Assembly (NCBI RefSeq): GCF_003056345.1
Contig: NZ_PYWB01000002.1
Coordinates: forward strand, 1 to 64,000
Direction of reading: 5' to 3'
Source of the DNA: Devosia submarina
Lineage (GTDB): Bacteria > Pseudomonadota > Alphaproteobacteria > Rhizobiales > Devosiaceae
DNA length: 64,000 nt
Position 1 is the first letter of the stretch, and the number at the start of each line of letters is the position of its first letter. Made by a program: the position numbers and the translations under genes. The notes beneath the pieces were generated by a model that had not been told where the DNA came from, did no database searches, and worked only from the letters and a program-made list of their open reading frames with translations. Positions 1-64,000 of the stretch are shown here, in pieces.

Positions 1-227
1 GAGCAATGGCATGTCCGAGGCCTTCGTAAAGACCCTGAAGCGAGACTACGCTTCGACCGCAATCCTCCCAGACGCCGACACCATCCTCGCCTTGCTGCCA
101 GGATGGATCGAGGACTACTGTGAGGTTCACCCGCACTCCGGGCTCAAGTTCCGCTCACCACGAGAGTTCCTGCGCCTCAGTGCTTAAACCCAATCGCCGC
201 CTGTCCGGTGAAACGGGGCGCACTCCA
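1..227 (+). mobile_element. Right end of a truncated IS3-family insertion sequence
   Basis: Only the 3' part of the element is in the window. It holds the C-terminal end of an IS3-type transposase, followed by about 40 bp that look like a terminal inverted repeat ending in CTCCA near base 227. The right boundary is inferred from the usual CA-3' end of IS3 elements. The left end lies outside the window, so the inverted repeats cannot be compared. Confidence 0.6.
2..187 (+). CDS. IS3-family transposase OrfB, C-terminal fragment (cut by window edge)
   Basis: The frame is open from the first bases and reads SNGMSEAFVKTLKRDY, then a conserved tail with HPHSGLKFRSP and ending REFLRLSA before a TAA stop. 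This is the standard C-terminal part of the IS3-family DDE integrase (rve) domain. It includes the catalytic Glu (E7 of the fragment, in MSEAF) with the Lys seven residues later. The N-terminal two thirds, with the two catalytic Asp residues, lie to the left of the window, so whether the full copy is intact cannot be judged. It is a different IS3 subgroup from the element at 2844-4063. Confidence 0.85.
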   Translation, partial: SNGMSEAFVKTLKRDYASTAILPDADTILALLPGWIEDYCEVHPHSGLKFRSPREFLRLSA

Positions 228-894
228 CTAAGCGTAGCATGTGTGTGCATCCAATGACACAAAACTTCACACCAAAACTGCAGATCTCGTCTGTGTGAAG
301 AAATCGATGATAGGCTTGTCCATCAGCCTGAAAAGCCGGGTTGGGACTATCACTGCAGCCATGACCCCAAGAACAACCAAACCCATGCCGCTCTGAATGT
401 GGCGACAATATCGTTAATTTTCATCGGTCGGGTAGTATGATCCACAACCTGATTTCATTCACCCCCACCGCCCCTAGCCAGCGGGATGTTCTCTGTGAAA
501 TGGTCAGCTTGGACTAGCTTGTACAGGCAAACTGATGCTTGGTGTCTGGGCTTCCAAATAGCACATATGTCAGCAGCACCAGCCCGCTCATGTCTGATGT
601 GAGAGCGATGTGGCAATCTATGTCGAAAAAGCAATTTTTGTTTTCTTACCTGCGCAAAGGGAGCCCACATCCTTTATGATTATGCAGTTTTAGAAAAACG
701 CATTAGGGCTGGCGGATTCCGTTGATCGCTACATTGGCGCTGTATGAATTTGCGGGCGATGCGGCAATATTCGGTGTTATGACGGGCAAACGAACCCGGT
801 TTATTCCTCGCCGGGTCGAGCCCTCCGGAATCTTACGTTACTAAGTAGAAGTGTAAGATCGAAACGATGCCGCTGACCTTAAGACGGAGACAAC
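228..894. other. Intergenic region, no gene recognised
   Basis: About 670 bp between the IS fragment and the polymerase gene. The only open frames are short, lack ribosome-binding sites and have no protein-like composition. A GGAG-type ribosome-binding site near 886 belongs to the next gene. Any promoter of the polymerase must lie here, but no clear -35/-10 pair can be assigned by eye. Confidence 0.5.
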
Positions 895-2268
895 TTGACG
901 TACGTAACCCTCGAAAATTCAAAGGTCACTCGAAAAAGGGGTACCAAGTTATCGACGCTTGTTCGGGGATTGGTGGTCGCTACTAGCGTGGTCTTCTACT
1001 TTGGTTTCCTGCCTTTCTTGACCGATGTGGAAGCTTACTTCGGTTTCGAAACGTCCGGGCGCCCCACGCTACCAGCTTTGGTGACCTACACCGGTGCGCT
1101 AGCAGCTATTATCCTCTACTTGGTGTTCGCCTACCTACTAACGTTCCGCTCAAACTTGAGCAGCATACTTAGGAATGGGCAGCTTCTTTGGATGTGTCTG
1201 GCCCCCGTGTTTGCGTCACTGTTATCGCTGCTTGTGAGCCCCGATCCCGTTTTCGCGCTAAACACCCTGAGGTCATACGTACTCTGGAGCACCATCCCGT
1301 TGACCATTCTCTTTTTGTGGAGCGAACCAGACCAGCTGGTTTATTTTATAAGAACCAGTCTCTTAATTGCCTTGCTTGTGTCCATTGCGGGCATATTCCT
1401 GATTCCCGAACGAGCTCTCCATCAAATCTCAGAGGCCACAACTTTGGAGCGTGCATTCGCTGGTTTATGGAAAGGTGGTTGGGCACATAAGAACCAGGCG
1501 GGTGGAAGCATCATGTTCCTAGCGGCGATTTCCGCAGCTCTGTTCTGGCTGGAGAAGAAATGGTGGATTTTGGTCATTTTCATTTTGTCCTCAATCTTCC
1601 TTTGGAATAGCAACTCCATAACTGCAATCGTCGCTGTGCCACTTGGCCTTTTACCACTGTTCGGCATGCTGGCCCTGCATCGATGGCCTCTACTTTCCAA
1701 CCTCTATTCTGCCGTCTTGACCTTGACGTTCATTGGCTTCCCATTCTTGGTTGTTGGCTACTTGTACCCAGAGTACGGGTTTGATTTCTCCCAGAGGTCT
1801 TTTATTTGGCAGTCTGTCATCCGCTACACTGACCTTCACCCAATTTTGGGTGGCGGGTATGCTTCAGTGTTCACCATCCCGAACGGGATCAAGTATTTTG
1901 ACTCTGCTTACTTTCTGCGCGTCATTGGCCACGCGCACAGCGGCGTGATGGAGGCCTATTCTCAACTCGGGTGGGTCGGTTTGGCCATCCTAGCAACGAT
2001 GGTTTTCATGGCTCAGACTTCACTAGCGCAACTACTCAGAACCGAGTCGGTTGAGCAGAAACCATACGTTCAAATACTGACTTGGTGCTTTTATCTCGGG
2101 CTTATCCGGTGCGTCACCGAGCCTGATTTCTTGAACCCGCGCGCAAATACCGTCATGTTCTTGTTATTGATGATGGCTCCTACCTTCATGCTTTTTAGGA
2201 TGAAGGCAGGACAAACGAGCCCATTGAAGCTTCTTAATCGCCTCGGACCAGCCGGTAATCAAGATTAG
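895..2268 (+). CDS. O-antigen ligase / ExoQ-type polysaccharide polymerase (Wzy-like)
   Basis: This 457-residue protein is very hydrophobic, with about ten to twelve predicted membrane helices. A larger non-membrane segment around residues 300-350 fits the periplasmic loop of the Wzy_C/O-antigen ligase family. The segment GGWAHKNQAG (residues ~198-207) matches the HKN signature of ExoQ-type polymerases. The family joins undecaprenyl-linked repeat units in the periplasm or ligates them to lipid A. The start is a TTG preceded by GGAG; no better in-frame start precedes it. It lies on the strand opposite to the rest of the sugar cluster and is separated from it by an IS. Its GC content is lower than that of the core genes. 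Polymerase is more likely than ligase given the Wzx-type flippase nearby, but sequence alone does not settle it. Confidence 0.8.
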   Translation: MTYVTLENSKVTRKRGTKLSTLVRGLVVATSVVFYFGFLPFLTDVEAYFGFETSGRPTLPALVTYTGALAAIILYLVFAYLLTFRSNLSSILRNGQLLWMCLAPVFASLLSLLVSPDPVFALNTLRSYVLWSTIPLTILFLWSEPDQLVYFIRTSLLIALLVSIAGIFLIPERALHQISEATTLERAFAGLWKGGWAHKNQAGGSIMFLAAISAALFWLEKKWWILVIFILSSIFLWNSNSITAIVAVPLGLLPLFGMLALHRWPLLSNLYSAVLTLTFIGFPFLVVGYLYPEYGFDFSQRSFIWQSVIRYTDLHPILGGGYASVFTIPNGIKYFDSAYFLRVIGHAHSGVMEAYSQLGWVGLAILATMVFMAQTSLAQLLRTESVEQKPYVQILTWCFYLGLIRCVTEPDFLNPRANTVMFLLLMMAPTFMLFRMKAGQTSPLKLLNRLGPAGNQD

Positions 2269-2843
2269 TCCCGAAGCGCTGTCGAGTCCGGCATACAGGT
2301 TGCGGACCTTGCGCTATGTATTGGATCAGTGTGGTCGGCCGACGGAGGCTTTGCTTGAACCAGGAAGCAATGTTTGGGTTGCACCCGCAATGAAGTATTA
2401 GCTTTTCAGAGCTGATGCATCTCGGACTATCCTGTCACGGCCTTTAACTGCCTTGATATCGCAAGCTCGGCACCCAGGCTCCTGCTTAAGGCTTGGAGAA
2501 AGTTAATCTAGGCTCTTCCAGTGCATCGATTTGTTGACTAGCTAGAGTCCACCTCACCAACAAAGCAGCTAAGTGTCGTAAGTCTCACCATGTTTCATTG
2601 ATTCCGCACCGCATATCGCGGACCAAACAGTGAAACAAACAATGATTATGATCCCAAGCGCCACCACAACGACCCACATATCACTCCCCCTTGAGTGGCA
2701 TACGTTTACGCCTCACAACAGAGCGGCGCATTCGCTCAATAGATTTAATCTCGCGACGAGTCGGGGGTCACTCTTGAGGAGCTTGATATGTGGTAATGAG
2801 AGGCCACGATGCATTGGCTTTACGCAAACTGGATTTCTTTATC
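2269..2843. other. Intergenic region between polymerase and IS, no gene recognised
   Basis: About 575 bp with no convincing gene on either strand. One 83-codon frame (2630-2881) runs into the IS terminal repeat, lacks a ribosome-binding site and is not protein-like. The stretch could be decayed coding sequence from before the IS arrived, but no recognisable homologous segment remains. Confidence 0.5.
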
Positions 2844-2873
2844 TGAATAGCCCCGCGTTCTGTAGACACCTTC
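2844..2873 (+). repeat. IS3 terminal inverted repeat, orfB-side end
   Basis: Reads inward from TGAATAGCCCC and ends GTAGACACCTTC. It pairs with 4034-4063 on the other strand with five mismatches in 30 positions. It begins with the TG dinucleotide usual for IS3 ends. Confidence 0.9.
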
Positions 2874-2877
2874 GGGG

Positions 2878-3738
2878 TTAGATTTGGTGCCGCCGCTCGA
2901 ACTCGACGGGTGAGAGCATGCCGTTGCGGACGTGCTTTCGGGTGGGGTTGTAGAACATCTCGATGTAATCGAACACATCCTGGCGAGCTTCGTCCCGTGT
3001 CCGATAGATCCGACGCCTGACCCTCTCGCGCTTGAGCAGGTTGAAGAAGCTTTCAGCCACAGCATTGTCATGGCAGTTACCGCGCCGGCTCATCGAGTGA
3101 ACCAGATTGTGGTGTCGCAGGAAGCTGGCCCAGTCCATGCTGGTGAACTGGGAGCCCTGATCGGAATGGACTAGCACCGTGTTCTGTGGCTTTCGGCGCC
3201 AGACAGCCATGTGCAGGGCCTGAAGGACGACCTCACTGGTCTGCCGGCTTTGTAGTGACCAGCCGATGACGCGGCGCGAGAACAGGTCGATGACCACGGC
3301 CAGATAGGCAAAGCCCTCCATGGTTTTGATATAAGTGATGTCGGTCACCCAGGCGGTGTCCGGCGCATCGACGTCGAACTGACGAGCCAGGGTATTGTCG
3401 ACCACCACAGATGGCTTGCCTCCATAGGCACCAGGCCGGCGCCGGTAGCCGATCTGAGCCTTGATCCCGGCCAGTCTGGCCAGGCGCGCGACACGATTGG
3501 CGCAACTGGTCTCGCCCTGGTCCAGCAGATCGTCATGCAGCTTGCGGTAGCCATAAACCTTGCCGCTCTGCTTCCAGGCCTCTTCGATCAGCTCGGTCTG
3601 GCGAATGTCTTCCCGTGCCCTTTTGCTCAAAGGGCTTTTGAGCCACGCACAATAGCCGCTGGGATGGATGGAAAGGCACCGGCACATGGTGCGCACACAG
3701 AACTGCTGGCGATGCTCGGCGACAAACGCGTACCTCAC
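2878..3738 (-). CDS. IS3-family transposase OrfB (DDE integrase domain)
   Basis: A 286-residue protein with the full catalytic triad visible: D133 in WVTDITYI, D193 in HSDQGSQF and E229 in AVAESFFN, with K236 seven residues after the Glu. An HTH_21-type region lies at residues 40-90. The length matches intact OrfB proteins. It opens with GTG and overlaps orfA by four bases. The frame stays open upstream to the A7 run in orfA, as expected for a product made as an OrfAB fusion by -1 frameshifting. OrfB itself looks intact, but because orfA carries an early stop, neither OrfA nor OrfAB can be made without suppression. Confidence 0.95.
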   Translation of the reverse strand: MRYAFVAEHRQQFCVRTMCRCLSIHPSGYCAWLKSPLSKRAREDIRQTELIEEAWKQSGKVYGYRKLHDDLLDQGETSCANRVARLARLAGIKAQIGYRRRPGAYGGKPSVVVDNTLARQFDVDAPDTAWVTDITYIKTMEGFAYLAVVIDLFSRRVIGWSLQSRQTSEVVLQALHMAVWRRKPQNTVLVHSDQGSQFTSMDWASFLRHHNLVHSMSRRGNCHDNAVAESFFNLLKRERVRRRIYRTRDEARQDVFDYIEMFYNPTRKHVRNGMLSPVEFERRHQI

Positions 3739-4004
3739 TTTGCATCCTTGGCGAAGTACGCGGCCGCTTTTTTTAGGATGTCGCGCTCCTCAGTGACCCG
3801 CGCCAGTTCTCGCTTCAGCTGCCGGATCTCATCGGCCTGATCCCCACCCTTGGAAACATCCGATGCATACTTCTTGCGCCACTCGTAGAGCGAATGAGCA
3901 CTCACCCCCAAACGCTACGACACCTCCGAAACAGGATACCCCCGCTCGGTGATCTGACGCACCGCGTCCCGCTTGAACTCGTCGGTGAAATTGGCTTTGC
4001 CCAT
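3735..4004 (-). pseudogene. IS3 orfA (HTH protein) interrupted by an amber stop at codon 30
   Basis: Translation from the ATG at 4004 gives MGKANFTDEFKRDAVRQIT, then a premature TAG at 3915-3917. The same frame then continues as RLGVSAHSLYEWRKKY and a leucine-rich coiled segment, ending AAYFAKDAK at a TGA. This is a normal 89-residue IS3 OrfA apart from the TAG, which falls between VS and RLGVS inside the helix-turn-helix. In relatives this position is usually a Gln or Glu, so a single C-to-T change in CAG would explain it. Loss of OrfA removes the DNA-binding half of the transposase. Confidence 0.88.
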
Positions 4005-4033
4005 AAAGGCCTCCTTGCCTCAAAATTAGGGAA

Positions 4034-4063
4034 GAAGGCGTCTACAAATCTAGGGGCTATTCA
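4034..4063 (-). repeat. IS3 terminal inverted repeat, orfA-side end
   Basis: The reverse complement reads TGAATAGCCCC inward, with GTAGACGCCTTC at its inner end. It is the partner of 2844-2873. Its outer end lies 16 bp from the stop codon of the flippase gene. Confidence 0.9.
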
Positions 4064-4079
4064 TACCAAGGGCCGCTTC

Positions 4080-5531
4080 TTAGCTTGCTGAACTTCTTTT
4101 TGATCTCAGAAAGTCACGCATGTCGCGAACCCACTCTCGATTGATTAAGTAGCTCAGGATCACGTACAGAACGCCACCAACAGCAAAGCTTAAAAGCGCT
4201 TGAGGAGGCGTACTGAGCTTCACCCACACGGATGTGACGTAAGCTCCAGCCATTGCAATACATGTGCAGACGGCGGGGCCTACGAGAACAGCATGGTATC
4301 TAGCGAAACTCACACCGCAGATCGGCTTTACTATGAATGACCATAGAACCGGTATGGCTATCAGGTAAATCAAAGCCAAGGCGGCTGGAACGTATATGCC
4401 ACCGAACTGTGAACCAGCTGCAACGGCCGCTACAACCACCAATAGCATGGCTAAGGACTGCAGCATTGCCCGACGCGTTTCACCAGTGGCATACAAAAGA
4501 CTGCCAATTGGATTCCCGACCGAACGCACCATGCACCAAAGTGCTACGATTTGCATGTATGGAACGGCAGGAAGCCATTTGTCCCCGAAGACAAAAGGCA
4601 CGATTTGTGGAGCGAGAACGCACATAGCGCCGAAAATTGGAAAATTGACTGAGGCTGTCATCCTCAAAATTCTTAGATATATCCGTCCAATCTTTTCTTT
4701 GTCCGACTGCTGCTCAGCCATTAGGGGCAGCCCGACCCTCGTTACAATCGGGTTGATTGTAGTTATGATACGAAGACTAAGATCTCTAGGCAGGGAGTAG
4801 TATGCGAGGTTTGCTGGTGTAAGGAATCTGCCCGCAATAAGCACGTCCGCTTGCATGGTTAATGTGTTCGCGAGATTTACTAGCAATACCTGAAGCCCGT
4901 ACCTCAAAAACTTGCGTACGCTACCAAAGTCGAAAGTTAATGCTGGTCGCCAGTCCCCATTAACGAAGCACCAGAACAGCAAGGAGTTGACTATGGCAGT
5001 GAAGAGTTGTCCTAAGACGACCGAACTGGCTCCCAGTCCAGTCGCAGCAGTAGCAATAGACACGCAAGCACCGGCGAAAAGCGATAGAACTTCCACTATC
5101 GTAATCTCAGTGAATTTAAGCTCCTTTTCAGCATATACTCTTAGCTGCTGAAAAGTTGCGTTCACCACTATCACTATGGCCGTCATGGCTATCAGTGGCT
5201 GAATTTGCGGTAGCTGATAGAATTTGGCGATCGCCAGAGAGAATGCTGCGATTAGCAGCCCTACCGCGGTAGATGCGGCCTGGTTGAGCCAAAATAAAGA
5301 TGATCGTTCTACACTACTAATACTCTTGAAGTAAATAATAGCGTTACTAACTCCAGCATCACTGACACCTGCAGCAACCACCATAATCGTACTTACGATA
5401 GCAACAATGCCGAGCTCTTCAGGAGCAATGATACGGGAAAGCACAATAAGTTGGCAGGTAAGTATTACTGCCTTTAAAGCACTCCCACCCGCTGTCCAAC
5501 GAACCGCTTTGAAAGCGCGCTGACGTGACAC
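4080..5531 (-). CDS. wzx: Lipid-linked oligosaccharide flippase, Wzx/WzxC type
   Basis: A 483-residue integral membrane protein with about 12 to 14 predicted helices. The N-terminal region (SRIIAPEELGIVAIVSTI, residues ~32-49) and the segment around FLTPANLAYYSLPRDL match the MOP-superfamily polysaccharide exporters of the WzxC/ExoT kind. The family moves undecaprenyl-pyrophosphate repeat units from the cytoplasmic to the periplasmic face. The start is a GTG whose G is shared with the TAG stop of the upstream glycosyltransferase (a TAGTG junction), implying translational coupling. It is the last gene of the sugar operon, and the IS follows directly. Base composition is AT-richer than core genes. 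Confidence 0.88.
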   Translation of the reverse strand: MSRQRAFKAVRWTAGGSALKAVILTCQLIVLSRIIAPEELGIVAIVSTIMVVAAGVSDAGVSNAIIYFKSISSVERSSLFWLNQAASTAVGLLIAAFSLAIAKFYQLPQIQPLIAMTAIVIVVNATFQQLRVYAEKELKFTEITIVEVLSLFAGACVSIATAATGLGASSVVLGQLFTAIVNSLLFWCFVNGDWRPALTFDFGSVRKFLRYGLQVLLVNLANTLTMQADVLIAGRFLTPANLAYYSLPRDLSLRIITTINPIVTRVGLPLMAEQQSDKEKIGRIYLRILRMTASVNFPIFGAMCVLAPQIVPFVFGDKWLPAVPYMQIVALWCMVRSVGNPIGSLLYATGETRRAMLQSLAMLLVVVAAVAAGSQFGGIYVPAALALIYLIAIPVLWSFIVKPICGVSFARYHAVLVGPAVCTCIAMAGAYVTSVWVKLSTPPQALLSFAVGGVLYVILSYLINREWVRDMRDFLRSKRSSAS

Positions 5532-6400
5532 TACTCGACAATTTCCAACGATTCAGGCCAACCATACTCGTCAAGCATGGCTCTGATTTGAGCGTCGTTA
5601 CGACCCTCAATTACATTGGTTTTGTGTAATGACGTAGCTCCCTGAGTATTGTCCCAGCTATAAAGTTCTCGCCTGCCGCCTATATTCTTGTACATTGCAT
5701 TATTTAGCCTCGCCATCCAAAAGAACCAAACATCGTCGGCGGTCGGGCAAAGACGCATAAAATCTTCTACTTGAGTCACTCTTTTGTCAAAAATGGCAGG
5801 TGGGTATAAGATGCCGCCAACACCAGTCCCGAACACATCGGGACCTAAGCAAGCACCAGAAATTTCGTGATCCCAAGCACTGTAATTCTTTATATTTCCT
5901 GACTCGGTGAAAGTAATTCGGTGTGCCCTATGACATGGAATGATTTTGCCGTCTTGGCTTAGTTGCCCGACCAATTCAGACAACCAGGATCGCCAGTAAT
6001 AGGTGTCGTCGTCTGCGATCGCTATATGTCGGGAGGGATTCTCGATCAACGCCGGTACAAGCTTTGTAAATGATCGCAGATCTTTGCAAGGTTTGATCGT
6101 GAACCTTTCACCACACAAGTCCAAAACATCTTTTGGAACTTTATTTATATTATCCTCGCCGATCCAAAGATTAACATGATAGTTTTCGTAATCCTGCAGC
6201 AGCAGACTCTTAATCGTGTGATTTAGCGTCGCAAATCTCAACGGATATGAGGTAACCGAAATCAGAACGGGAGGTTGGCCGTTGATAGACTTGGACCGGT
6301 CAACACCTTTTACCTTCCAACGGTAGTCGACGAGCAACTGTAGCATCTTGGAATAGGTAAGTCTCTTTGCTCTTCCAAGATGTGGACGCAGCGATCGCAT
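5531..6400 (-). CDS. GT-A fold glycosyltransferase (GT2-like)
   Basis: 289 residues. The N-terminal half has PVLISVTSYPLR (residues ~44-55), then TIKSLLLQDYENYHVNLWIG. A metal-binding DxD-type motif sits in AIADDDTYYW (residues ~127-136). The C-terminal half has a conserved TADDVWFFWMARL. This is the layout of a GT-A transferase that uses a nucleotide sugar and divalent metal. The donor and acceptor cannot be read from sequence, but the neighbours supply dTDP-rhamnose and UDP-glucuronate. It ends at the flippase start (1-nt overlap) and begins 9 bp after the preceding GT4 gene. Confidence 0.78.
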   Translation of the reverse strand: MRSLRPHLGRAKRLTYSKMLQLLVDYRWKVKGVDRSKSINGQPPVLISVTSYPLRFATLNHTIKSLLLQDYENYHVNLWIGEDNINKVPKDVLDLCGERFTIKPCKDLRSFTKLVPALIENPSRHIAIADDDTYYWRSWLSELVGQLSQDGKIIPCHRAHRITFTESGNIKNYSAWDHEISGACLGPDVFGTGVGGILYPPAIFDKRVTQVEDFMRLCPTADDVWFFWMARLNNAMYKNIGGRRELYSWDNTQGATSLHKTNVIEGRNDAQIRAMLDEYGWPESLEIVE

Positions 6401-6409
6401 GAATTTGCC

Positions 6410-7573
6410 CTATCTGGCTGGAATAGTGGAAGCTTCTGCCTGCTGTAACAAGCACTTTGCTATGTTGTCTTTGTAGGTTTGTTCTGAAAACGAATCTCGG
6501 AAGCGCTTATGGCCTTGCTCCGCGAGGTTCTGCGCGTAGGTCGGATTGCTAATAAGTTCTTCAATCTTCGCTGCAAGATCTAATTGGCTGCCCGGCACAA
6601 ACAGCAATCCCGTTTGTTGATCAATGACAATCTCTTTTAGCCCGCCATGAGCCGCAGCCACTACGACGCGCTGATGCCCCATAGCCTCAATGGCCACCAG
6701 CCCAAAAGGCTCTGGTTTTTTGGATGGCACTACGACAATGTCAGACCACTGATATAAGTCAGTGGGATCGGCGACAAAACCCATGAACTCAGTAGTGGTT
6801 CGAACCGGAGACCTTTCAACCATATCTTGCAGGACGGTGAAGTCGTCGGTTCCCTCGAAGGCGGTGCCGGCGATTCTAACCCGAACCCTGTTTCGCATCT
6901 CCTCAGGTAAGGAAGACACTGCTTGAATAAGCAGATCCTGCCCCTTCCACTTGTTAATTCGCCCAACCACAAGAATGCGTACCTCATTTGTGGGCGACGA
7001 AAATGCGGCACGAGGTGAATTTATGTTTGGAATCGAGCTTCCATTATAGATTACAACCTGCTTGCGATCCGCTGGCAGCTCGAAAGCCTGCATAGTGGCC
7101 TGAGAGTTAAAGATAATAGTACCGCGAGAAAATAACATCACCGCCCGAAGGATGCGGCGAGCAAACCCCGTTGGTATCTCCCTCACATGTATAACGACGG
7201 GAGTTTTTGCGAACCGAGACGCCAAGATATAGTCAAATACTACAGACGTATTTATGTAGGTCAAAGCTGATTGATTAATATTCCTCCGTGCCGATATGAT
7301 CGACATTGGAAGTTTGAATAACTGAGTCAGATTGCCAAGGACGCCGTTAGCTTTTCGGGCGATCCATATCGAAGCTATTCTGACGTCGTAGTTCTCAGTT
7401 TGCAACCTCTCGGAAAGTTCTCCACTCTTTGGGAGCAATATTTTGATCTTGGAATTTTCTAGATTTGAGCGGATTGCATTTAGCGAGCGTATGAATGAGC
7501 GATCAGAGCCAAACAATTCAAAGCCTTGGTGCACGCAAAGTATTTCGGAAACTGATTTGAGGCGCTTCGTCAA
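6410..7573 (-). CDS. GT4-family glycosyltransferase
   Basis: 387 residues in a GT-B fold. The N-terminal Rossmann-like half holds EILCVHQGFELFGSDRSF. The C-terminal half opens with VRILVVGRINKWKGQDLLI (residues ~203-221), the usual start of the Glycos_transf_1 domain. The E-x7-E donor-binding motif is in KPEPFGLVAIEAM (residues ~284-296), and a GGLKEIV loop follows. The donor is unknown. The ATG overlaps the stop of the upstream gene by four bases, so both are probably translated together. It is likely to add one sugar of the exopolysaccharide repeat unit on the cytoplasmic face. Confidence 0.85.
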   Translation of the reverse strand: MTKRLKSVSEILCVHQGFELFGSDRSFIRSLNAIRSNLENSKIKILLPKSGELSERLQTENYDVRIASIWIARKANGVLGNLTQLFKLPMSIISARRNINQSALTYINTSVVFDYILASRFAKTPVVIHVREIPTGFARRILRAVMLFSRGTIIFNSQATMQAFELPADRKQVVIYNGSSIPNINSPRAAFSSPTNEVRILVVGRINKWKGQDLLIQAVSSLPEEMRNRVRVRIAGTAFEGTDDFTVLQDMVERSPVRTTTEFMGFVADPTDLYQWSDIVVVPSKKPEPFGLVAIEAMGHQRVVVAAAHGGLKEIVIDQQTGLLFVPGSQLDLAAKIEELISNPTYAQNLAEQGHKRFRDSFSEQTYKDNIAKCLLQQAEASTIPAR

Positions 7574-8685
7574 AGCTGCGCCTCCAGCACCTGTTCATAC
7601 TTGGCCAGGATTTGCTCCCAGGTGAACGCTGTAGCATGACGTAGTCGAGCGCCTTTGCGGGCAAGACCTATTTCTAGCGCAGCTGTCTCCACCGCGGTTA
7701 TATGCGCCGCGCACTCTTCAGCTTGTGAGAAATACAACTGCTCCGGGCCGGCTACCCAGCGGTTGAATTTGTTGTCATGTGCTATGATTAAGTTGCCAGC
7801 GCCCAGCGCCTCCACCAAAGACGGGTTTGTCCCCCCCACTTGATGCCCATGTATGTAAGCCAACGCGTGAAAGCGTAGAGATGCGACGGTGCTGCTGTCA
7901 TATATCGCGCCGGGAAAGATCACCGATTGAGAAGCAGCCCTTCGAACCGCTTGGTGGTAAGGGTTGCTTGAGTCGAGCTTTCCAAGCACGACTAATTTGG
8001 TTTGACGTTTACTCGCCGAGAACGCTTCAACAATTTCTAAGATGGAGTTTTCAGGCTCTGCACGTGCTATGGATATGAAGTATTTATCCGGGTGCAGACC
8101 TAATGCATCAAGAGGTTCTCTGGAAGCCGAATGAATAGCGTCTGCGCCATAAGGGATGACAACTGACCGTGTGCAGCCATGACGTCTTAGGTGAAGTGCG
8201 ATCTCCGGGTGATCAGCTATTGGTACGTTGGCAATGTTAGCACCGAAAAACTCGTTTAGGTAGAACCAGAGCTTGATTGGCATCGACCACTTCGCTCGTT
8301 TCCACTCTACCCCGTCCATATTAATCACCATGCTTCTCCCAGCGATACGGAGCAGCAGGCCGAAGAGCGCTGTATTATACCCCAACACCAGGTTTACACC
8401 CGGACGTTTTACTGCGTCCCTGATGCAGTACCAATCGAACTTTATACTTCCCACAGACCCTTTGCTGCTTGAACCAATGTGAATACGCCGTATTCCATTC
8501 CAATCGTCCTCGAAGTTAGACCTAAGAATTCCATCCTGGTCAGGTTCAATTTGACAGTAGACATTTACCTCCCAACCTCGATCTCTGAGGTAAGGCGCCA
8601 GGCGGCCTGCGAAAGTTTCGAAACCCCCATGAGCGGCCGGTATGCCGCGTATACCGAGGATATTGGCTATTTTCTTGCTCATCAT
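7570..8685 (-). CDS. GT4-family glycosyltransferase with DUF1972 N-terminus (rhamnosyltransferase-like)
   Basis: 371 residues. The N-terminus reads [19 protein letters not shown], the signature of the DUF1972 domain found in putative rhamnosyltransferases and other capsule glycosyltransferases. The second half is Glycos_transf_1, with a shortened donor motif, [14 protein letters not shown]. The adjacent rmlA-D genes make dTDP-L-rhamnose, so a rhamnosyl transfer role is reasonable but inferred. It overlaps both neighbours by four bases (ATGA), which places it firmly inside the operon. Confidence 0.83.
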
Positions 8686-9551
8686 TTGTCGTTCAGAATT
8701 GCCAGTAGGTATTGACCGTAGAGACTCTTCTTCATCTCGTTGGCTAAGAGAGTGATTTGATCCGGACCAATGAAGCCCATGCGCAAAGCCACTTCTTCAG
8801 GTGATGCTATTTTGAAGCCCTGCCGCTTCTCCAGGGTGGCAACAAATTGTGCCGCATCCAACAAGCTGTCTGGCGTTCCTGTATCAAGCCAGGCATAGCC
8901 GCGACCCATCAACTCCACTGAGAGCTGCCCCTTTTCTAGGTAGATGCGGTTTACGTCAGTAATCTCCAGCTCACCTCGCGGAGAGGGCTTCAAGTTTGCT
9001 GCGATGTCGACCACCTGCTCATCGTAGAAATAGAGGCCAGTAACAGCCCAGCTAGATCGGGGATTAGAAGGCTTCTCTTCGATAGAGATAGCGCGCATGT
9101 CCGCGTCAAACTCAACTACGCCGTAACGTTCTGGATCGGTGACATGGTATGCAAATACGCTTGCTCCATGCCGCCGATCAGTACTCGCCTTCATAAGCTC
9201 AGGGAGACCATGCCCAAAAAAGATGTTGTCTCCGAGGACCAAGGCCGACGGCCCGCCTGCAACGAAGTCAGCTCCGATGATAAATGCTTCGGCTAGTCCG
9301 TTAGGTTGATCCTGCGTGGCATAGCTCAGCGAAATGCCCCACTGTGAGCCATCCCCCAGCAATCGCTTGAAGCTCTCGCTGTCATGTGGGGTCGTGATGA
9401 TCAGGATCTCTTTAATGCCAGCCAACATCAACGTAGTCAGCGGATAGTAGATCATCGGCTTGTCGTAGACAGGCATGAGCTGCTTCGAGACGGCTTTGGT
9501 AATTGGATAAAGGCGCGTGCCGCTGCCGCCAGCTAGGATGATGCCCCTCAT
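8682..9551 (-). CDS. rmlA: Glucose-1-phosphate thymidylyltransferase (RmlA)
   Basis: 289 residues, the normal RmlA length. It begins [18 protein letters not shown], the nucleotide-binding GGSGTRL loop. It also contains [16 protein letters not shown] and, later, LGDNIFFGH and [18 protein letters not shown], all hallmarks of the family. It makes dTDP-glucose from dTTP and glucose-1-phosphate, the first step to dTDP-L-rhamnose. It follows rmlD after a 33-bp gap and overlaps the next glycosyltransferase by four bases. Confidence 0.96.
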
Positions 9552-9584
9552 TGCAGTGAACTCCGAACAGATTAGTGAATGCTA

Positions 9585-10475
9585 CTAAGCTCGAGGGCTT
9601 AGCAGGCGTGCGATGGTCGTGTGAGTGGACGATTGCCAATCTGGCATGGTGACGTGATGCAAGCGATTGAGCTTGTCGCAGGACAGGCGAGAGTTGGCAG
9701 GGCGCTTTGCTGGCGTGGGGTACTCTACGGTTGTTATGCGAGCGACCGTTGCGCTCGGTCCGCCTAAGCTCCCTGAAACGGCAAAAATTCCCTCGGCGAA
9801 GTCGGCCCAGCTCGCCTCTCCGCTGCCAGTCATATGAAACACACCACGCAGCTCTTCATCATTGGGCCAATCACGCAGATTGCGCGTTACAGTCAGCACC
9901 GCATCAGCAATATCCAGCGCTGAAGTGGGATTGCCGATTTGGTCAGCAACAACCCTCAGCTCGGCTACTTCCGCACCCACGCGCAACATGGTCTTGAGGA
10001 AGTTCGCGCCAAACGGTGAGTAGACCCAAGCCGTACGCAGAATGGCGTGGTTCCGAGTGGCAGCCGCCACCGCACGCTCACCTGCAAGCTTGCTCTGACC
10101 ATAAACGCCAAGAGGATTAGTGTTGTCCTCTTCCACGTAAGCGGTCGGCTTAGCGCCATCAAACACATAGTCAGTCGACAGATGAACGATTGGCACCGCC
10201 AGCGATGCGGCCAACTTAGCCAATGCTTCCGGGCCCTTGGCATTGGCTGCTTCCGCAGTCTTAGCGTCACTCTCTGCCTTGTCGACTGCTGTGTAAGCCG
10301 CTGCTGACACAATCGCATCTGGCTTTGCAGCAGCGATCGCATCTAACCCTTTTTGAGGATCGACTAAGTCGAACTCTGGCCTGCCCACCGTGATGAGCGT
10401 GACCCCATGCTCAGCCGCCCGCTCCGCAAGTGCGGTAGCGACCTGGCCGGTCTTTCCGGTAACGACAATGCGCAT
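9585..10475 (-). CDS. rmlD: dTDP-4-dehydrorhamnose reductase (RmlD)
   Basis: 296 residues. An N-terminal NAD(P)-binding GKTGQVATAL motif is followed by STDYVFDG, and the catalytic YxxxK is in YGQSKLAGE (residues ~128-136). It reduces dTDP-6-deoxy-L-lyxo-4-hexulose to dTDP-L-rhamnose, the last step of the pathway. The start ATG shares a base with the rmlB stop (TGATG). The order C-B-D-A differs from the common B-D-A-C order but keeps all four genes together. Confidence 0.95.
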   Translation of the reverse strand: MRIVVTGKTGQVATALAERAAEHGVTLITVGRPEFDLVDPQKGLDAIAAAKPDAIVSAAAYTAVDKAESDAKTAEAANAKGPEALAKLAASLAVPIVHLSTDYVFDGAKPTAYVEEDNTNPLGVYGQSKLAGERAVAAATRNHAILRTAWVYSPFGANFLKTMLRVGAEVAELRVVADQIGNPTSALDIADAVLTVTRNLRDWPNDEELRGVFHMTGSGEASWADFAEGIFAVSGSLGGPSATVARITTVEYPTPAKRPANSRLSCDKLNRLHHVTMPDWQSSTHTTIARLLSPRA

Positions 10476-11536
10476 CAGCCCGCCTTCACCTGGGGCAGCA
10501 CACCCAAGCGTTCACCGGCATAGCGCTCTCGTAAAGGCTGCCACCACCAGCTGTTCTCGAGGTACCAGTCGACGGTCTTCTCAATGCCGGAGTCGAAGTT
10601 CTCCTGCGCCGTCCATCCGAGCTCTGTCTCGAGCTTGGCCGCATCGATTGCATAGCGAGCATCATGGCCCGGGCGATCGGTTACAAAGCGGATCAGGCTC
10701 TCACGAGGCTGAGTACCAGGAGCGCGTTTGTCGAGCACTGCGCAGATGCGCCGAACTACGTCTATATTACGTCGCTCATTGCGCCCACCAACGTTGTAGG
10801 TCTCACCTATTCGACCGCGCTCAACGATAATGTCGAGCGCCCGGGCATGATCATCGACATACAACCAGTCCCGGATGTTCTCGCCCTTGCCATAGACCGG
10901 TAGTTCTTTACCATCGAGTGCGTTGAGGATGGTGAGCGGGATCAGCTTTTCTGGGAAGTGGTAGGGACCATAATTGTTGGAGCAATTGGAGACCACGATG
11001 GGCATGTCATAGGTGCGCGCCCAAGCTTTGGCCAAGTGGTCTGAAGCAGCCTTCGAGGCCGAATACGGTGAACTTGGATCGTAGGGTGTTTCTTCAGTGA
11101 AGAGCCCATCAGCACCCAGAGAGCCATAGACCTCGTCGGTGGACACATGCAGGAAGCGAAACTTGGCTTTGCTCCCAGCATCCAAGCCGAGGAAGTATGC
11201 ACGAGCCGCTTCCAGCAGGGTGAAGCTGCCTAAAACATTAGTGCGAATAAAATCTTCCGCACTCGTGATCGAGCGATCGACATGGCTTTCTGCAGCAAGG
11301 TGCATGACACGATCGGGCCTGAAACTGGCAAAAGCTTCGTTCATGGCCGCGCGATCGCAAATATCAGCCTTCAAGAACCGGTGGTTTGGCTTCTCGTTAA
11401 CAAGGCGAAGGGACTCCAGATTGCCGGCATAGGTCAGCTTATCGACCGAGAGGACTTCATAGTTCTTTTCCCCTACGAGAAAGCGAACGACAGCACTGCC
11501 GATAAAACCGGCAGCGCCGGTAACGAGCACACGCAT
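10475..11536 (-). CDS. rmlB: dTDP-glucose 4,6-dehydratase (RmlB)
   Basis: 353 residues when started at the ATG at 11536, which gives the canonical [20 protein letters not shown]-terminus. An AGGAA ribosome-binding site lies inside the end of rmlC. A longer in-frame extension upstream overlaps rmlC and is not family-like. The SDR catalytic motif is in [12 protein letters not shown], and the [11 protein letters not shown] and [10 protein letters not shown] segments are typical. It converts dTDP-glucose to dTDP-4-keto-6-deoxyglucose. It starts 4 bp after rmlC and shares its stop with the rmlD start. Confidence 0.95.
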
Positions 11537-11540
11537 TCTG

Positions 11541-12134
11541 TTATTCCTTGTAGGTGAAGTAGGTCGGCAAATCGGCAAGTAGAGGCTGCTGCGAGTCCTT
11601 GGCCGAGAGCTGAGTTGGATCAGCAATCTCCGGCCACTGGATACCAATCGCAGGATCGTTCCAGGCAACTCCCTTGTCGGAGTTGCGGTCGTAGTAGGCG
11701 GTTACCTTGTAGGCGACCAAGCAGTCAGGCTCGAGTGTACAAAAGCCATGCAGGAACCCTGCAGGAATCCAGAGCTGATTGCCGCGTTCTGCAGTCAGTG
11801 TCACCCCGATCCACTTGCCGAACGCGGGGGACCCCTGGCGAATGTCAACTGCAACGTCGAAAATTGATCCGGCAATACAGCGAACAAGCTTACCTTGCGC
11901 AAACGGGTTGGTTTGGAAATGCATTCCCCGTACGACGCCGAGGGCACGGCTCAAAGATTGGTTCTCCTGGACAAACCCGACTTCCGCAACGTTGGCCCTA
12001 AACCAGTCGTCACGGAACGTCTCAGAGAAATAGCCCCGGTGATCGCCGTATCGGCTAGGTAGGATTTCTACCACGCCGTTTAGCCCTGTAGAGTTCGCGT
12101 CCACGATGCCCCCGTGTGATCCGCACTTTATCAA
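11541..12134 (-). CDS. rmlC: dTDP-4-dehydrorhamnose 3,5-epimerase (RmlC)
   Basis: 197 residues with a cupin fold. The catalytic His is in [16 protein letters not shown] (residues ~68-83) and the conserved Tyr is in [20 protein letters not shown] and [10 protein letters not shown] are further family blocks. It epimerises C3 and C5 of the 4-keto sugar. It follows ugd after a 23-bp gap and precedes rmlB by 4 bp. Confidence 0.95.
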
Positions 12135-12157
12135 TTGAGAACTGCGTAACGCGACGG

Positions 12158-13507
12158 CTACTCAGCTGCGTTTGCCGTACTCGAGCTTCTTTGAGAGCTT
12201 GTTTCAGGGCGCCCAACGCTAGTGTAGTTGAAACCAGCGCCTTCTACTTCCTTGCGTCGGTAGACATTGCGCAGATCAATGAAGGCTGACCCACCCATTG
12301 TTTTTCGTAAACGGTCTAGATCGAGCGACCGGAAAGCACTCCACTCAGTTACAAGCACAATGCCCTCTGATCCTTTAGCGGCGTCGTAAGCGTCTTTCGC
12401 GTAATGCAAGTTCGGCATCAGCGGCCTTGCGGCCTCCATGCCCTCTGGATCGAACGCGCGGATTACAGCACCCGCATCCTCCAGCGCCTGCACGACCGCT
12501 AGTGATGGTGCATCCCGCATGTCATCAGTATTAGGTTTGAATGTCAGACCTAGGACGGCCACCGTCTTGCCGCGCACATCGCCGCCCATTGCTTGAATTA
12601 CTTTGCGCCCCATCGCTCGCTTGCGGCCTTCGTTAACAGCGATTGTAGTTTCGACAAGGCGCAACGGGGCGTCGTAGTCCTGACCAGTCTTAGCGAGGGC
12701 TGACGTGTCTTTTGGAAAGCACGACCCGCCATAACCAGGGCCAGCGTTCAAAAACTTGGTGCCAATCCGATTATCAAGACCCATCCCGCGTGCGACGTCT
12801 TGCACATTCGCGCCGGTCTTCTCGCATAGATCCGCCATTTCATTGATGAAAGTAATCTTCATGGCAAGGAATGCGTTTGCAGCGTACTTGATGAGTTCCG
12901 CAGTACGTCGCCCCGTAAACATCAGCGGACCCTGATTAAGGTACAATGGTCGATATACCTCTGTCATAGGCAACCGTGCCCGCTCATCTTCGATCCCGAT
13001 CACTATCCGATCCGGCAACTTGAAGTCGTTGATAGCTGCGCCTTCTCGCAGAAATTCTGGGTTCGACACCACAACAAAGTCCGCTAGCGGATTCACTTCT
13101 TTAATAATGCGCTCAATCTCATCGCCGGTTCCAACTGGTACGGTGGACTTTGTCACCACCACTGTAAACCCAGAGAGAGCTTTTGCTATCGAGGCTGCTG
13201 CTGCGTACACATAGGAAAGGTCAGCGTGGCCATCTCCGCGTCGCGAAGGCGTACCTACCGCGATGAATACCACGTCGGCATCGGCCACTGCAGGTTCGAG
13301 CTCTGTGGTAAACAGAAGCCGCTCGTCTTTCACATTGCTTGTAACTAACTGGTCCAAGCCCGGCTCAAAGATCGGTATTTTACCTTCGCGCAGAGCCTCT
13401 ATTTTAGCTTGGTTCAGATCGACGCAAGTGACTGAGTGCCCAAAGTCTGCAAAACACGCTCCCGAGACCAGGCCTACATAGCCAGTTCCAATCATAGTGA
13501 TGCGCAT
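12158..13507 (-). CDS. ugd: UDP-glucose 6-dehydrogenase
   Basis: 449 residues. The N-terminal NAD-binding motif is GTGYVGLVSGACFADFG. The catalytic Cys263 and Lys266 are in GPGYGGSCFPKDTSALA. The C-terminal UDP-binding domain has VAVLGLTFKPNTDDMRDAP. It oxidises UDP-glucose to UDP-glucuronate with two NAD+. It is the first gene of the minus-strand sugar operon, so the operon promoter should lie in the 224 bp upstream (13508-13731), where no clear consensus can be picked by eye. Its presence suggests an acidic polysaccharide with glucuronate or a derived sugar. Confidence 0.96.
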   Translation of the reverse strand: MRITMIGTGYVGLVSGACFADFGHSVTCVDLNQAKIEALREGKIPIFEPGLDQLVTSNVKDERLLFTTELEPAVADADVVFIAVGTPSRRGDGHADLSYVYAAAASIAKALSGFTVVVTKSTVPVGTGDEIERIIKEVNPLADFVVVSNPEFLREGAAINDFKLPDRIVIGIEDERARLPMTEVYRPLYLNQGPLMFTGRRTAELIKYAANAFLAMKITFINEMADLCEKTGANVQDVARGMGLDNRIGTKFLNAGPGYGGSCFPKDTSALAKTGQDYDAPLRLVETTIAVNEGRKRAMGRKVIQAMGGDVRGKTVAVLGLTFKPNTDDMRDAPSLAVVQALEDAGAVIRAFDPEGMEAARPLMPNLHYAKDAYDAAKGSEGIVLVTEWSAFRSLDLDRLRKTMGGSAFIDLRNVYRRKEVEGAGFNYTSVGRPETSSQRSSSTANAAE

Positions 13508-13731
13508 TCTTGCCCGCCTGAAGTGAGTACTTGCTCCTACTTAATTGAACATAGCGGGTTCAGCTACGCCCAAACCGCAAACGAGCCGCGCGTTTTTGAA
13601 GCGTAGTAAATGCAGCAAGTTTCGCTCTAGAAGCAGCTATACCAGTATGAAAATGCAGGACGCTCGCGGCGCAAGCACTGTCTCAATTGCGCCTGAATCA
13701 GAATTACCCGCACCGTTGGAAACGCATCAGC

Positions 13732-14337
13732 TCATTTCGATGCTGTGGACGGATCGGCATCATTGGCCTTCTTGGCGTTGGCACGTGCGGCCGGAAAATA
13801 CCGATAAAGACTCTGACGCCCAACCCCAAGCCGCTCCGCTACCTTACTCACGGGGATGGTCGGATCCGCCAGCATGGCGCGGCCCGCGGCTACGTCATCG
13901 TCGGATAGCTTGCGGCGGCGTCCGCCCTTTCGCCCCCGGGCGAGAGCGGCCCTGAGGCCGGCGACGGTACGTTCCCGGTTGAGGTCGAGGAAATACTCCG
14001 CGATCGTGCCCAGCATGTTGAACATCATGCGTCCGTTGGCAGTAGACGTGTCGATCGACTCGGTGAGAGATATGACCTTAATGTTAGCTTCCTGCAGCTT
14101 GTAAGCGGTCTCAAGCATTTCGCGCAGCGAACGGCCAAGCCGATCAACCTTCCAGACCGCTAGTTGATCTGTCGGACGTAGGTAAGCAAGAGCGGCATCG
14201 TATGCGGGGCGCCTTGTGCCGGAACGCCCCGACTCTTTCTCTTCGAATATTTTGCCGCAACCGGCCTTTTTCAGCGCATCAAGCTGCAGGTCGAGGTTCT
14301 GGTCGTCAGTCGAGACACGTGCATATCCAATCAACAT
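13732..14337 (-). CDS. Serine recombinase, Tn3-resolvase/invertase family
   Basis: 201 residues. The N-terminal catalytic domain starts MLIGYARVSTDDQNLDLQ, with nucleophile Ser9. The active-site arginines are in KVDRLGRSLREM. A long E-helix and a C-terminal helix-turn-helix (VSKVAERLGVGRQSLYRYF, residues ~163-181) follow. This is the complete domain order of a small resolvase. Such enzymes resolve Tn3-type cointegrates or plasmid dimers at a nearby res site. No transposase gene is present, so this is either a remnant of a transposon or an island-borne resolvase. GAGACA repeats just upstream fit a res site. Confidence 0.92.
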   Translation of the reverse strand: MLIGYARVSTDDQNLDLQLDALKKAGCGKIFEEKESGRSGTRRPAYDAALAYLRPTDQLAVWKVDRLGRSLREMLETAYKLQEANIKVISLTESIDTSTANGRMMFNMLGTIAEYFLDLNRERTVAGLRAALARGRKGGRRRKLSDDDVAAGRAMLADPTIPVSKVAERLGVGRQSLYRYFPAARANAKKANDADPSTASK

Positions 14338-14470
14338 GTCTCACCTTCTCACGATATCATTTACGAGACAATAGATTTGGAGACAGTGTTGTGAGACAGT
14401 TTGCGCCGCTTTAGCAGGCCGTTTCTTCAAGCGCGCGAGATTGTCTGCTAAACGTTCGTTTTTGAGACAC
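14337..14470. promoter_or_regulatory. res-like repeat cluster upstream of the resolvase
   Basis: A TGTCTCAC at 14337-14344 faces four copies of the inverse half-site: CGAGACA (14364-14370), GGAGACA (14379-14385), GTGAGACA (14391-14398) and TGAGACAC (14463-14470). Resolvase res sites are made of such inverted half-sites in several subsites next to the gene. The arrangement is visible; binding is inferred. Confidence 0.45.
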
Positions 14471-14856
14471 CTGGAGCACACCTTGATTTACCGTACGCGT
14501 TGGACTCTCTGCTACTGACTAGCCGGTCGACTAAGCAAGCATACAACGATTGCCAAACTTGGGCCGGGAGCGGGACGACGGCTGATAGCTCAAAAGCATA
14601 AATAGCGGACTGTGACTCCGTCTCTCTTGGTTTGTCTGGGCACTTGTAATGCTCGCGGGCGAGTAGGAGCGTCTTGTGATGAATAGCGATGGCTGTCTAA
14701 ACGACATCTCCACCGTAGCCGTGTAGGATCACCACACCATCGCCCTAGCTACATTCAGCGGGCCGGTGATAACGCCGGCTGACCCTCTGCCAGGTCGCGT
14801 GCTAGTGAGGTCCTTAGCGAGTCCACAGCTCCCTGCTAGGTCATGAGGATAGATTT
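14471..14856. other. Intergenic region, no gene recognised
   Basis: About 385 bp between the res-like cluster and the Rap1a-like gene. One 60-codon minus-strand frame (14531-14713) lacks a ribosome-binding site and protein-like composition. A GAGGAT ribosome-binding site at its right end belongs to the next gene. Confidence 0.4.
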
Positions 14857-15189
14857 GTGAAACGCATCATTTCGCTTCTGCTGTTGGTTGCGATGACTCA
14901 GACCTCCTATGGCGCTTCGAGGGTAACCGCCTTCATGGACGGCAACGAGTTGTTTGAAGCTTGCCAGGTCCAGGACCAAAGTTGCCCCGGGTACATAATT
15001 GGCGTAGCCGACGCACTGGAGATGGTGGCCCCACACCTAGCCAATATCTGTCGACCACAGGGCGTCACAGCACAGCAGATAGCAGACGTGTTGATGGAAT
15101 GGCTCGATGAGCATCCGGAAGAACGGCACCGCCCGGCTGCTAAACTTACTGGGCTGGCTTTCGCAGAAGCTTGGCCCTGCACTGAGTAG
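14857..15189 (+). CDS. Rap1a/Tai-like small secreted protein
   Basis: 110 residues, GTG start after GAGGAT. A signal peptide ends near SYGA-S (residues 1-20). The mature part has four cysteines (36, 43, 65, 108) in the order expected for two disulfides. The pattern GNELFEAC, YIIGVADAL, ICRPQGVT, VLMEWLDEHPEERH and EAWPC is that of the Rap1a/Tai family (PF18602). Founding members are periplasmic immunity proteins against type VI secretion amidases. No effector or T6SS gene is nearby, and solo copies are common in alphaproteobacteria, so the immunity role is only a possibility. Confidence 0.8.
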   Translation: MKRIISLLLLVAMTQTSYGASRVTAFMDGNELFEACQVQDQSCPGYIIGVADALEMVAPHLANICRPQGVTAQQIADVLMEWLDEHPEERHRPAAKLTGLAFAEAWPCTE

Positions 15190-15254
15190 TGGCACTTAAG
15201 CTGCTAAGGTAGTTAGGTGGAAAGGGGAGCAGGCATCCTGATCCCCTTCGCTCC

Positions 15255-15401
15255 TTAGTTGCCGCCTGGACGTTCAGACGCAGCCCGGCCGCCGCAACGC
15301 GAACCATCAGCAGCCCGGTCGGATGGAACGTTACATGGTCCGGCTAAGACCGAGGTGCTCATCACAGACAAAGCGAGAAGTGTAGCTACGAAGATCTTCA
15401 T
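15255..15401 (-). CDS. Tiny secreted cysteine-containing protein
   Basis: 48 residues from the ATG at 15401, with a strong GGGGGA ribosome-binding site directly upstream. A signal peptide (MKIFVATLLALSVMSTSVLA) is followed by a short mature part, GPCNVPSDRAADGSRCGG, ending RAASERPGGN. The AADGSRCGGRAAS block with a preceding Cys is a recurring motif in small exported proteins of Rhizobiales, as far as I recall. The two Cys could form one disulfide. Function unknown. A longer in-frame start exists 16 codons upstream but lacks a ribosome-binding site. Confidence 0.7.
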   Translation of the reverse strand: MKIFVATLLALSVMSTSVLAGPCNVPSDRAADGSRCGGRAASERPGGN

Positions 15402-15566
15402 TTGGTCCCCCAGTAAGCGGCATATCGCCGTCGCCACTTGCTGAAACATCCGCTCGTAGGTCGCAATAGCTGCTTGCCAGCATTGTTAAGAGGACATGCA
15501 GCTCGTGGGCTAGTTCTGAAGCGATATTGATGCTTCTATTGTACCTTGGCATCTAAGGGGGGATAT

Positions 15567-16286
15567 ATGAAAAGACTAGTATTCGGACTCGCTGTTGCTG
15601 CGGCATTGGCGGGTTGCAAGGCTGAGATGGTTGAGGTTCGTCTTTCGGCCAAAGACATCAACAGCGCACTTGCCGGCGAAGCAGTGACAGTTCCTTTTAG
15701 CGCCACCTTCAACGTTCTAGGCGAGCTTGATGCCGAGCAACGCGCACAGATGGATCAGCTGCAGGATATTGCTGAACGCTACCTTTCGATAGACGACTTT
15801 CAGATGACCAGGGGTGAATACGGATCCGCCGAGCTGGAGCTCGAAGGTGAGTTGCCGCTAATTACCTCGGGAAATCGCGCCGATTCTGACGAGAGTGCTT
15901 TTGCGATCTTCGTAGAGTCAGTCGAAGGCGAGCCTCTACTCTCGGCCTTTCCACACTCCGTACGGCACGGCACCACCGCGACGTTCGCCGCCATGGAGGG
16001 TGACATGCAGGACGTCAACATCATGTTGGCCGCTGATGCCGTGCAACCAGCTCAGTTCCGGTTGAGAGCCGATGCTGGAGTTGACCTCCAGGTGCTGGCC
16101 GGAGGCTTTCAGCTCTCAGGCGAAAGCTTCGGAGTGAGAACCATTCCTATTGAAGATGGGGATTCTGAAACGATCACCTTTAAAGGCGGAGCATATGATG
16201 CGGTCGCCGGATCGTTTCTTGTGGCTCTAGGCGAAGAAACCGCGGATGTATCAGAGCAATCTAGTACTGTGCAGAAGGTTAAGTAG
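15567..16286 (+). CDS. Putative lipoprotein of unknown function
   Basis: 239 residues from the ATG at 15567, preceded by AAGGGGGG. A lipoprotein signal peptide ends in the lipobox LAGC (Cys ~16), so it is probably anchored to a membrane in the periplasm. The mature protein is acidic and rich in beta-forming segments, with no cysteines other than the lipidated one. I do not recognise the family. It is flanked by other island genes on the opposite strand, and a weak hairpin without a T-run follows the stop. Confidence 0.72.
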   Translation: MKRLVFGLAVAAALAGCKAEMVEVRLSAKDINSALAGEAVTVPFSATFNVLGELDAEQRAQMDQLQDIAERYLSIDDFQMTRGEYGSAELELEGELPLITSGNRADSDESAFAIFVESVEGEPLLSAFPHSVRHGTTATFAAMEGDMQDVNIMLAADAVQPAQFRLRADAGVDLQVLAGGFQLSGESFGVRTIPIEDGDSETITFKGGAYDAVAGSFLVALGEETADVSEQSSTVQKVK

Positions 16287-16489
16287 CTGACCTGGTCACG
16301 GGCGCCGTGATCATGCTGAATTATCGAGAGGTCGCGAGTGTAGCGGCGTCCTCTTCGCCAAGGTGCGTTCCAACCGCTCCATTGCAATTTCATCTGCAAG
16401 GTCATTCAGGACATCCCGGGCCTCGCGCGGGTTGGCTGCCGACCTTCGAGTTTATCAGGGAACAGACGCCAGGGTGTATTCCCGCTTAG

Positions 16490-16526
16490 CAAAAAGAGCT
16501 TGCGACACCCAGTAGGTGTCGCAAGC
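16490..16526 (-). terminator. Rho-independent terminator
   Basis: A perfect 12-bp stem, GCTTGCGACACC (16498-16509) with GGTGTCGCAAGC (16515-16526), encloses a 5-nt loop. On the minus strand it is followed by TCTTTTT. It lies 8 bp beyond the stop codon at 16534 and would end transcription of that gene. Confidence 0.85.
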
Positions 16527-16533
16527 GTAGCGC

Positions 16534-17451
16534 TTAGGTATTGTTGTAGAACCAAATATAGCTCGGAAGAGCCTGCCGCCTCGGCCACGCCGGACAGATC
16601 GAGGGAAACTGAGCCAGCACATTCAAGATTTCTTGCTGAGTGTCGCGGCTCAGGTGCGCATTGGAGGCCCCTTTGGCATCTTCGATCAACCAGCCTCGTT
16701 GTCCAAACCTAGCAAGTTGTACAAGTCCTGGTTCGGCTCCATTCCAGCGGTAAAGGCATTGCCGGCCGGCCAGAATACCAAAAACGATATCAACGAACTC
16801 TTCTGGATCACGAAGGCAGTTTTTGAATTCGTGAGCCACAAGCCGGATATCGTTGGCGGATGTTATCGGCACTAGTGAACCATTGAAATCAAATGGTGAC
16901 GGCGGAAACTCGAGCTGCGTCAACAGGCGCCGCAGTGCTTTCAATGGATTAGCGCTCTTATGGAGAGCATCCAACACCAGGGCTTCACCTATGGCTTCTT
17001 TCAAAAGGTGAGCTACCCAAACGGCTCCCGAAAATCGATCCGGTTCAACGTCTCTTTGGATCAAGTAGGAGAGCACCCGAATGCTGAATTCATCGTCGGG
17101 GATCTCTATCAAGTTATTGACGAGATCAAGGTCCAGCTTCTCGCTGTGCTGGATCATTTTGGCCGCCTGCCCTCCTCTTGAAAAGAGATCGAACAGGCCG
17201 AGATAAACCTCTGCTTGTTGGGCAGTGGTCCCGAGCTTCTTGAGAGCCGGCAGCAATCCTGCAGGACAAGATCCGAAACCATCCATGATGATGTCCCGCG
17301 CCTTTGTGAAACGCAGGAATTCGGAAAGAGAGGGACTGGGCTGTTGCTCGGTTTTCTTTGATAACCAAGCGCACCATACTGGCGGCGAAAATCCGAGGCC
17401 GCCAAGTACTCCATCAAATATCCGTCCCATATCTGATGGATAGTCGCACAA
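16534..17451 (-). CDS. Hypothetical island protein, N-terminus probably affected by a frameshift
   Basis: The open frame gives 305 residues, but its only starts are a TTG (17451) or an ATG at 17430, both without a ribosome-binding site. A second frame (from an ATG at 17537) gives a more natural N-terminus, MFNQIDESSYNLTFTTN, and overlaps this one by about 300 bp. I infer one gene of about 330 residues broken by a frameshift between 17340 and 17430. The C-terminal part (IRLVAHEFKNCLRDP, then a YRWNG segment and KGASNAHLSRD) faintly resembles PcfJ-like domains of mobile elements, but this is a weak likeness. A strong terminator follows. Function unknown. Confidence 0.55.
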   Translation of the reverse strand: MCDYPSDMGRIFDGVLGGLGFSPPVWCAWLSKKTEQQPSPSLSEFLRFTKARDIIMDGFGSCPAGLLPALKKLGTTAQQAEVYLGLFDLFSRGGQAAKMIQHSEKLDLDLVNNLIEIPDDEFSIRVLSYLIQRDVEPDRFSGAVWVAHLLKEAIGEALVLDALHKSANPLKALRRLLTQLEFPPSPFDFNGSLVPITSANDIRLVAHEFKNCLRDPEEFVDIVFGILAGRQCLYRWNGAEPGLVQLARFGQRGWLIEDAKGASNAHLSRDTQQEILNVLAQFPSICPAWPRRQALPSYIWFYNNT

Positions 17452-17537
17452 AACTCGCCGCTGATTAATTCAACGATCGAATTGGTATTTGTCGTGAAGG
17501 TTAGATTGTAGCTGCTTTCGTCTATCTGATTAAACAT
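17340..17537 (-). other. Probable out-of-frame N-terminal part of the preceding hypothetical gene
   Basis: Starting at the ATG at 17537 the frame reads MFNQIDESSYNLTFTTN and later ATIHQIWDGYLMEYLA, which is protein-like until about 17350. It then becomes Pro/Ser/Arg-rich shadow sequence until a stop at 17154. The frame is two bases off that of 16534-17451. A one- or two-base indel, or a sequencing error, would join them. Confidence 0.4.
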
Positions 17538-17622
17538 CTGCTAAATATAACGCAAACTACGCAAAAACACAATCTGATGCGGCGTGCTCTCGTTGAATGA
17601 TCACCATTAATAATAAGCGATT

Positions 17623-18195
17623 TTAATGCTTCGGGTATCTCCAGATAGAATCCGGTATTTCTGCGTCCGATTTCAGAATATTCTGAAATTTCAGATTGTA
17701 TTTAAAGACCCTATATAAATCTTTGGTTCTATTTTCTCCGAAATTCACATTTTGAATGAAAATATCTGATATACAAACTCTCTTACCGCTTATGAATTTA
17801 TTTCGGACGTCTTGCACCAAAGCTTCTTGATTTCTGTCGATAAACCAGACGGTATGGAAATGAAGGTCTATTATTTCCCCAATTTCGCGAGCGAATTTAT
17901 GACCTCCCGGCTCTAAGAATGTCCAAACTATTGGGTAAGATGAGCGATCTTTTCGGTGATAGTTTTTGCCCAGCAATTTGGCACAAACCATGTTGTAGAA
18001 TAGTTCGAAATATTTGCGCAAACGCTCGATCGTTCCGTCGAGCGTGCCAAATTGTTCTATCGATCTGCTGATTTTGAACTTGAATGTAATGTTTAGAACG
18101 ATTTTGTCGTTGTACCCATTTTCCAGTTGGTCCAAGCGCAATAAGATCTCACTGTAAAAATCGCTTGCCCATATTTTGGCGTAGTCTAATCTCAA
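17623..18195 (-). CDS. AT-rich hypothetical protein with HUH-Rep-like motifs
   Basis: 190 residues, much more AT-rich than anything around it. No family is recognised outright, but three elements occur in the order of rolling-circle Rep (HUH) nucleases: a hydrophobic strand VLNITFKF (33-40), a His-hydrophobic-His strand LHFHTVWFI (111-119, His112 and His114) and a YxxK motif YNLK (166-169) in a helix. No helicase domain follows. Single-Tyr HUH proteins start rolling-circle replication of plasmids and filamentous phages. A perfect 20-bp palindrome lies 39 bp upstream. The motif match is by eye and could be chance. Codon use points to recent transfer. Confidence 0.6.
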   Translation of the reverse strand: MRLDYAKIWASDFYSEILLRLDQLENGYNDKIVLNITFKFKISRSIEQFGTLDGTIERLRKYFELFYNMVCAKLLGKNYHRKDRSSYPIVWTFLEPGGHKFAREIGEIIDLHFHTVWFIDRNQEALVQDVRNKFISGKRVCISDIFIQNVNFGENRTKDLYRVFKYNLKFQNILKSDAEIPDSIWRYPKH

Positions 18196-18233
18196 GACTA
18201 TATTCCTTTCTTTTGATAATATTATATAAAGCC

Positions 18234-18253
18234 CGATATAGAGGTCTATATCG
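18234..18253. repeat. Perfect palindrome upstream of the HUH-like gene
   Basis: CGATATAGA and TCTATATCG are separated by GG. The site lies between the start of the AT-rich gene and its likely promoter region (ATTATATAAA just to its left). It could be an operator or a nick-site hairpin for the protein. Confidence 0.6.
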
Positions 18254-18798
18254 TGGAGATTTTAGAACAAATCTCAGACATGCGTCCGGTGTTGTGGCCA
18301 CCCGAGGATTTCCGTCGCGGTGATCTTCAACTCATGTTATTTATTTCGCACGGAGTGATATCTTCACTTCCACACTGATTTTGGCATGGTTTTGTTTGGC
18401 GATTTGGTCTCAGGCAGAGTGGTAACGCGCCAAACCCTGTCGTGGACAGGCTAATCTCCTCGGCCGCAGCGAAGCCGATCGCGTGCAAAGAGCGAAACAC
18501 AGCCAGCCTTCGATGGCGATCAAACCTACTTCAAGGGTGCAAGCTGTTAGACAACTTGCAACCAACTGTCGAGGAGAGGACGACTTGCACGAGGGGGCTC
18601 GATTCAGCCTTAGCAGTCAGTGCAAGCTTTGAAGTCTCTGAGGTGACTTAAAAGTTCGAAGCCTCGTTACCATTTCGCAAAGCGAGCCCAAACAAGAGCG
18701 TCCAGATATCAGCAATCGGTTCGGGCGGATCGCTGCGTCATCCATCTCTGTCAAAAGAATGGATGACGGCGTCTTTAAACCTCCGGGTCCAGGCGAAA
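18254..18798. other. Intergenic region, no gene recognised
   Basis: About 545 bp between the AT-rich gene and the integrase. A 69-codon plus-strand frame (18442-18651) lacks a ribosome-binding site and looks like a shadow. No repeat of the tRNA-Phe 3' end was found here. Confidence 0.45.
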
Positions 18799-19866
18799 TC
18801 AGCGTTTGGAGGCGCTTTCTGCTAGTTGCTTTTGGTTTGCCGCTTGAGTGTAGCGTACAACTTCTTTCAACGTCCTGTGGCCCGTTATTGACATGATCTC
18901 ATGCGGCGTCGCGCCCTTTTCCGCTAGACGAGTTGCGCAAGCCTTGCGAAGGCCATGGGCACGACCCGGGACGCCAGCCTCAATGCACCTATCGCGAAAC
19001 CAATTGCCAAATCCATTATCAGAGAATGGTTTGTTGAACTCATTCACCAAATAGACTTCGTCACCTGTAGGGCTAGCGTCTAATACTTTCTTGAGTTCTG
19101 GAAAAATAGGTATTTCGAGATCGATTGGTTTTTTGTCCCGGTTCTTTTGCTGAGTGAATTTCAGCCACCCTGACTTCTCGTGCTTACGGCCGAACTGCAC
19201 TATGTCCCCCCGGCGCTGACCTGTGTATAGAAGCAGAGCAAGCGCGAGGTGCGCCTTAGTTCCGATCGGATGGCGCCGCTCGAATTTTTCGACTTCTTCG
19301 ATCGTCCATGTGTGGTGGCCGGCAGGATTGTTGCTCCTGTAATACTTTACATGCCGCGCAGGATTGATCTGGGTGATATTGACCTCGGTTGACGTTGCCC
19401 AGTTAAATACAGCTCGAATAGCCTTCACGCGTCCATTTGCAGCTTCTGGCGTACCGCGCTTTGCGTCACGTAATCTTGCAACGGTTGTTGGCTTGAACTC
19501 ATCCAGCGGAACTTCACCATAGGTGAGCGTTTGGCCTTTAGGGCTTTCGCCCATGCAGTGATTCAGAATGCCACGACGGACTCGCCTGGTTCGTTCGTTC
19601 AACTCTCCGTACTCCGGAGAGCTCATGTATTGTTGGCAGAGCCACGCGAACGTATTCTCGTTGGGCTGGTGAAGCTTTTTGGCTTCTGGTCGGAATCCCG
19701 CAAGTAAGCGCCGATAGAGTTCTTCCCACTCGGGCGTACCAGGTGTACCGTGCATGCGAACGTTCTTCTGACCCTTTTGGCGGAAATAGACGAACCATTT
19801 GCCTGAGCCTTTTGGCACCTCGTATTCGACGACGAACCGAGGCAAGCGAGACGCGGGCCTTCTCAT
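18799..19866 (-). CDS. Tyrosine-type site-specific integrase
   Basis: 355 residues from the ATG at 19866, which overlaps the excisionase stop in an ATGA junction and has GGAG upstream. A GTG 15 bp earlier is less likely. The C-terminal catalytic domain shows LLYTGQRRGDIV (Arg I), HGLRKACATRLA (HxxR), SITGHRTLKEV and the nucleophile in VVRYTQAA. The N-terminal part has a SAM-like core-binding domain around residues 80-150. It would catalyse integration and excision of the island. The tRNA-Phe 3' end lies 1.2 kb away, facing the gene, which is the usual target geometry. Confidence 0.92.
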   Translation of the reverse strand: MRRPASRLPRFVVEYEVPKGSGKWFVYFRQKGQKNVRMHGTPGTPEWEELYRRLLAGFRPEAKKLHQPNENTFAWLCQQYMSSPEYGELNERTRRVRRGILNHCMGESPKGQTLTYGEVPLDEFKPTTVARLRDAKRGTPEAANGRVKAIRAVFNWATSTEVNITQINPARHVKYYRSNNPAGHHTWTIEEVEKFERRHPIGTKAHLALALLLYTGQRRGDIVQFGRKHEKSGWLKFTQQKNRDKKPIDLEIPIFPELKKVLDASPTGDEVYLVNEFNKPFSDNGFGNWFRDRCIEAGVPGRAHGLRKACATRLAEKGATPHEIMSITGHRTLKEVVRYTQAANQKQLAESASKR

Positions 19867-20135
19867 TGGAATGCGCTCCACTTATTGGATTCCGTGTCGT
19901 CGTCATCTCCGGGCAACTTAGCAAATGCTCGTTCAAGCTTCTGCCGATCCCAAACGCGGCGAGCGTCGATACGCTTCGGCTTCGGCATCCGCCCGTCTTT
20001 GACCATCTCGTCAAACTTGGACGGGCTTACATCGATGTATGCAGCCGCTACTTCTCTTGACAAGCCAATGGGGGGCAGCGAGGGCGGCAAACTGTGAGCA
20101 CGGGTCGGCGCGCGGCTTCTTGAATCTACCTCCAT
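19863..20135 (-). CDS. AlpA/excisionase-like helix-turn-helix protein
   Basis: 90 residues. The core LSREVAAAYIDVSPSKFDEM (residues ~25-44), followed by VKDGRMPKPKRIDARRVWDR, is the winged HTH_17 pattern of AlpA/Xis proteins. These bind att DNA to direct excision or activate the integrase gene. It is directly upstream of and overlapping int, the common xis-int order. The C-terminal tail is acidic. The start is not supported by a clear ribosome-binding site and could lie a few codons in. Confidence 0.8.
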   Translation of the reverse strand: MEVDSRSRAPTRAHSLPPSLPPIGLSREVAAAYIDVSPSKFDEMVKDGRMPKPKRIDARRVWDRQKLERAFAKLPGDDDDTESNKWSAFQ

Positions 20136-20377
20136 TGGAAGAGCCTCCGAGAACCCTGCGACTGATCAGAACCGAAAGCGAAAGAGCGGCCTCCAGCAAT
20201 GCCACTCCACCACTTTGAGAGCTTCGCGTTTGTACCGAAGCTTACCCCAATGGAAGACATGCTAGTGACGCATGAAACTGCGACAACAAATTTAGCCCGC
20301 AGATCTCCTTTACTACCTTTACTTTTATCTTTCAAAATCACCATGTAATTCGCATCATCGTCTAGTATAATCATCAT
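20126..20377 (-). CDS. Possible small hypothetical protein upstream of the excisionase
   Basis: 83 codons starting with two adjacent ATGs (20377, 20374) behind AGGAAA. The first half (MIILDDDANYMVILKDKSKG) is AT-rich and protein-like. The second half, near the excisionase start, is Ser/Gly/Arg-rich and less convincing. It overlaps the excisionase gene by 10 bp. It could be a leader gene of the xis-int unit or a chance frame. Confidence 0.28.
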   Translation of the reverse strand: MMIILDDDANYMVILKDKSKGSKGDLRAKFVVAVSCVTSMSSIGVSFGTNAKLSKWWSGIAGGRSFAFGSDQSQGSRRLFQWR

Positions 20378-21008
20378 ATTTCCTGTACTATGTTTTCATA
20401 TCGACATTCCTTCTGGTTTGCCGGTTTGTATTAGTACCTGCGGCCTTTTGCTAACTAGGTACAACTACAATTTAACATATGGAATTCGATTCCACAATAC
20501 TCTATTTTGAAAGTATAAAATTCTTATAACCAATGGTCCTCGCTTGAGAGACTATGGCGAGGAACACACCCAGCTAGAAAGGTTTACGATGCTGTTTGCC
20601 TGCCGATCCACATGCATCGGCCTCGCGAGAGTAGTGCCATCATTGAGCTAATGCCGCTGCGCTGATGCCGACTAAAGCTAGTTAAGCGGCCAAGGCTCAG
20701 TTGGAGAAGCACTTCAGGCCCGAATTGCGAAACTCGTTATTACTCCGCAAACCTGCCGTCGGTTTCGTTTCCTCAGCTCAGACCACGAGTGACGTGCACT
20801 GTACGTTTATTTCCGCGAGAGCCGTGGCGCTCACTCTATCGGCTTAGGAGCACTGACCAGCCGGCCGAGTGATTGGCAGCAGCGACTGCAACGTTGAAGG
20901 ACAAAGGAGACAACCTTCAAGCGGACGAACCCCGTCCCCAACGGAATAAGTTCGCGCCCAAAGTGTCTAAGAAAACGCCCAACCAGCAGCGCGCTAGACA
21001 AAAAGAGA
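20378..21008. other. AT-rich intergenic region between xis and tRNA-Phe
   Basis: About 630 bp. The first 150 bp are markedly AT-rich and are the likely promoter and attachment region of xis-int. No gene is seen; a plus-strand frame at 20873-21109 runs through the tRNA and is spurious. Confidence 0.4.
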
Positions 21009-21044
21009 TAAAAATTGAGGAAGATCAATGCCTCAATGGAGGCA
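21009..21044 (-). terminator. Terminator of tRNA-Phe
   Basis: On the minus strand, TTGAGG (21036-21031) pairs with CCTCAA (21020-21015) and is followed by TTTTTA. An overlapping hairpin, TGCCTC/GAGGCA, sits nearer the tRNA. It lies directly after the CCA end. Confidence 0.65.
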
Positions 21045-21120
21045 TGGTGCCCGGGACCGGAATCGAACCAGTGACACGCGGATTTTCAATCCGCTGCTCT
21101 ACCAACTGAGCTACCCGGGC
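21045..21120 (-). tRNA. tRNA-Phe (GAA)
   Basis: 76 nt with encoded CCA. The acceptor stem GCCCGGG pairs with CCCGGGC, the D arm contains AGCTCAGTTGGTAGAGC, the anticodon loop TTGAAAA gives anticodon GAA, and the T arm contains GGTTCGATTCC. In rhizobial relatives tRNA-Phe follows yacG, as here. Its 3' end faces the integrase gene, which makes it the probable attachment site of the island. Confidence 0.97.
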
Positions 21121-21620
21121 ATCGGGGCGGAAGGACCGCCCGGCTTGAAGCCATGGGCCTTATAGGGGATGGATTTTGCGTTCGCAAGCGGGAAAAGGGT
21201 CTGTGGACAAGGAGTTTGTAGGACCCACTTTCGCAAGAGCGTGGGCTTGGAATAAGTATGCGCCGGAACCTAGCTGGAGAGGCTGTGAGGCGCTATTCTG
21301 ATTAGCCTACCTGCCTTCTCCCTTACCCGCAGTTTCCGTTCTGTCTCTGATCGCTTTGCCAGTACCAAAGTCGGCTCGCTGATCCGAGACTTGCGCAATG
21401 GTTCTCGGCCCGAAGCAGACGAGGTGAAGCCACTGGGGCTCTCACTTAAATAGGCAAGCTGAAGCCCTTAGCTAACCCGACCTTTAGAGAGGATAAACTG
21501 ATCGGCCCTTGGGCGGCTACATTCACCCACGGACCGGAAAACAGGCTTCCCGTTTAGTACGCCTCAGTGTTCTCGTTTCAGGCATGACGCGACCCCGTCG
21601 CCCTGGACGTCGTGCTCGGC
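21121..21620. other. Intergenic region upstream of tRNA-Phe, no gene recognised
   Basis: About 500 bp between yacG and tRNA-Phe, on the 5' side of the tRNA. No convincing reading frame, repeat or hairpin was seen. The tRNA promoter should lie in the first 60 bp or so. Confidence 0.4.
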
Positions 21621-21812
21621 TCAGATATTGTCGTCTTCGTCAGCGCCCGCAGCAAGATCATCGTTCACTGGCTCGTCGTCGCGAGCAGGGATAACGTACG
21701 CGCCGGTGAGCCAACGATTGAGGTCGATGTCGGCGCAGCGTTTAGAGCAGAAGGGCTTGAAGGCTTCCACAGGGGGCTTGCCGCAGATGGGGCATTTTCG
21801 AGCTGTCGACAT
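21621..21812 (-). CDS. yacG: Zinc-binding protein YacG (gyrase inhibitor family)
   Basis: 63 residues from the ATG at 21812. The zinc knuckle CPICGKP (Cys7, Cys10) and [15 protein letters not shown] (Cys22, Cys26) is the YacG/DUF329 signature, followed by an acidic tail ending DEDDNI. The E. coli protein binds GyrB and inhibits gyrase. The start shares one base with the maf stop (TGATG). A longer in-frame extension upstream overlaps maf and is a shadow. Confidence 0.92.
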
Positions 21813-22450
21813 CAGACGCCCGACAAACTCGATTGATTGAGCCAGTTGAAATGCACGGGATAGCCTTCGCCAGCCAAGAGCGATGCGGTTTCCATCAGTG
21901 GCAGGCCGACCACACTCGAATAAGAGCCGGAGAGCTTGACCACAAAGGCGCCTGCAATGCCTTGGATTGCGTAGCCGCCCGCCTTGTCGCGCCATTCGGC
22001 GCTGGCCAAATAGGCTTCCAGTTCGCGGGTGGAAAGGCGTTTGAAACGGATGCGGGTTTCCACTAGCCGCTGGCGCTTGGCGCCCGATGGCGTAATGAGA
22101 GTCACGCCGGTATAAACGCGATGGGCGCGGCCGGAGAGCATGGCCAGGCACTGGCCGGCTTCGTCCATGGTTTCGGCCTTGGGCAGCACGCGACGGCCAA
22201 CAGCAACAACCGTATCGGCCGCGAGAACAAGAGCGCCGTTGCCGAAGCCGGCAGAGCGTGCCATTTGCTGTGCAGTGTGGGCCTTAAGGTCAGCGAGGCG
22301 CATGGCAAGCTTACGCGGCAGTTCACCTTTTTCTGGTGTCTCGTCCACATGCGCGGGCACCAGATGCTCGGGTTCAATGCCGATCTGGTTCAGCAAGGCA
22401 AGCCGACGCGGCGAGGCGGAGGCCAGGATCAGGTCAGGACGACTGGCCAT
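21812..22450 (-). CDS. maf: Maf-like nucleoside triphosphate pyrophosphatase
   Basis: 212 residues. The N-terminal substrate-binding motif is [14 protein letters not shown] (residues 7-20). The catalytic Asp is in [25 protein letters not shown] and [12 protein letters not shown] complete the family pattern. Maf proteins hydrolyse non-canonical or UTP/dTTP-type nucleotides to monophosphates. It follows infA by 8 bp and is coupled to yacG, the usual order in this group. Confidence 0.94.
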
Positions 22451-22458
22451 GATCTGCG

Positions 22459-22677
22459 TTACTTAAATCGATAGGTGATACGACCTTTGGTTAGGTCGTA
22501 AGGCGTCATTTCGCACAAGACCTTGTCGCCAGCCAGAACGCGGATGCGGTTCTTGCGCATGCGGCCAGCAGTGTGAGCGATGATCTCATGCTCGTTCTCC
22601 AACTTGACCCGAAAGGTCGCGTTGGGGAGCAATTCAGTCACCACGCCCGGAAATTCGAGCACTTCTTCCTTCGCCAT
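22459..22677 (-). CDS. infA: Translation initiation factor IF-1
   Basis: 72 residues, the exact usual length. It is an S1-like OB-fold beginning [19 protein letters not shown] and ending with [15 protein letters not shown]. It blocks the ribosomal A site during initiation. A GGAG-type ribosome-binding site precedes the ATG. It is located between the phosphatase fusion and maf as in Rhizobiales. Confidence 0.98.
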
Positions 22678-22752
22678 ACTGTCTCCTGAAAGGACCCATG
22701 GGGCATTGATTTGCCGGCCGAGGGTCGGAAATTGGCCGGAACCTACTTCAAT

Positions 22753-23724
22753 TCATCTGTTTTGTGAACCACCGGAAACCAGAGGTTCCAGTTGTTCTCG
22801 AACGCGGCGGCGGAGCCGGTCGCGCAGGTCCCGATAGGCGCCCAAAATTGTTTCGCGATTACCCTCAACAAGCGAGGGGTCGGGCATGGTCCAGGCCTCA
22901 ACGGCGCCCGCTTCCAGCCCCTTGCGCTGGACAGCTTCAGGAGCGTCGTGGGAAAGCGTTACAACCAGATCGAAGCGGTTCGCAACGAGTTCGTCCAGGA
23001 TATGGGGTGTATGAACACTCATATCAATGCCGATCTCCTCCATGACCTCGTGGACAAACTGGTCGGCTTTGCCGCCACTGACGCCGACGGAGCGGGTGAT
23101 AATGCGCCCAGGATAAGCTTGGCGGGCCAGGGCGGCAGCCATCGGAGAGCGAACCGAGTTCATGGAGCAGACGAACAACACAGTCGGCAGTTCGCTGATC
23201 CGTTCGTCGATCCGGCTGGCGTAGGGCTGGACGGCGCAGATCAAGGTGAACAAGCGGCGGGCGGTATTGAGATCAATGATGATCTTGTTGGTGAGGCGCG
23301 TGCGCAAGAGTTCGGCCGCCTCGTTGTGCATGCCGCGCCGGGCCATGTCCACGGTCTCGATCTGGAACGGTTGCGCGGAGCGGATAGCTTCATAGTACGC
23401 GTCTCGGATGCGGAAATAGTCCCGGATCAGGCGACGAAAGGGCGTGAGCGAAAGATAGTGCGCAGCGATCGGCTGGAAGTTGTCGGGATTACGCACATCG
23501 AGCACAATGGAATTACCAATAATGGACATGTGGAGCGCAAAAGGTCCGGTGGCGGCGACGCGTGCGGGGCGGAAGCTGTTGTCCTCCAGAAGATCATAGA
23601 TGGCGATACGCCATTCATGCACCTCGTCGGGATTGATCGAGGTGATGGTATTTGGATCAAGGGTCACGGTGACCAGGCGATCGGTATCTGAGACCTTCGC
23701 GCTGGTGCCCATGGAGATGCTCAA
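22753..23724 (-). CDS. UPF0262 - low-molecular-weight tyrosine phosphatase fusion
   Basis: 323 residues in one frame with no internal Met at the junction. Residues 1-165 are UPF0262 (TLDPNTITSINPDEVHEW, then RRGMHNEAAELLRTRL). Residues 180-320 are an LMW-PTP domain with the P-loop CSMNSVRS (Cys186, Arg192) and the general-acid loop PDPSLVEG (Asp282). The phosphatase half would dephosphorylate phosphotyrosine or a related substrate; the UPF0262 half has no known function. In related genomes these are usually two adjacent genes. The start is a TTG overlapping the hisD stop by four bases; an ATG four codons later (23712) is the alternative. Confidence 0.88.
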   Translation of the reverse strand: MSISMGTSAKVSDTDRLVTVTLDPNTITSINPDEVHEWRIAIYDLLEDNSFRPARVAATGPFALHMSIIGNSIVLDVRNPDNFQPIAAHYLSLTPFRRLIRDYFRIRDAYYEAIRSAQPFQIETVDMARRGMHNEAAELLRTRLTNKIIIDLNTARRLFTLICAVQPYASRIDERISELPTVLFVCSMNSVRSPMAAALARQAYPGRIITRSVGVSGGKADQFVHEVMEEIGIDMSVHTPHILDELVANRFDLVVTLSHDAPEAVQRKGLEAGAVEAWTMPDPSLVEGNRETILGAYRDLRDRLRRRVREQLEPLVSGGSQNR

Positions 23725-25013
23725 GAGTTAAGCCTGATAGAAATGGAGCGCCCGTGCCCGTCAAGCGCTTCAACCTCGGACAGGATGATAGCTGCCTTGC
23801 TGATGGCGGATAAGGACATGGGATCGCAGCCCAGGATCGATGTTCGCTTCATGAAGTCAAGGACGCCCAAGCCTGAGGCAAATCGCGCCGAGCGGGCGGT
23901 TGGCAGTACGTGGTTGGAGCCACCGACATAATCGCCAATAGCCTCGGGTGTGTGATGACCCAGGAAGATTGCGCCAGCGTGCCGGATGAAATCGAGCACG
24001 GATCTCGGGTCATTTATGGCGAGTTCCACGTGCTCGGAGGCAATGCGGTTTGCAAGGTCACAGGCCTCAAGGAGCGACGCCACGGTGATGATGGCGCCGA
24101 ATTCATCCCAGCCTTCGCGCGCCAAAGCCTGCTTGGGCAGAAGCGCCAGTTGCCGATCGACCTCATCGGCAACAGCATCGGCGAGACCTTTCTCTGTGGT
24201 CACAAGGATGGACTGGGCCCCTCCCCCGTGCTCCGCCTGGGCAATCAAATCGGCTGCGACCCAGGCGGGGTTCGCCGATCCGTCGGCAATCACCAAAATT
24301 TCGGAAGGGCCGGCGATCATGTCGATACCAACTTGGCCGAAGACCTGGCGCTTGGCCGCGGCGACATAAGCATTGCCAGGACCAGTTACCTTGTCCACCC
24401 GGGGGATGGTTGCCGTTCCATAAGCAAGGGCCGCGATCGCCTGCGCTCCGCCCACACGGTAGATCTCGGTTACACCTGCAATTTGTGCCGCAAGCAAGAT
24501 GGCCGGGTTCATCTGGCCCTGCGGGGTGGGGACCACCATGGCGATGCGTCCGACTCCGGCGACCTTGGCCGGCACTGCGTTCATCAGCACGGAAGATGGG
24601 TAGGATGCCAGACCGCCTGGAACATAAATGCCAACAGCATCAACGGGGGTCCAACGCGAGCCAAGGGTCACGCCCAGATGATCGGTATAGATGTGATCCT
24701 GGGGCTTTTGCTTTTCATGATGGGCGCGAATGCGATCATGCGCAGTCTGCAAGGCGCCTCGCACTTCCGGTGACACAGAGGCCGCTGCACGCTCAACTTC
24801 CGCGCCAGTGACCCTGAGTGTCTCAGGGGAAACGCCAGCAGCATCAAATCGATTTGTGTACTCCACCAAGGCGCCGTCGCCGCGCAGGCGGACATCGGCG
24901 ATTATGGCGGCAACGGTGTCGCTGACGTCCTGGCTGGATTCCCGCTTGCCGCCAAGGAGTTCACCGAAGCGCTGCTCGAAATCCCCGTCGGCACTGTCGA
25001 GGCGAATGGGCAT
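23721..25013 (-). CDS. hisD: Histidinol dehydrogenase
   Basis: 430 residues from the ATG at 25013 (MPIRLDSADGDFEQRF). A longer frame upstream is not family-like. The conserved PGGLASYPSSVLMNAVPA, AGPSEILVIADG, LIAQAEHGGGAQS (Gln and His zinc ligands) and ASEHVELAI segments are present. It oxidises L-histidinol to histidine in two NAD+-dependent steps. It lies between DUF2948 and UPF0262, the conserved order, and away from other his genes. Confidence 0.96.
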   Translation of the reverse strand: MPIRLDSADGDFEQRFGELLGGKRESSQDVSDTVAAIIADVRLRGDGALVEYTNRFDAAGVSPETLRVTGAEVERAAASVSPEVRGALQTAHDRIRAHHEKQKPQDHIYTDHLGVTLGSRWTPVDAVGIYVPGGLASYPSSVLMNAVPAKVAGVGRIAMVVPTPQGQMNPAILLAAQIAGVTEIYRVGGAQAIAALAYGTATIPRVDKVTGPGNAYVAAAKRQVFGQVGIDMIAGPSEILVIADGSANPAWVAADLIAQAEHGGGAQSILVTTEKGLADAVADEVDRQLALLPKQALAREGWDEFGAIITVASLLEACDLANRIASEHVELAINDPRSVLDFIRHAGAIFLGHHTPEAIGDYVGGSNHVLPTARSARFASGLGVLDFMKRTSILGCDPMSLSAISKAAIILSEVEALDGHGRSISIRLNS

Positions 25014-25035
25014 AGATTGATCCTTGGAGCAGCGG

Positions 25036-25470
25036 TTAGTCGAGAGGGTGGCTTGGTTTGGCCATGGCAGCCCAGGCAGCGCCCAGATCGGACATGCGAG
25101 CCTCAAGGCATTCGACGCCAAGCCGCACAGTGCCGCCGCCGGCAAAGCTCAATTCCACAATGCCGGCTGGACCATCAATGGGGGTGAAGGTGATCGCCAG
25201 GAGTTCCAGCACGCCTTCAGCTGAAGACGGATCGAACCCATTGGTGACCACAGAGTCGACCGCATCGAAATGCAAGGCCGCGCGCTTGCGTACACCCTTG
25301 CTCCGTCGAGCCAGGTCCGCCGCCCAGTCAAAGCGGTTCATCAGCAGGGCAAAACGTCGGTCTCCCCGGGCATAACCCATGTCGGCTACGCGAACTATTG
25401 CATCTTGCACATGGGCGGAGATGACCTCGAGGTCTTCGGTGTCCAGCGCCATCAGCTTGAGATCGGTCAT
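25036..25470 (-). CDS. DUF2948 family protein
   Basis: 144 residues from the ATG at 25470, giving the family start MTDLKLMALDTEDLEVISAH. The block RFALLMNRFDWA follows. A longer frame begins at 25626 but overlaps a plus-strand gene and adds non-family sequence. No function is known. DUF2948 sits between murA and hisD across Rhizobiales. Here the promoter or read-through from murA is interrupted by an opposite-strand gene, so its expression must start in the short gap or inside that gene. Confidence 0.85.
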   Translation of the reverse strand: MTDLKLMALDTEDLEVISAHVQDAIVRVADMGYARGDRRFALLMNRFDWAADLARRSKGVRKRAALHFDAVDSVVTNGFDPSSAEGVLELLAITFTPIDGPAGIVELSFAGGGTVRLGVECLEARMSDLGAAWAAMAKPSHPLD

Positions 25471-25649
25471 TGTGGGTAGGCCCTTGGTGAACTTGGGAGC
25501 ACTGATCTGGTCGCGCCACCAACGATCTACAAGCTGGCGCAGGAGCGGGCAACTGTCACCTGTGCATAAGCCAGCCCTTGCTGAGAACGCCTCGCGCTTG
25601 AGGACGGGGGCACTTGCGTCACTCATATGTCATAAATAGAACTGCGAGA

Positions 25650-26153
25650 ATGACCCAAGGACCGCTTGTTTCCACCAAGATGACGGCTGCAGATTACAGG
25701 CGGCACTTTCCTCAGATCGAATCGGGGTTCAACTGGGAGCGCTTCGCTGCCGAGCGCTGGCCAATTGAGCGCCGCGTGCTGACAAACCGCGAGGAACTCC
25801 TTGGCTTTTACACATTTTTCCGGAGCAGCCTGGGCCGGGTAATGCCCCGCTTTTTGCATTGGCTGGCGTCGCGACAAATGCGGATGGCAGAAGTTCTGGA
25901 GAAGCTCCACCGCCTGCCAACCGAGGACCGCCAGAGCATCAACTATTTCCTGAAGCTGTGGAGCGTCAGTACGGAGCCGATCAGCATGGATCTGCCGACT
26001 TACCGGTTCGGCGAAACCGAGCATTTCATCATGGACGGCAACCACCGCGCCTGTGCCATAGCCCTGTCTGGCAGACCCTTCCGCATCGAACTCTACAGCA
26101 TTGCTGGTCCGCGCGAGCCGGACGCCCTGGTGGATTTGGCCTCCTGCAAATAG
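25650..26153 (+). CDS. ParB-like / sulfiredoxin-fold hypothetical protein
   Basis: 167 residues from the ATG at 25650; an ATG at 25680 is also possible. The C-terminal half has FGETEHFIMDGNHRACAIAL (residues ~114-133). The core DGNHRACA is the ParB/Srx nucleotide-binding motif (GxxRxxA type). The N-terminal half is basic and aromatic, with FAAERWPIERRVL, and has no family I recognise. The protein may bind or hydrolyse a nucleotide, or act as a kinase-like or nuclease domain as some ParB-like proteins do; this is inferred. It lies opposite to and inside the otherwise conserved murA-DUF2948-hisD series and converges with murA. Confidence 0.72.
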   Translation: MTQGPLVSTKMTAADYRRHFPQIESGFNWERFAAERWPIERRVLTNREELLGFYTFFRSSLGRVMPRFLHWLASRQMRMAEVLEKLHRLPTEDRQSINYFLKLWSVSTEPISMDLPTYRFGETEHFIMDGNHRACAIALSGRPFRIELYSIAGPREPDALVDLASCK

Positions 26154-26173
26154 ACAGATCTTGCAGATAGTAG

Positions 26174-26200
26174 ATGGCCGGCTCACAAGAAGCCGGCCAT
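26174..26200. terminator. Bidirectional terminator between the ParB-like gene and murA
   Basis: A perfect 10-bp stem ATGGCCGGCT / AGCCGGCCAT with a 7-nt loop lies between two convergent stop codons (26153 and 26205). T-runs are weak on both sides (CTTTTA near 26201), so termination on either strand is plausible but not certain. Confidence 0.7.
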
Positions 26201-26204
26201 GCTT

Positions 26205-27497
26205 TTAGCCAGCGATACGCTCGATTTCCGCGCCGCAACGGCCGAGCTTGTCTTCCAGCCGCTCGAAGCCACGATCAAGGTGGTAGATGCGATTGACGAT
26301 TGTTTCGCCGCGAGCAGCCAAACCAGCGATAACCAGCGAAACCGAGGCGCGCAAATCCGTGGCCATGACCTGGGCGCCCTTCAGCTGGGACTTGCCACGT
26401 ACAGTGGCCAATTGCCCATCAACGGAAATGTCGGCTCCAAAGCGGGCAAGTTCCGCCACATGCATGTAGCGGTTCTCGAAGATAGTTTCGCGAATGTGGC
26501 TGATGCCCGAGGACATGGTCATCAGGGCCATGAACTGGGCCTGCAGATCGGTCGGAAAGCCTGGGAAGGGATCGGTCTCTACATCAACTGGCTGGATGCC
26601 GTTGCCATTCCTATAGACGCGGACGCCGTTGTCTTCCACGGTGAGTTCAGCGCCAGTGCGGCCCAGAATATCAAGCGCTGCCTGTAGATGGTCGGCCCGG
26701 GCACCCTTGAGCAGAACGTTACCGCCCGTCATGGCTACCGCCATGGCAAAAGTGCCAGTTTCAATGCGATCAGGTATGACGTCCACCGTAGCGCCGTGCA
26801 GTTTCTCGACGCCTTCCACAGTGATGGTGCGGGTCCCAATGCCGGAAATCTTCGCGCCCATGGCGACAAGGCACTCGGCGACATTGGTGATCTCGGGCTC
26901 CTGGGCGGCGTTCTCGATCACCGTCGTGCCTTTGGCCAGGGCCGCAGCCATCAGGATGGTGTGGGTGGCGCCAACCGAAACCTTGGGGAAGACGATGCGC
27001 GCGCCGACGAGGCCACCCTTGGGGGCCTTGGCCACGACATAGCCATCGTCGATATCGATTTCGGCGCCGAGTTCCCTGAGGCCATATAGGAATAGGTCTA
27101 CCGGCCGGGTGCCAATGGCGCAGCCGCCGGGCAGCGACACGCGCGCCTCATGGCAGCGGGCGAGCAGCGGTCCGATCACCCAGAAGCTGGCGCGCATCTT
27201 GCTGACCAGGTCGTACGGCGCGGTTGTATCTACGATATCGGCAGCGTGAAAGGTCATGCGCTGGCCAACTACCTCGTCCTCGCCGCGGCGGCGGCCATGA
27301 ACAGCAATATCCACGCCGTGATTCTCGAGAATACGCTCGAGCTGCTTGACGTCAGCAAGGCGCGGGACATTCTGCAATACCAGAGGCTCATCGGTCAGAA
27401 GCGAAGCGATCATCAGCGGCAGGGCCGCATTCTTGGCGCCCGAAATGGGGATCTCGCCATTGAGTTCGTTGCCACCAATCAAGCGGATACGGTCCAT
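26205..27497 (-). CDS. murA: UDP-N-acetylglucosamine 1-carboxyvinyltransferase
   Basis: 430 residues from the ATG at 27497 ([20 protein letters not shown]). Lys22 is in GAKNAAL and the catalytic Cys126 in [32 protein letters not shown] is another conserved block. It transfers enolpyruvate from PEP to UDP-GlcNAc, the first committed step of peptidoglycan synthesis. Having Cys rather than Asp at 126 predicts fosfomycin sensitivity at the target level. A strong hairpin follows the stop. Confidence 0.97.
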
Positions 27498-27646
27498 AAG
27501 TCTATTCCTATGTGGCGGCCCATGTGGGCCTTCTACCTGGGGATGGAGGTAGGCCAAGTCCTAGTTGCCACGTAAGCCAGACTCGCCGCTCTCAGCGTTG
27601 AAGCGATGTGACTAGCACATCCGAAGGATTGTCGCCCAAAAATGGT

Positions 27647-27811
27647 TTACGGTTTATTGACCGTGTCCGTCTGGGGTGCCGTTTCAGGCAAGGGTGCCTG
27701 GTTGTCCGCGCTGGTGCGTGCCCTGGCTTGCGTCTTGCGACGCTTGAGGTTTTCGCGCAGCTTTGCGGCCAATCTTTGCTCGCGCTGACTGGCTTGCTCG
27801 GTTTTGCTCAT
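27647..27811 (-). CDS. Small charged protein upstream of murA
   Basis: 54 residues from the ATG at 27811 (MSKTEQASQREQRLAAKLRE), then LKRRKTQARARTSADNQ and a Pro/Thr-rich tail to a TAA. The N-terminal half is a strongly charged predicted helix. Short proteins of this type (REQRLAAKLRENLKRRK) look familiar from rhizobial genomes, but I know no function. It lies 149 bp upstream of the murA start on the same strand and could share its transcript. A different frame in the same place (27684-27941) is less protein-like. Confidence 0.6.
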   Translation of the reverse strand: MSKTEQASQREQRLAAKLRENLKRRKTQARARTSADNQAPLPETAPQTDTVNKP

Positions 27812-27945
27812 GGCGGGCCCATATCACTGTGCAGGACAACAAGATGTCTGCTGACGCCTCATAGGCGTTTTTTGCCCTTGCGTCGAGATTATCCCTATGG
27901 CAGTAGAGCCCCCGTCGCGGCCAGCACATAAGCCTCCGCACGAAC

Positions 27946-28020
<75 letters not shown>

Positions 28021-28249
28021 TCAACCCTCGTGAATATGCTCCTCAAAGCTTCGCGCTGCATGCAGTAGTGCTTGCTGGTCTCTGTGAGCTTTGAACCAAC
28101 GGGCACCACAAGCACAACGCTGGAAAATGTCGGACCATAAAGATGAAGGCCGTTAAACTCCGGGAGAAGCATCTCTGCTAAAGATCTAGTAAGCGCTCGG
28201 CGAAACGGCAACGGCGTTGGATATCAGCTGGAAAGAACCCGAGCAGCTT

Positions 28250-29992
28250 TCAAAAGAAAATGTCGTCAAGATTCGCTTCTTCTGCCTTTTCAATGTCAGG
28301 CGCCGTGGCGGACTGATCAACGCCAAACATCTCCCCATGAATCCGGCGCTCTGCGTCCATTGTGTAACGCTTGCAGTGGGTCGAAAGCGCCTCGACGACA
28401 ATGGCTGGCAGTTCGCCCGCTGCACGCTCCTGGCATTCCGAGGCCAATTGCATTTGCAGGTCGCGCATGGTTTCGGCAATGGCCGTTAGGCCGCGAAACG
28501 TATCGGCGGCAGTGCCTAGGAGCTTTATCACGCTCGGGCCGTCGCGGTTGAGGGCACCAAGCGCTTCGGCAAGCGATCTGTCGACTTGTTCAAGCATGAC
28601 CAGTGCGGCGCTCGCTTCCTGCTCCAACTGGCCGATGCGCCCAGCCGTGTTGCCATTGGCAGCAGCTCCAAAGGATTGTGCAAGGCCGGCAGCTTCGTGC
28701 AGGCTCGCCATGGCCGCTTCAGCCGCGGCGACCGTTTCCCCGGTGAGCTCGCGCAGCTGACGGGCGATCACGTTGAGGGCGGCGCCGCGCGGCCCCAGCT
28801 GGGCACATTTGACCGCAGCATTGAGGCTGACGAGACGCATATTCGCCTCGATCTCCTGCACCGCTTCAACATGGCTGAGCAGCACGCCGACCGTGTCGAG
28901 AACGGCGCTTGCGACGGCTTCGAGCTTGGTGCGCTCGGCTTCGCAATCGCGCAGGACTGTGGCGGCGTGGCGCACCGCCTGGTTGAGCGTGGCGAGGGAG
29001 GATCCCTCGTTGCTGCCCTCTCCGTAGACGGCGCGGCTTTGAGCCATTATGGCCCCGGCGTCGGCAGCCAGATCGCGCAAGGCATCTCCCGCTTCGGCGA
29101 CGTCGTCTTCGAACGCGTCGGCCGCCGCCGTGAGTTGGGCGACCTGTAGGCTGCCCAAGACCGAGCGCGCGGCGATGGCCTCGTCTGCGGTCATAAGTCC
29201 TTGCTCGATAAGGCTGCTCAAGGCATCGATACCGCTTTCGATATGCTCGATACGTTGACGCGTTGCGTCTCCGACCTGGAGCGCCATAACAGCGCTGGCG
29301 ATCCGGCCGACAATTTGGCGGGAGACGCGGCCGGTTTCGGCGGCGCTGGCGACGGAAACGGCACGCTGGCGCGCAAGCTCGTCGAGCGCCTTTTCCATGT
29401 CGAGGGCCAGTGCGTCGAGCGTTTCGGAATGTGCGTTCTCGAACTGGCCCCGTTGACGCGCCGCCTGCCCGACTTCCTCGGTGAGGCGGCGATAGGCCGT
29501 AGTGAAGGCCTGGATCGTGGCGGTGGCGCTGTCGGAGAGCTTAGCGATATCGGTGGTGAAAACGTCAAAGTCGTCACTGTCACCCACGACGCTCGCAGCG
29601 ACAACACGGGCGTTGATCGCAACAATGCTCATCATCTTGACCGCGCGCCGCAACTCCGCAATCGGGTGATCGGCGGATGTGACGACAGCTACGAGGCGCG
29701 ACAGATCGGCCTGCTCGGTCGCGAACATGGCGGAGATGGTCTTGGCTTGCGCGCCGATCTCGGCAAGACGGGTGGAGGCTTCCACTAGGCGAGGGCTTTG
29801 CAGTTCTGCGGGTAGCGCCTCGAACACCTTGGTCACGCGGTTGAGCATGGTGGCGCCTTCGGACAGGCGCGCGCCCACGGCAAGGAAAGTGGTTTCGATC
29901 TGTTCGCGCGGCGCAGCTAGCGCCTGCCCGATTGCCTTGACGCGGGCTTCATTGCTGTTCGCAGCAGGAAGCGAGACGGCGAGAACGCTCAT
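28250..29992 (-). CDS. Soluble MCP-like chemotaxis protein with CheZ-like signatures
   Basis: 580 residues, almost all helical, with no membrane segment. Two stretches look like decayed chemoreceptor hairpin tips: [19 protein letters not shown] (119-137) and [17 protein letters not shown] (384-400), each followed by a degenerate EVRKLA-like helix. Between them [18 protein letters not shown] (238-255) has the D-x-x-x-Q spacing (Asp242, Gln246) of the catalytic helix of CheZ phosphatase. The extreme C-terminus ANLDDIFF resembles the acidic amphipathic CheY-binding tail of CheZ. It is the last gene of the che operon, overlapping cheB by four bases. I infer a CheY-P phosphatase or signalling scaffold. 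Automated pipelines would probably call it an MCP, but it cannot sense outside the cell. Confidence 0.75.
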
Positions 29993-31119
29993 GAGCTGGA
30001 TCCCAAACGTTGCGCTTGGCGCGCGTAGGTCTCGATTTCGTGCGCCACGCGGCTCAGCGGGACAGTGCGCACCGCAGCGCCGCGCTGGATGGCTTCCTTG
30101 GGCATGCCGAACACAACGGAGCTTTCCTCGTCCTGTGCGACGGTATGGCTGCCCGCCTCCCGCATTTCGAGCAGGCTACGTGCGCCATCATCACCCATGC
30201 CGGTCAGGATGATGCCCATGGCGTTCTTGCCCGCCACCTGGGCCGCAGAGCGAAAGAGCACATCGACCGATGGCCGGTGGCGGGAGACATGGGGGCCATC
30301 AACAATGCTGACGCTGTAGCGATTGCCGGTACGCACCAGCACCAGATGCTGATTGCCCGGTGCGATCAGCGCCCGGCCGGGCAGGAGAACGTCGCCATCT
30401 TCGGCTTCCTTGACCTCGATGGCGCAAAGCGCGTTCAGCCGGCGTGCAAAGGCTGCGGTGAATTTTTCGGGCATGTGCTGCACGATGACGAGGGGCGGCG
30501 TGCTGGTCGGAAGCTTTTCGAGCACATCGCGCAAGGCCTCAGTGCCGCCCGTGGACGCCCCGATGCAGATGATCGGATCGGTTTGCGGTAACCTCGCGCG
30601 CAAAGCTGCGGCGCGAGCCTCCGAAAGGGGCGGAATGATTGCATCGGCCGTGAGCTTAGCTTCGGCATTGACGGGTGGCGGCGGTGCCTTTTTCACCCCA
30701 CGGAACTTGGCGTGTGCGGCCGCCTTGGCCGCATCGCAGATGCGCATGCGCGATTCCTGGAGGAATTGCGTGGTGTCCACGCGCGGCTTGGCGACGACAT
30801 CCACCGCGCCAGCTTCAAGCGCTTGCATCAGGGTATCGGAGCCAGCCTCGGCCAGGCTCGAGCAAATCACCACCGGAATGGGGCGCTGGCTCATGATCTT
30901 GCGCAGGAAGGTCAAACCGTCCATCCGCGGCAGTTCGATGTCGAGAAACATGACATCGGGCACTTCCTGGCGGATGCGTTCCACCGCGACATAGGGGTCG
31001 GCGGCTGTCGCCATGACTTCGAGCTGGGGATCGCTGCTGATGATTTCGCTTAGAGTCATGCGAACCGAAGCGCTGTCGTCAACAATCAAGACGCGGATCT
31101 TGCCGCCGGACGTGGACAT
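29989..31119 (-). CDS. cheB: Chemotaxis response regulator / protein-glutamate methylesterase CheB
   Basis: 376 residues. Receiver domain 8-120 has phosphoacceptor Asp60 in [13 protein letters not shown] Pro/Ala-rich linker at 140-180 joins the methylesterase domain, with the triad Ser189 (CIGASTGG), His215 (QHMPEKF) and Asp310/311 (LTGMGDDGA). Phosphorylated by CheA, it removes methyl groups from chemoreceptors for adaptation. It follows cheR by 7 bp and overlaps the last gene of the operon. Confidence 0.96.
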
Positions 31120-31126
31120 GGGGGCC

Positions 31127-32002
31127 TCAAGCCTTCTGGAATACGGCCGGAGCGACCTGCCGCATGGTGACGGCAGTGCCGATCATGGATTCGGAGTGAC
31201 CAAGAACGAGGTAACCACCGGGGCGGAGATGATCGACAAGACGCAGGATCACCTTCTCCTGATCTGCCTTGTCGAAATAGATCAGCACATTGCGCAAAAA
31301 GATGACGTCCACGTCACGATCAAACGGATAGCTCTTGTCCATGAGGTTGAGCCGGGCAAAGTGCACTAGGCGCCGCAATTCGGGAACGATGCGAACTTCG
31401 GGCCGTGCGCCGGGTTTGCGCGCGTGCATCAGATAGCGCTGGGCCTTGGCAGGGGGAACAGGGGCTATCAGGTCGGCAGGATAGACGGCGCGCTCCCCTT
31501 CCGCCAGCACGGCCGTAGAGATATCCGTGCCCAAAATGGCAAAATGGAAATCGTGGCGTTGGGCTGCAAGGTCTGCCAGAACCATGGCAATCGTGTAGGC
31601 TTCGGCTCCCGTCGAGCTGGCCGCACTCCACACCTTGAGCAACGGCTTGGTTTCGGCGCGGCGCATCTCGAGCAGGGCTGGCACCATATTGCGCTCGAGG
31701 ATTTCGAAATGCTCGGGCTCGCGAAAAAAATCCGTCTTGTTGGTGGTGACAGCGTTGATCAAATGCGGCCATTCGGCGCGCAAGCCATCGTTCTTGAACA
31801 AATGGGCGCTGTAGTGCTCAAGGCTCGCGAGCCCCAGGGCCCGCACCCGCTTGCGCAGTCGACCCTCGATCATCAGGCGCTTGGCTGCCGGCAGCTTGAT
31901 GCCGATCTCGGTGCCAATGAGACTGGCGATCCGCTCGAAATCACGCAAGGGAAGATGATCGTCTTCAGCGTTTTCCGGTAGCTTGGGCAGCAATTGAGAC
32001 AT
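31127..32002 (-). CDS. cheR: Chemoreceptor glutamate methyltransferase CheR
   Basis: 291 residues from the ATG at 32002 ([17 protein letters not shown]); an in-frame start 39 bp earlier is possible. The N-terminal helical domain holds [14 protein letters not shown]. The SAM-binding domain has [17 protein letters not shown], where the usual Cys before STG is Ser. [19 protein letters not shown] and [13 protein letters not shown] follow. It methylates Glu residues of receptors using S-adenosylmethionine and works against CheB. It lies 67 bp downstream of cheW. Confidence 0.94.
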
Positions 32003-32069
32003 GGGCGGCAAAGACCAGCACTCCAGCCGAAAATTTGGCACGCGATGGCTAGATCGCGTACCGTGTGGT

Positions 32070-32531
32070 TCAGGCAGCTCGGGTTAACCCGTCGACACCG
32101 CCGAGGAGGCGCTCGAGATCGAGCACCGTGACAAAGCGGCCATTGCGCCGGCCAAGTCCGGCGATGCAGCGGCCGGACCAGGAGCCGCCGACCGCCGGTG
32201 GCGGATCAAGTTCGTCCTGGTCCAGTACGGTGACCTCAAACACCCGATCCGCGCGCAGTCCGAGCCGATGATCGCCACCGGGGCCATCCAGGGCCAGCAC
32301 GATGATGCGCGTGTTTTCCGTGTCCGCCGCCTCGGGCAGGCCTAGGGTGAGCCGCAGGTCCACCACGGGCACGCCTTGGCCGCGCACATCGATCATGCCG
32401 AGCAGTGTGTCAGGGGCCTGAGGGAGCCGTGCGATGGGTCGCACGTCCAGGATTTCCTGCACCTTTTCGACCGGCGCCGCGAAGAGTTCATCCGCGACGC
32501 CAAGAGTGACGTATTGGGCGCGTTCCGCCAT
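32070..32531 (-). CDS. cheW: CheW coupling protein (second copy)
   Basis: 153 residues, a single CheW-like SH3-type beta-barrel. It holds YVTLGVADELFAAPVEKVQE, LPQAPDTLLGMIDVRGQG and VPVVDLRLTLGLP. It is shorter and more divergent than the other CheW (34634-35134). CheW links receptors to the CheA kinase. The usual conserved Arg is found in IDVRGQ. It is placed between the receptor gene and cheR, 9 bp after the former. Confidence 0.9.
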   Translation of the reverse strand: MAERAQYVTLGVADELFAAPVEKVQEILDVRPIARLPQAPDTLLGMIDVRGQGVPVVDLRLTLGLPEAADTENTRIIVLALDGPGGDHRLGLRADRVFEVTVLDQDELDPPPAVGGSWSGRCIAGLGRRNGRFVTVLDLERLLGGVDGLTRAA

Positions 32532-32540
32532 GGCCGGTCC

Positions 32541-34637
32541 TCAAGCCGCGCCGCGGCGGCTGAATTCGCCGTCGAGTTCGTCATGCCCGTCATCAAGGTC
32601 GATGGCGAAGCCGCCGCTGTTTTTCTTGGCCGGCTTGCGGATCGCGATGTGCGGTGCGCTGGCCATGATGGCTTCACGCAGATCCTTGTTGTTGGCGGCA
32701 GGCTTGCTCTTGCTCTTGGCTGGAGCAAGGGGCGCCTGTTCAGCGCGGCCGTCGATGCGGAAGTAGCCGATGGCGGACTGGAGCTGTTCCGCCTGGCTCG
32801 CGAGCTCTTCGGAGGTCGCCGACATTTCTTCGGCCGCCGAAGTGTTCTGCTGGGTCACCTTGTCGAGCTGCTGGATGGCGGTGTTGATTTGCGCAGCGCC
32901 GGCATTTTGCTCGCGGCTGCCGGCGGAGATTTCCTCCACCAGCTCGGCCGTGCGCTGAATATCGGGCACGAGCTTGCCCAGCATTTCGCCGGCAGACTGA
33001 GCGGCCTTGACCGTGGTGCCCGAGAGCGTCGAGATCTCGGCAGCAGCAGCCTGTGAGCGCTCGGCGAGCTTGCGCACTTCGGATGCAACCACCGCAAAGC
33101 CGCGGCCGTGTTCGCCGGCACGAGCGGCTTCCACCGCGGCGTTAAGGGCGAGCAGATCGGTCTGGCGAGCGATTTCCTGCACGACCATGATCTTTTCGGC
33201 AATGGTCTGCATGGCGCTGACGGCGTTGTTCACTGCTTCACCCGAGGCGATCGCATCGGCAGCGGACTGGCGGGCGATCTTTTCGGTCTGGGAGGCGTTG
33301 TCGGCCGACTGCTTGATGGTAGCGGCCATTTCTTCCATCGAGGCAGAGGCCTCTTCGGTCGATGACGCCTGCTCGGTCGCACCCTGCGAGAGCTGCTCGG
33401 CGGTCGCCGACATTTCCTGGGAACCAGCGGCAACGTTCCGGGTTGCCGCGGTGACTTCGGAAACCACGTCGCGCAGCTTGCCCGTCATGGCGTTGAGTGC
33501 CTTGACCAGATCGCCCACTTCGTCGTCGCTCTTGTTGTCCGCCGATGCACTGAGATTGCCATCAGCCACTTCATTGGCCAGACGCACGGCGCTGGACAGG
33601 GCGCGAGAGATGGAAACCACGATCCAGGTGGCCGCGGCGATGGCGATGATCGTCGAACCGATCAGAAGCGCGATCAGCATCATGCTTGACTGGCTGAACA
33701 AGGCGTCGGCGGCGACGTCTGCTTCTTCCAGAAGGAGCTTGTTGCGGGCGATCATCTCATCGAGCATGTCGTCGGCAGAAATGCGCAGGGCTGCAGCCTG
33801 ATCGGCCATAACAGTGGCATTGTAGTCGGACTTGGTCAGTGCCATGTCGACGGCCTTGTTCATGGCAAGGACGAGGTTGCCATAGGCATCCCGAGCGGCG
33901 TTGAACAGCCCAGTATCTTGCACCGAGATAGCACGTTGCAGGGGCGGCATGGCTTCGTCGATGGCGGCTAGGCCAGTTACGTAGTCAGCATGCCATTTTT
34001 CCTGCAGTGCAGGATCGCTCGAAGCGAGCAGGATATTGCGCTGCTGGCGGAAGATATCGGTCATCGTAAGGAAGCTGTCGCTTGCCGTCTGATAGGCAAG
34101 GAAGCTGCCGGGTTCGCCGGCATTCACGCGGGCGGCCAGAGCCTTCTTGAGTGCACCCATGGTTTCCTCAACCGCACCCAGGGCATCGCTGCCCTCGGAG
34201 CGGGAGATTGCAAGCGCCTCGACATCACTGTTCTTGAGGGCGAGTTCCTCGATCTGGGGGACCAAAGCCTTGAACTCGGCCAGCTTGTCGTTGAACACGC
34301 CGAACTCTTCGCGCACCTGTGGATCCTTGATGTTGCCATCAAGGAACTGGACCGCACGGGCGATCGTCTCGAACTCGTGGTCTATCGCCGTGCCAAGGGC
34401 TTCCATCTCGGCGACGTCGCTCGCAACGATCAAGGCGTTGACTTCGGTGCCTACAGCTTCGAGCGCAGTCTGCAGGTCGGACATCTCGATTGTGTTGGCA
34501 GCACGGATGTTGACGATGTCGCCAAGCGATTCGTTGAGCTTTCCAAGGCTCTGCATGGCCAAGAACATGCTGACGCCCGACAAGGCGATCACGGTGACGA
34601 ATGTCGCCGCCAGCTTGGTTTTGATAGTCAGTCTCAC
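32541..34637 (-). CDS. Methyl-accepting chemotaxis protein, transmembrane
   Basis: 698 residues. Two membrane helices (about 8-28 and 318-343) enclose a long all-helical periplasmic domain of about 285 residues, similar to helical bimodular sensing domains. A HAMP domain (343-395) and the MCP signalling domain follow, with the intact hairpin tip [17 protein letters not shown] and [18 protein letters not shown]. The C-terminal tail after residue 640 is low-complexity and charged, ending SRRGAA, with no CheR-binding pentapeptide. The ligand is unknown. As the only receptor inside the operon it is probably the main partner of this CheA/CheW set. It overlaps the upstream cheW by four bases. Confidence 0.93.
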
Positions 34638-35134
34638 GATGCAGACCTTTCTTCTGATGCTGCTATGGACGCGGTTCTGGCGCCCTGTGTTTCGAAAATG
34701 CGCCCCAGATCGGGGATGATGATGAAGCCGCCGTTGCGCTTGCCGATGCCCTTGACGAATTCGGGCCGCCAGCGCATGCCGACCTTTGGTGCCTCCTCTA
34801 TGGAGGCCGCTTCGATGTCGGTGACGTCGTGGACCTTGTCAGCCAGGATGCCGGCGACGGTGGGCTCGCCGTCGATTTCGACCTCCATGACAACGATGCG
34901 CGTATCCTGATCAGGTTCAGGACGATCCATGCCGAACATGACCCGAAGGTCTGCCAATGGCACCACGCGCCCACGCACATTGATCAGCCCGCCCACGAAC
35001 TCAGGCGCGTTGGGCACTTCGGTGATCGGCACGAGGTCGAGGATCTCGCGGACATCGCAGGCTTCCACCGCGAAAAGCTCGTCCTGCAGCCTGAGCGTCA
35101 AGGCTTTCATGGCGCCTGCCTGAACCTGGCTCAT
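34634..35134 (-). CDS. cheW: CheW coupling protein (first copy)
   Basis: 166 residues. Conserved CheW segments are present: [51 protein letters not shown] and [17 protein letters not shown]. It bridges CheA and chemoreceptors in the signalling array. The start overlaps the cheA stop and the end overlaps the receptor start, each by four bases, so all three are translationally coupled. Confidence 0.95.
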
Positions 35135-37167
35135 GCGGCCCTCCCCTGATCGACATAGCTTTGCCCGAAGGCGACCAGATGGGCGGTATCAAGGATCAGA
35201 GCGACCGTGCCATCGCCCAGAATCGTGGCGCCCGAGAAAGACTTGATCGACGAGTGCAACTTGCTCAGCTGCTTGATCACGGTCTGGTTGTTGCCGATGA
35301 TCTGATCGACCACGAGGCCAACACGCCCTTCTCCCGAGGAGACGATGACCACCTTCTGGTGCGGCTCCAGCGGAGCTTTCGTGCCGAACACCTCGCGCAT
35401 GCGCAGAAAGGGAACAAGGCTCCCGCGGATGTCGAGGAAATTGCGCCCGCGCGCATTGGCTTCGATGCCTTCGGGCAGTTCCACGCATTCTTCCACGGCT
35501 GCAAGCGGAATGGTGTAGCGGCCATTGCCAACCCGGACGAGCATGCCATCGATGATGGCCAGGGTCAGCGGCAGGCGCAGGGTCATGGTGGACCCTTGCC
35601 CGGGGCTGGTCGTGACGTCGATGCTGCCGCGCAGGCCCTCAATGGTCCGCTTGACAACGTCCATGCCGACGCCGCGCCCGGAGAGGGAGGTCACTTCCTT
35701 GGCTGTCGAAAAGCCCGGAGCGAAGATCATCTGCCAGAGTTCGGCGTCAGGAATCTTGGCGTCCGGCGCCAGAAGCCCGGCTTCCTCGGCCTTGGCGCGG
35801 ATGCGTTCGGCGTTGAGGCCCGCGCCATCGTCAGTGACTGAAATGGCCACCTCGGCGCCGGCATAAACAGCCGAGAGCCGAACAGTTCCCTTGGCGGGCT
35901 TGCCGGCGGCGAGGCGTCGCTCGGCGCTTTCGAGGCCATGATCTACCGAGTTGCGGATGAGATGAACCAGCGGGTCAGCCAGACGCTCGATCATGGTCTT
36001 GTCGAGTTCGGTGTCCTCGCCCGAGGTGATGAACTCGATGTCCTTGCCCAGATCGCGCGAGAGATCGTGCACGAGGCGGCGGAAGCGGCTGAACAGGGTG
36101 CCGATCGGCACCATGCGGATGCCCATGGTCGTGTCGCGCAGGCCTGAGCTCAGACGCTCCAGCTCCTCGGCGATGGTCTTGAGGTTGGCATCGCTGCTCA
36201 TGTTGGCGATCTGCGTCAGGCGAGCCTGGGCGATCACCAGTTCGCCCACGCGATCCATCAGTTCGTCGAGCCGCTCTGCATCCACGCGCATGGACGAAGA
36301 CGCGGCAACAGCGGGGTCCTTTTCTGCAGCCTTTTCGGCCACAGCCTTGGGCTCGGGCTTGTGCATGGGCACCAACGGTGCCGGGGCTGGCACCTCTGTT
36401 GTTGCGGCAGGCGCTATCTCGACCTCGGTTTCGGCGGCAGGCGCGGTGGCATCGGCCAGGGGCTCGACGGAAAGCTCCATCCCCTCCTTGAGAAACAGGA
36501 AGACGTCGTCGATGGCCGAGCGTGGATCCTCGTGCTCGATGTCTACCTGCCAGCCGATATAGGGGACTTCGGGATCGATGATGTCGAGCGGCGGCAAGGT
36601 ATCGGTCAGGGCCACCACTGTGCAGGGCCCAAGGGCGCGGATTTCTTCCAGAAGAAGAACCGGATTGGTGCCGTAGACCAGTGAGTCCGCTGGCAAGCGG
36701 AACCGGATGCGCCAGAGGGCTTCACTGGCCGTGCTGGCCGTGTCAGGCTCGCGCAGGCGCTCCGAAGGCTTGGTCAAAACCGGGTTCGGCACGTCCGTGT
36801 TGCCCAGCACGTTGCGGAGGGCGACCAGGATGGCTTCTCCGCCAGAGGGCGACGCATCTGGGTCCTGGATCAGTTCGTGAATATGGTCCTTGGCGTCTAG
36901 GGCAACGGCAATCAGCGCTGGCGTGGCAGGAGATTGACCCTTGCGGACCTGGTCGAACGCTGTTTCGAACTCATGAACGAAGGCAGCAACGGCGGTGAAG
37001 CCGAACATCGCGCCCGAGCCCTTGATGGTGTGGAGCGCGCGGAAGGTGGAGTTGATCAGATCGTCATTGGCCGGGTTCTGCTCAAGATCAAGAAGGCCTG
37101 ACTCCAGCTGATCCAGCAGTTCCCTTGCTTCCTGCCGGAAGGTTTCGGTGGGGTCAGGAAAACTCAT
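35131..37167 (-). CDS. cheA: Chemotaxis histidine kinase CheA
   Basis: 678 residues from the ATG at 37167; a longer frame overlaps cheY and is not family-like. The HPt domain carries phospho-His46 in RALHTIKGSGAMFGF. A Pro/Ala-rich linker runs from about 245 to 300. The dimerisation domain has VDAERLDELMDRVGELVIAQ. The ATPase has the N-box in IRNSVDHGLE, then VTDDGAGLN and GRGVGMDVVK. A CheW-like regulatory domain ends the protein. It phosphorylates CheY and CheB in response to receptor state. ATGA overlap with cheY upstream. Confidence 0.97.
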   Translation of the reverse strand: MSFPDPTETFRQEARELLDQLESGLLDLEQNPANDDLINSTFRALHTIKGSGAMFGFTAVAAFVHEFETAFDQVRKGQSPATPALIAVALDAKDHIHELIQDPDASPSGGEAILVALRNVLGNTDVPNPVLTKPSERLREPDTASTASEALWRIRFRLPADSLVYGTNPVLLLEEIRALGPCTVVALTDTLPPLDIIDPEVPYIGWQVDIEHEDPRSAIDDVFLFLKEGMELSVEPLADATAPAAETEVEIAPAATTEVPAPAPLVPMHKPEPKAVAEKAAEKDPAVAASSSMRVDAERLDELMDRVGELVIAQARLTQIANMSSDANLKTIAEELERLSSGLRDTTMGIRMVPIGTLFSRFRRLVHDLSRDLGKDIEFITSGEDTELDKTMIERLADPLVHLIRNSVDHGLESAERRLAAGKPAKGTVRLSAVYAGAEVAISVTDDGAGLNAERIRAKAEEAGLLAPDAKIPDAELWQMIFAPGFSTAKEVTSLSGRGVGMDVVKRTIEGLRGSIDVTTSPGQGSTMTLRLPLTLAIIDGMLVRVGNGRYTIPLAAVEECVELPEGIEANARGRNFLDIRGSLVPFLRMREVFGTKAPLEPHQKVVIVSSGEGRVGLVVDQIIGNNQTVIKQLSKLHSSIKSFSGATILGDGTVALILDTAHLVAFGQSYVDQGRAA

Positions 37168-37532
37168 GCGCCCGTGACCTTCTTGACCACTGCCAGCAAT
37201 TGATCCTGCTTGAACGGCTTGACGATCCAACCCGTCGCTCCGGCTTCCTTGGCCTGGCGCTTGAGCTCCTCATCAGATTCAGTGGTCAGCAGGATGATCG
37301 GCACACCCTTGCTAGAGGGATGCTGGCGGTATTTGCGAATAAACTCGATGCCATTCATCACCGGCATGTTGAGGTCGGTGATGACCGCATGCACAGTGTT
37401 GCCGGTCGCCTTGTCGTAGCCATCTGACCCGTTGATGGCCTCGATCACCTCAAGCCCCGCACTGGTCAGTGTCATTGCTACCATCTGACGGATGGAAGCG
37501 GAGTCATCGATGGTCAGAATGGTCTTGGTCAT
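37164..37532 (-). CDS. cheY: Chemotaxis response regulator CheY
   Basis: 122 residues, a lone receiver. The acidic pair is in ILTIDDSASIRQMV, the phosphoacceptor Asp53 in AVITDLNMPVMNG, the Thr in ILLTTESDEE and the Lys in WIVKPFKQDQ. Phosphorylated by CheA, it would bind the flagellar motor. It is the only free CheY in this operon, so no obvious phosphate-sink partner is encoded here. Confidence 0.96.
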   Translation of the reverse strand: MTKTILTIDDSASIRQMVAMTLTSAGLEVIEAINGSDGYDKATGNTVHAVITDLNMPVMNGIEFIRKYRQHPSSKGVPIILLTTESDEELKRQAKEAGATGWIVKPFKQDQLLAVVKKVTGA

Positions 37533-37879
37533 TGCGCCCTGCCCTTGGCTGTTGTGGATGAGGTCCAGAATCCGCCGTCTCCCGTGAGCGGCGCTCCGGA
37601 TGAGTCAAGAAAGCCGAGCTCGATCAGCAATGTGCGCACGGCACCTTGCGGCAGCGCTGCCAGAGACAGCGACTTGCCCAAATTGCCCGCATGCTTTTTG
37701 GCGGCAAGCAGCAATTGGATGGTGGTAAGATCGGCGGTTTTGACCGCGCTCGTGGAGACGGTGATCACGCTGTTGGCGGCTATCGCCTCCTGCAGCAATG
37801 TCGCGATATCTTGCGCTGCGCGCAGGCCAGCTTCACTCGGGAGCTCGACCATGTGGGAAGTGGTGCCGGCCATGGTCAT
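37529..37879 (-). CDS. STAS-domain (anti-anti-sigma-like) protein heading the che operon
   Basis: 116 residues from the ATG at 37879, which has GAAGG seven bases upstream; two earlier ATGs lack one. The fold pattern AANSVITVSTSAVKTADLTT, then IQLLLAAKKHAGNLGKSLSL, matches an MlaB-like STAS domain. The usual phosphorylatable Ser position after Asp is Thr here. Such small STAS proteins open several alphaproteobacterial che operons; their role in chemotaxis is not well defined. It overlaps cheY by four bases. Confidence 0.8.
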   Translation of the reverse strand: MTMAGTTSHMVELPSEAGLRAAQDIATLLQEAIAANSVITVSTSAVKTADLTTIQLLLAAKKHAGNLGKSLSLAALPQGAVRTLLIELGFLDSSGAPLTGDGGFWTSSTTAKGRAQ

Positions 37880-38405
37880 GGCCGAGCCTTCAGGCATAGA
37901 ACGCAATACATAAAACTACGCTACCGACGGGAGCGCTGATCTGACCGCAGACACTGTTCTTGCAAGCAGTGCCGCACGGCGCGATCAAGCGCCGAACTAA
38001 TTAACTACAAACACCGTATTCCCATCCGATGCATAGAAGACCTTATCGGAAGTTGATTAAGGCACCCTTACTTGCCGTCGACTCTCTACTGAAGCTCGTC
38101 TATTTTTTGATCCAAGTATTTCTTGTATGTTTTATAAGTAATGCTGGGGCTCTGCACGCCTCAGCTGAGTCATGATTCAGCCACCCGGAATCTCGCCTCC
38201 ACAAAACTCAAGTTTTGCAGCTGGCCAGGTGTTGAGCTTACTAGAAGTATCATCGGCGTGATGTTGCACGGCGCTCCCAAGATGTAAGCACGTGTGCTGA
38301 AAGGCTTGGGAGCTCTAAACCAATGCCAACTCGGCCCCTGCGAAGAAAGCGCGTGGGAAACACGCACCTCAGGGGCAGCGGTCAATCGATTTCAAGAAAA
38401 GAAAA
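37880..38405. other. Intergenic region between the che operon and the HD-GYP gene
   Basis: About 525 bp with no convincing gene. The half next to the che operon should hold its promoter. Around 38080-38150 it is AT-rich. At 38334-38376 there is a nested stem: GCCCCTG with CAGGGGC outside, and GCGTG with CACGC around a GGAAA loop inside. That could be a small RNA or the terminator region of the HD-GYP gene. Confidence 0.4.
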
Positions 38406-39452
38406 TCAGAAGCCGACGGCTTGGGCCGTTGTGTCCCGCATGATCTCTTCGATCTCGGGCCATTTGGTGCAGAAGGCTGCTACGCACGCAGGATCGAAAT
38501 GACTGCCGCTGGAGCCGACGATTTCGGCATAAGCCTTGTCGATGGGCCAGACAGCCTTGTAGGGGCGCTCAGAGCAAAGTGCGTCGAATACATCGGCAAT
38601 GGCGACGATCCTTGCCTCGATCGGGATGTCGTTGCCGGAAAGCTTGTCGGGATAGCCAGCGCCATCCCAGCGCTCATGATGGCTCTGCGCGATGAGTTCG
38701 GCCGTCCTGATCAACTCGGACGAGCCATTCTCCAGGATGCGGGCGCCAATGGTGACATGTTCGCGCATGATCCCGATCTCGGCGGGTGTGAGCTTGCCCG
38801 GCTTGCACAGGATTGCGTCGGCAATGCCGATCTTTCCGATGTCGTGGAGAGGCGCCGCCAAGTAAATCATCCGGCAATGATGCGGAGCAAGCCCGATGGC
38901 ACTGGCGATCAACTGGCTGATCTGTGCCACACGAGACACATGCTCGCCCGTGTCCCCGTCGCGGTATTCGATGGCACGTGCCAGCCGCCAAATGATTTCT
39001 TCTTCCCGTGCCAGCAGATGAGCGGTGGCTTGCTCGACTTTCTCGGCAAGCCAATTGGCACGGTTGGCGAGTTCGACCTGTGCCGCGCGCAAGGCCAGAA
39101 GATTGGCCACGCGCGCTTGCAGTTCGGTGGGATCAAAAGGCTTGTTCACGAAATCGGTCGCGCCGGCGCGTATGGCCTCCAGGCGCGTGTTGCGGTCCAT
39201 GTCCGATGTGATCATGACGATGGGCACAAGGCGGTATGCCTCGCGCTGGCGCAAGGCGCTGGTGAACTGCACGCCATCCATTTCCGGCATGATATGATCT
39301 ACAAGAACCAGATCATATTGCGTGGTTTGGCTTAGATCGAGCGCCTCGAACGGACGGGTACTGCTGTCGATTTGCGCATTGGTGGCCGCCTGAACAAGTC
39401 TTCCGATCAAGGCCAAGCTTGATCGACTATCGTCAACTATTAATACGCGCAT
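38406..39452 (-). CDS. Response regulator with HD-GYP c-di-GMP phosphodiesterase domain
   Basis: 348 residues. Receiver 1-120 has phosphoacceptor Asp52 in LVLVDHIMPEMDG and Lys in FVNKPFDP. A short coiled linker follows. The HD-GYP domain begins around 150, with EHVSRVAQ, the catalytic HD pair in APLHDIGKIG (203-204), and HHERWDGAGYP (258-268). The last is a full GYP signature, so it is likely to be an active c-di-GMP hydrolase. Its place after a chemotaxis operon suggests a motility/biofilm switch. The ribosome-binding site lies in a GC hairpin just upstream. Confidence 0.94.
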   Translation of the reverse strand: MRVLIVDDSRSSLALIGRLVQAATNAQIDSSTRPFEALDLSQTTQYDLVLVDHIMPEMDGVQFTSALRQREAYRLVPIVMITSDMDRNTRLEAIRAGATDFVNKPFDPTELQARVANLLALRAAQVELANRANWLAEKVEQATAHLLAREEEIIWRLARAIEYRDGDTGEHVSRVAQISQLIASAIGLAPHHCRMIYLAAPLHDIGKIGIADAILCKPGKLTPAEIGIMREHVTIGARILENGSSELIRTAELIAQSHHERWDGAGYPDKLSGNDIPIEARIVAIADVFDALCSERPYKAVWPIDKAYAEIVGSSGSHFDPACVAAFCTKWPEIEEIMRDTTAQAVGF

Positions 39453-39473
39453 CGTTGCCCCCTATAGGGGGGC
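39453..39473 (-). promoter_or_regulatory. Hairpin that would cover the HD-GYP ribosome-binding site
   Basis: In the mRNA GCCCCC pairs with GGGGGC around a 5-nt loop, and the AGGGGG that serves as Shine-Dalgarno sits in the 3' arm, five bases before the ATG at 39452. Pairing would hide the site. Control by temperature, a protein or a small RNA is conceivable but not shown. Confidence 0.45.
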
Positions 39474-39549
39474 GACAGTAATGCGAAGCCATTATTCGCC
39501 CGTCAACCGGGGGTGAGGTTTGCGGTTAAGCAAAACTTGGAGTTGCTGT

Positions 39550-40482
39550 TCAGGTAGTTGCCCGCTTCTCGGCTTCAGATTGGCCGGTACGGAATACCTT
39601 GGTTCCAGCTATCGACTTGCCGCGCATGATCATGTCGATGCGCTCGTCGGACAGGACGTTGAGCAGGCCAGCCGCGGCCAGGAGAGCAATGCCAAAGACC
39701 GCAGGAAGGTCGACATACTCTCCATAGAATGCCGCACCAAGCGCAATGGCCCAGATCATCTGGGTGTACTGCGTCGGCGCCACCTGATTGGCCGGAACAA
39801 AGCTCGTCGCGTTGATAAAGGTCAGATGCCCTATGCCCCCAAGAATGCCGATGGCCAGAAGCGTTCCGAGTTGTTGCAGGCTCGGCATTTCGAAACCCCA
39901 GACCAGCATGCCGATGCTGTTGACGGTGAGGGCATAGGTGGTCACGACAGCAAATATGCCGAGCCTGTGCTCTGTTGGAGCCAGTGAACGCAGCAGAATG
40001 GTGTTAGACGCGGTAAAAAACGCGCAGGCAAGAGCTGCCAGATGTCCCAATTGCAGATCCCGGAACCCGGGACGAACAACAATGAGCACCCCGATAAAGC
40101 TCAACAGCATCAAGGGCCAACGGCGGCGTGGGATGACTTCCTTGAGCAATATGGCCGATAGCACAACTACGAACAGGGGTGCCAAGAACGCCAGTGAATA
40201 AACATCCGCCAGAGGGATGTGGGTAAAGGCATAGATTACGCAGGCGGATCCCACGACTCCGCTGATCCCACGAAGATTAAGCAAAAGCGGATTGTGGAAA
40301 CGAAGCGCTTCGCGCCAAGGCTCACTCTTTTGCTTGGTCAGCACTGCGGGAAGAATTGCGAATAGGGAAGTGAAAAAGCCCACCTCAAAGACGCTGAGTG
40401 CACCTCCGGTAGACTTGATCAAAGCGTCGGCACACGAAAACAGCCCATAGGCAAGGATAGCAAGAAATACACCGCGCGACAT
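39550..40482 (-). CDS. EamA/DMT-superfamily permease
   Basis: 310 residues with ten predicted membrane helices arranged as two EamA repeats. FEVGFFTSLFAILPA in the first repeat and APTQYTQMIWAIALGAAFYG in the second are typical. Family members export amino acids, nucleotides or other metabolites; the substrate cannot be read here. The C-terminal tail is basic and cytosolic. It stands alone, with no operon partner on either side. Confidence 0.87.
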   Translation of the reverse strand: MSRGVFLAILAYGLFSCADALIKSTGGALSVFEVGFFTSLFAILPAVLTKQKSEPWREALRFHNPLLLNLRGISGVVGSACVIYAFTHIPLADVYSLAFLAPLFVVVLSAILLKEVIPRRRWPLMLLSFIGVLIVVRPGFRDLQLGHLAALACAFFTASNTILLRSLAPTEHRLGIFAVVTTYALTVNSIGMLVWGFEMPSLQQLGTLLAIGILGGIGHLTFINATSFVPANQVAPTQYTQMIWAIALGAAFYGEYVDLPAVFGIALLAAAGLLNVLSDERIDMIMRGKSIAGTKVFRTGQSEAEKRATT

Positions 40483-40660
40483 TGTTTCTCAGATGCGTTG
40501 CAGCCGATGTGCCTGACGCTGTGCACGGGGCCTAGGTAGGAGCGGGAATGATGAGCGACGATTGTCGCTCGGTATCGCTAAGGCTGCTGGAGGTCTTTCG
40601 TTGCCTTGATTAACCCATTTACCTGCGGGTTGATCGCCCAGGCCATGCCAAGCCCACTTT

Positions 40661-41980
40661 TTAGAGACCAAACGGGAAGGTTTCCGGCGTTCCATGAGGC
40701 GGATCGGTTGGCAGTGGGGTGACGGCTGTTGTTTGGTCAAACCACACATAGGCGTCGAACTGGTCCAGTAGGCGTGCTTTGAAATAGTGACTCTGCAGCT
40801 CAGTGTCCGGTCGGTAAACAACACCAATGGCGCGCTCCAGGCGCGGCTCAGACAGGGCCTGTCGTAGCTTTGGACTGGCGTGCAAATGCGTCAGAGATGG
40901 TGATTGTCCCGCCTGGTGAAACAGGCTTTCGAATGATCCTTGGCGGGAGGGCAATATTGTCTTGAACTGCACCGGCTCATCCCAGTCATCCGCAGCCGCA
41001 ACCGTGCCATGGTCAGTGCCGAAACCGATGGTGACGCAGGCATCGCCATAGGCCTGCTTACACAACTGGCCAATGTTGTGCTGTCCTTCCCACCCCATTT
41101 CAGTGGCTGAAGCGTCTCCGATATGGGAATTGTGCGCCCAGACCACGATCTTGGCTTGCGGCCCCCTGGCGTCGAGAACGCTTTGCAGGGTTTCGAACAT
41201 GTGGGTGTCGCGCATGTTCCATGACTGTGTCGAGCCGCGAAACATCAGCCGGTAATATTGCTCGGCCGCTTGAACCACCTTGGCATTGCGGGTTGCATCG
41301 AACAGATCCTCGTCGTCAGCCTTGTCCAAGCGGCGCTGCAGTAATTCCTCCAACTGCGTGGCCACTGCGTCTTCGCAGGGATCGCGTTCGCCCATGAGAA
41401 CCGCACGACCATACCATTGGGGCTCAACCTGAAAAGGAGAAAGGCAGCCGTAACGACGTCGCGCCAGAGCGGCAGCCTCCGGATCAGCCTTGGCGAGATA
41501 GTTTAGAACCTCGGCAATGGAGTTGCGGAGTGAATAAACATCAAGGCCCCGAAACTCCACTTGCCTTTCGACGGGCAGCGCATCGTTGCGGTACCTTAAC
41601 CATTCCACAAACCGTGCAAACTGACGATTGCGCCACATCCAGGTCGGAAAGCGCGCAAAGACATGTTCGTCGTATTGTCCACCTGGACGATGCCGAACGT
41701 AGCGGTCGACGCGGCTCGCGTCAGGCCAGTCCGCCTCTACCGCAACAATGTTGAAGCCATGGTCTTCGATAAGCCGCCGCGTTATGGCGGCCCGCGCGCG
41801 ATAGAACTCCGAGGTACCGTGAGACGCCTCGCCCAGCAAAACTACACGCGCGTCACCAAAGCGTGCGAATGGCGCGCTGAACTCGTCCGCATCATCGGGG
41901 CTTGCCAAGGACAAGGCGACTTCGCGCAGCATGGCGACAAGTTCTGCTTCGCCCTTTTGCGCCGGCGAATGCACCTCCAC
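40661..41980 (-). CDS. Erythromycin esterase family protein
   Basis: 439 residues from a GTG at 41980, four bases after the DUF2934 stop and behind GGAG. The open frame extends to 42076 but overlaps DUF2934, and an ATG at 41932 is another choice. Family motifs are clear: VVLLGEASHGTSEFY with the catalytic His, NIVAVEADWPDASRVDRYV with the Glu, and VVWAHNSHIGDASATEMG. The EreA/EreB-like fold (PF05139) opens macrolide lactones in a few members. Most chromosomal homologues, often near stress genes, have no known substrate, so a resistance role should not be assumed. Probably cotranscribed with DUF2934. Confidence 0.85.
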   Translation of the reverse strand: MEVHSPAQKGEAELVAMLREVALSLASPDDADEFSAPFARFGDARVVLLGEASHGTSEFYRARAAITRRLIEDHGFNIVAVEADWPDASRVDRYVRHRPGGQYDEHVFARFPTWMWRNRQFARFVEWLRYRNDALPVERQVEFRGLDVYSLRNSIAEVLNYLAKADPEAAALARRRYGCLSPFQVEPQWYGRAVLMGERDPCEDAVATQLEELLQRRLDKADDEDLFDATRNAKVVQAAEQYYRLMFRGSTQSWNMRDTHMFETLQSVLDARGPQAKIVVWAHNSHIGDASATEMGWEGQHNIGQLCKQAYGDACVTIGFGTDHGTVAAADDWDEPVQFKTILPSRQGSFESLFHQAGQSPSLTHLHASPKLRQALSEPRLERAIGVVYRPDTELQSHYFKARLLDQFDAYVWFDQTTAVTPLPTDPPHGTPETFPFGL

Positions 41981-41984
41981 CGCC

Positions 41985-42281
41985 TTACTCCGCTTGCTTG
42001 CCTCGAGCACTTCCTGTGGCACGATTGCCTGTGGCGGCGCCTCCAGTGCCGATGCTTCCAATGGTTGGCGCTCCACCTACGGGGGCCATGCCGCCCGATT
42101 GCAAATTGGTGCTCAAGCCGGACGCACCCATACCTGGACTGTCTTGCACAGTATCACTCTCCGCCATCAGCTCTGCGACGGCATCCATGTAGTTCTGGAA
42201 CTCGCGACCTTCTGGCCGCCCTTCATTTTCCCAGATGCGGTATGCACGGCGCTTGATTTCGTCTTCGTCCAGCATGGCCAT
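41985..42281 (-). CDS. DUF2934 family protein
   Basis: 98 residues from the ATG at 42281 behind AGGAGA. The N-terminus (LDEDEIKRRAYRIWENEGRP, then a short helix) is the DUF2934 domain. The rest is Gly/Ala/Thr-rich and probably disordered, ending SARGKQAE. DUF2934 proteins are common in alphaproteobacteria and soil bacteria near stress or carbohydrate genes; the function is unknown. It precedes the esterase gene by four bases. Confidence 0.85.
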   Translation of the reverse strand: MAMLDEDEIKRRAYRIWENEGRPEGREFQNYMDAVAELMAESDTVQDSPGMGASGLSTNLQSGGMAPVGGAPTIGSIGTGGAATGNRATGSARGKQAE

Positions 42282-42400
42282 TGAACTTCTCCTCTCGTGA
42301 CGGCAACGGTCGCAGGCTCGGGAGGTTCGCCTGACTTGCACGAGTTAAGACGAACCTGGTTGAGGTTCATTGCTTCTAGCGCGTTGCCCAACCAATCGGG

Positions 42401-43609
42401 TCAATGCTGGTGGGGTACACCGTCGGCGCTAGCGGCCTGCACCGGCACCGCAGCATCGGTGAAGAACATGGCTCGTGATGCGCGGCGTACGGCTTCAAAG
42501 CCGGACACTTCGTGCATCAGATTGATTTCGCCTTGTTGCTGGTGCCGAATACCATGGGCCATGATGCGCAGCCGCGGATCGCCTGCCATATGCAGGGCCT
42601 CATCAGCCATGGTGATGGCCCCTGAATGATGGGTTCGCATGATCTCGCGGAAACGAGCGTCGAAGGCTGGTCCCGAAAGTGTAGCCAGTTGGTCCAGTTG
42701 TTGGCCAGAAATCATGCCCGGCATTGCGACATGATCTTGAGGGGCGAGGGTAGGCAGTTCGCCTCCAAACCAACTCCGGTGCCACTTCCTGAAAATCTCG
42801 ATCTCGGAGCGCTGGGTCGCCACCATCAGCCGGGCAATTGCACCCAGTTGCGGGTCGCTGGCACGTTCAGCTGCCATTTCCGCCAATTGCATCCCCTGCG
42901 CATAATGCGCAGACATATTGGCCATATAGGTTCGGTCGTATTCTTGCCCGCCAGCGTGGGGCAAATCATGGCCGAGCTGTGAAGCCAAGCTAAGGCCGCC
43001 GAGCGTCAAGACGCCCGCGGCTCCCAAGCCAGTCCAGGCGCGCGCAAAGCGCCTGTGAGGGCTCGGCCGCACGCCAGTAACCCAATCGCGGACGAACGGG
43101 AACAACGGGTAGGTGGACGCTGCCGTCAAGTGCACCAGTATCCCTAGCCACCAGGCCTGTTCGAGTGTGAACACTGGCCACCAGAATGGCACCACGGGCA
43201 CCAGGAACATCCATTCAATGCCAGAAGTGAAGATTGCCCAAGGAAGCGCGACGCCCATCAGTGCCCAGGGCCCAAGCCGATAGCTCCAGCGGCTCAGCAC
43301 GAAAAAGAACACCACCTCCCAAAAAAAATCAGCTGACTGATGAACAATAAGACCCATCAGTACGGCCCACCAGGTGGGCGTAGCTTGAAGACCATGCTCC
43401 CGCAGGGCGATGCTACCCACGACCATCCAATCCACCAAGGCGTCGCGGCCAAGAAGTCCGGCAGTCATATGGCTGATGATCGTGGAATAGGTGCTGCTGA
43501 TCAGCCCCATGACTGCGGCCGCTCGCCAGCGTTCTGACAGGGAGAAATCGGACGTGCGGGCCGGCACGAGCCGTACGTTACGTTTTGGCTCCGGCACGGA
43601 CATGCTCAA
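42401..43609 (-). CDS. Membrane protein with C-terminal DUF305 domain
   Basis: 402 residues. The first 210 hold about five to six predicted membrane helices, including MGLIVHQSADFFWEVVFFF and an aromatic PVVPFWWPVFTLEQAWWL. The C-terminal half is DUF305, a ferritin-like four-helix bundle with YMANMSAHYAQGMQLAEMA, MRTHHSGAITMADEAL and HGIRHQQQGEINLM. His/Met richness suggests metal binding, perhaps copper, and the tail ends PHQH. DUF305 is normally a short periplasmic protein; this fusion to a polytopic membrane part is less usual. It is divergent from the alcohol dehydrogenase gene. Confidence 0.8.
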   Translation of the reverse strand: MSMSVPEPKRNVRLVPARTSDFSLSERWRAAAVMGLISSTYSTIISHMTAGLLGRDALVDWMVVGSIALREHGLQATPTWWAVLMGLIVHQSADFFWEVVFFFVLSRWSYRLGPWALMGVALPWAIFTSGIEWMFLVPVVPFWWPVFTLEQAWWLGILVHLTAASTYPLFPFVRDWVTGVRPSPHRRFARAWTGLGAAGVLTLGGLSLASQLGHDLPHAGGQEYDRTYMANMSAHYAQGMQLAEMAAERASDPQLGAIARLMVATQRSEIEIFRKWHRSWFGGELPTLAPQDHVAMPGMISGQQLDQLATLSGPAFDARFREIMRTHHSGAITMADEALHMAGDPRLRIMAHGIRHQQQGEINLMHEVSGFEAVRRASRAMFFTDAAVPVQAASADGVPHQH

Positions 43610-43823
43610 GGCGAATGAACTCGTGATTGGGAAGGCGCGATAGGAAGCATTGGCTGCATGCTCCTAGAACAAGCCGGCAGGCGCAGCGTTCCGGACTTGC
43701 TTCATGCTGGCCGGCCAAACTTGCCGCAGCAGCAGCGGTTAAACGAGCAGCGATTGTGCTACGTACCTCAACTGCGCTAGGCTCCGGGTGACTCACCGCA
43801 AGAGTGAGCTGCCCGAACGGCAG

Positions 43824-44882
43824 ATGCCCAGGAGATTCAAAATTTTAAGCGTAGAAATAACAGGTCCGCACCAATCCAAGGTGTCGGAGCGCCCGGACCC
43901 GCATGCCGCCGCCGATATCGTCAAAGTTCAGGTGCTTGTCGCTCCCATGTGCACGGAGTGGCAAAATTGGAGAGAAGGCAAGCACTCCTGCGAGCTTGGC
44001 CATGAGGCCGTTGGGGTTGTTGTGGACGCAGCGCAATCCAAACGGCTCAAAGTGGGCGACCGCGTCGTTGTGATGCCCCACGCCGGTTGCGGCACCTGCC
44101 CCGCATGCGAGGCAGGCGAGCACATCCACTGCACCGAGCAGCGCGATCTTTTTGTGGAGACCAGCTCATCGAGTGGGATTGGGTGCTACGCGGAATACCT
44201 CCTCAAGCCCGACTACCTGCTTTATTCCGTGCCGGAGGACATCGAAACTGATCACGCAGCCATGGCAGTCTGCGCCCTAGGTCCGAGCTTTACGGCCATG
44301 GAGCGCATGCGGGTTGAAGCAGGCGAGACCATGCTAATCTCGGGCTGCGGTGCTGTTGGCCTGGGAGCGGTGGTCAACGCCCGCACCATCGGAGCGCGGG
44401 TAATCGCGCTGGAGATAAATCCTTACCGTGCTGAACTGGCGCGGTCGTTAGGTGCCGAACATGTGCTGGATCCCACCGCATCCGACATCATCGATCAGGT
44501 AAGGGGCCTAACAGGGGGCCATGGTGCCGATGCTGCGCTGGAAACCAGCAACAACCCTGCTGCGCCTCCAATCGTGCTGGAACTGGTGCGGGCACGCGGT
44601 AGGCTGGCGTTTGTTACCTGGTCCGGCGAATTGCCCGTCAAGCGCATCACGGGCAAGGGTGTCGAGATTTATGGCAGCTGGCACTGGAACCACCAACGCT
44701 TTGGCGAGCAGATGATGCAGCGGGTGCGCGATGCACGGCCCCTCCTGGACAAGCTTACTACTCACCGCTTTGCCATGGCCGATGTGGAGGAAGCCTTCAA
44801 GCTGCAGGCCACCGGACGCTGCGGCAAGGTATTGCTCTATCCCGGCGCCGTGCCCCATGCAGAACCGGAGACAAGCCTATGA
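43824..44882 (+). CDS. Zinc-dependent alcohol dehydrogenase family protein
   Basis: 352 residues from the ATG at 43824; a GTG 36 bp earlier is an alternative. MDR-fold: the catalytic-zinc region is PMCTEWQNW and ELGHEAVGVV. The structural zinc site is C-x2-C-x2-C-x7-C in CGTCPACEAGEHIHC. The NAD-binding motif is ISGCGAVGLGAVVNA. The Cys in MCTEW replaces the more usual GICGSD context, so it is a sorbitol/threonine-dehydrogenase-like subgroup. It overlaps the following isomerase gene by four bases, suggesting oxidation of a sugar or polyol whose product is isomerised next. Confidence 0.88.
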   Translation: MPRRFKILSVEITGPHQSKVSERPDPHAAADIVKVQVLVAPMCTEWQNWREGKHSCELGHEAVGVVVDAAQSKRLKVGDRVVVMPHAGCGTCPACEAGEHIHCTEQRDLFVETSSSSGIGCYAEYLLKPDYLLYSVPEDIETDHAAMAVCALGPSFTAMERMRVEAGETMLISGCGAVGLGAVVNARTIGARVIALEINPYRAELARSLGAEHVLDPTASDIIDQVRGLTGGHGADAALETSNNPAAPPIVLELVRARGRLAFVTWSGELPVKRITGKGVEIYGSWHWNHQRFGEQMMQRVRDARPLLDKLTTHRFAMADVEEAFKLQATGRCGKVLLYPGAVPHAEPETSL

Positions 44883-45751
44883 CCTTCAGGATTGGCGGGT
44901 ATGGCATAGACTACAAGGGTGATCCTGAGGCGTATGCCAGAGCGCATGTGGAGTTTGGTTACAATGCCGCCTACATGCCCAACATCAGCATCGACAATAG
45001 CGACGAGATCGCCGCGCTCGTCAAGGCGATGGCGGAGGCTGATGTGGTGATCGCCGAAGGCGGCGCGTGGCGTAACCTCATCGCCCACGACGAGGCGGTA
45101 CGCAAAGCTAACCTCGACTACGCCGTTCACCAACTGGCACTCGCCGATGAATTAGGCGCACGGGCGTGCGTTGCCTTTCACGGGACGGTGGGTCATGCGG
45201 GCGATCTTTGGAAACTCAGCGACAACTACGACTACGGTCCTCATCCCGACAATCAATCTGAAGCTGGCTTCCAGCGAGCTGTTGATACGGCGCGCTATGT
45301 GATCGACGCGGTCCAGCCCAAGCGTGCCAAGTTCTCGCTGGAAATGGTGCCCTGGCTCGTGACAGACACAGCAGAGAACTATCTTAAACTGATCAAGGCT
45401 ATCGATCGGCCGGGCTTCGGCGCGCATATCGACGCGGTCAACATGGTTATCTTGCCCAGGCTTTACTTCAAAAGCGGTCGGCTGATCCGCGAAGCTTTTG
45501 AACTGCTTGGCGAGTGGGTCGTGTCCTGCCACGCGAAGGACATCGTTATGCAGGGCGGTCCCGGCACTATTTCGTTCCACATGGACGAAGTGCCACCGGG
45601 TGAAGGCAATCTCGACTACCATGCCTATGTGACGGAAATCGCCAAGCTCCGGCGAGAAGTGCCCCTGATGATGGAGCATTTCGATGTACCGGCGTACAAA
45701 CGCGGGCTGGCGCACATCCGCTCGGTGGTGCAGAGCGCCGGCATTGCCTAA
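44879..45751 (+). CDS. Sugar phosphate isomerase/epimerase family (AP endonuclease 2 TIM barrel)
   Basis: 290 residues. A xylose-isomerase-like TIM barrel with the four-ligand metal pattern visible: Glu in FSLEMVPW, Asp in GAHIDAVNM, His in VSCHAKDIV and Glu in LMMEHFDVP. Family members isomerise or epimerise keto-sugars or inositol derivatives. The substrate is unknown but probably linked to the preceding dehydrogenase, with which it overlaps (ATGA). A terminator hairpin follows within 15 bp. Confidence 0.87.
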   Translation: MTFRIGGYGIDYKGDPEAYARAHVEFGYNAAYMPNISIDNSDEIAALVKAMAEADVVIAEGGAWRNLIAHDEAVRKANLDYAVHQLALADELGARACVAFHGTVGHAGDLWKLSDNYDYGPHPDNQSEAGFQRAVDTARYVIDAVQPKRAKFSLEMVPWLVTDTAENYLKLIKAIDRPGFGAHIDAVNMVILPRLYFKSGRLIREAFELLGEWVVSCHAKDIVMQGGPGTISFHMDEVPPGEGNLDYHAYVTEIAKLRREVPLMMEHFDVPAYKRGLAHIRSVVQSAGIA

Positions 45752-45755
45752 ATGA

Positions 45756-45783
45756 CGCAAAAACGGCGGGCTTACGCCCGCCG
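45756..45783 (-). terminator. Terminator between convergent genes
   Basis: CGGCGGGC (45764-45771) pairs with GCCCGCCG (45776-45783) around a TTAC loop. On the minus strand it is followed by TTTTTGCG, the form expected for ending the chemoreceptor transcript. The receptor stop codon lies in the loop. It also sits just after the isomerase stop on the other strand. Confidence 0.8.
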
Positions 45784-47490
45784 CGCTACCCCGACCAGCC
45801 GCAATGGGACGGATTGGTAGCCCCTGTCATTATCCAGCTTGAAGTTGTCGATCACGGAATCGAGCTCTGCTGCCTGCGCCTCGGTTTGCTCGATGGCGGC
45901 GTTGGTTTGTTCCACCAGAGCGGCATTGTGCTGGGTCATTTCGTCCATCTGGCGCACAGCGATTGTTACCTCGTCCAAAGCGCCCGATTGCTCTCGATTG
46001 GCTTGAGCGATAGAGTCGATGAGCTCGGAACTATCCCTGGCGTCAGCGAGAATGTCGGTGAGCTTTTGAGCGGCTTGTGCCACTAGCGCAGAACCGGCCT
46101 GTACCTCATGCGCACTCGCCTCAATCAGCGTCTTGATCTCGCTAGAGGCCTGCGCTGCAGATTGTGCGAGGCGACGGACTTCGACAGCGACCACCGCAAA
46201 GCCCTTGCCAGCATCCCCTGCCCTCGCCGCTTCCACGGAGGCGTTAAGTGCCAGCAGATTGGTTTGGAAGGCCACATCATCGATCAGGCTGATGATGTTT
46301 GAGATCTTGCCTGAACTGGTTTCGATTGCAGCCATCGCGGCGTTGGCGTTGTTCATGACTACGCCGCCCTGCGTAGCATCTGCCGCAAGGCTGCGCGCCT
46401 TTTCGCTCGCGTTTGCTGCGCGCTGGGCGTTTTCGCTGACGGCCGTGGATAATTGTTCAATTGCTGCCGAGGTTTGCTCGATCGTTGCCGCCTGCTTGGT
46501 GGTGCGCTCAGAAAGGTCGTTGGCACCGGCCAGGATCTCGCCTGTCGCGGTCTTAAGGGATCGGGAGGTTCTTTGCAGGCCGGTGACAATGTCCAGCAGG
46601 CGGCTTAGGGACTGGTTATAGGCTAGACGCAGCTCTTCGTATTGCCCGATAAAGCTGGTGTCGATGCGGCCGCTGAGGTCCCCTTGAGCCATCTTCGCGA
46701 GGCTTTCGGTTAACCTTGCGATAACACCTTCTGCCCGTTTGCGCTCCGTAATGTTACTGGCAAACTTGATGATCTTGATGAGCTTGCCCTGGGCATCGAA
46801 CACGGGATTGTAGGAAGCGTCGATCCAGACTTCCTTTCCGCCTTTGCCAAAGCGCTGGAACTCGGCAGCGATAATTTCGCCGGCTCGTAACCGACCCCAG
46901 AACTCAGCGTATTCGGGAGTGCGCGTGTAAGCAGGATCGCAGAACATGCGGTGGTGCTTACCGACGATCTCGTCCAGGCTGTAGCCGATCGTGTTGAGCA
47001 GATTGTCGTTTGCCGTGATCACCGTGCCATCAAGGGCCAACTCGATCACGGCCTGCACACGGCTGAGTGCGGCTGTTTGCGCCTCATGATCGGCGGCGCG
47101 GTTTTTCTGCTCGGTGATGTCCGTTGCGAACTTGATAATCTTGACTGGCTTGCCAGCCTTGTTCAGGACCGGATTGTAGCTGGCCTGAATCCAAACCTCC
47201 CGACCATCCTTGGCGATGCGCCGGTAGGCTGCAGACTGAAACTTGCCGCCTGCCAAATCTGCCCAGAACTGCTTGTATTGGGCGGATTGCGCGTAATCCT
47301 GGTCCACAAACATGGTGTGGTGCTTGCCGGTAATCTCGTGGAGTTCGTAGCCAAGCACCGATAGAAAATTTTCGTTGGCAGTGATAATCAGCCCCTCGAG
47401 GGTGAATTCGATCACTGCCTGGCTGCGCATGATGGCATCAACCTTGGCCTGGTTGTCGCCAGAGACATCTCTTCTGAACAATTTGCGCAT
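45772..47490 (-). CDS. Soluble methyl-accepting chemotaxis protein with two PAS domains
   Basis: 572 residues from the ATG at 47490 behind GGGGAG; an upstream in-frame extension is not family-like. Two tandem PAS/PAC units (about 10-130 and 130-255) are near copies: both contain ANxNxLxxxGYxLxEIxGKHH and a KDGREVWI or KGGKEVWI strand. A short HAMP-like linker follows. The MCP domain has [18 protein letters not shown] and [18 protein letters not shown]. There is no membrane segment, so it senses an internal cue such as redox state or a flavin/haem-bound ligand. The tail lacks a CheR pentapeptide. Confidence 0.92.
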
Positions 47491-47666
47491 AGCGCGCCAC
47501 TCCCCTGCTGGTCCGCAACCAGCGCTTCGTTCATTGTTCGTTGACGCTCCGAACAGGCCAGACACTGGCCGAGCAGGGTTAATTTACGTTGAAGTTCAAT
47601 CAAGACCGCTGCCTACGCCTGCTGTACTTGTCTTGTGGAAGTGCCTCATCAAGGTAGAAAGCGCCC

Positions 47667-47873
47667 ATGAGCAAACGCATGTCTAAAACCCTGGCCGTTG
47701 AAATCGCGGATCGAACCCTCGCTATCGTCAATCCAGCGAACCGGGCTTTGGCCCTACGCGCCGCCTTGCAGCGCCACGGGTTCGCGGCGCGTGAGCCGGA
47801 GCTCACGATTTTGCAGGACAACAAGTCCCTGCGTGCGTGGCTTCTGACTACGTATGCGCCGCCAGCATCCTGA
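47667..47873 (+). CDS. Small hypothetical protein
   Basis: 68 residues. MSKRMSKTLAVEIADRTLAI is followed by NPANRALALRAALQRHGF and a short tail ending TTYAPPAS. It is basic and probably a small alpha/beta fold. AAGG lies 13 bases before the ATG, and a second ATG is available four codons in. It is not a family I recognise. It sits between a divergent chemoreceptor and a convergent pbpC. The frame has codon use typical of this genome. Confidence 0.5.
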   Translation: MSKRMSKTLAVEIADRTLAIVNPANRALALRAALQRHGFAAREPELTILQDNKSLRAWLLTTYAPPAS

Positions 47874-47920
47874 ACTTACTGCCGAGCAGCACCTCCGCGC
47901 GCGTGCTCAGCCCATGCCGC

Positions 47921-50047
47921 TTAGTTGAGAAACACGGTTACGGCGTCGCCACGCCCCTCCGCATCCACGACAGACAAGGTGACATAGCCAGGCCCATCGG
48001 GGGTCCACACGTTCTGCCGTGCGAAATCCGATCGGCCGAACGGCGCCCCATTGGCGAAATAGGTGAATGGCGGGATGCCATTGCGCACCTTGACCATGAG
48101 TGGAGCGGGATCGCCTGAACCAAACCCAAGATCAACGTCAACGCCGTCTCCCGGAAAAGCAATCTCCGGGGCGGCGTCGCGGGCAGTTTTGTCGTCGTCA
48201 GGATGCCGAAAGCGGCGGAGCGGCGTCGGCAATTCGCTGTTGGACGCAAGAACTGCCCCCGCCGGAGCACGTGGCAAGGGCGCTTTTCGGTCTCCCAGGC
48301 GGTCAAAGGCTTCAAACAAAATGGGGGCGGCTCCGGTGATTCCGGAGAGGCCGGGAACAGGGGCGCCGTCGGGCCGACCGACCCAAACGCCGATCGCGGT
48401 TCGGCCATCAAAGCCTATCGCCCAGCCGTCGCGATAACCATAGGAGGTGCCGGTTTTGTACGCGATGCGGCCGGGGGAGCCGTTGAGCGGGGGCGGCACG
48501 TCGGCGAGGATATCGGCGACATACCAGGCGGCAAGCGGGTCAAGTACGGCGGGTTTGATGTCATTTTGCTGCGAGCGTGCTTCGCTTTTGCTACCGTCTT
48601 GCAGCGTGATTGCCCGGCCTCCGTTAGCGATGGCGGCGTAGACGGAGACAAGATCGCGCAGGCTGATGCCGACGCCGCCCAAACCGACGGCAAGACTGGG
48701 GGCAGTGTTGACCGGAAGACGTGGGTCGGTGTGGGCGCGGCGTAGGCGGGACACGAGGCGCGCAGGACCGACCGCATCGAGAACGACGACGGCAGGTACG
48801 TTGAGCGACTCGGTCAAGGCATCGTGGATGGTGACGGTGCCGCGGCTATAGCCATCGAAGTTGACGGGAACATAGCCGCCAAAGGCTGTGGGACGGTCCT
48901 GGATCAGGCTTTGGGGGTGCGCGAGGCCCAGTTCGAACGCCAGACCATAGATCAGGGGTTTGAGAGTGGAGCCGGGTGACCGGATAGCGGTGGTCATGTC
49001 GACAAAGCCGTTGCTCTCGGTCGCCAGCAGGCCGGCCGAGCCGACCGAGGCAAGGATGTCGCCGCTGGTGATGTCGGCCGCGACGATCGCGACGGAGACC
49101 TTGGGGTCGATCAGGCGTGCGCGGGCAGCGCCGAGGCGTTCGAGAGCATCCTGGAGGCGCTTGTCGATGGTGAGGCTGATGGTGCGTGCATCGGGTTGTA
49201 ATTTGGTAGCCTGTTCGGCCATGTGCGCCGCCAGCATGGGGAATGCGCGGCGGGCAGTGGGGACCGGCTCGCGCTTGGCGGCCCGCGCTTCTTCTTCGCC
49301 GAGGGCACCCACGGCGACGAGGCGATCGAGAACCATGTTGCGGCTGGCTTGGACCGCCTTGGGGTCGCGGTCGGGGCGGCGAGCTTCGGGGGATTGCGGC
49401 AGGGCTACAAGCAACGCGGCTTCGGCGGTGGTAAGGCGGTTGGGCTCCTTGCCGAAATAGGCCAGGGTCGCGGCGCGGATGCCTTCGATATTGCCGCCAT
49501 AGGGCGCAAGGGTCAGGTAGAGGCCGATGATCTCGTCCTTGCCCAGTTCCTGCTCAAGGCGGCCCGCATGAACCATCTGGCGGAGCTTGCCCCACCAATT
49601 GCGCGTGGGTTGACCTTCGATGAGGCGGGCGACCTGCATGGTCAGGGTCGAGCCGCCGGAGACAACGCGCCCCCCTGCCCCAATGAACTGCGCGGCGGCG
49701 CGCGCCATGGAGGACCAGGCGATGCCGTCGTGCTCGCGGAAAGAGCGGTCCTCGTAGGCGATCAGCATGGCAAGGAAGCGTGGATCAACGGCCGCGCGGT
49801 TGACCGGTAGGCGCCAGCGGCCGTCAGCGGTGGTGAAGGGGCGCAGGAGGGAGCCGTTGCGGTCGGCGACAGTGGTCGAGACAGGGAGCGTGGCGAGTTG
49901 GGGTGTTGGGGGCAGGGTTTGGGTGATGGTTGCGATGGTGGAGGCGAGTTGGATGGTGCCGGCGGTGGCGAGGACAAAGAGGGCGAAGCCGGCGAGGATT
50001 AGCCGGTGGAGCCAGGAGGTGGGGAAGACTGTGCCTTCACCGGTCAT
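47921..50047 (-). CDS. pbpC: Penicillin-binding protein 1C
   Basis: 708 residues from the ATG at 50047. The open frame continues 60 codons further, but that part is translated REP sequence. One membrane anchor (12-34). Glycosyltransferase domain with catalytic Glu99 in AMLIAYEDRSFREHDG, plus GGSTLTMQVARL. Transpeptidase domain with Ser360 and Lys363 in SPGSTLKPLIY, SLN in TESLNVPAV and KTGTSYGYRDGW. The C-terminal BiPBP_C domain is present. It polymerises and crosslinks peptidoglycan. It directly follows the alpha-2-macroglobulin gene, a known pairing thought to couple wall repair to trapping of proteases. Confidence 0.94.
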   Translation of the reverse strand: MTGEGTVFPTSWLHRLILAGFALFVLATAGTIQLASTIATITQTLPPTPQLATLPVSTTVADRNGSLLRPFTTADGRWRLPVNRAAVDPRFLAMLIAYEDRSFREHDGIAWSSMARAAAQFIGAGGRVVSGGSTLTMQVARLIEGQPTRNWWGKLRQMVHAGRLEQELGKDEIIGLYLTLAPYGGNIEGIRAATLAYFGKEPNRLTTAEAALLVALPQSPEARRPDRDPKAVQASRNMVLDRLVAVGALGEEEARAAKREPVPTARRAFPMLAAHMAEQATKLQPDARTISLTIDKRLQDALERLGAARARLIDPKVSVAIVAADITSGDILASVGSAGLLATESNGFVDMTTAIRSPGSTLKPLIYGLAFELGLAHPQSLIQDRPTAFGGYVPVNFDGYSRGTVTIHDALTESLNVPAVVVLDAVGPARLVSRLRRAHTDPRLPVNTAPSLAVGLGGVGISLRDLVSVYAAIANGGRAITLQDGSKSEARSQQNDIKPAVLDPLAAWYVADILADVPPPLNGSPGRIAYKTGTSYGYRDGWAIGFDGRTAIGVWVGRPDGAPVPGLSGITGAAPILFEAFDRLGDRKAPLPRAPAGAVLASNSELPTPLRRFRHPDDDKTARDAAPEIAFPGDGVDVDLGFGSGDPAPLMVKVRNGIPPFTYFANGAPFGRSDFARQNVWTPDGPGYVTLSVVDAEGRGDAVTVFLN

Positions 50048-50068
50048 GGGCAGATGCCGCAGTCGACG

Positions 50069-50165
50069 CCCTCCCCCTCGCGGGGAGGGATCAAGGGTGG
50101 GGGTCGCTTGGCCCCGGTATCGGGGCTCCCGCACCCCCTCCCGGCCTCCCCCGTCAAGGGGGAGG
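50069..50165. repeat. Pair of inverted REP-like palindromes
   Basis: Two GC-rich hairpins, CCCTCCCC/GGGGAGGG (50069-50089) and CCTCCCCC/GGGGGAGG (50145-50165), each have a GGGNGGGGGT-type tail. The tails point towards each other, so the units are in opposite orientation like a BIME. They fill the gap between the alpha-2-macroglobulin stop and the pbpC start. Such elements can stabilise mRNA or attenuate the downstream gene. Confidence 0.75.
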
Positions 50166-50227
50166 TGCAGCGCGGTGGTCGGGTGAGCTTGAGTGCCGCT
50201 ATCATTTCGGGATTGTGCTCTTTGCAC

Positions 50228-53200
50228 TCATGGCCCGGTCGCCGTCACCTCGATCTGCCCCGAGGCCGTGTTTGCGCGGAATTCGGGGCGGTACATGTCT
50301 TCAACGGTGGCTCCGGGCAGCACAAACTGGCCGGGGGAAACAGCGCGGACAATATAGGCGGTGGTGAAGCTGCCGGGGTCCGCGCCAAAGCGGAAGGCAG
50401 CGACAAACTGGTCGGTGCGGGATTCCACATGATTGGGTCCATCGAGGTCCAGCCAGCTATAATCGTTGGCGCCGCCGCTGGAGAGATTGGGGTTTTCGAT
50501 CTCGAAGCCGGCCGGCAGAGGATCGGCGAGCAGGTACTGGCCGGAGCCAAGCTGTTCGGCATGGGCGGTCAGCACCACGACAAGCCGCTCGTTCTGGGCG
50601 ATGGGTTCCAACTGCGGATCGATCAGCGTGCCGTCGGTGAGGTAGTATTCGCGATAGATTGTGAAGCCATTGCTCGAGGCGTCGGTGGCCACGGTGGGAT
50701 ATCCGGTGACAGTAACCCGGGCTTCGGTATCGGCATCGCTGGTGTTGGCGAGTTTGATGGGCTCGAAACCCTGCTGCTCGAACTTGCGATAGACCTCCCC
50801 AGCGAGAGCTTCGCCGTTGAGGGTAATCGAGCCATCTGCCGTAGACTTGCCCAGAGCCGCTGCGGTGAGCAGGGTCCAGCTATCCTCCTGGGTGGAGGTA
50901 TATTTGGCATTGTCGCGCAGTTGGGCGAGTTGTTCGGCAAGCCCGATCAGATCGGCGCCCTGCGGCTTGAACTCGGCGGCAAGGGCCAAGACGCCCGCGG
51001 TGTCGCGCAGGCGGCTGCCATAGTCGGGACGGTAGCGGCGTGTGTCCTCTGGTTTGGAAAGATTTTTGAGCGCCGCTGCGAAGGCTGCGTTGGAGCGGTC
51101 GGTGTCGCCATAGAGGGCGAGCGCTGCGCCCAGTTGGGCCTGGGCCAGCGGCGAGCCGAAGGCGTCGAGGCGGGCTTCAAGATAGTAGCGCAGATCGCCC
51201 ATGGCGACCCGGCCAGCTCGAGCCAGATCATAGAGTGCATAGGCTACCCCTTCCCCGCCATCGTCGAAATCGGAGGCGTAGGAGAGCTGGTTGGAGAGGT
51301 TATCAAGCGCCATGGTCATGGCCTGTTCGGGAACGTCATAGCCGGCCGCCCTGGCGCGCAGGAGGAAATCGGTGATGAAGCCGTCGAGCCACAAATCACC
51401 GCCATCGAACGGACCCCAGAGGCCAAAGCCGCCAGCCGAGGTCTGCTTGGAAAGCACGCTGCCGATAGCGTCGGTGACGGTCTTGTTGAGCTTGTCGTCG
51501 CCTTCAAGGCCAATCAGCTTGGCGACGTCGTTGAGGTAGAGCAGCGGGAAAGCGCGGCTGGCGGTTTGTTCGGCACAACCATAGGGATAGCGATCCAGCG
51601 CAAGCAACAGGCCGGGCACATCGAGGCGTGCCAGGGGGCCGACGGCAAGGGTCAGCTGGCCGGTATTGGCGAGGAAGCTATCGAAATAGCCGCCATCGAT
51701 TGTAGCGCTTTCGCCGGCTGCGATGGGCAGCAAGCGGGTGGTGGTGACGGGAGCGCTGACTGGCCGAACGCCCAGCGTCAGGTCCTTGATCTGGGTGGTG
51801 CCGTCGGGAGCGGTGATGGTCAGGGCGATCGGCCAATCGCCAATGGAAACGCCGGTCAGCGAAAGGGTGAGCGAGGTTCGGTCACCCTTGGCGAGTTCGA
51901 CCTCGGTGTCGCTCGCGTCGGCCGTGATGCCGGTGCCGGTCGAGAGCGAGACGCCGTAGGCACCGGGTTCGCCGTCCATGTTGTTGATTTCAACAAGCAG
52001 GCGGGACTGGTCATCGACGCGCAGGAAGCGGGGTGGGCTGAGGGTGACGACGACGGGGTCTCGCACCATGACATCGGCCGAAGCATGGCCCACGGCATCC
52101 ACGCTCCAGGCCATGGCCATGACGCGGACAGTGCCGGAGAAATCGGGCATGTCGAAGGTGACGGTGGCCTTGCCTTCGTCGTCAACCTCGGCGATGCCGG
52201 AGTGGAGCGCCACGAGCACCGAAGTGGGTGGAGGCGTACCGAGGCGGGCGCCCCCGCCATCCCCGCCCGAGCGCATGGCGCCGGGCAGGCCCTGGGTGGG
52301 ATCGATCAGCGAACCATAGAGGTCGCGAATGTCCATGCCGAGCTGGCGCTGGCCGAAATACCAGCCATCGGGATCGGGCACTTTGAAGTTGGTCAGATTG
52401 AGGATGCCGAGGTCCAGGGCGGCGACGGCAACATAGGCTTTTTGGCCAACGGCGAGGTTACCGAGTTCGACGGTAGTGGTGAAGCTCTGGCGCGGCAGGG
52501 TCACTTTCGGCGTGCCGAGCTTGACGTCGAGCTTGCGATGGCCGGGATCGATTTCGGCAAAGGCAAGACCCAGGGCACGCGAGGGCATGCGCTTGGCGGC
52601 GACGTCGGAGGGGCGATAAAGGATCGCCGTGACATAGGCGCCGGGGCCCCAATCGTCGGTCACTTCGAGCGGCACGGTGGTGCCGCCTTCGGGGACGTCC
52701 ACGGCCTGCATGGCGATGACGCGGTTGTCGACCACCATCACCAGCGCGGTGCCTGCAAATTGTGGATCGAGCTTGAGATTGGCGGTTTCGCCGACGCGGT
52801 AGGTCGGCTTGTCGAGCGCGACCTGGAGCGTATCGGGCGTGTCGGAGCCGGCATTGGCATAATAATAACCGGCGTAGAATTCATAGCTGGAGGAGGTGGC
52901 GTCAGGGCCTGTGCTGGAAACCTCCACGCGATAACGGCCCCAATTGACATTTGCCCCTATGGTGGCGGGGCCGTCCTCAGGCGTGTCGATGGTGCCGATG
53001 GCGACTTCACGCGTGGTGGTGATGGCTTCCCACTTCCAGGTGGTGCCATCGCGATACCATTGGTAATTGGTTTCGACGCGGGAAATTGTCCAATCAAGAT
53101 CGGGCTTGGCAATTGCCTCGCCCTGGGGAGAAACAGTGACAATGTCGAAGCGCGCTTCAGTGCCTTGGGCAAGGCCGGTGGCGTCGGTGAAGGTGGGCTT

Positions 53201-55711
53201 GATGCCGATGCGGTCGGCAGTGGCGAGAACCGGGCGGGTGATGCTGCGCTCGATGGTGCGTCCGTTGCTGTCAACGAGGCGCAACAGGATCTGCGCTTCA
53301 AGCGGACGGGTGGTGACCTGTGGCTCAGGCAGCGTGACCTCGGCGACGGCATTGCCAGAGGCGTCGGTGGTGCCCACCACGCCAAGCGGCTCGCGCATGG
53401 TCTCGATGGTGTCATCGAGCCGGCCAAAGGTGTAGCCCGGAAAGCCTTGGAGTGTCGTAACGGGGCGCACGATGGCATCGGCTTCGATGGCCAGATCAGG
53501 GGCCGTGGCGCCATAGAGGTATTTGGCGGCTATTTCGATCGGGATGGCCTGATCGGTAGCGAAAGGGCCGTCTTCGGCCGAAACGTCGAAAGCCAGGCGC
53601 TCGGGCTCGAAATCTTCCACGAGGAAGCTGGTGCCGGAGAGCGCGTCGGCATTGGGGTCGGAATAAAGGCGCAGGGTCCAGGAGCCGCGCATAGCTTCCT
53701 CGACCATGGGAAGAGCTGTCCAATAGCCGCCGGCGCCCTCGTCCTTGAGCACCTGGGTGGAGGCGACGACGCCATCGGGGCGCTGGATTTCAAGCGTCAG
53801 GGGCAGATCGGTGACGGCGTTGGCGCGTTCGTCGCGCAGGAGGGCCGTGAGGAACACGGTTTCGCCGGGTCGATAAACGCCGCGCTCGGTGGTGGCGAAG
53901 AGATCGAGCGGACCGGGTGATGGGCGGCCCTCGACACCGCGATCGGTCAGATCGAAAGCGGTTCGGGAGAGATCGAGAAAGGCGTAATCGCCCCCTGCGG
54001 TTTCAGCCACCAGCAATTGAGGCGCCCTGCCCCCGGTGCCTCGAGCAAGGCCGGGCGCAAAGGTGACGCGGCCTTCGGCGTCGGAGCGCGCTTCGCCCAG
54101 GATCTCGTTGTTGACGGCTACGAGGCGCACATCGGCATCAGCTACGGGCTGGGCATCGGTCAGGCCGCGCACAAAGGCATGCAGACCATCGTCGCCCGAG
54201 AGCGTGGTGAGGCCCAGATCGGTGACAATGAACCACTGGGTGGCCATGTCGGTCCAGTATTCGCTGTCGTCCTTATCCTTAACGCGGGCGGTGATGACAT
54301 AGGCTCCGGCCTGGAGTTGGCCGACGGCTTCGGCCACGGGAATAGCGGTGGTGGTCAACTCATTGGGCTTGCCCGGGGCGAGGTCGACTTCACCGGTCCA
54401 GACCTCATGGCCGACCTGGTCGGCAATGTTCTGGGCAGAGTATTGGCTGAGATTCCCCTGAAAGATGCCATCGCGAACAGCGGTGGCGATCGAGCGATCC
54501 CCAATACGGTAGATCATGACATCGGCAATTTCGGCGTTGACCGAAGTGATCGGCAGGCCGCCGCCGAGGCCAGCTGGCATGACATAGGCGTTGTTGGCAA
54601 AGCCCACGAAGGGCGTGCGATCGGGCACGTAGACGTCGAGCGATACGTCCTTGGCGAGGGTTTCGCCATCGGCGGAAGGAAGGCCCGCGCGCAGGCGGAT
54701 GTCGTAGCGGCGGCCATGGGCGAGGCCTTCGATGCAGATCTGCTGCTGCTCGGTTTCAACTGACGCCTGGGGCGTGTCGGTGACAACCACGTAGGCGGAC
54801 AGGTCGGTGGACCCGAGGGGCGAGGAGAAGACGGCGCATATCTGGGGCGAGGCTGCTTCGGCATCGACTAAATGGTTGGTGACGCGGAAGCCGTTTTCGG
54901 CGACGACTTTGTCGAGGTGCTCGGCGATGACGTCGTTTGGCTGCAGGCGCAGGGAAAGGCGATAGGTGGCGATCACCTCGCGCCACATGCCGCGAAATTC
55001 CATGGCATTGGCCAGGGCAGCAAGGGCATCGGCGCGCGCATGGGCCTCGGTGGAGCGCAGGAAGGCGTTCATGGCGGCCGAACTTGCGGTGATTGCCAGA
55101 TCGTAGCTGTTGTCGCCTTCGGGCTTGCCGGCAACGGCTTCGGCCTGAGTCAGGGCAGCCTGGGCCAGGGCCTGCCAGAGGGCGGGGTCATTGCTGTTGA
55201 TCGCGAGGGCCTGGCGATAGGCCACCATGGCGCCGACCGGATTTTCGGCGGTGGCAGCTTCATCGGCTTGCGCCACGAGGTCGGCATAGACAGCCCTAGG
55301 CGGCGGGGTATCGGTTTGCGGCAGGCTTTGCGCGAAGCTTTTGGCTTCGTCGATCAGACTTTGTGCAGGGAACGGCAGTTCGGCCTGTCGCTCGGCCTGG
55401 ATGACCGCGGCCGAAGTGGCGCGGTCGATGCGACCGGAAACGGCACCGTTGAACTCAGCCTCTTCACCGGCCGCGCTCTTAAGGAAGCACCAGCTGGATT
55501 TTTCGTTGAAGGTGAACGCCTCGCAGATATTGTCTCCAGCGCAGGAGGCGGTGCAGCTATCGAGGTCGGTGTCGCGGATGATGTCGTAGTCAGAGCCCGG
55601 AAGGTCGGTGTTCTGGAGGATAGTAACGTCCTGCGCCTGGGCCAGGGTCATGGCCATTCCCAGCACCAGAGCCGCACCCAGCAAACGCAAATTCCTCAGA
55701 CCACGCAGCAT
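50228..55711 (-). CDS. Bacterial alpha-2-macroglobulin with N-terminal PAN domain
   Basis: 1827 residues from the ATG at 55711 behind GGGGAGGG. A signal peptide (1-27, ending AQAQ) is followed by a Cys-rich PAN/Apple domain (~30-95, with DSCTASCAGDNICEAF). Next come a short repeat region rich in Ala helices and a series of MG beta domains. The A2M core has the thioester motif YGCAEQTASR (Cys1379 to Gln1382), then a helical thioester domain and the C-terminal receptor-like domain. In the periplasm it would trap attacking proteases by covalent linkage. There is no lipobox, so it is probably soluble, unlike E. coli YfhM. It is followed by pbpC, the known partner. Confidence 0.93.
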   Translation of the reverse strand: MLRGLRNLRLLGAALVLGMAMTLAQAQDVTILQNTDLPGSDYDIIRDTDLDSCTASCAGDNICEAFTFNEKSSWCFLKSAAGEEAEFNGAVSGRIDRATSAAVIQAERQAELPFPAQSLIDEAKSFAQSLPQTDTPPPRAVYADLVAQADEAATAENPVGAMVAYRQALAINSNDPALWQALAQAALTQAEAVAGKPEGDNSYDLAITASSAAMNAFLRSTEAHARADALAALANAMEFRGMWREVIATYRLSLRLQPNDVIAEHLDKVVAENGFRVTNHLVDAEAASPQICAVFSSPLGSTDLSAYVVVTDTPQASVETEQQQICIEGLAHGRRYDIRLRAGLPSADGETLAKDVSLDVYVPDRTPFVGFANNAYVMPAGLGGGLPITSVNAEIADVMIYRIGDRSIATAVRDGIFQGNLSQYSAQNIADQVGHEVWTGEVDLAPGKPNELTTTAIPVAEAVGQLQAGAYVITARVKDKDDSEYWTDMATQWFIVTDLGLTTLSGDDGLHAFVRGLTDAQPVADADVRLVAVNNEILGEARSDAEGRVTFAPGLARGTGGRAPQLLVAETAGGDYAFLDLSRTAFDLTDRGVEGRPSPGPLDLFATTERGVYRPGETVFLTALLRDERANAVTDLPLTLEIQRPDGVVASTQVLKDEGAGGYWTALPMVEEAMRGSWTLRLYSDPNADALSGTSFLVEDFEPERLAFDVSAEDGPFATDQAIPIEIAAKYLYGATAPDLAIEADAIVRPVTTLQGFPGYTFGRLDDTIETMREPLGVVGTTDASGNAVAEVTLPEPQVTTRPLEAQILLRLVDSNGRTIERSITRPVLATADRIGIKPTFTDATGLAQGTEARFDIVTVSPQGEAIAKPDLDWTISRVETNYQWYRDGTTWKWEAITTTREVAIGTIDTPEDGPATIGANVNWGRYRVEVSSTGPDATSSSYEFYAGYYYANAGSDTPDTLQVALDKPTYRVGETANLKLDPQFAGTALVMVVDNRVIAMQAVDVPEGGTTVPLEVTDDWGPGAYVTAILYRPSDVAAKRMPSRALGLAFAEIDPGHRKLDVKLGTPKVTLPRQSFTTTVELGNLAVGQKAYVAVAALDLGILNLTNFKVPDPDGWYFGQRQLGMDIRDLYGSLIDPTQGLPGAMRSGGDGGGARLGTPPPTSVLVALHSGIAEVDDEGKATVTFDMPDFSGTVRVMAMAWSVDAVGHASADVMVRDPVVVTLSPPRFLRVDDQSRLLVEINNMDGEPGAYGVSLSTGTGITADASDTEVELAKGDRTSLTLSLTGVSIGDWPIALTITAPDGTTQIKDLTLGVRPVSAPVTTTRLLPIAAGESATIDGGYFDSFLANTGQLTLAVGPLARLDVPGLLLALDRYPYGCAEQTASRAFPLLYLNDVAKLIGLEGDDKLNKTVTDAIGSVLSKQTSAGGFGLWGPFDGGDLWLDGFITDFLLRARAAGYDVPEQAMTMALDNLSNQLSYASDFDDGGEGVAYALYDLARAGRVAMGDLRYYLEARLDAFGSPLAQAQLGAALALYGDTDRSNAAFAAALKNLSKPEDTRRYRPDYGSRLRDTAGVLALAAEFKPQGADLIGLAEQLAQLRDNAKYTSTQEDSWTLLTAAALGKSTADGSITLNGEALAGEVYRKFEQQGFEPIKLANTSDADTEARVTVTGYPTVATDASSNGFTIYREYYLTDGTLIDPQLEPIAQNERLVVVLTAHAEQLGSGQYLLADPLPAGFEIENPNLSSGGANDYSWLDLDGPNHVESRTDQFVAAFRFGADPGSFTTAYIVRAVSPGQFVLPGATVEDMYRPEFRANTASGQIEVTATGP

Positions 55712-55952
55712 GCTGCCCTCCCCATGCTCCACGCCAGCAGCATATCCACGGCAAGAACGGCAGGAAAGCAGGGGGCGGCTATATATTATGGGTGCGCGAG
55801 CGCAGGTGGGTCTGCACCTCCATCGAGTTGCCAAAGCTGACCGGTCGTGGCAGCTTCACGCCACCAAAAACGTTTCCGGAAAGCGGAACAACCAGGCGAA
55901 ACACTGGGCTTGGTAGCGGGCAAGAGCGTGAAAGACTTGATGAGGAGAAGAG

Positions 55953-57866
55953 ATGAGCCGCTATGCACCTGTCCCCTTTCCTGTTGTAAAGCTCGAAGGG
56001 AAGTTCTGGCACGAAAGGCTGGAAACCGTTCTGACCCGGACCATTCCGAGCCAGCACAGGAAGCTAGCGGAATATGGCATTCTGGACTCGATCAAGCTGC
56101 CGCAGCCTCCACCACCGCTGCGCTTTCCCCGCCATCCCAACGGGTTCACCGTGCAGGTGTTCTGGGACAGCGATGTGGGCAAATGGATCGAGGCGGCAAG
56201 CTATGCGCTGGCGCATCGGCGTGATGCCGATATTGAGGCCAAAATCGAGGCCATCGTTGATGATTTCGAAAGAGCCCAGGCGCCGGATGGATACCTTAAT
56301 TGCTGGTATCTGGGGCGAGAGCCGGACAAGCGCTGGACCAATCTGCGCGACAATCACGAGATGTATAATGCCGGCCACTTGTTGGAAGGCGCGATCGCCT
56401 ATTTCCGAGTAACAGGTCGCCGACGCTGGCTCGACATCATGGAGCGCTATCTCGAGCACATCTACTCAACCTTCGGAACTGAGCCTAGCAAGAAGCGCGG
56501 CTATGACGGGCATGAAGAGCTCGAGTTGGCGCTGATCAAGCTTTATTACCTGACCGGGGAGCGCAAGCACCTCGATTTTGCGGCCTATCTGGTCAATGAG
56601 CGCGGGCAGCAGCCGCCGCATTATTTCGATGTGGAACGGGAAGCACGCGAAGGCGGCGACAGCCAGCAGCGCTACGTGTTTCCTCCCAACTACGAATATT
56701 CCCAGAGCCACAAGCCGGTGCGCGAGCAGGATAAGGTAGTGGGGCACGCGGTTCGCGCAATGTACCTCTACACCGCCATGGCAGACCTTGCCGCCGAACT
56801 GAACGATCCGGCGCTCAAGCATGCCTGCGAGTTGCTGTGGAATGACGTGATGGAAACCAAGATGTATGTGACGGCCGGGCTCGGGCCCTCGGCACACAAC
56901 GAAGGGTTCACGCATGATTTCGACCTGCCCAACCAGACCGCCTATGCGGAAACCTGCGCGTCAGTGGCGCTGATCTTCTGGGCGCAGCGAATGCTGCATC
57001 TCGATCTTGATCGCAAATATGGCGATATTCTCGAGCTTGCCATGTTCAATGGGGCGCTGAGTGGGCTCAGCCGTGATGGCGAGCACTACTTCTATGCCAA
57101 TCCGCTGGAAAGCGACGGCACTCCGACACGTTGGGACTGGCACACCTGTCCATGCTGCACCATGAATGTAAGCCGGCTGGTGGCATCTGTTGGCGGTTAC
57201 TTCCTGTCGACAGCCGAAGATGGCGTCGCCTTCCATCTCTACGGCGGCATCGCCACAGAGGTAGAAATCGCGGGAACGAGAGTGGCCTTGCGAGAAGTCT
57301 CTACCTATCCCTGGAAAGGCGACATCAATATCCACATCGACCCGGAAAGCCCTGCCGTGTTTGATGTCAAATTGCGCATTCCGGGTTGGTCCTCGAACAT
57401 CAGAGTATCGGTCAACGGAGAACCCATCGATGCTAAGCCAGCGGTGAACGGTTACCTCACCATCAACCGCCGTTGGAACAAGGGCGATGTGATCAGTCTT
57501 GATCTACCCATGCCACCGGTCCGCCTCTATGCGCATCCGGGGGTGATCATGGATGCAGGACGCGTGGCTCTCAAGCGGGGTCCCCTGGTGTATTGCATGG
57601 AAGAAATCGACAATCCTGGAGGACGGGTGCAGCGGTTCAAGTTGCCGCGGCATGCCGAACTCAAGGTGGAAACACGAGCCGATCTGTTTGACGGCGTAGT
57701 GACGCTGAAAGCGGATGCCCTGGCAATCAATGAAGCGGACTGGACGAGCTTATACCGGACCCGCCCGCCTCGCGAAGAGCCAGCTACGCTGACTGCCCTT
57801 CCCTACTATCTCTGGGCCAATCGGGGGCAAGGCTCGATGGTCGTTTGGTTGCCCGAAGTCCATTGA
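55953..57866 (+). CDS. GH127-type glycoside hydrolase (beta-L-arabinofuranosidase domain)
   Basis: 637 residues, close to the family's usual length. The N-terminal (alpha/alpha)6 barrel has DNHEMYNAGHLLEGAIAYF and GRRRWLDIMERYLEHI. The catalytic and zinc ligands are visible: Glu333 and Cys335 in TAYAETCASVAL, Cys401 and Cys402 in WHTCPCCTMN; these match the Cys nucleophile and zinc site of the family. C-terminal beta-domains follow. It has no signal peptide, so it acts in the cytoplasm on imported oligosaccharides. Beta-L-arabinofuranoside is the type substrate, but relatives differ. A GAGGAG ribosome-binding site precedes the ATG. Divergent from the alpha-2-macroglobulin gene. Confidence 0.92.
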   Translation: MSRYAPVPFPVVKLEGKFWHERLETVLTRTIPSQHRKLAEYGILDSIKLPQPPPPLRFPRHPNGFTVQVFWDSDVGKWIEAASYALAHRRDADIEAKIEAIVDDFERAQAPDGYLNCWYLGREPDKRWTNLRDNHEMYNAGHLLEGAIAYFRVTGRRRWLDIMERYLEHIYSTFGTEPSKKRGYDGHEELELALIKLYYLTGERKHLDFAAYLVNERGQQPPHYFDVEREAREGGDSQQRYVFPPNYEYSQSHKPVREQDKVVGHAVRAMYLYTAMADLAAELNDPALKHACELLWNDVMETKMYVTAGLGPSAHNEGFTHDFDLPNQTAYAETCASVALIFWAQRMLHLDLDRKYGDILELAMFNGALSGLSRDGEHYFYANPLESDGTPTRWDWHTCPCCTMNVSRLVASVGGYFLSTAEDGVAFHLYGGIATEVEIAGTRVALREVSTYPWKGDINIHIDPESPAVFDVKLRIPGWSSNIRVSVNGEPIDAKPAVNGYLTINRRWNKGDVISLDLPMPPVRLYAHPGVIMDAGRVALKRGPLVYCMEEIDNPGGRVQRFKLPRHAELKVETRADLFDGVVTLKADALAINEADWTSLYRTRPPREEPATLTALPYYLWANRGQGSMVVWLPEVH

Positions 57867-57956
57867 CTGAGGGCACGCCTCACACTCCAGAGGGAACCCG
57901 GAACACCGGCAAGCATTGGAAAGGAAACTAGTCCTTTCAGTGCTTCAGAGGCGTAC

Positions 57957-58214
57957 ATGGTGTCCGACGGCCAAGGTGATGAAAGAAGTGGGCAGGAAAG
58001 CATTTCGCCTTCCGCAATCGCCCACAACGATCTTTTCACAGCCAAGGAAAAAATCGACCTGCTTAGCCAGATGAAAGCGGACTTGAGCGTGGCCCAGCAA
58101 GAAGGGCTCGAGCCTGCCTTTTCCCTGGAGGCTATAGACCAGGCAATCGCCGAAGTGCGCAGGGATATAGAGGACGGCCACGGCACAGAAACATTGTCAC
58201 GAGGAGACGCCTGA
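57957..58214 (+). CDS. Small hypothetical protein, first of a two-gene unit
   Basis: 85 residues, acidic and mostly helical, with no signal peptide or membrane segment. The centre (AHNDLFTAKEKIDLLSQMK) and the end (AIDQAIAEVRRDIEDGHG) are protein-like with heptad spacing. The family is not recognised. Its stop shares a base with the next start (TGATG), so the two are translated together. Confidence 0.6.
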   Translation: MVSDGQGDERSGQESISPSAIAHNDLFTAKEKIDLLSQMKADLSVAQQEGLEPAFSLEAIDQAIAEVRRDIEDGHGTETLSRGDA

Positions 58215-58549
58215 TGGCTACAGCACCCCACACACCAACGCCAACGATTGCCAACGTTGACCACCTTGTTGACGAGAACGGTGCCAGGCTTGATGTGCCC
58301 GATAATTCATCGATCAAGGTAGCAGGCGAGCATGAAGCCACAGTCGGCTCAACGGGCCCGACGAATTGGTGGCTCTATGGACTTATTGGGCTCGCCATCG
58401 TTATCGCCGTGCTCTTCGTTCTGCAGATGCTGAACGGAGCGCCTGCTACCGATGTCCAGCCAGGCACGCCAACATCTGAGAGTGTCGTGGCGCCTGTAAC
58501 TGACCCAGCAGTTCCCCCTGCCGTTCCAGCAGTTCCTGCGGCCCAATAA
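58214..58549 (+). CDS. Small single-pass membrane protein, second of a two-gene unit
   Basis: 111 residues. An N-terminal cytoplasmic part of about 50 residues (IANVDHLVDENGARLDVPD) is followed by one membrane helix (WWLYGLIGLAIVIAVLFVLQ, ~52-71). A Pro/Ala/Val-rich tail (VPPAVPAVPAAQ) is probably in the periplasm. It might be a partner or anchor of the preceding acidic protein. No function is known. It ends two bases before a terminator stem. Confidence 0.65.
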   Translation: MATAPHTPTPTIANVDHLVDENGARLDVPDNSSIKVAGEHEATVGSTGPTNWWLYGLIGLAIVIAVLFVLQMLNGAPATDVQPGTPTSESVVAPVTDPAVPPAVPAVPAAQ

Positions 58550-58575
58550 AAAAGCGCGGCTCGTTGGCCGCGCTT
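58546..58575. terminator. Bidirectional Rho-independent terminator
   Basis: AAGCGCGGC (58552-58560) pairs with GCCGCGCTT (58567-58575) around TCGTTG. On the minus strand it is followed by TTTTATT, serving the OmpA-like gene that stops at 58598. On the plus strand it follows the small membrane gene directly. Confidence 0.85.
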
Positions 58576-58597
58576 CAATATTCAATCCTGTCTTGGA

Positions 58598-59263
58598 TCA
58601 GCCGTTGATCGGCGCAATCTGGATTTCCACGCGGCGGTTCTGGGCGCGGCCAGCTTCCGTAGCGTTAGAGGCGATTGGGCTCGTTTCACCTTTTCCTTCG
58701 ATATAGAAGCGGCGCTGATCAATGCCTTGGTTGGCAAGGATAGTCGCGACAGACACGGCGCGACGCTGGCTAAGGCTCAAATTATAGGTGTCGTCGCCTT
58801 CGCTGTCGGTGTGGCCGTAGACGTCGACGATAGATTTGTCGAACTTCTTGAGCACAAGCGCAACCGAGACCAGGGTCGAATTGAATGCAGGCTGGACCGT
58901 AGACTGATCAGTCGCGAAGGTGATGTTGGATGGCATGTTGAGGACAATATTCTGTCCCACACGGGTCACGGAGACGCCGGTACCCTGGAGCTGTGCGCGC
59001 AGCTCGGCTTCCTGCTGATCCATATAGTTGCCGATGGCGGCACCCGTAAGCCCACCGACACCGGCGCCGATCAGAGCGCCAACGCGCGGATCACCGCCAA
59101 CGGCCGCGCCCACCAGGGCGCCCGCAACAGCACCACCGCCAGCGCCAAGCAAACCACCGCCGGCCGTGTTGGAGAGTTGGGACTGGCCCGTATAGGGATT
59201 AGTGGTTGTGCAGGCGGTCAAGGCGAGCGTTGCTGCCAGCGTGACCAGGATTTTGGACTTCAT
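58598..59263 (-). CDS. OmpA-family outer-membrane lipoprotein (YiaD-like)
   Basis: 221 residues from the ATG at 59263 behind GGGGGA; an upstream in-frame extension is not credible. The lipobox is LTAC (Cys18). A glycine-zipper region (~35-80, GGGLLGAGGGAVAGALVGAA and further) probably inserts in or lies along the outer membrane. The OmpA peptidoglycan-binding domain follows, with VDVYGHTDSEGDDTYN, LSQRRAVSVATIL and RAQNRRVEI. It would tie the outer membrane to the wall. It is monocistronic, with its own terminator. Confidence 0.92.
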   Translation of the reverse strand: MKSKILVTLAATLALTACTTTNPYTGQSQLSNTAGGGLLGAGGGAVAGALVGAAVGGDPRVGALIGAGVGGLTGAAIGNYMDQQEAELRAQLQGTGVSVTRVGQNIVLNMPSNITFATDQSTVQPAFNSTLVSVALVLKKFDKSIVDVYGHTDSEGDDTYNLSLSQRRAVSVATILANQGIDQRRFYIEGKGETSPIASNATEAGRAQNRRVEIQIAPING

Positions 59264-59470
59264 AGGTGGTCCCCCAATAGAATCAAAGTGGCCGGCTTGG
59301 TGACCACTGAATAAGGCAGGACGGTGATCCACCACTGGTGGTGAACGGCAGATGAACGCTGCCACTCTTTGCTGCGGCATTCGAGCATCAGCGCTCAAGT
59401 GTTGCGTACTTGCCATGACCAATCATGGACAGACACCAATAGCGCAGCGGAGTTCCCCTTGGTTCCCCAA

Positions 59471-60796
59471 TCAAGGCTGGATGTCGCGCTGCTCGGTTGT
59501 TTCCAGCAAGGCGAGCACGTCATCCACGCGGTCGAGGAAGCGTTGCTCCATGGCGAAGTTGAACGTCACATACTCGCGTGCCGGCACAAAGGTGCACAAA
59601 TTGGCGCTTGGGTGAAACGAGCCGACATAAACGGGTTCAACCAGGCTCCTGGTCATGTTGCCATACATGCGATGGGGCGGCACAAGGGTCAGCACCACGT
59701 CAGTGGAACCGTTGAAGCGGAAGAAATGCTCCCGATAAAGAAGCGGCAGCACCCGTGAAATCTTGCGGTGTATCGCAAACATTTTCATCAGGATGAATTG
59801 GAAGGTAGTCGTGTCCTTGGACTCGATCTCAGTTAGGGACTGATCGATTGAGCGGACATAGTCAATGAAATCGCTTTTGACAGTGAACTTGGCGTTCAGT
59901 GCGCGAACCCGGAACTGATCGTCGTCCACCTCCGAACGTTCAGAATTATCAAGCATGGTGTAGGCGGCAGTAATCACATCGGCCGTCTGGCTCTTGCCGG
60001 CAAAATTGAGCGCTTGCGTAATAAGGCCGAACATAAGCGAGCGCTGGCGCACGCCGATCCGGTTGGCGAGCTCTCGCAGGCGCGAGCGCTTAATCGCCAG
60101 AGACCGAAAGCCCAAATCCTTGATCGGAACAGGGCGGGAGTTAGCTTTGTAGAGCTGGATGGATACGCCAAGCAGCGCACCAATGCTCAACCCGAGCTGA
60201 CGCTTGAAGGGCAGTTTGACCTTTGGCTTGGCGGCCTGGGTGCGGGCAATCGAGTGCGAGCGGGTGAGGAGCGAGGAGTCGTGGCCCTCCAGCAAGGCAT
60301 GGCTGGAGCGCACCAGAACCATCGATGCACGGCCGTGTTTATCGGGTCCGCCGCGCCGCGTAATGGCATATACCCGAAAAAGGGGCAGATCCTTGCGCTC
60401 GAAAATATCGAGCCCCTTACCGAGCCACGCATCCGGATAGCCCTCGAAGTCGTCAACTTCTTGAACAAACGTAATGGCATCAAGGATATGCTTGGGAAAC
60501 GGTTGGCCTGGCAGAGCTCCAACAAAGCCGTGTGTTAATTGCGGTGCCAGCGACACCATTTCGGCAACGAAGTTCTGCAGCCTCTCGGCGTCAAAAGCCG
60601 TCTCCGAGAAGGCGGTGAAGTAAACAGTGTTCTTGCTGTTGAACAAAAACCACTGGAAATTAGTGAATAGAGCCTGCGGATTTTTGCTGACGGCCTGGGC
60701 AGCGCGGCGAAGCAATTCTTCGCGCTGAACGGCGGTATTGTCCAATGAGCCTTCCAATGCAGTTCCTCCCAAAACCATATTGAAGCCTTCGGCCAT
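59471..60796 (-). CDS. WS/DGAT- or condensation-like acyltransferase, degenerate active site
   Basis: 441 residues from the ATG at 60796 behind AGAGG; an in-frame ATG 30 codons earlier lacks one. The domain pattern follows wax-ester-synthase/CAT-superfamily enzymes: DDFEGYPDAWLGKGLD and PLFRVYAITRRGG before the active-site strand, then SSHALLEGHDSSLL. There the usual HHxxxDG is SHxxxEG (His166, Gly171), which keeps the second His but changes the Asp to Glu. The C-terminal half has LVPPHRMYGN and VPAREYVTFNFAM. It could be an active acyltransferase with an unknown substrate or a non-catalytic relative. Divergent from hemA. Confidence 0.6.
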   Translation of the reverse strand: MAEGFNMVLGGTALEGSLDNTAVQREELLRRAAQAVSKNPQALFTNFQWFLFNSKNTVYFTAFSETAFDAERLQNFVAEMVSLAPQLTHGFVGALPGQPFPKHILDAITFVQEVDDFEGYPDAWLGKGLDIFERKDLPLFRVYAITRRGGPDKHGRASMVLVRSSHALLEGHDSSLLTRSHSIARTQAAKPKVKLPFKRQLGLSIGALLGVSIQLYKANSRPVPIKDLGFRSLAIKRSRLRELANRIGVRQRSLMFGLITQALNFAGKSQTADVITAAYTMLDNSERSEVDDDQFRVRALNAKFTVKSDFIDYVRSIDQSLTEIESKDTTTFQFILMKMFAIHRKISRVLPLLYREHFFRFNGSTDVVLTLVPPHRMYGNMTRSLVEPVYVGSFHPSANLCTFVPAREYVTFNFAMEQRFLDRVDDVLALLETTEQRDIQP

Positions 60797-61080
60797 CTTA
60801 CCTCTTGCCGTAATGTCCGCAATGGGGGCCTTTGACGAATTGGAGGCTCTATAATGGTGATCACGAGCAGGCGATGAGACGCGGATTTTCATGCCTGCGG
60901 GATTCTGGCGCATTGGCAGATTGCCTCGGGCAGTTTAGAACGAGTCTTACTTGAGCCTGCATATTGCGGCTCTGTTCTTGCGAGCCCAAGGACCATCGAA
61001 GGCGCTTCGATCATCCGGCGGTGCAATTTGAACCGGATCCTGCTGACCATCTTTGCAGGTGCGGAACAGAAGGACGAATG

Positions 61081-62361
61081 ATGGACTATCGCGGTATCTT
61101 CGAAGATGCAGTGGACACGCTGCGGGCCGAAAAACGCTATCGCGTCTTCGCCGATCTGGAGCGCATAGCCGGCAAATTCCCGCGCGCCATCTATCGGGAT
61201 GACGCGGACAATCAGCGCGAAATCACCATCTGGTGCTCCAATGACTATTTGGGCATGGGCCAGCATGCCAAGGTAGTCGGCGCCATGCAGGAAACCGCTG
61301 GCCGGCTGGGCGTGGGCTCGGGCGGTACGCGGAACATCTCGGGCACCAACAGGCCTTTGGTGGAACTCGAGCGGTCATTGGCAGATCTGCATCGCAAGGA
61401 AGCCGCGCTGGTTTTCACTTCGGGTTTTGTGTCCAATGAAGCGGCCATCTCGACCATTGCGCGCCTCCTGCCTGAATGTGTGATCTTTTCGGACCAGCTC
61501 AACCACGCCTCGATGATCCAGGGCGTGCGCCAGTCGGGCATGGAAAAGAAGATCTTCCGCCACAATGACGTGGCGCATCTGCGCGAATTGCTCCAAGCCA
61601 CGGATCGCAAGCGGCCCAAGCTGATCTGCTTTGAATCGGTTTACTCGATGGACGGCGATATCGCTCCAATCGAAGCAATCTGCGATCTGGCCGAGGAATT
61701 CGGCGCGCTGACCTATATCGATGAAGTTCATGCCGTGGGCATGTATGGCCCTCGCGGCGGTGGTATTGCCGAGCGGGATGGCTTGATGGAGCGTATCGAT
61801 GTCATCGAAGGTACGCTAGCCAAAGGCTTTGGCGTGATGGGCGGGTATGTTGCAGCCAATCGCTCCATCATTGATGCGGTGCGCTCCTATGCGCCCGAGT
61901 TCATTTTTACCACATCGCTCCCCCCTGCCCTCTGTGCCGCAGCGCGTGCGTCGATCGAGCACCTTAAGGACAATGCGCATGAGCGCATGATGCATCAGCG
62001 TCAGGCGCGACTTACCAAGGCTATCCTTGCCGATGCCGGCCTGCCAGTCATGGAAACGGACACGCACATCGTGCCGCTGATCGTGGGCGATGCCCGCCAG
62101 TGCAAGGCTGCCAGCGACATGCTGCTCGACAAGCACAACATCTATATCCAGCCGATCAACTACCCGACCGTGCCCAAGGGCACCGAGCGCCTGCGCATCA
62201 CACCCACGCCGCTACACAGCGATGAGATGATCTTTGCGTTGCGCCATGCGCTGGTGAGCGTCTGGACGAGTCTGGAGCTGCCACGCGAAAAGGCCGATGC
62301 CAAGATCACGGCGAGTAAGCTGACCTCGGGTGACCTGACGCTGCCGACCATCGGGGGTTGA
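61081..62361 (+). CDS. hemA: 5-aminolevulinate synthase
   Basis: 426 residues from the ATG at 61081; an adjacent ATG at 61078 is equally near the AAGG site, and a longer frame is not family-like. PLP-enzyme motifs: [61 protein letters not shown] (Asp214, His217) and [15 protein letters not shown] with PLP-Lys248. It condenses glycine and succinyl-CoA to 5-aminolevulinate (Shemin C4 path), the tetrapyrrole entry used by alphaproteobacteria. It stands alone, convergent with the FixJ-like regulator. Confidence 0.97.
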
Positions 62362-62431
62362 TGCCCAAGCCGAACGGCTTCAGCGAGGAGCAATTGTCCT
62401 GGGCAGTTGAGGCGCCTTAGCGCCTCGCTCA

Positions 62432-63067
62432 CTAGCTCGTAAGGACGATCCGGATCAAATCGGCTGTGTTCCGTGCGCCAAGCTTTTCCATCACGCGCGC
62501 GCGGTGGACCTCAACGGTACGCGGCGAGATGCCAAGTTCAAGCCCGGCTTCCTTGTTGGACTGGCCGTTGGAGATCAGTTGCAGCACTTCGCGTTCGCGG
62601 GGTGTCAGCTGGGAAAAGCCTCGCACTTCGACCGGGCGGCGGGAATGCTGGGTGGTGCCGGATTGCATCTCGCGTCGCAAACCATCGCGAACGGAGGCCA
62701 AAAGGTGTTCTGTGTCCACCGGCTTGGACAGAACATCCGCAGCACCCATTTTCATGGCGTTGATGGCCGCTTCAAGTTGCGCCGTGTCCGAGAGCATGAA
62801 CACCGGCGTTGTCCGCCGAAGGGTCTTGATGCGGTGCAGCAGCGTCAAGCCATTGACCGGCCCGATCTGCAGATTCAGGACAACCGCATCCGGCATGCGC
62901 CGCTCCAGACTTGCAACAAAGCTGCCTGCATCTATTGAGAAATTGGTCTGAAACCCTTCGAGCCGAAACAGAACGCTAAGCGCCTCACAAATGGCGGGAT
63001 CCGCATCAACGATGTGGATCAGCCGGTCCCTGTTCAAGAATGATTGGTAGTAGTCCTCGGTGGTCAT
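62432..63067 (-). CDS. FixJ/NarL-type response regulator lacking the phosphoacceptor Asp
   Basis: 211 residues from the ATG at 63067 behind GGGGGAG. Receiver domain 15-130: the acidic pair is present (Asp21, Asp23 in HIVDADPAI), but the phosphorylation position is Asn65 in AVVLNLQIGPVNG (codon AAT). A LuxR-type HTH (TPREREVLQLISNGQSNKEA, ~146-165) and ISPRTVEVHRARVMEKLGA follow. DNA binding is therefore likely independent of phosphotransfer at that Asp. It lies opposite a PAS hybrid kinase gene with 367 bp between the start codons, suggesting a linked regulatory pair. Converges with hemA. Confidence 0.93.
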   Translation of the reverse strand: MTTEDYYQSFLNRDRLIHIVDADPAICEALSVLFRLEGFQTNFSIDAGSFVASLERRMPDAVVLNLQIGPVNGLTLLHRIKTLRRTTPVFMLSDTAQLEAAINAMKMGAADVLSKPVDTEHLLASVRDGLRREMQSGTTQHSRRPVEVRGFSQLTPREREVLQLISNGQSNKEAGLELGISPRTVEVHRARVMEKLGARNTADLIRIVLTS

Positions 63068-63434
63068 GTGCTCCCCCGGCTTAGCGCGCGGCTTCATGGA
63101 CAAACTCTGCTTGCAGCAAAGCCGCCCAAAGCGAACTGAACCTCTTGCGTTCACTTGCGCGTCTCTACGGCAAGTCTCGGAAGTATTTTAAGCTAGGTGC
63201 TGTTCCGTGTCTCAGCTCCAGATTACGTACGTTTTGGCGCGTATGTATAGGCATATTTTCATATTCTGCGGGCGTCAATGACTATTTTCCTAGATACTAG
63301 CAACTCCGCACCGACATCCATCCGTTCTGACCCGGTCGCCAAAGAGCCAGCAAGCTGGGCGCCAGGAAATCCTCGCTTGCTTCGCTTGTCCGCAGGTAGA
63401 TAGTTGGCGCATCTGTTTTCTGCCGGGACTGCTG
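63068..63434. other. Divergent intergenic region, regulator and kinase promoters
   Basis: About 367 bp between the starts of the FixJ-like gene and the PAS kinase. It should hold both promoters. No palindromic operator stands out. An 88-codon minus-strand frame here (63259-63525) runs into the kinase gene and is a shadow. Confidence 0.4.
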
Positions 63435-64000
63435 ATGGCATTTTCCTCTCCAAACGCGTTGGATAGCCTGCGACAAGCAATTGAATTCCTGCCACAGGGC
63501 GTAGCGGTGTTTGACGCCGAGGCACGGCTGGTGATTTCCAACGGGCGCTACCAGGCTCTTCTGGACTTGCCCAGCGCTCTGGTGGAGCCGGATACGGGCC
63601 TTTCAGATATCCTTGCGTTCCTGGGAGAGCGGGGTGATCTGGGCATCGGGCTAGTAGGCGATCTTGCGAGCGAACGCATCAGCCACCTATATGCCGCGCC
63701 CACAAGTGTCATGCAGCTGATCGGCAATGCTGGCCAAGCCTTGGAGCTCCAATCAAGCCGATTGCCCGATGGCGGGCTGGTGATCAGCTTTTCCGATGTG
63801 ACGCAGCGCATCGAGGCGGAGCGGGCGCTTGAGCGCATGAACCAATCGCTGGAACAGCGAGTGGAGGAGCGGACCGCCGCACTTACGCGGGTCAATGCGG
63901 AGCTGGAAAGCGCTCGAGCCAAAGCGGACGCTGCCAATCACGACAAGACACGATTCCTGGCAGCAGCAAGCCATGATCTCCTGCAGCCCCTTAATGCCGC
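63435..64000 (+). CDS. PAS-domain (hybrid) sensor histidine kinase, N-terminal part (cut by window edge)
   Basis: 188 codons are visible, open to the window end. A PAS_7-type domain begins MAFSSPNALDSLRQAIEFL, with QGVAVFDAEARLVISNGRYQ and later PDGGLVISFSDVTQRIEAE. A coiled-coil linker has QRVEERTAALTRVNAELE. The H-box is FLAAASHDLLQPLNA, with the phospho-His in ASHDL. This arrangement is typical of NahK/ErcS'-like hybrid kinases with C-terminal ATPase and receiver domains, which would lie to the right. No membrane segment, so it is a cytoplasmic sensor. Divergent from the FixJ-like regulator. Confidence 0.88.
   Translation, partial: MAFSSPNALDSLRQAIEFLPQGVAVFDAEARLVISNGRYQALLDLPSALVEPDTGLSDILAFLGERGDLGIGLVGDLASERISHLYAAPTSVMQLIGNAGQALELQSSRLPDGGLVISFSDVTQRIEAERALERMNQSLEQRVEERTAALTRVNAELESARAKADAANHDKTRFLAAASHDLLQPLNA

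Follow-up and report, generated by a model that had tools for sequence, protein, structure and literature searches.

How CheY is switched off in non-enteric chemosensory systems is poorly known. The earlier note on this DNA had started from the assumption that CheZ is mostly absent from alphaproteobacteria. This premise proved wrong: 11 genomes of the same order or class match the CheZ profile PF04344 above cut-off, and the available part of PMC7750401 likewise describes CheZ as broadly distributed, alpha-Proteobacteria included. In Sinorhizobium meliloti, the protein CheT carries a DXXXQ motif and enhances the dephosphorylation of one CheY, according to the accessible portion of PMC12654446. 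A further point of comparison is provided by the McpA-like receptors (PA0180, also named CttP, and VCA1088), which are encoded beside F7 clusters. As far as the available sections of PMC7184735 go, their C-terminus is strikingly conserved, with a role described as important yet unclear; their would-be pentapeptide has V in second place in P.; and genomes with stage 1 or stage 2 F7 systems have cheZ in F6 clusters only. The same sections, together with the available part of PMC9855816 for Shewanella, assign the McpA receptor to the F6-type array and not to the adjoining F7 system; extra McpA raised swimming in Shewanella (PMC9855816). For VCA1088 there were no experimental reports at the time of writing of PMC7534058, as stated in its accessible part. 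Our literature search, which covered mostly papers outside subscription, found none that gives McpA-like receptors, or the protein described below, a phosphatase site.

The che operon and its last gene

The protein considered here has 580 residues and is encoded by the last gene of a che operon (P0001, 28250..29992 including the stop codon, minus strand) in the window, by which we mean the whole stretch of 64,000 nucleotides that was analysed. The operon lies entirely on the minus strand, in the order STAS, CheY, CheA, CheW, receptor, CheW, CheR, CheB and 580-residue protein. It begins with a STAS-domain protein in a CheS-like position (37529..37906; STAS_2, 44.4 bits), followed by the sole single-domain CheY of the operon (37164..37532), by CheA (35131..37230, taken as the longest open reading frame with a provisional start position) and by a first CheW (34634..35134). 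A chemoreceptor with 4HB_MCP_1, HAMP and MCPsignal above cut-off (32541..34637) separates this CheW from the second (32070..32531), after which come CheR (31127..32041) and CheB (29989..31119; Pfam CheB_methylest and Response_reg). The CheY, CheR and both CheW proteins were identified by profile matches. The cheB reading frame and that of the 580-residue protein overlap by four bases. The operon CheY has N at D+2 and E at T+2, like CheY genes adjoining CheZ. Close homologues of the 580-residue protein bear Devosia names. The Rhizobium leguminosarum che2 cluster, of class F8, comprises cheY3, A2, W2, receptors, cheW3, R2 and B2 (available part of PMC7617929). Since the gene order of the window operon matches that of che2, we infer that it is F8-like.

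Profile matches identified no known phosphatase in the operon, and no PF04344 match was found at E <= 1 in the whole genome. To this extent the claim of the earlier note that a phosphatase is missing was borne out. It did not extend to the cell as a whole, which has two more cheA loci besides that of the window, with a CheC-like protein and a CheY of their own. One of these loci (C45) contains cheA, a CheD-like protein (recognised by eye), a receptor, cheR, cheB and cheY; the other (C4) contains a receptor, cheB, cheR, cheA and a CheC-like protein matching PF04509 above cut-off. The CheC-like protein of C4 thus gives the cell at least one further phosphatase candidate, encoded in a cluster other than that of the window. 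The 580-residue protein itself gave no PF04344 match and no CheC/CheX/FliY-type profile row, both at E <= 1.

Two further genes of the window were noted in passing: a response regulator near the che operon (38406-39452), with a match to a c-di-GMP phosphodiesterase family below cut-off, and an open reading frame on the minus strand (40661-42076) whose match to EreB-type esterases lay far under cut-off (56.7 versus 750 bits). Elsewhere, a receiver-bearing open reading frame (L085:1551-2744) and receiver open reading frames of about 410-440 residues (L228, L235, L237) adjoin orthologues of the 580-residue protein.

Architecture and conservation of the 580-residue protein

The earlier note described two decayed receptor-like hairpins, D242 and Q246 on a helix, and a C-terminus reading LDDIFF; all were present as claimed. 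The tip of the first hairpin (residues 115-150, 29543..29650) was recognised by its profile match to the second hairpin, with E 1.4e-4 and a probability of 53% when the 14-row alignment of the family (A5) was used; with the shallower alignment A1, the same comparison gave no match (E 0.16). Residues 111-252 also gave a weak match to the NCBIfam BB0569 family (NF052273; E 0.0055). BB0569 resembles the 580-residue protein in being an atypical receptor of similar length encoded next to cheB; the match between them is far under cut-off (15.3 versus 1000 bits). The tip of the second hairpin (residues 376-420, 28733..28867) was delimited by MCPsignal and alignment A1. MCPsignal (PF00015) reached 15.2 bits on residues 375-426, under the cut-off of 34.6, and the corresponding region of a distant orthologue (L003) scored 35.4 bits (E 1.2e-8), above it. 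In this second hairpin the tip residues that contact receptor, CheA and CheW are not kept: an alignment made by eye pairs K395, Q398 and P401 with E, R and E of the receptor encoded in the operon. Which tip positions matter for these contacts we take from Tsr.

Between the two hairpins lies the proposed CheZ-like catalytic helix (residues 236-256, 29225..29287), which contains LQVGD242ATRQ246RIEH and was delimited by a profile match (A3, see below) and by conservation; the proposed catalytic pair, D242-Q246, occupies 29255..29269. A helix following hairpin 2 (residues 497-515, 28448..28504) may be a dead second copy of it, because the hairpins form a tandem repeat and because two relatives, L079 and L082, have LDFQRDLGEV and LDFEDSLGEV at about that place. 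The C-terminal part of the protein contains a YTMxxERxxH patch (residues 543-552, 28337..28366), indicated by conservation and by profile comparison, and a partially conserved acidic-aromatic tail (residues 571-580, 28253..28282). A structure prediction for the protein alone, as the earlier note had proposed, yielded an all-helical model (pLDDT 83), in keeping with its description as a helical protein. Fold searches were less informative: Foldseek and VIA returned generic helical matches with no CheZ in the best 50 rows of each, and the same result was obtained with a model of a standalone relative from family A7 (mostly helical, pLDDT 69). Matches to FADD among PDB sequences (best E 0.018) were set aside as chance.

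The DxxxQ spacing occurs twice in the protein (at 242 and 511). Shuffled versions of the sequence contained it 1.54 times on average, and 82% had at least one; the bare motif was therefore discarded as evidence. Conservation gave a different picture. Among 487 close homologues found, 120 were listed and counted, and these kept D242 in 119 cases and Q246 in all 120. We then defined orthologues by a search of 297 genomes of the order with A5, at E <= 1e-20 and with one protein per genome. This set comprised 28 genomes, four of which (the window's own, G322, G519 and G531) had supplied rows to A5, and seven of which, the window's own included, belong to its genus. Eight residues around the site (Q239, G241, D242, R245, Q246, R247, E249 and H250) were identical in 28/28 orthologues. 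In the patch, T544, E548, R549 and H552 were likewise kept in 28/28, Y543 and M545 in 27/28. Identity in at least 27 orthologues was seen at 24 columns, 14 of which fall within the 22 residues 239-250 and 543-552; the hypergeometric value of 1e-16 is descriptive only, since these stretches were picked after viewing the data and since the rows share ancestry. Conservation of D242 and Q246 thus exceeds chance, whereas the bare DxxxQ spacing does not. The earlier note had set out beforehand that loss of these residues among orthologues would count against it; they were kept throughout, on a helix that is also found by profile.

One alternative is that the protein serves as a non-catalytic adaptor or array component, its hairpins packing with the receptor array and its helix and tail binding CheY, CheB or CheR. 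We consider this unlikely. Conservation is highest in the DxxxQ helix and the YTM patch and lower in the tips, and tip 2 has lost charged residues which the operon's own receptor keeps.

The same expectation of conservation, applied to the tail, held only in part. D577 was present in 25 and F580 in 22 of the 28 orthologues, less strictly than D242 and Q246; the 120 close homologues listed had D576 in 101, F579 in 101 and F580 in 104. The CheY-binding peptides of FliM and CheZ are acidic-aromatic. However, tails of this style were also found in six CheD proteins (PF03975; L131-L136) and in the CheD-like protein of the C45 cluster (L097:11099-11749), with endings such as DDIELF, TSIEFF and GDVDLF, and the tail can therefore not be counted as CheY-specific. 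That it is a CheY-docking peptide is plausible from its sequence; a docking tail common to several Che proteins, CheD and CheT-like open reading frames among them, is possible. The resemblance of the tail to CheY-binding peptides, together with the linkage of relatives to cheY described below, would also suit a protein that merely sequesters CheY-P, helix and tail binding it tightly without hydrolysis. Such a sink or competitor appears distinctly improbable, as binding alone does not require absolute conservation of D and Q (28/28), and as the likeness to the CheZ catalytic helix goes beyond a mere binding peptide.

Che genes lie within 1.5 kb of 23/28 orthologues, either an adjoining cheB or STAS-cheY-cheA or parts thereof. 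At the other five loci (L230-L234), all of one genus, no che gene was found within this distance; in another member of that genus (L235), STAS, cheY and cheA adjoin the orthologue. Outside the 28-orthologue set, an orthologue (L248, G649:C37; BLAST 3.8e-48) was seen downstream of cheB, within an open frame of 1,051 residues.

A shared module and its relation to CheZ

Searching 289 genomes of the class with the Devosia family profile (A1) gave matches in five and led to L004, a protein of 393 residues. Here an intact receptor hairpin is followed by QFQDRTKQRLEHV, then by YTMKEERVVH and by a tail ending IELF. A search with the last 94 residues of L004 gave 13 further matches in 11 of 299 genomes. 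From L004 and nine of these 13 matches we built profile A3, leaving out L044 and three proteins with two copies (L042, L045, L046); neither Devosia nor CheZ proteins are among its rows. Invariant in A3 are Q28, F29, Q30, D31, Q35, Y79, H88 and the terminal F. When applied to the window's genome, A3 produced a single match, at 29183-29347, which corresponds to the D242/Q246 helix (E 3.6e-7). Comparison of A1 with A3 by hhalign gave E 5.9e-7. The 580-residue protein has both the DxTxQxxxH helix and the Y[TV]MxxxxxxH patch with terminal F (the latter residue in 22/28) that characterise the module. These two elements lie about 300 residues apart in it, with the second hairpin between, so that the module is not contiguous. 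A search of the phylum with A3 matched 137/398 genomes at E <= 1e-4, CheZ being among the matches.

Part of the module-bearing proteins look like the McpA-like receptors of F7 clusters. This identification rests on gene order and on the tail, since the PA0180 and VCA1088 sequences were not fetched. In one locus (L090), the place of the McpA gene is occupied in the order module receptor, cheY, cheA, cheW, receptor, and the aligned proteins have the C-terminus [DE][ILV]TFF in 8/11 cases. They share with the 580-residue protein the pattern QFQDxTxQ...H...Y[TV]M......H...TFF, located at the C-terminus after the receptor hairpin, in genes next to cheY and cheA. They differ from it by an intact tip, by a contiguous module (about 45 residues from helix to patch) and by a transmembrane region predicted in print, whereas in the 580-residue protein both tips are decayed and the second hairpin is inserted between helix and patch. 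A free form of the module was also found. The A7 family consists of standalone proteins of about 155 residues, three of them named Mariprofundales, with a D[AT]TRQQLEHV helix, YVMESER..H and a tail ending DLF or ELF, and with no recognised receptor hairpin. The family matched the A1 helix with hhalign E 3.6e-4 and A5, on the YTM patch, with E 6.3e-6. In two genomes, one named Mariprofundales, the A7 gene sits between cheA and cheY; neither genome has a PF04344 match at E <= 0.001. Six CheT-like open reading frames, so named by position only, resemble the 580-residue protein in being alphaproteobacterial and in having the DXXXQ motif (5/6 read LQGIDLAVQK or MQGIDLAVQK, and 4/6 end DFDFF), and differ in their length of 115-133 residues and their location beside cheD. 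Compared by hhalign with A3, A5, A6 and A7, they gave values short of significance (E 0.02, 0.022, 0.11 and 0.033), with motif on motif only in the case of A7.

That the protein is a degenerate cytoplasmic chemoreceptor or sensor in which DxxxQ is incidental, the EH and YTMxxERxxH elements forming a ligand or metal site, is highly improbable: the orthologue counts for H250 (28/28), Y543 (27/28) and H552 (28/28), the presence of these residues in nearly all A3 rows and a CheZ consensus devoid of an EH/YTM-type patch speak for it, but D and Q match or exceed the histidines in conservation, persist in the McpA-like rows L066 and L070, which have no second histidine, and are kept along with the H residues in the 155-residue versions, which have no Pfam receptor match and whose genes separate cheA from cheY in the two genomes inspected. 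H250/H552 were also considered as a metal site or a histidine-phosphotransfer site.

Several variants of the module were observed. L042, L045 and L046, of about 580 residues, have a live Q[FV]DDIT[SA]QR-EH helix and an altered second copy (MDFQDPFKKGIDHV in L042), and end with YTMxRER..H and then a tail F-E-[LM]-F, in an independent version of this design with two copies; L042 had no Pfam match at E <= 0.1. Two open reading frames of about 1,100 residues, from small genomes of a single family (f168), end in the variant LQNIDRV[SM]QRL...RYVMEEER; one (L245, G356:C15) directly adjoins cheY-cheA, the other (L246, G301:C2) adjoins cheA. Many frames of this kind occur among the A3 matches, of which these two were examined. 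LQNID is intermediate in form between LQGID of the CheT-like frames and LQFQD of McpA. A variant without the YTM patch (L247, G310:C1; L071), 330 residues long and encoded directly after cheB, contains LQFEDISRQ and ends in GDVDLF. In receptors L143, L147 and L165, an LQF[QE]D helix goes with a different C-terminal signature, in which KPV or NPV is followed by Q, by SM and by ELF; cheY is directly downstream of L147. The residues corresponding to H250, Y543 and H552 are H39, Y79 and H88 in A3 numbering.

We next compared the module with CheZ. At least five of the A3 matches are PF04344 CheZ loci, in four genomes (G384:C173, G315:C1, two on G326:C6, and G043:C78), with E values from 8e-7 to 7e-6; other CheZ loci, canonical gammaproteobacterial ones included, were absent among the A3 matches listed. 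When CheZ proteins were scored directly, 28/30 scored above the highest decoy, a reversed CheZ with 4.2 bits; L030 (4.0 bits) and L031 (1.2 bits) fell short. The median for CheZ was 10.6 bits and the best score 27.1, compared with 27.9 for the 580-residue protein; ordinary receptors, 24 of 30 of which were recovered by tip pattern for this control, reached at most 2.7 bits. In the reverse direction, PF04344 gave a weak match to one of seven module proteins (L038, E 4.2e-5, under cut-off), and NCBIfam CheZ models did so for three of seven (L037, 0.0086; L038, 0.0043; L042, 0.0036). By hhalign against canonical CheZ, A3 aligned on the motif with E 0.0026 and a probability of 11.5%, A7 aligned on the motif with E 0.094, and A5 missed the motif (E 0.22, not significant). 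The 580-residue protein has the conserved D-x-x-x-Q pair on a helix that is expected of CheZ, aligned by A3 with the CheZ helix in the form D-x-[TS]-x-Q, as well as the acidic-aromatic tail, relatives linked to cheY and a nearby CheY with N at D+2 and E at T+2. It differs from CheZ in lacking a PF04344 match, in having tandem receptor-like hairpins in place of the CheZ core, and in the additional EH and YTMxxERxxH elements. Common descent of module and CheZ seems likely, and only likely because the A3 and A5 comparisons by hhalign are weak against the success of A3 scoring; convergence on one site is possible.

The gene context of module and cheZ was then examined. A CheY-like receiver frame lies within 1.5 kb of 18/30 module loci, 26/30 CheZ loci and 2/30 ordinary receptor loci (Fisher 1.9e-5, for loci that are not fully independent). 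The 30 module loci were the best-scoring ones fetched, some from related genera and some being source loci of A3. A bit-score cut against the window's CheY recovered 0/30 CheY beside true CheZ, and a receiver profile was used instead; four of its eight seeds came from module loci, and its recovery of 26/30 CheZ loci indicates that it is general. In 80 of 589 named records, a motif search showed the module at nine loci, and in seven of these nine cheY directly follows, then cheA, as in Pseudomonas sediminis (L137) and Sphaerotilus mobilis (L142). N at D+2 and E at T+2 were kept in 15/18 receivers of module loci and 9/10 receivers of orthologue loci, with 25/26 and 26/26 beside CheZ; of the receivers of the C45 cluster, one has R and one E at T+2. 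Of 26 genomes checked, 15 have PF04344 above cut-off, including most of the gammaproteobacteria that carry the module; no match at E <= 0.001 was obtained for the window's genome, G519, G322, G531, G571, G608, G389, G426, G328 or G453. An orthologue and CheZ occur together in G315, G384, G043 and G051.

The core of the earlier proposal, a CheZ-type site merged with decayed hairpins, is therefore well supported by the conserved site, by the A3 profile link to CheZ, by a module shared with McpA-like and standalone proteins and by linkage to cheY; its premises were in part mistaken.

A proposed CheY-P phosphatase

On the strength of these sequence comparisons, we consider it probable that the 580-residue protein is a CheY-P phosphatase of CheZ type, built on the scaffold of a pseudoreceptor. 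Counting against this reading are the lack of a PF04344 match, the weak hhalign comparisons with CheZ, the generic fold matches, the tail shared with CheD, the CheC-like protein of C4, the genomes that combine CheZ with an orthologue or with the module, the five orthologue loci with no che gene nearby, and the assignment of McpA to the F6-type array. It would act as the CheY-P phosphatase of the F8-like operon, with the D242/Q246 helix as active site. D242 and Q246 would reach into the phosphorylation site of CheY and place the attacking water; their counterparts in E. coli CheZ we take to be D143 and Q147. The active site would be located at the end of a receptor-like hairpin, two such hairpins standing in tandem with the second site dead. 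CheZ and receptors normally form dimers, and a single chain may here mimic the dimer because of its two tandem hairpins, the second with a dead site. Contacts presumed necessary for control of CheA are gone from the tips, so the hairpins may serve as a scaffold or as an anchor in the array. The YTMxxERxxH patch would provide a second element, either structural or for contact with a partner; the acidic-aromatic tail probably acts as a tether for CheY or for some other Che protein.

The wider module finding may be more important than the single protein. The alignments lead us to favour, on balance, the existence of an unrecognised class of CheY-P phosphatase in which a CheZ-type site is carried by chemoreceptors: at the C-terminus of McpA-like receptors from systems of the ancestral F7 type, on a pseudoreceptor with two hairpins, of whose sites one is live and the other dead, in Devosia/rhizobial F8 systems, and as a small free protein in Mariprofundales. 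Such a class would fill the place of the phosphatase missing from these clusters and would account for the conserved McpA C-terminus. As McpA belongs to the F6-type array, as far as the available parts of the papers cited above go, its phosphatase might target the CheY of the F6 system, or both. A higher phosphatase level could, among other causes, explain the effect of extra McpA on swimming. The role of the McpA C-terminus and the restriction of cheZ to F6 clusters become testable together through the module. If this proposal is true, proteins of the McpA type, so far classed as chemoreceptors, would be enzymes at least in part, and in some receptors a tip that controls the kinase would be combined with a phosphatase site. 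Among the relatives or ancestors of CheZ there could then be one borne on a receptor.
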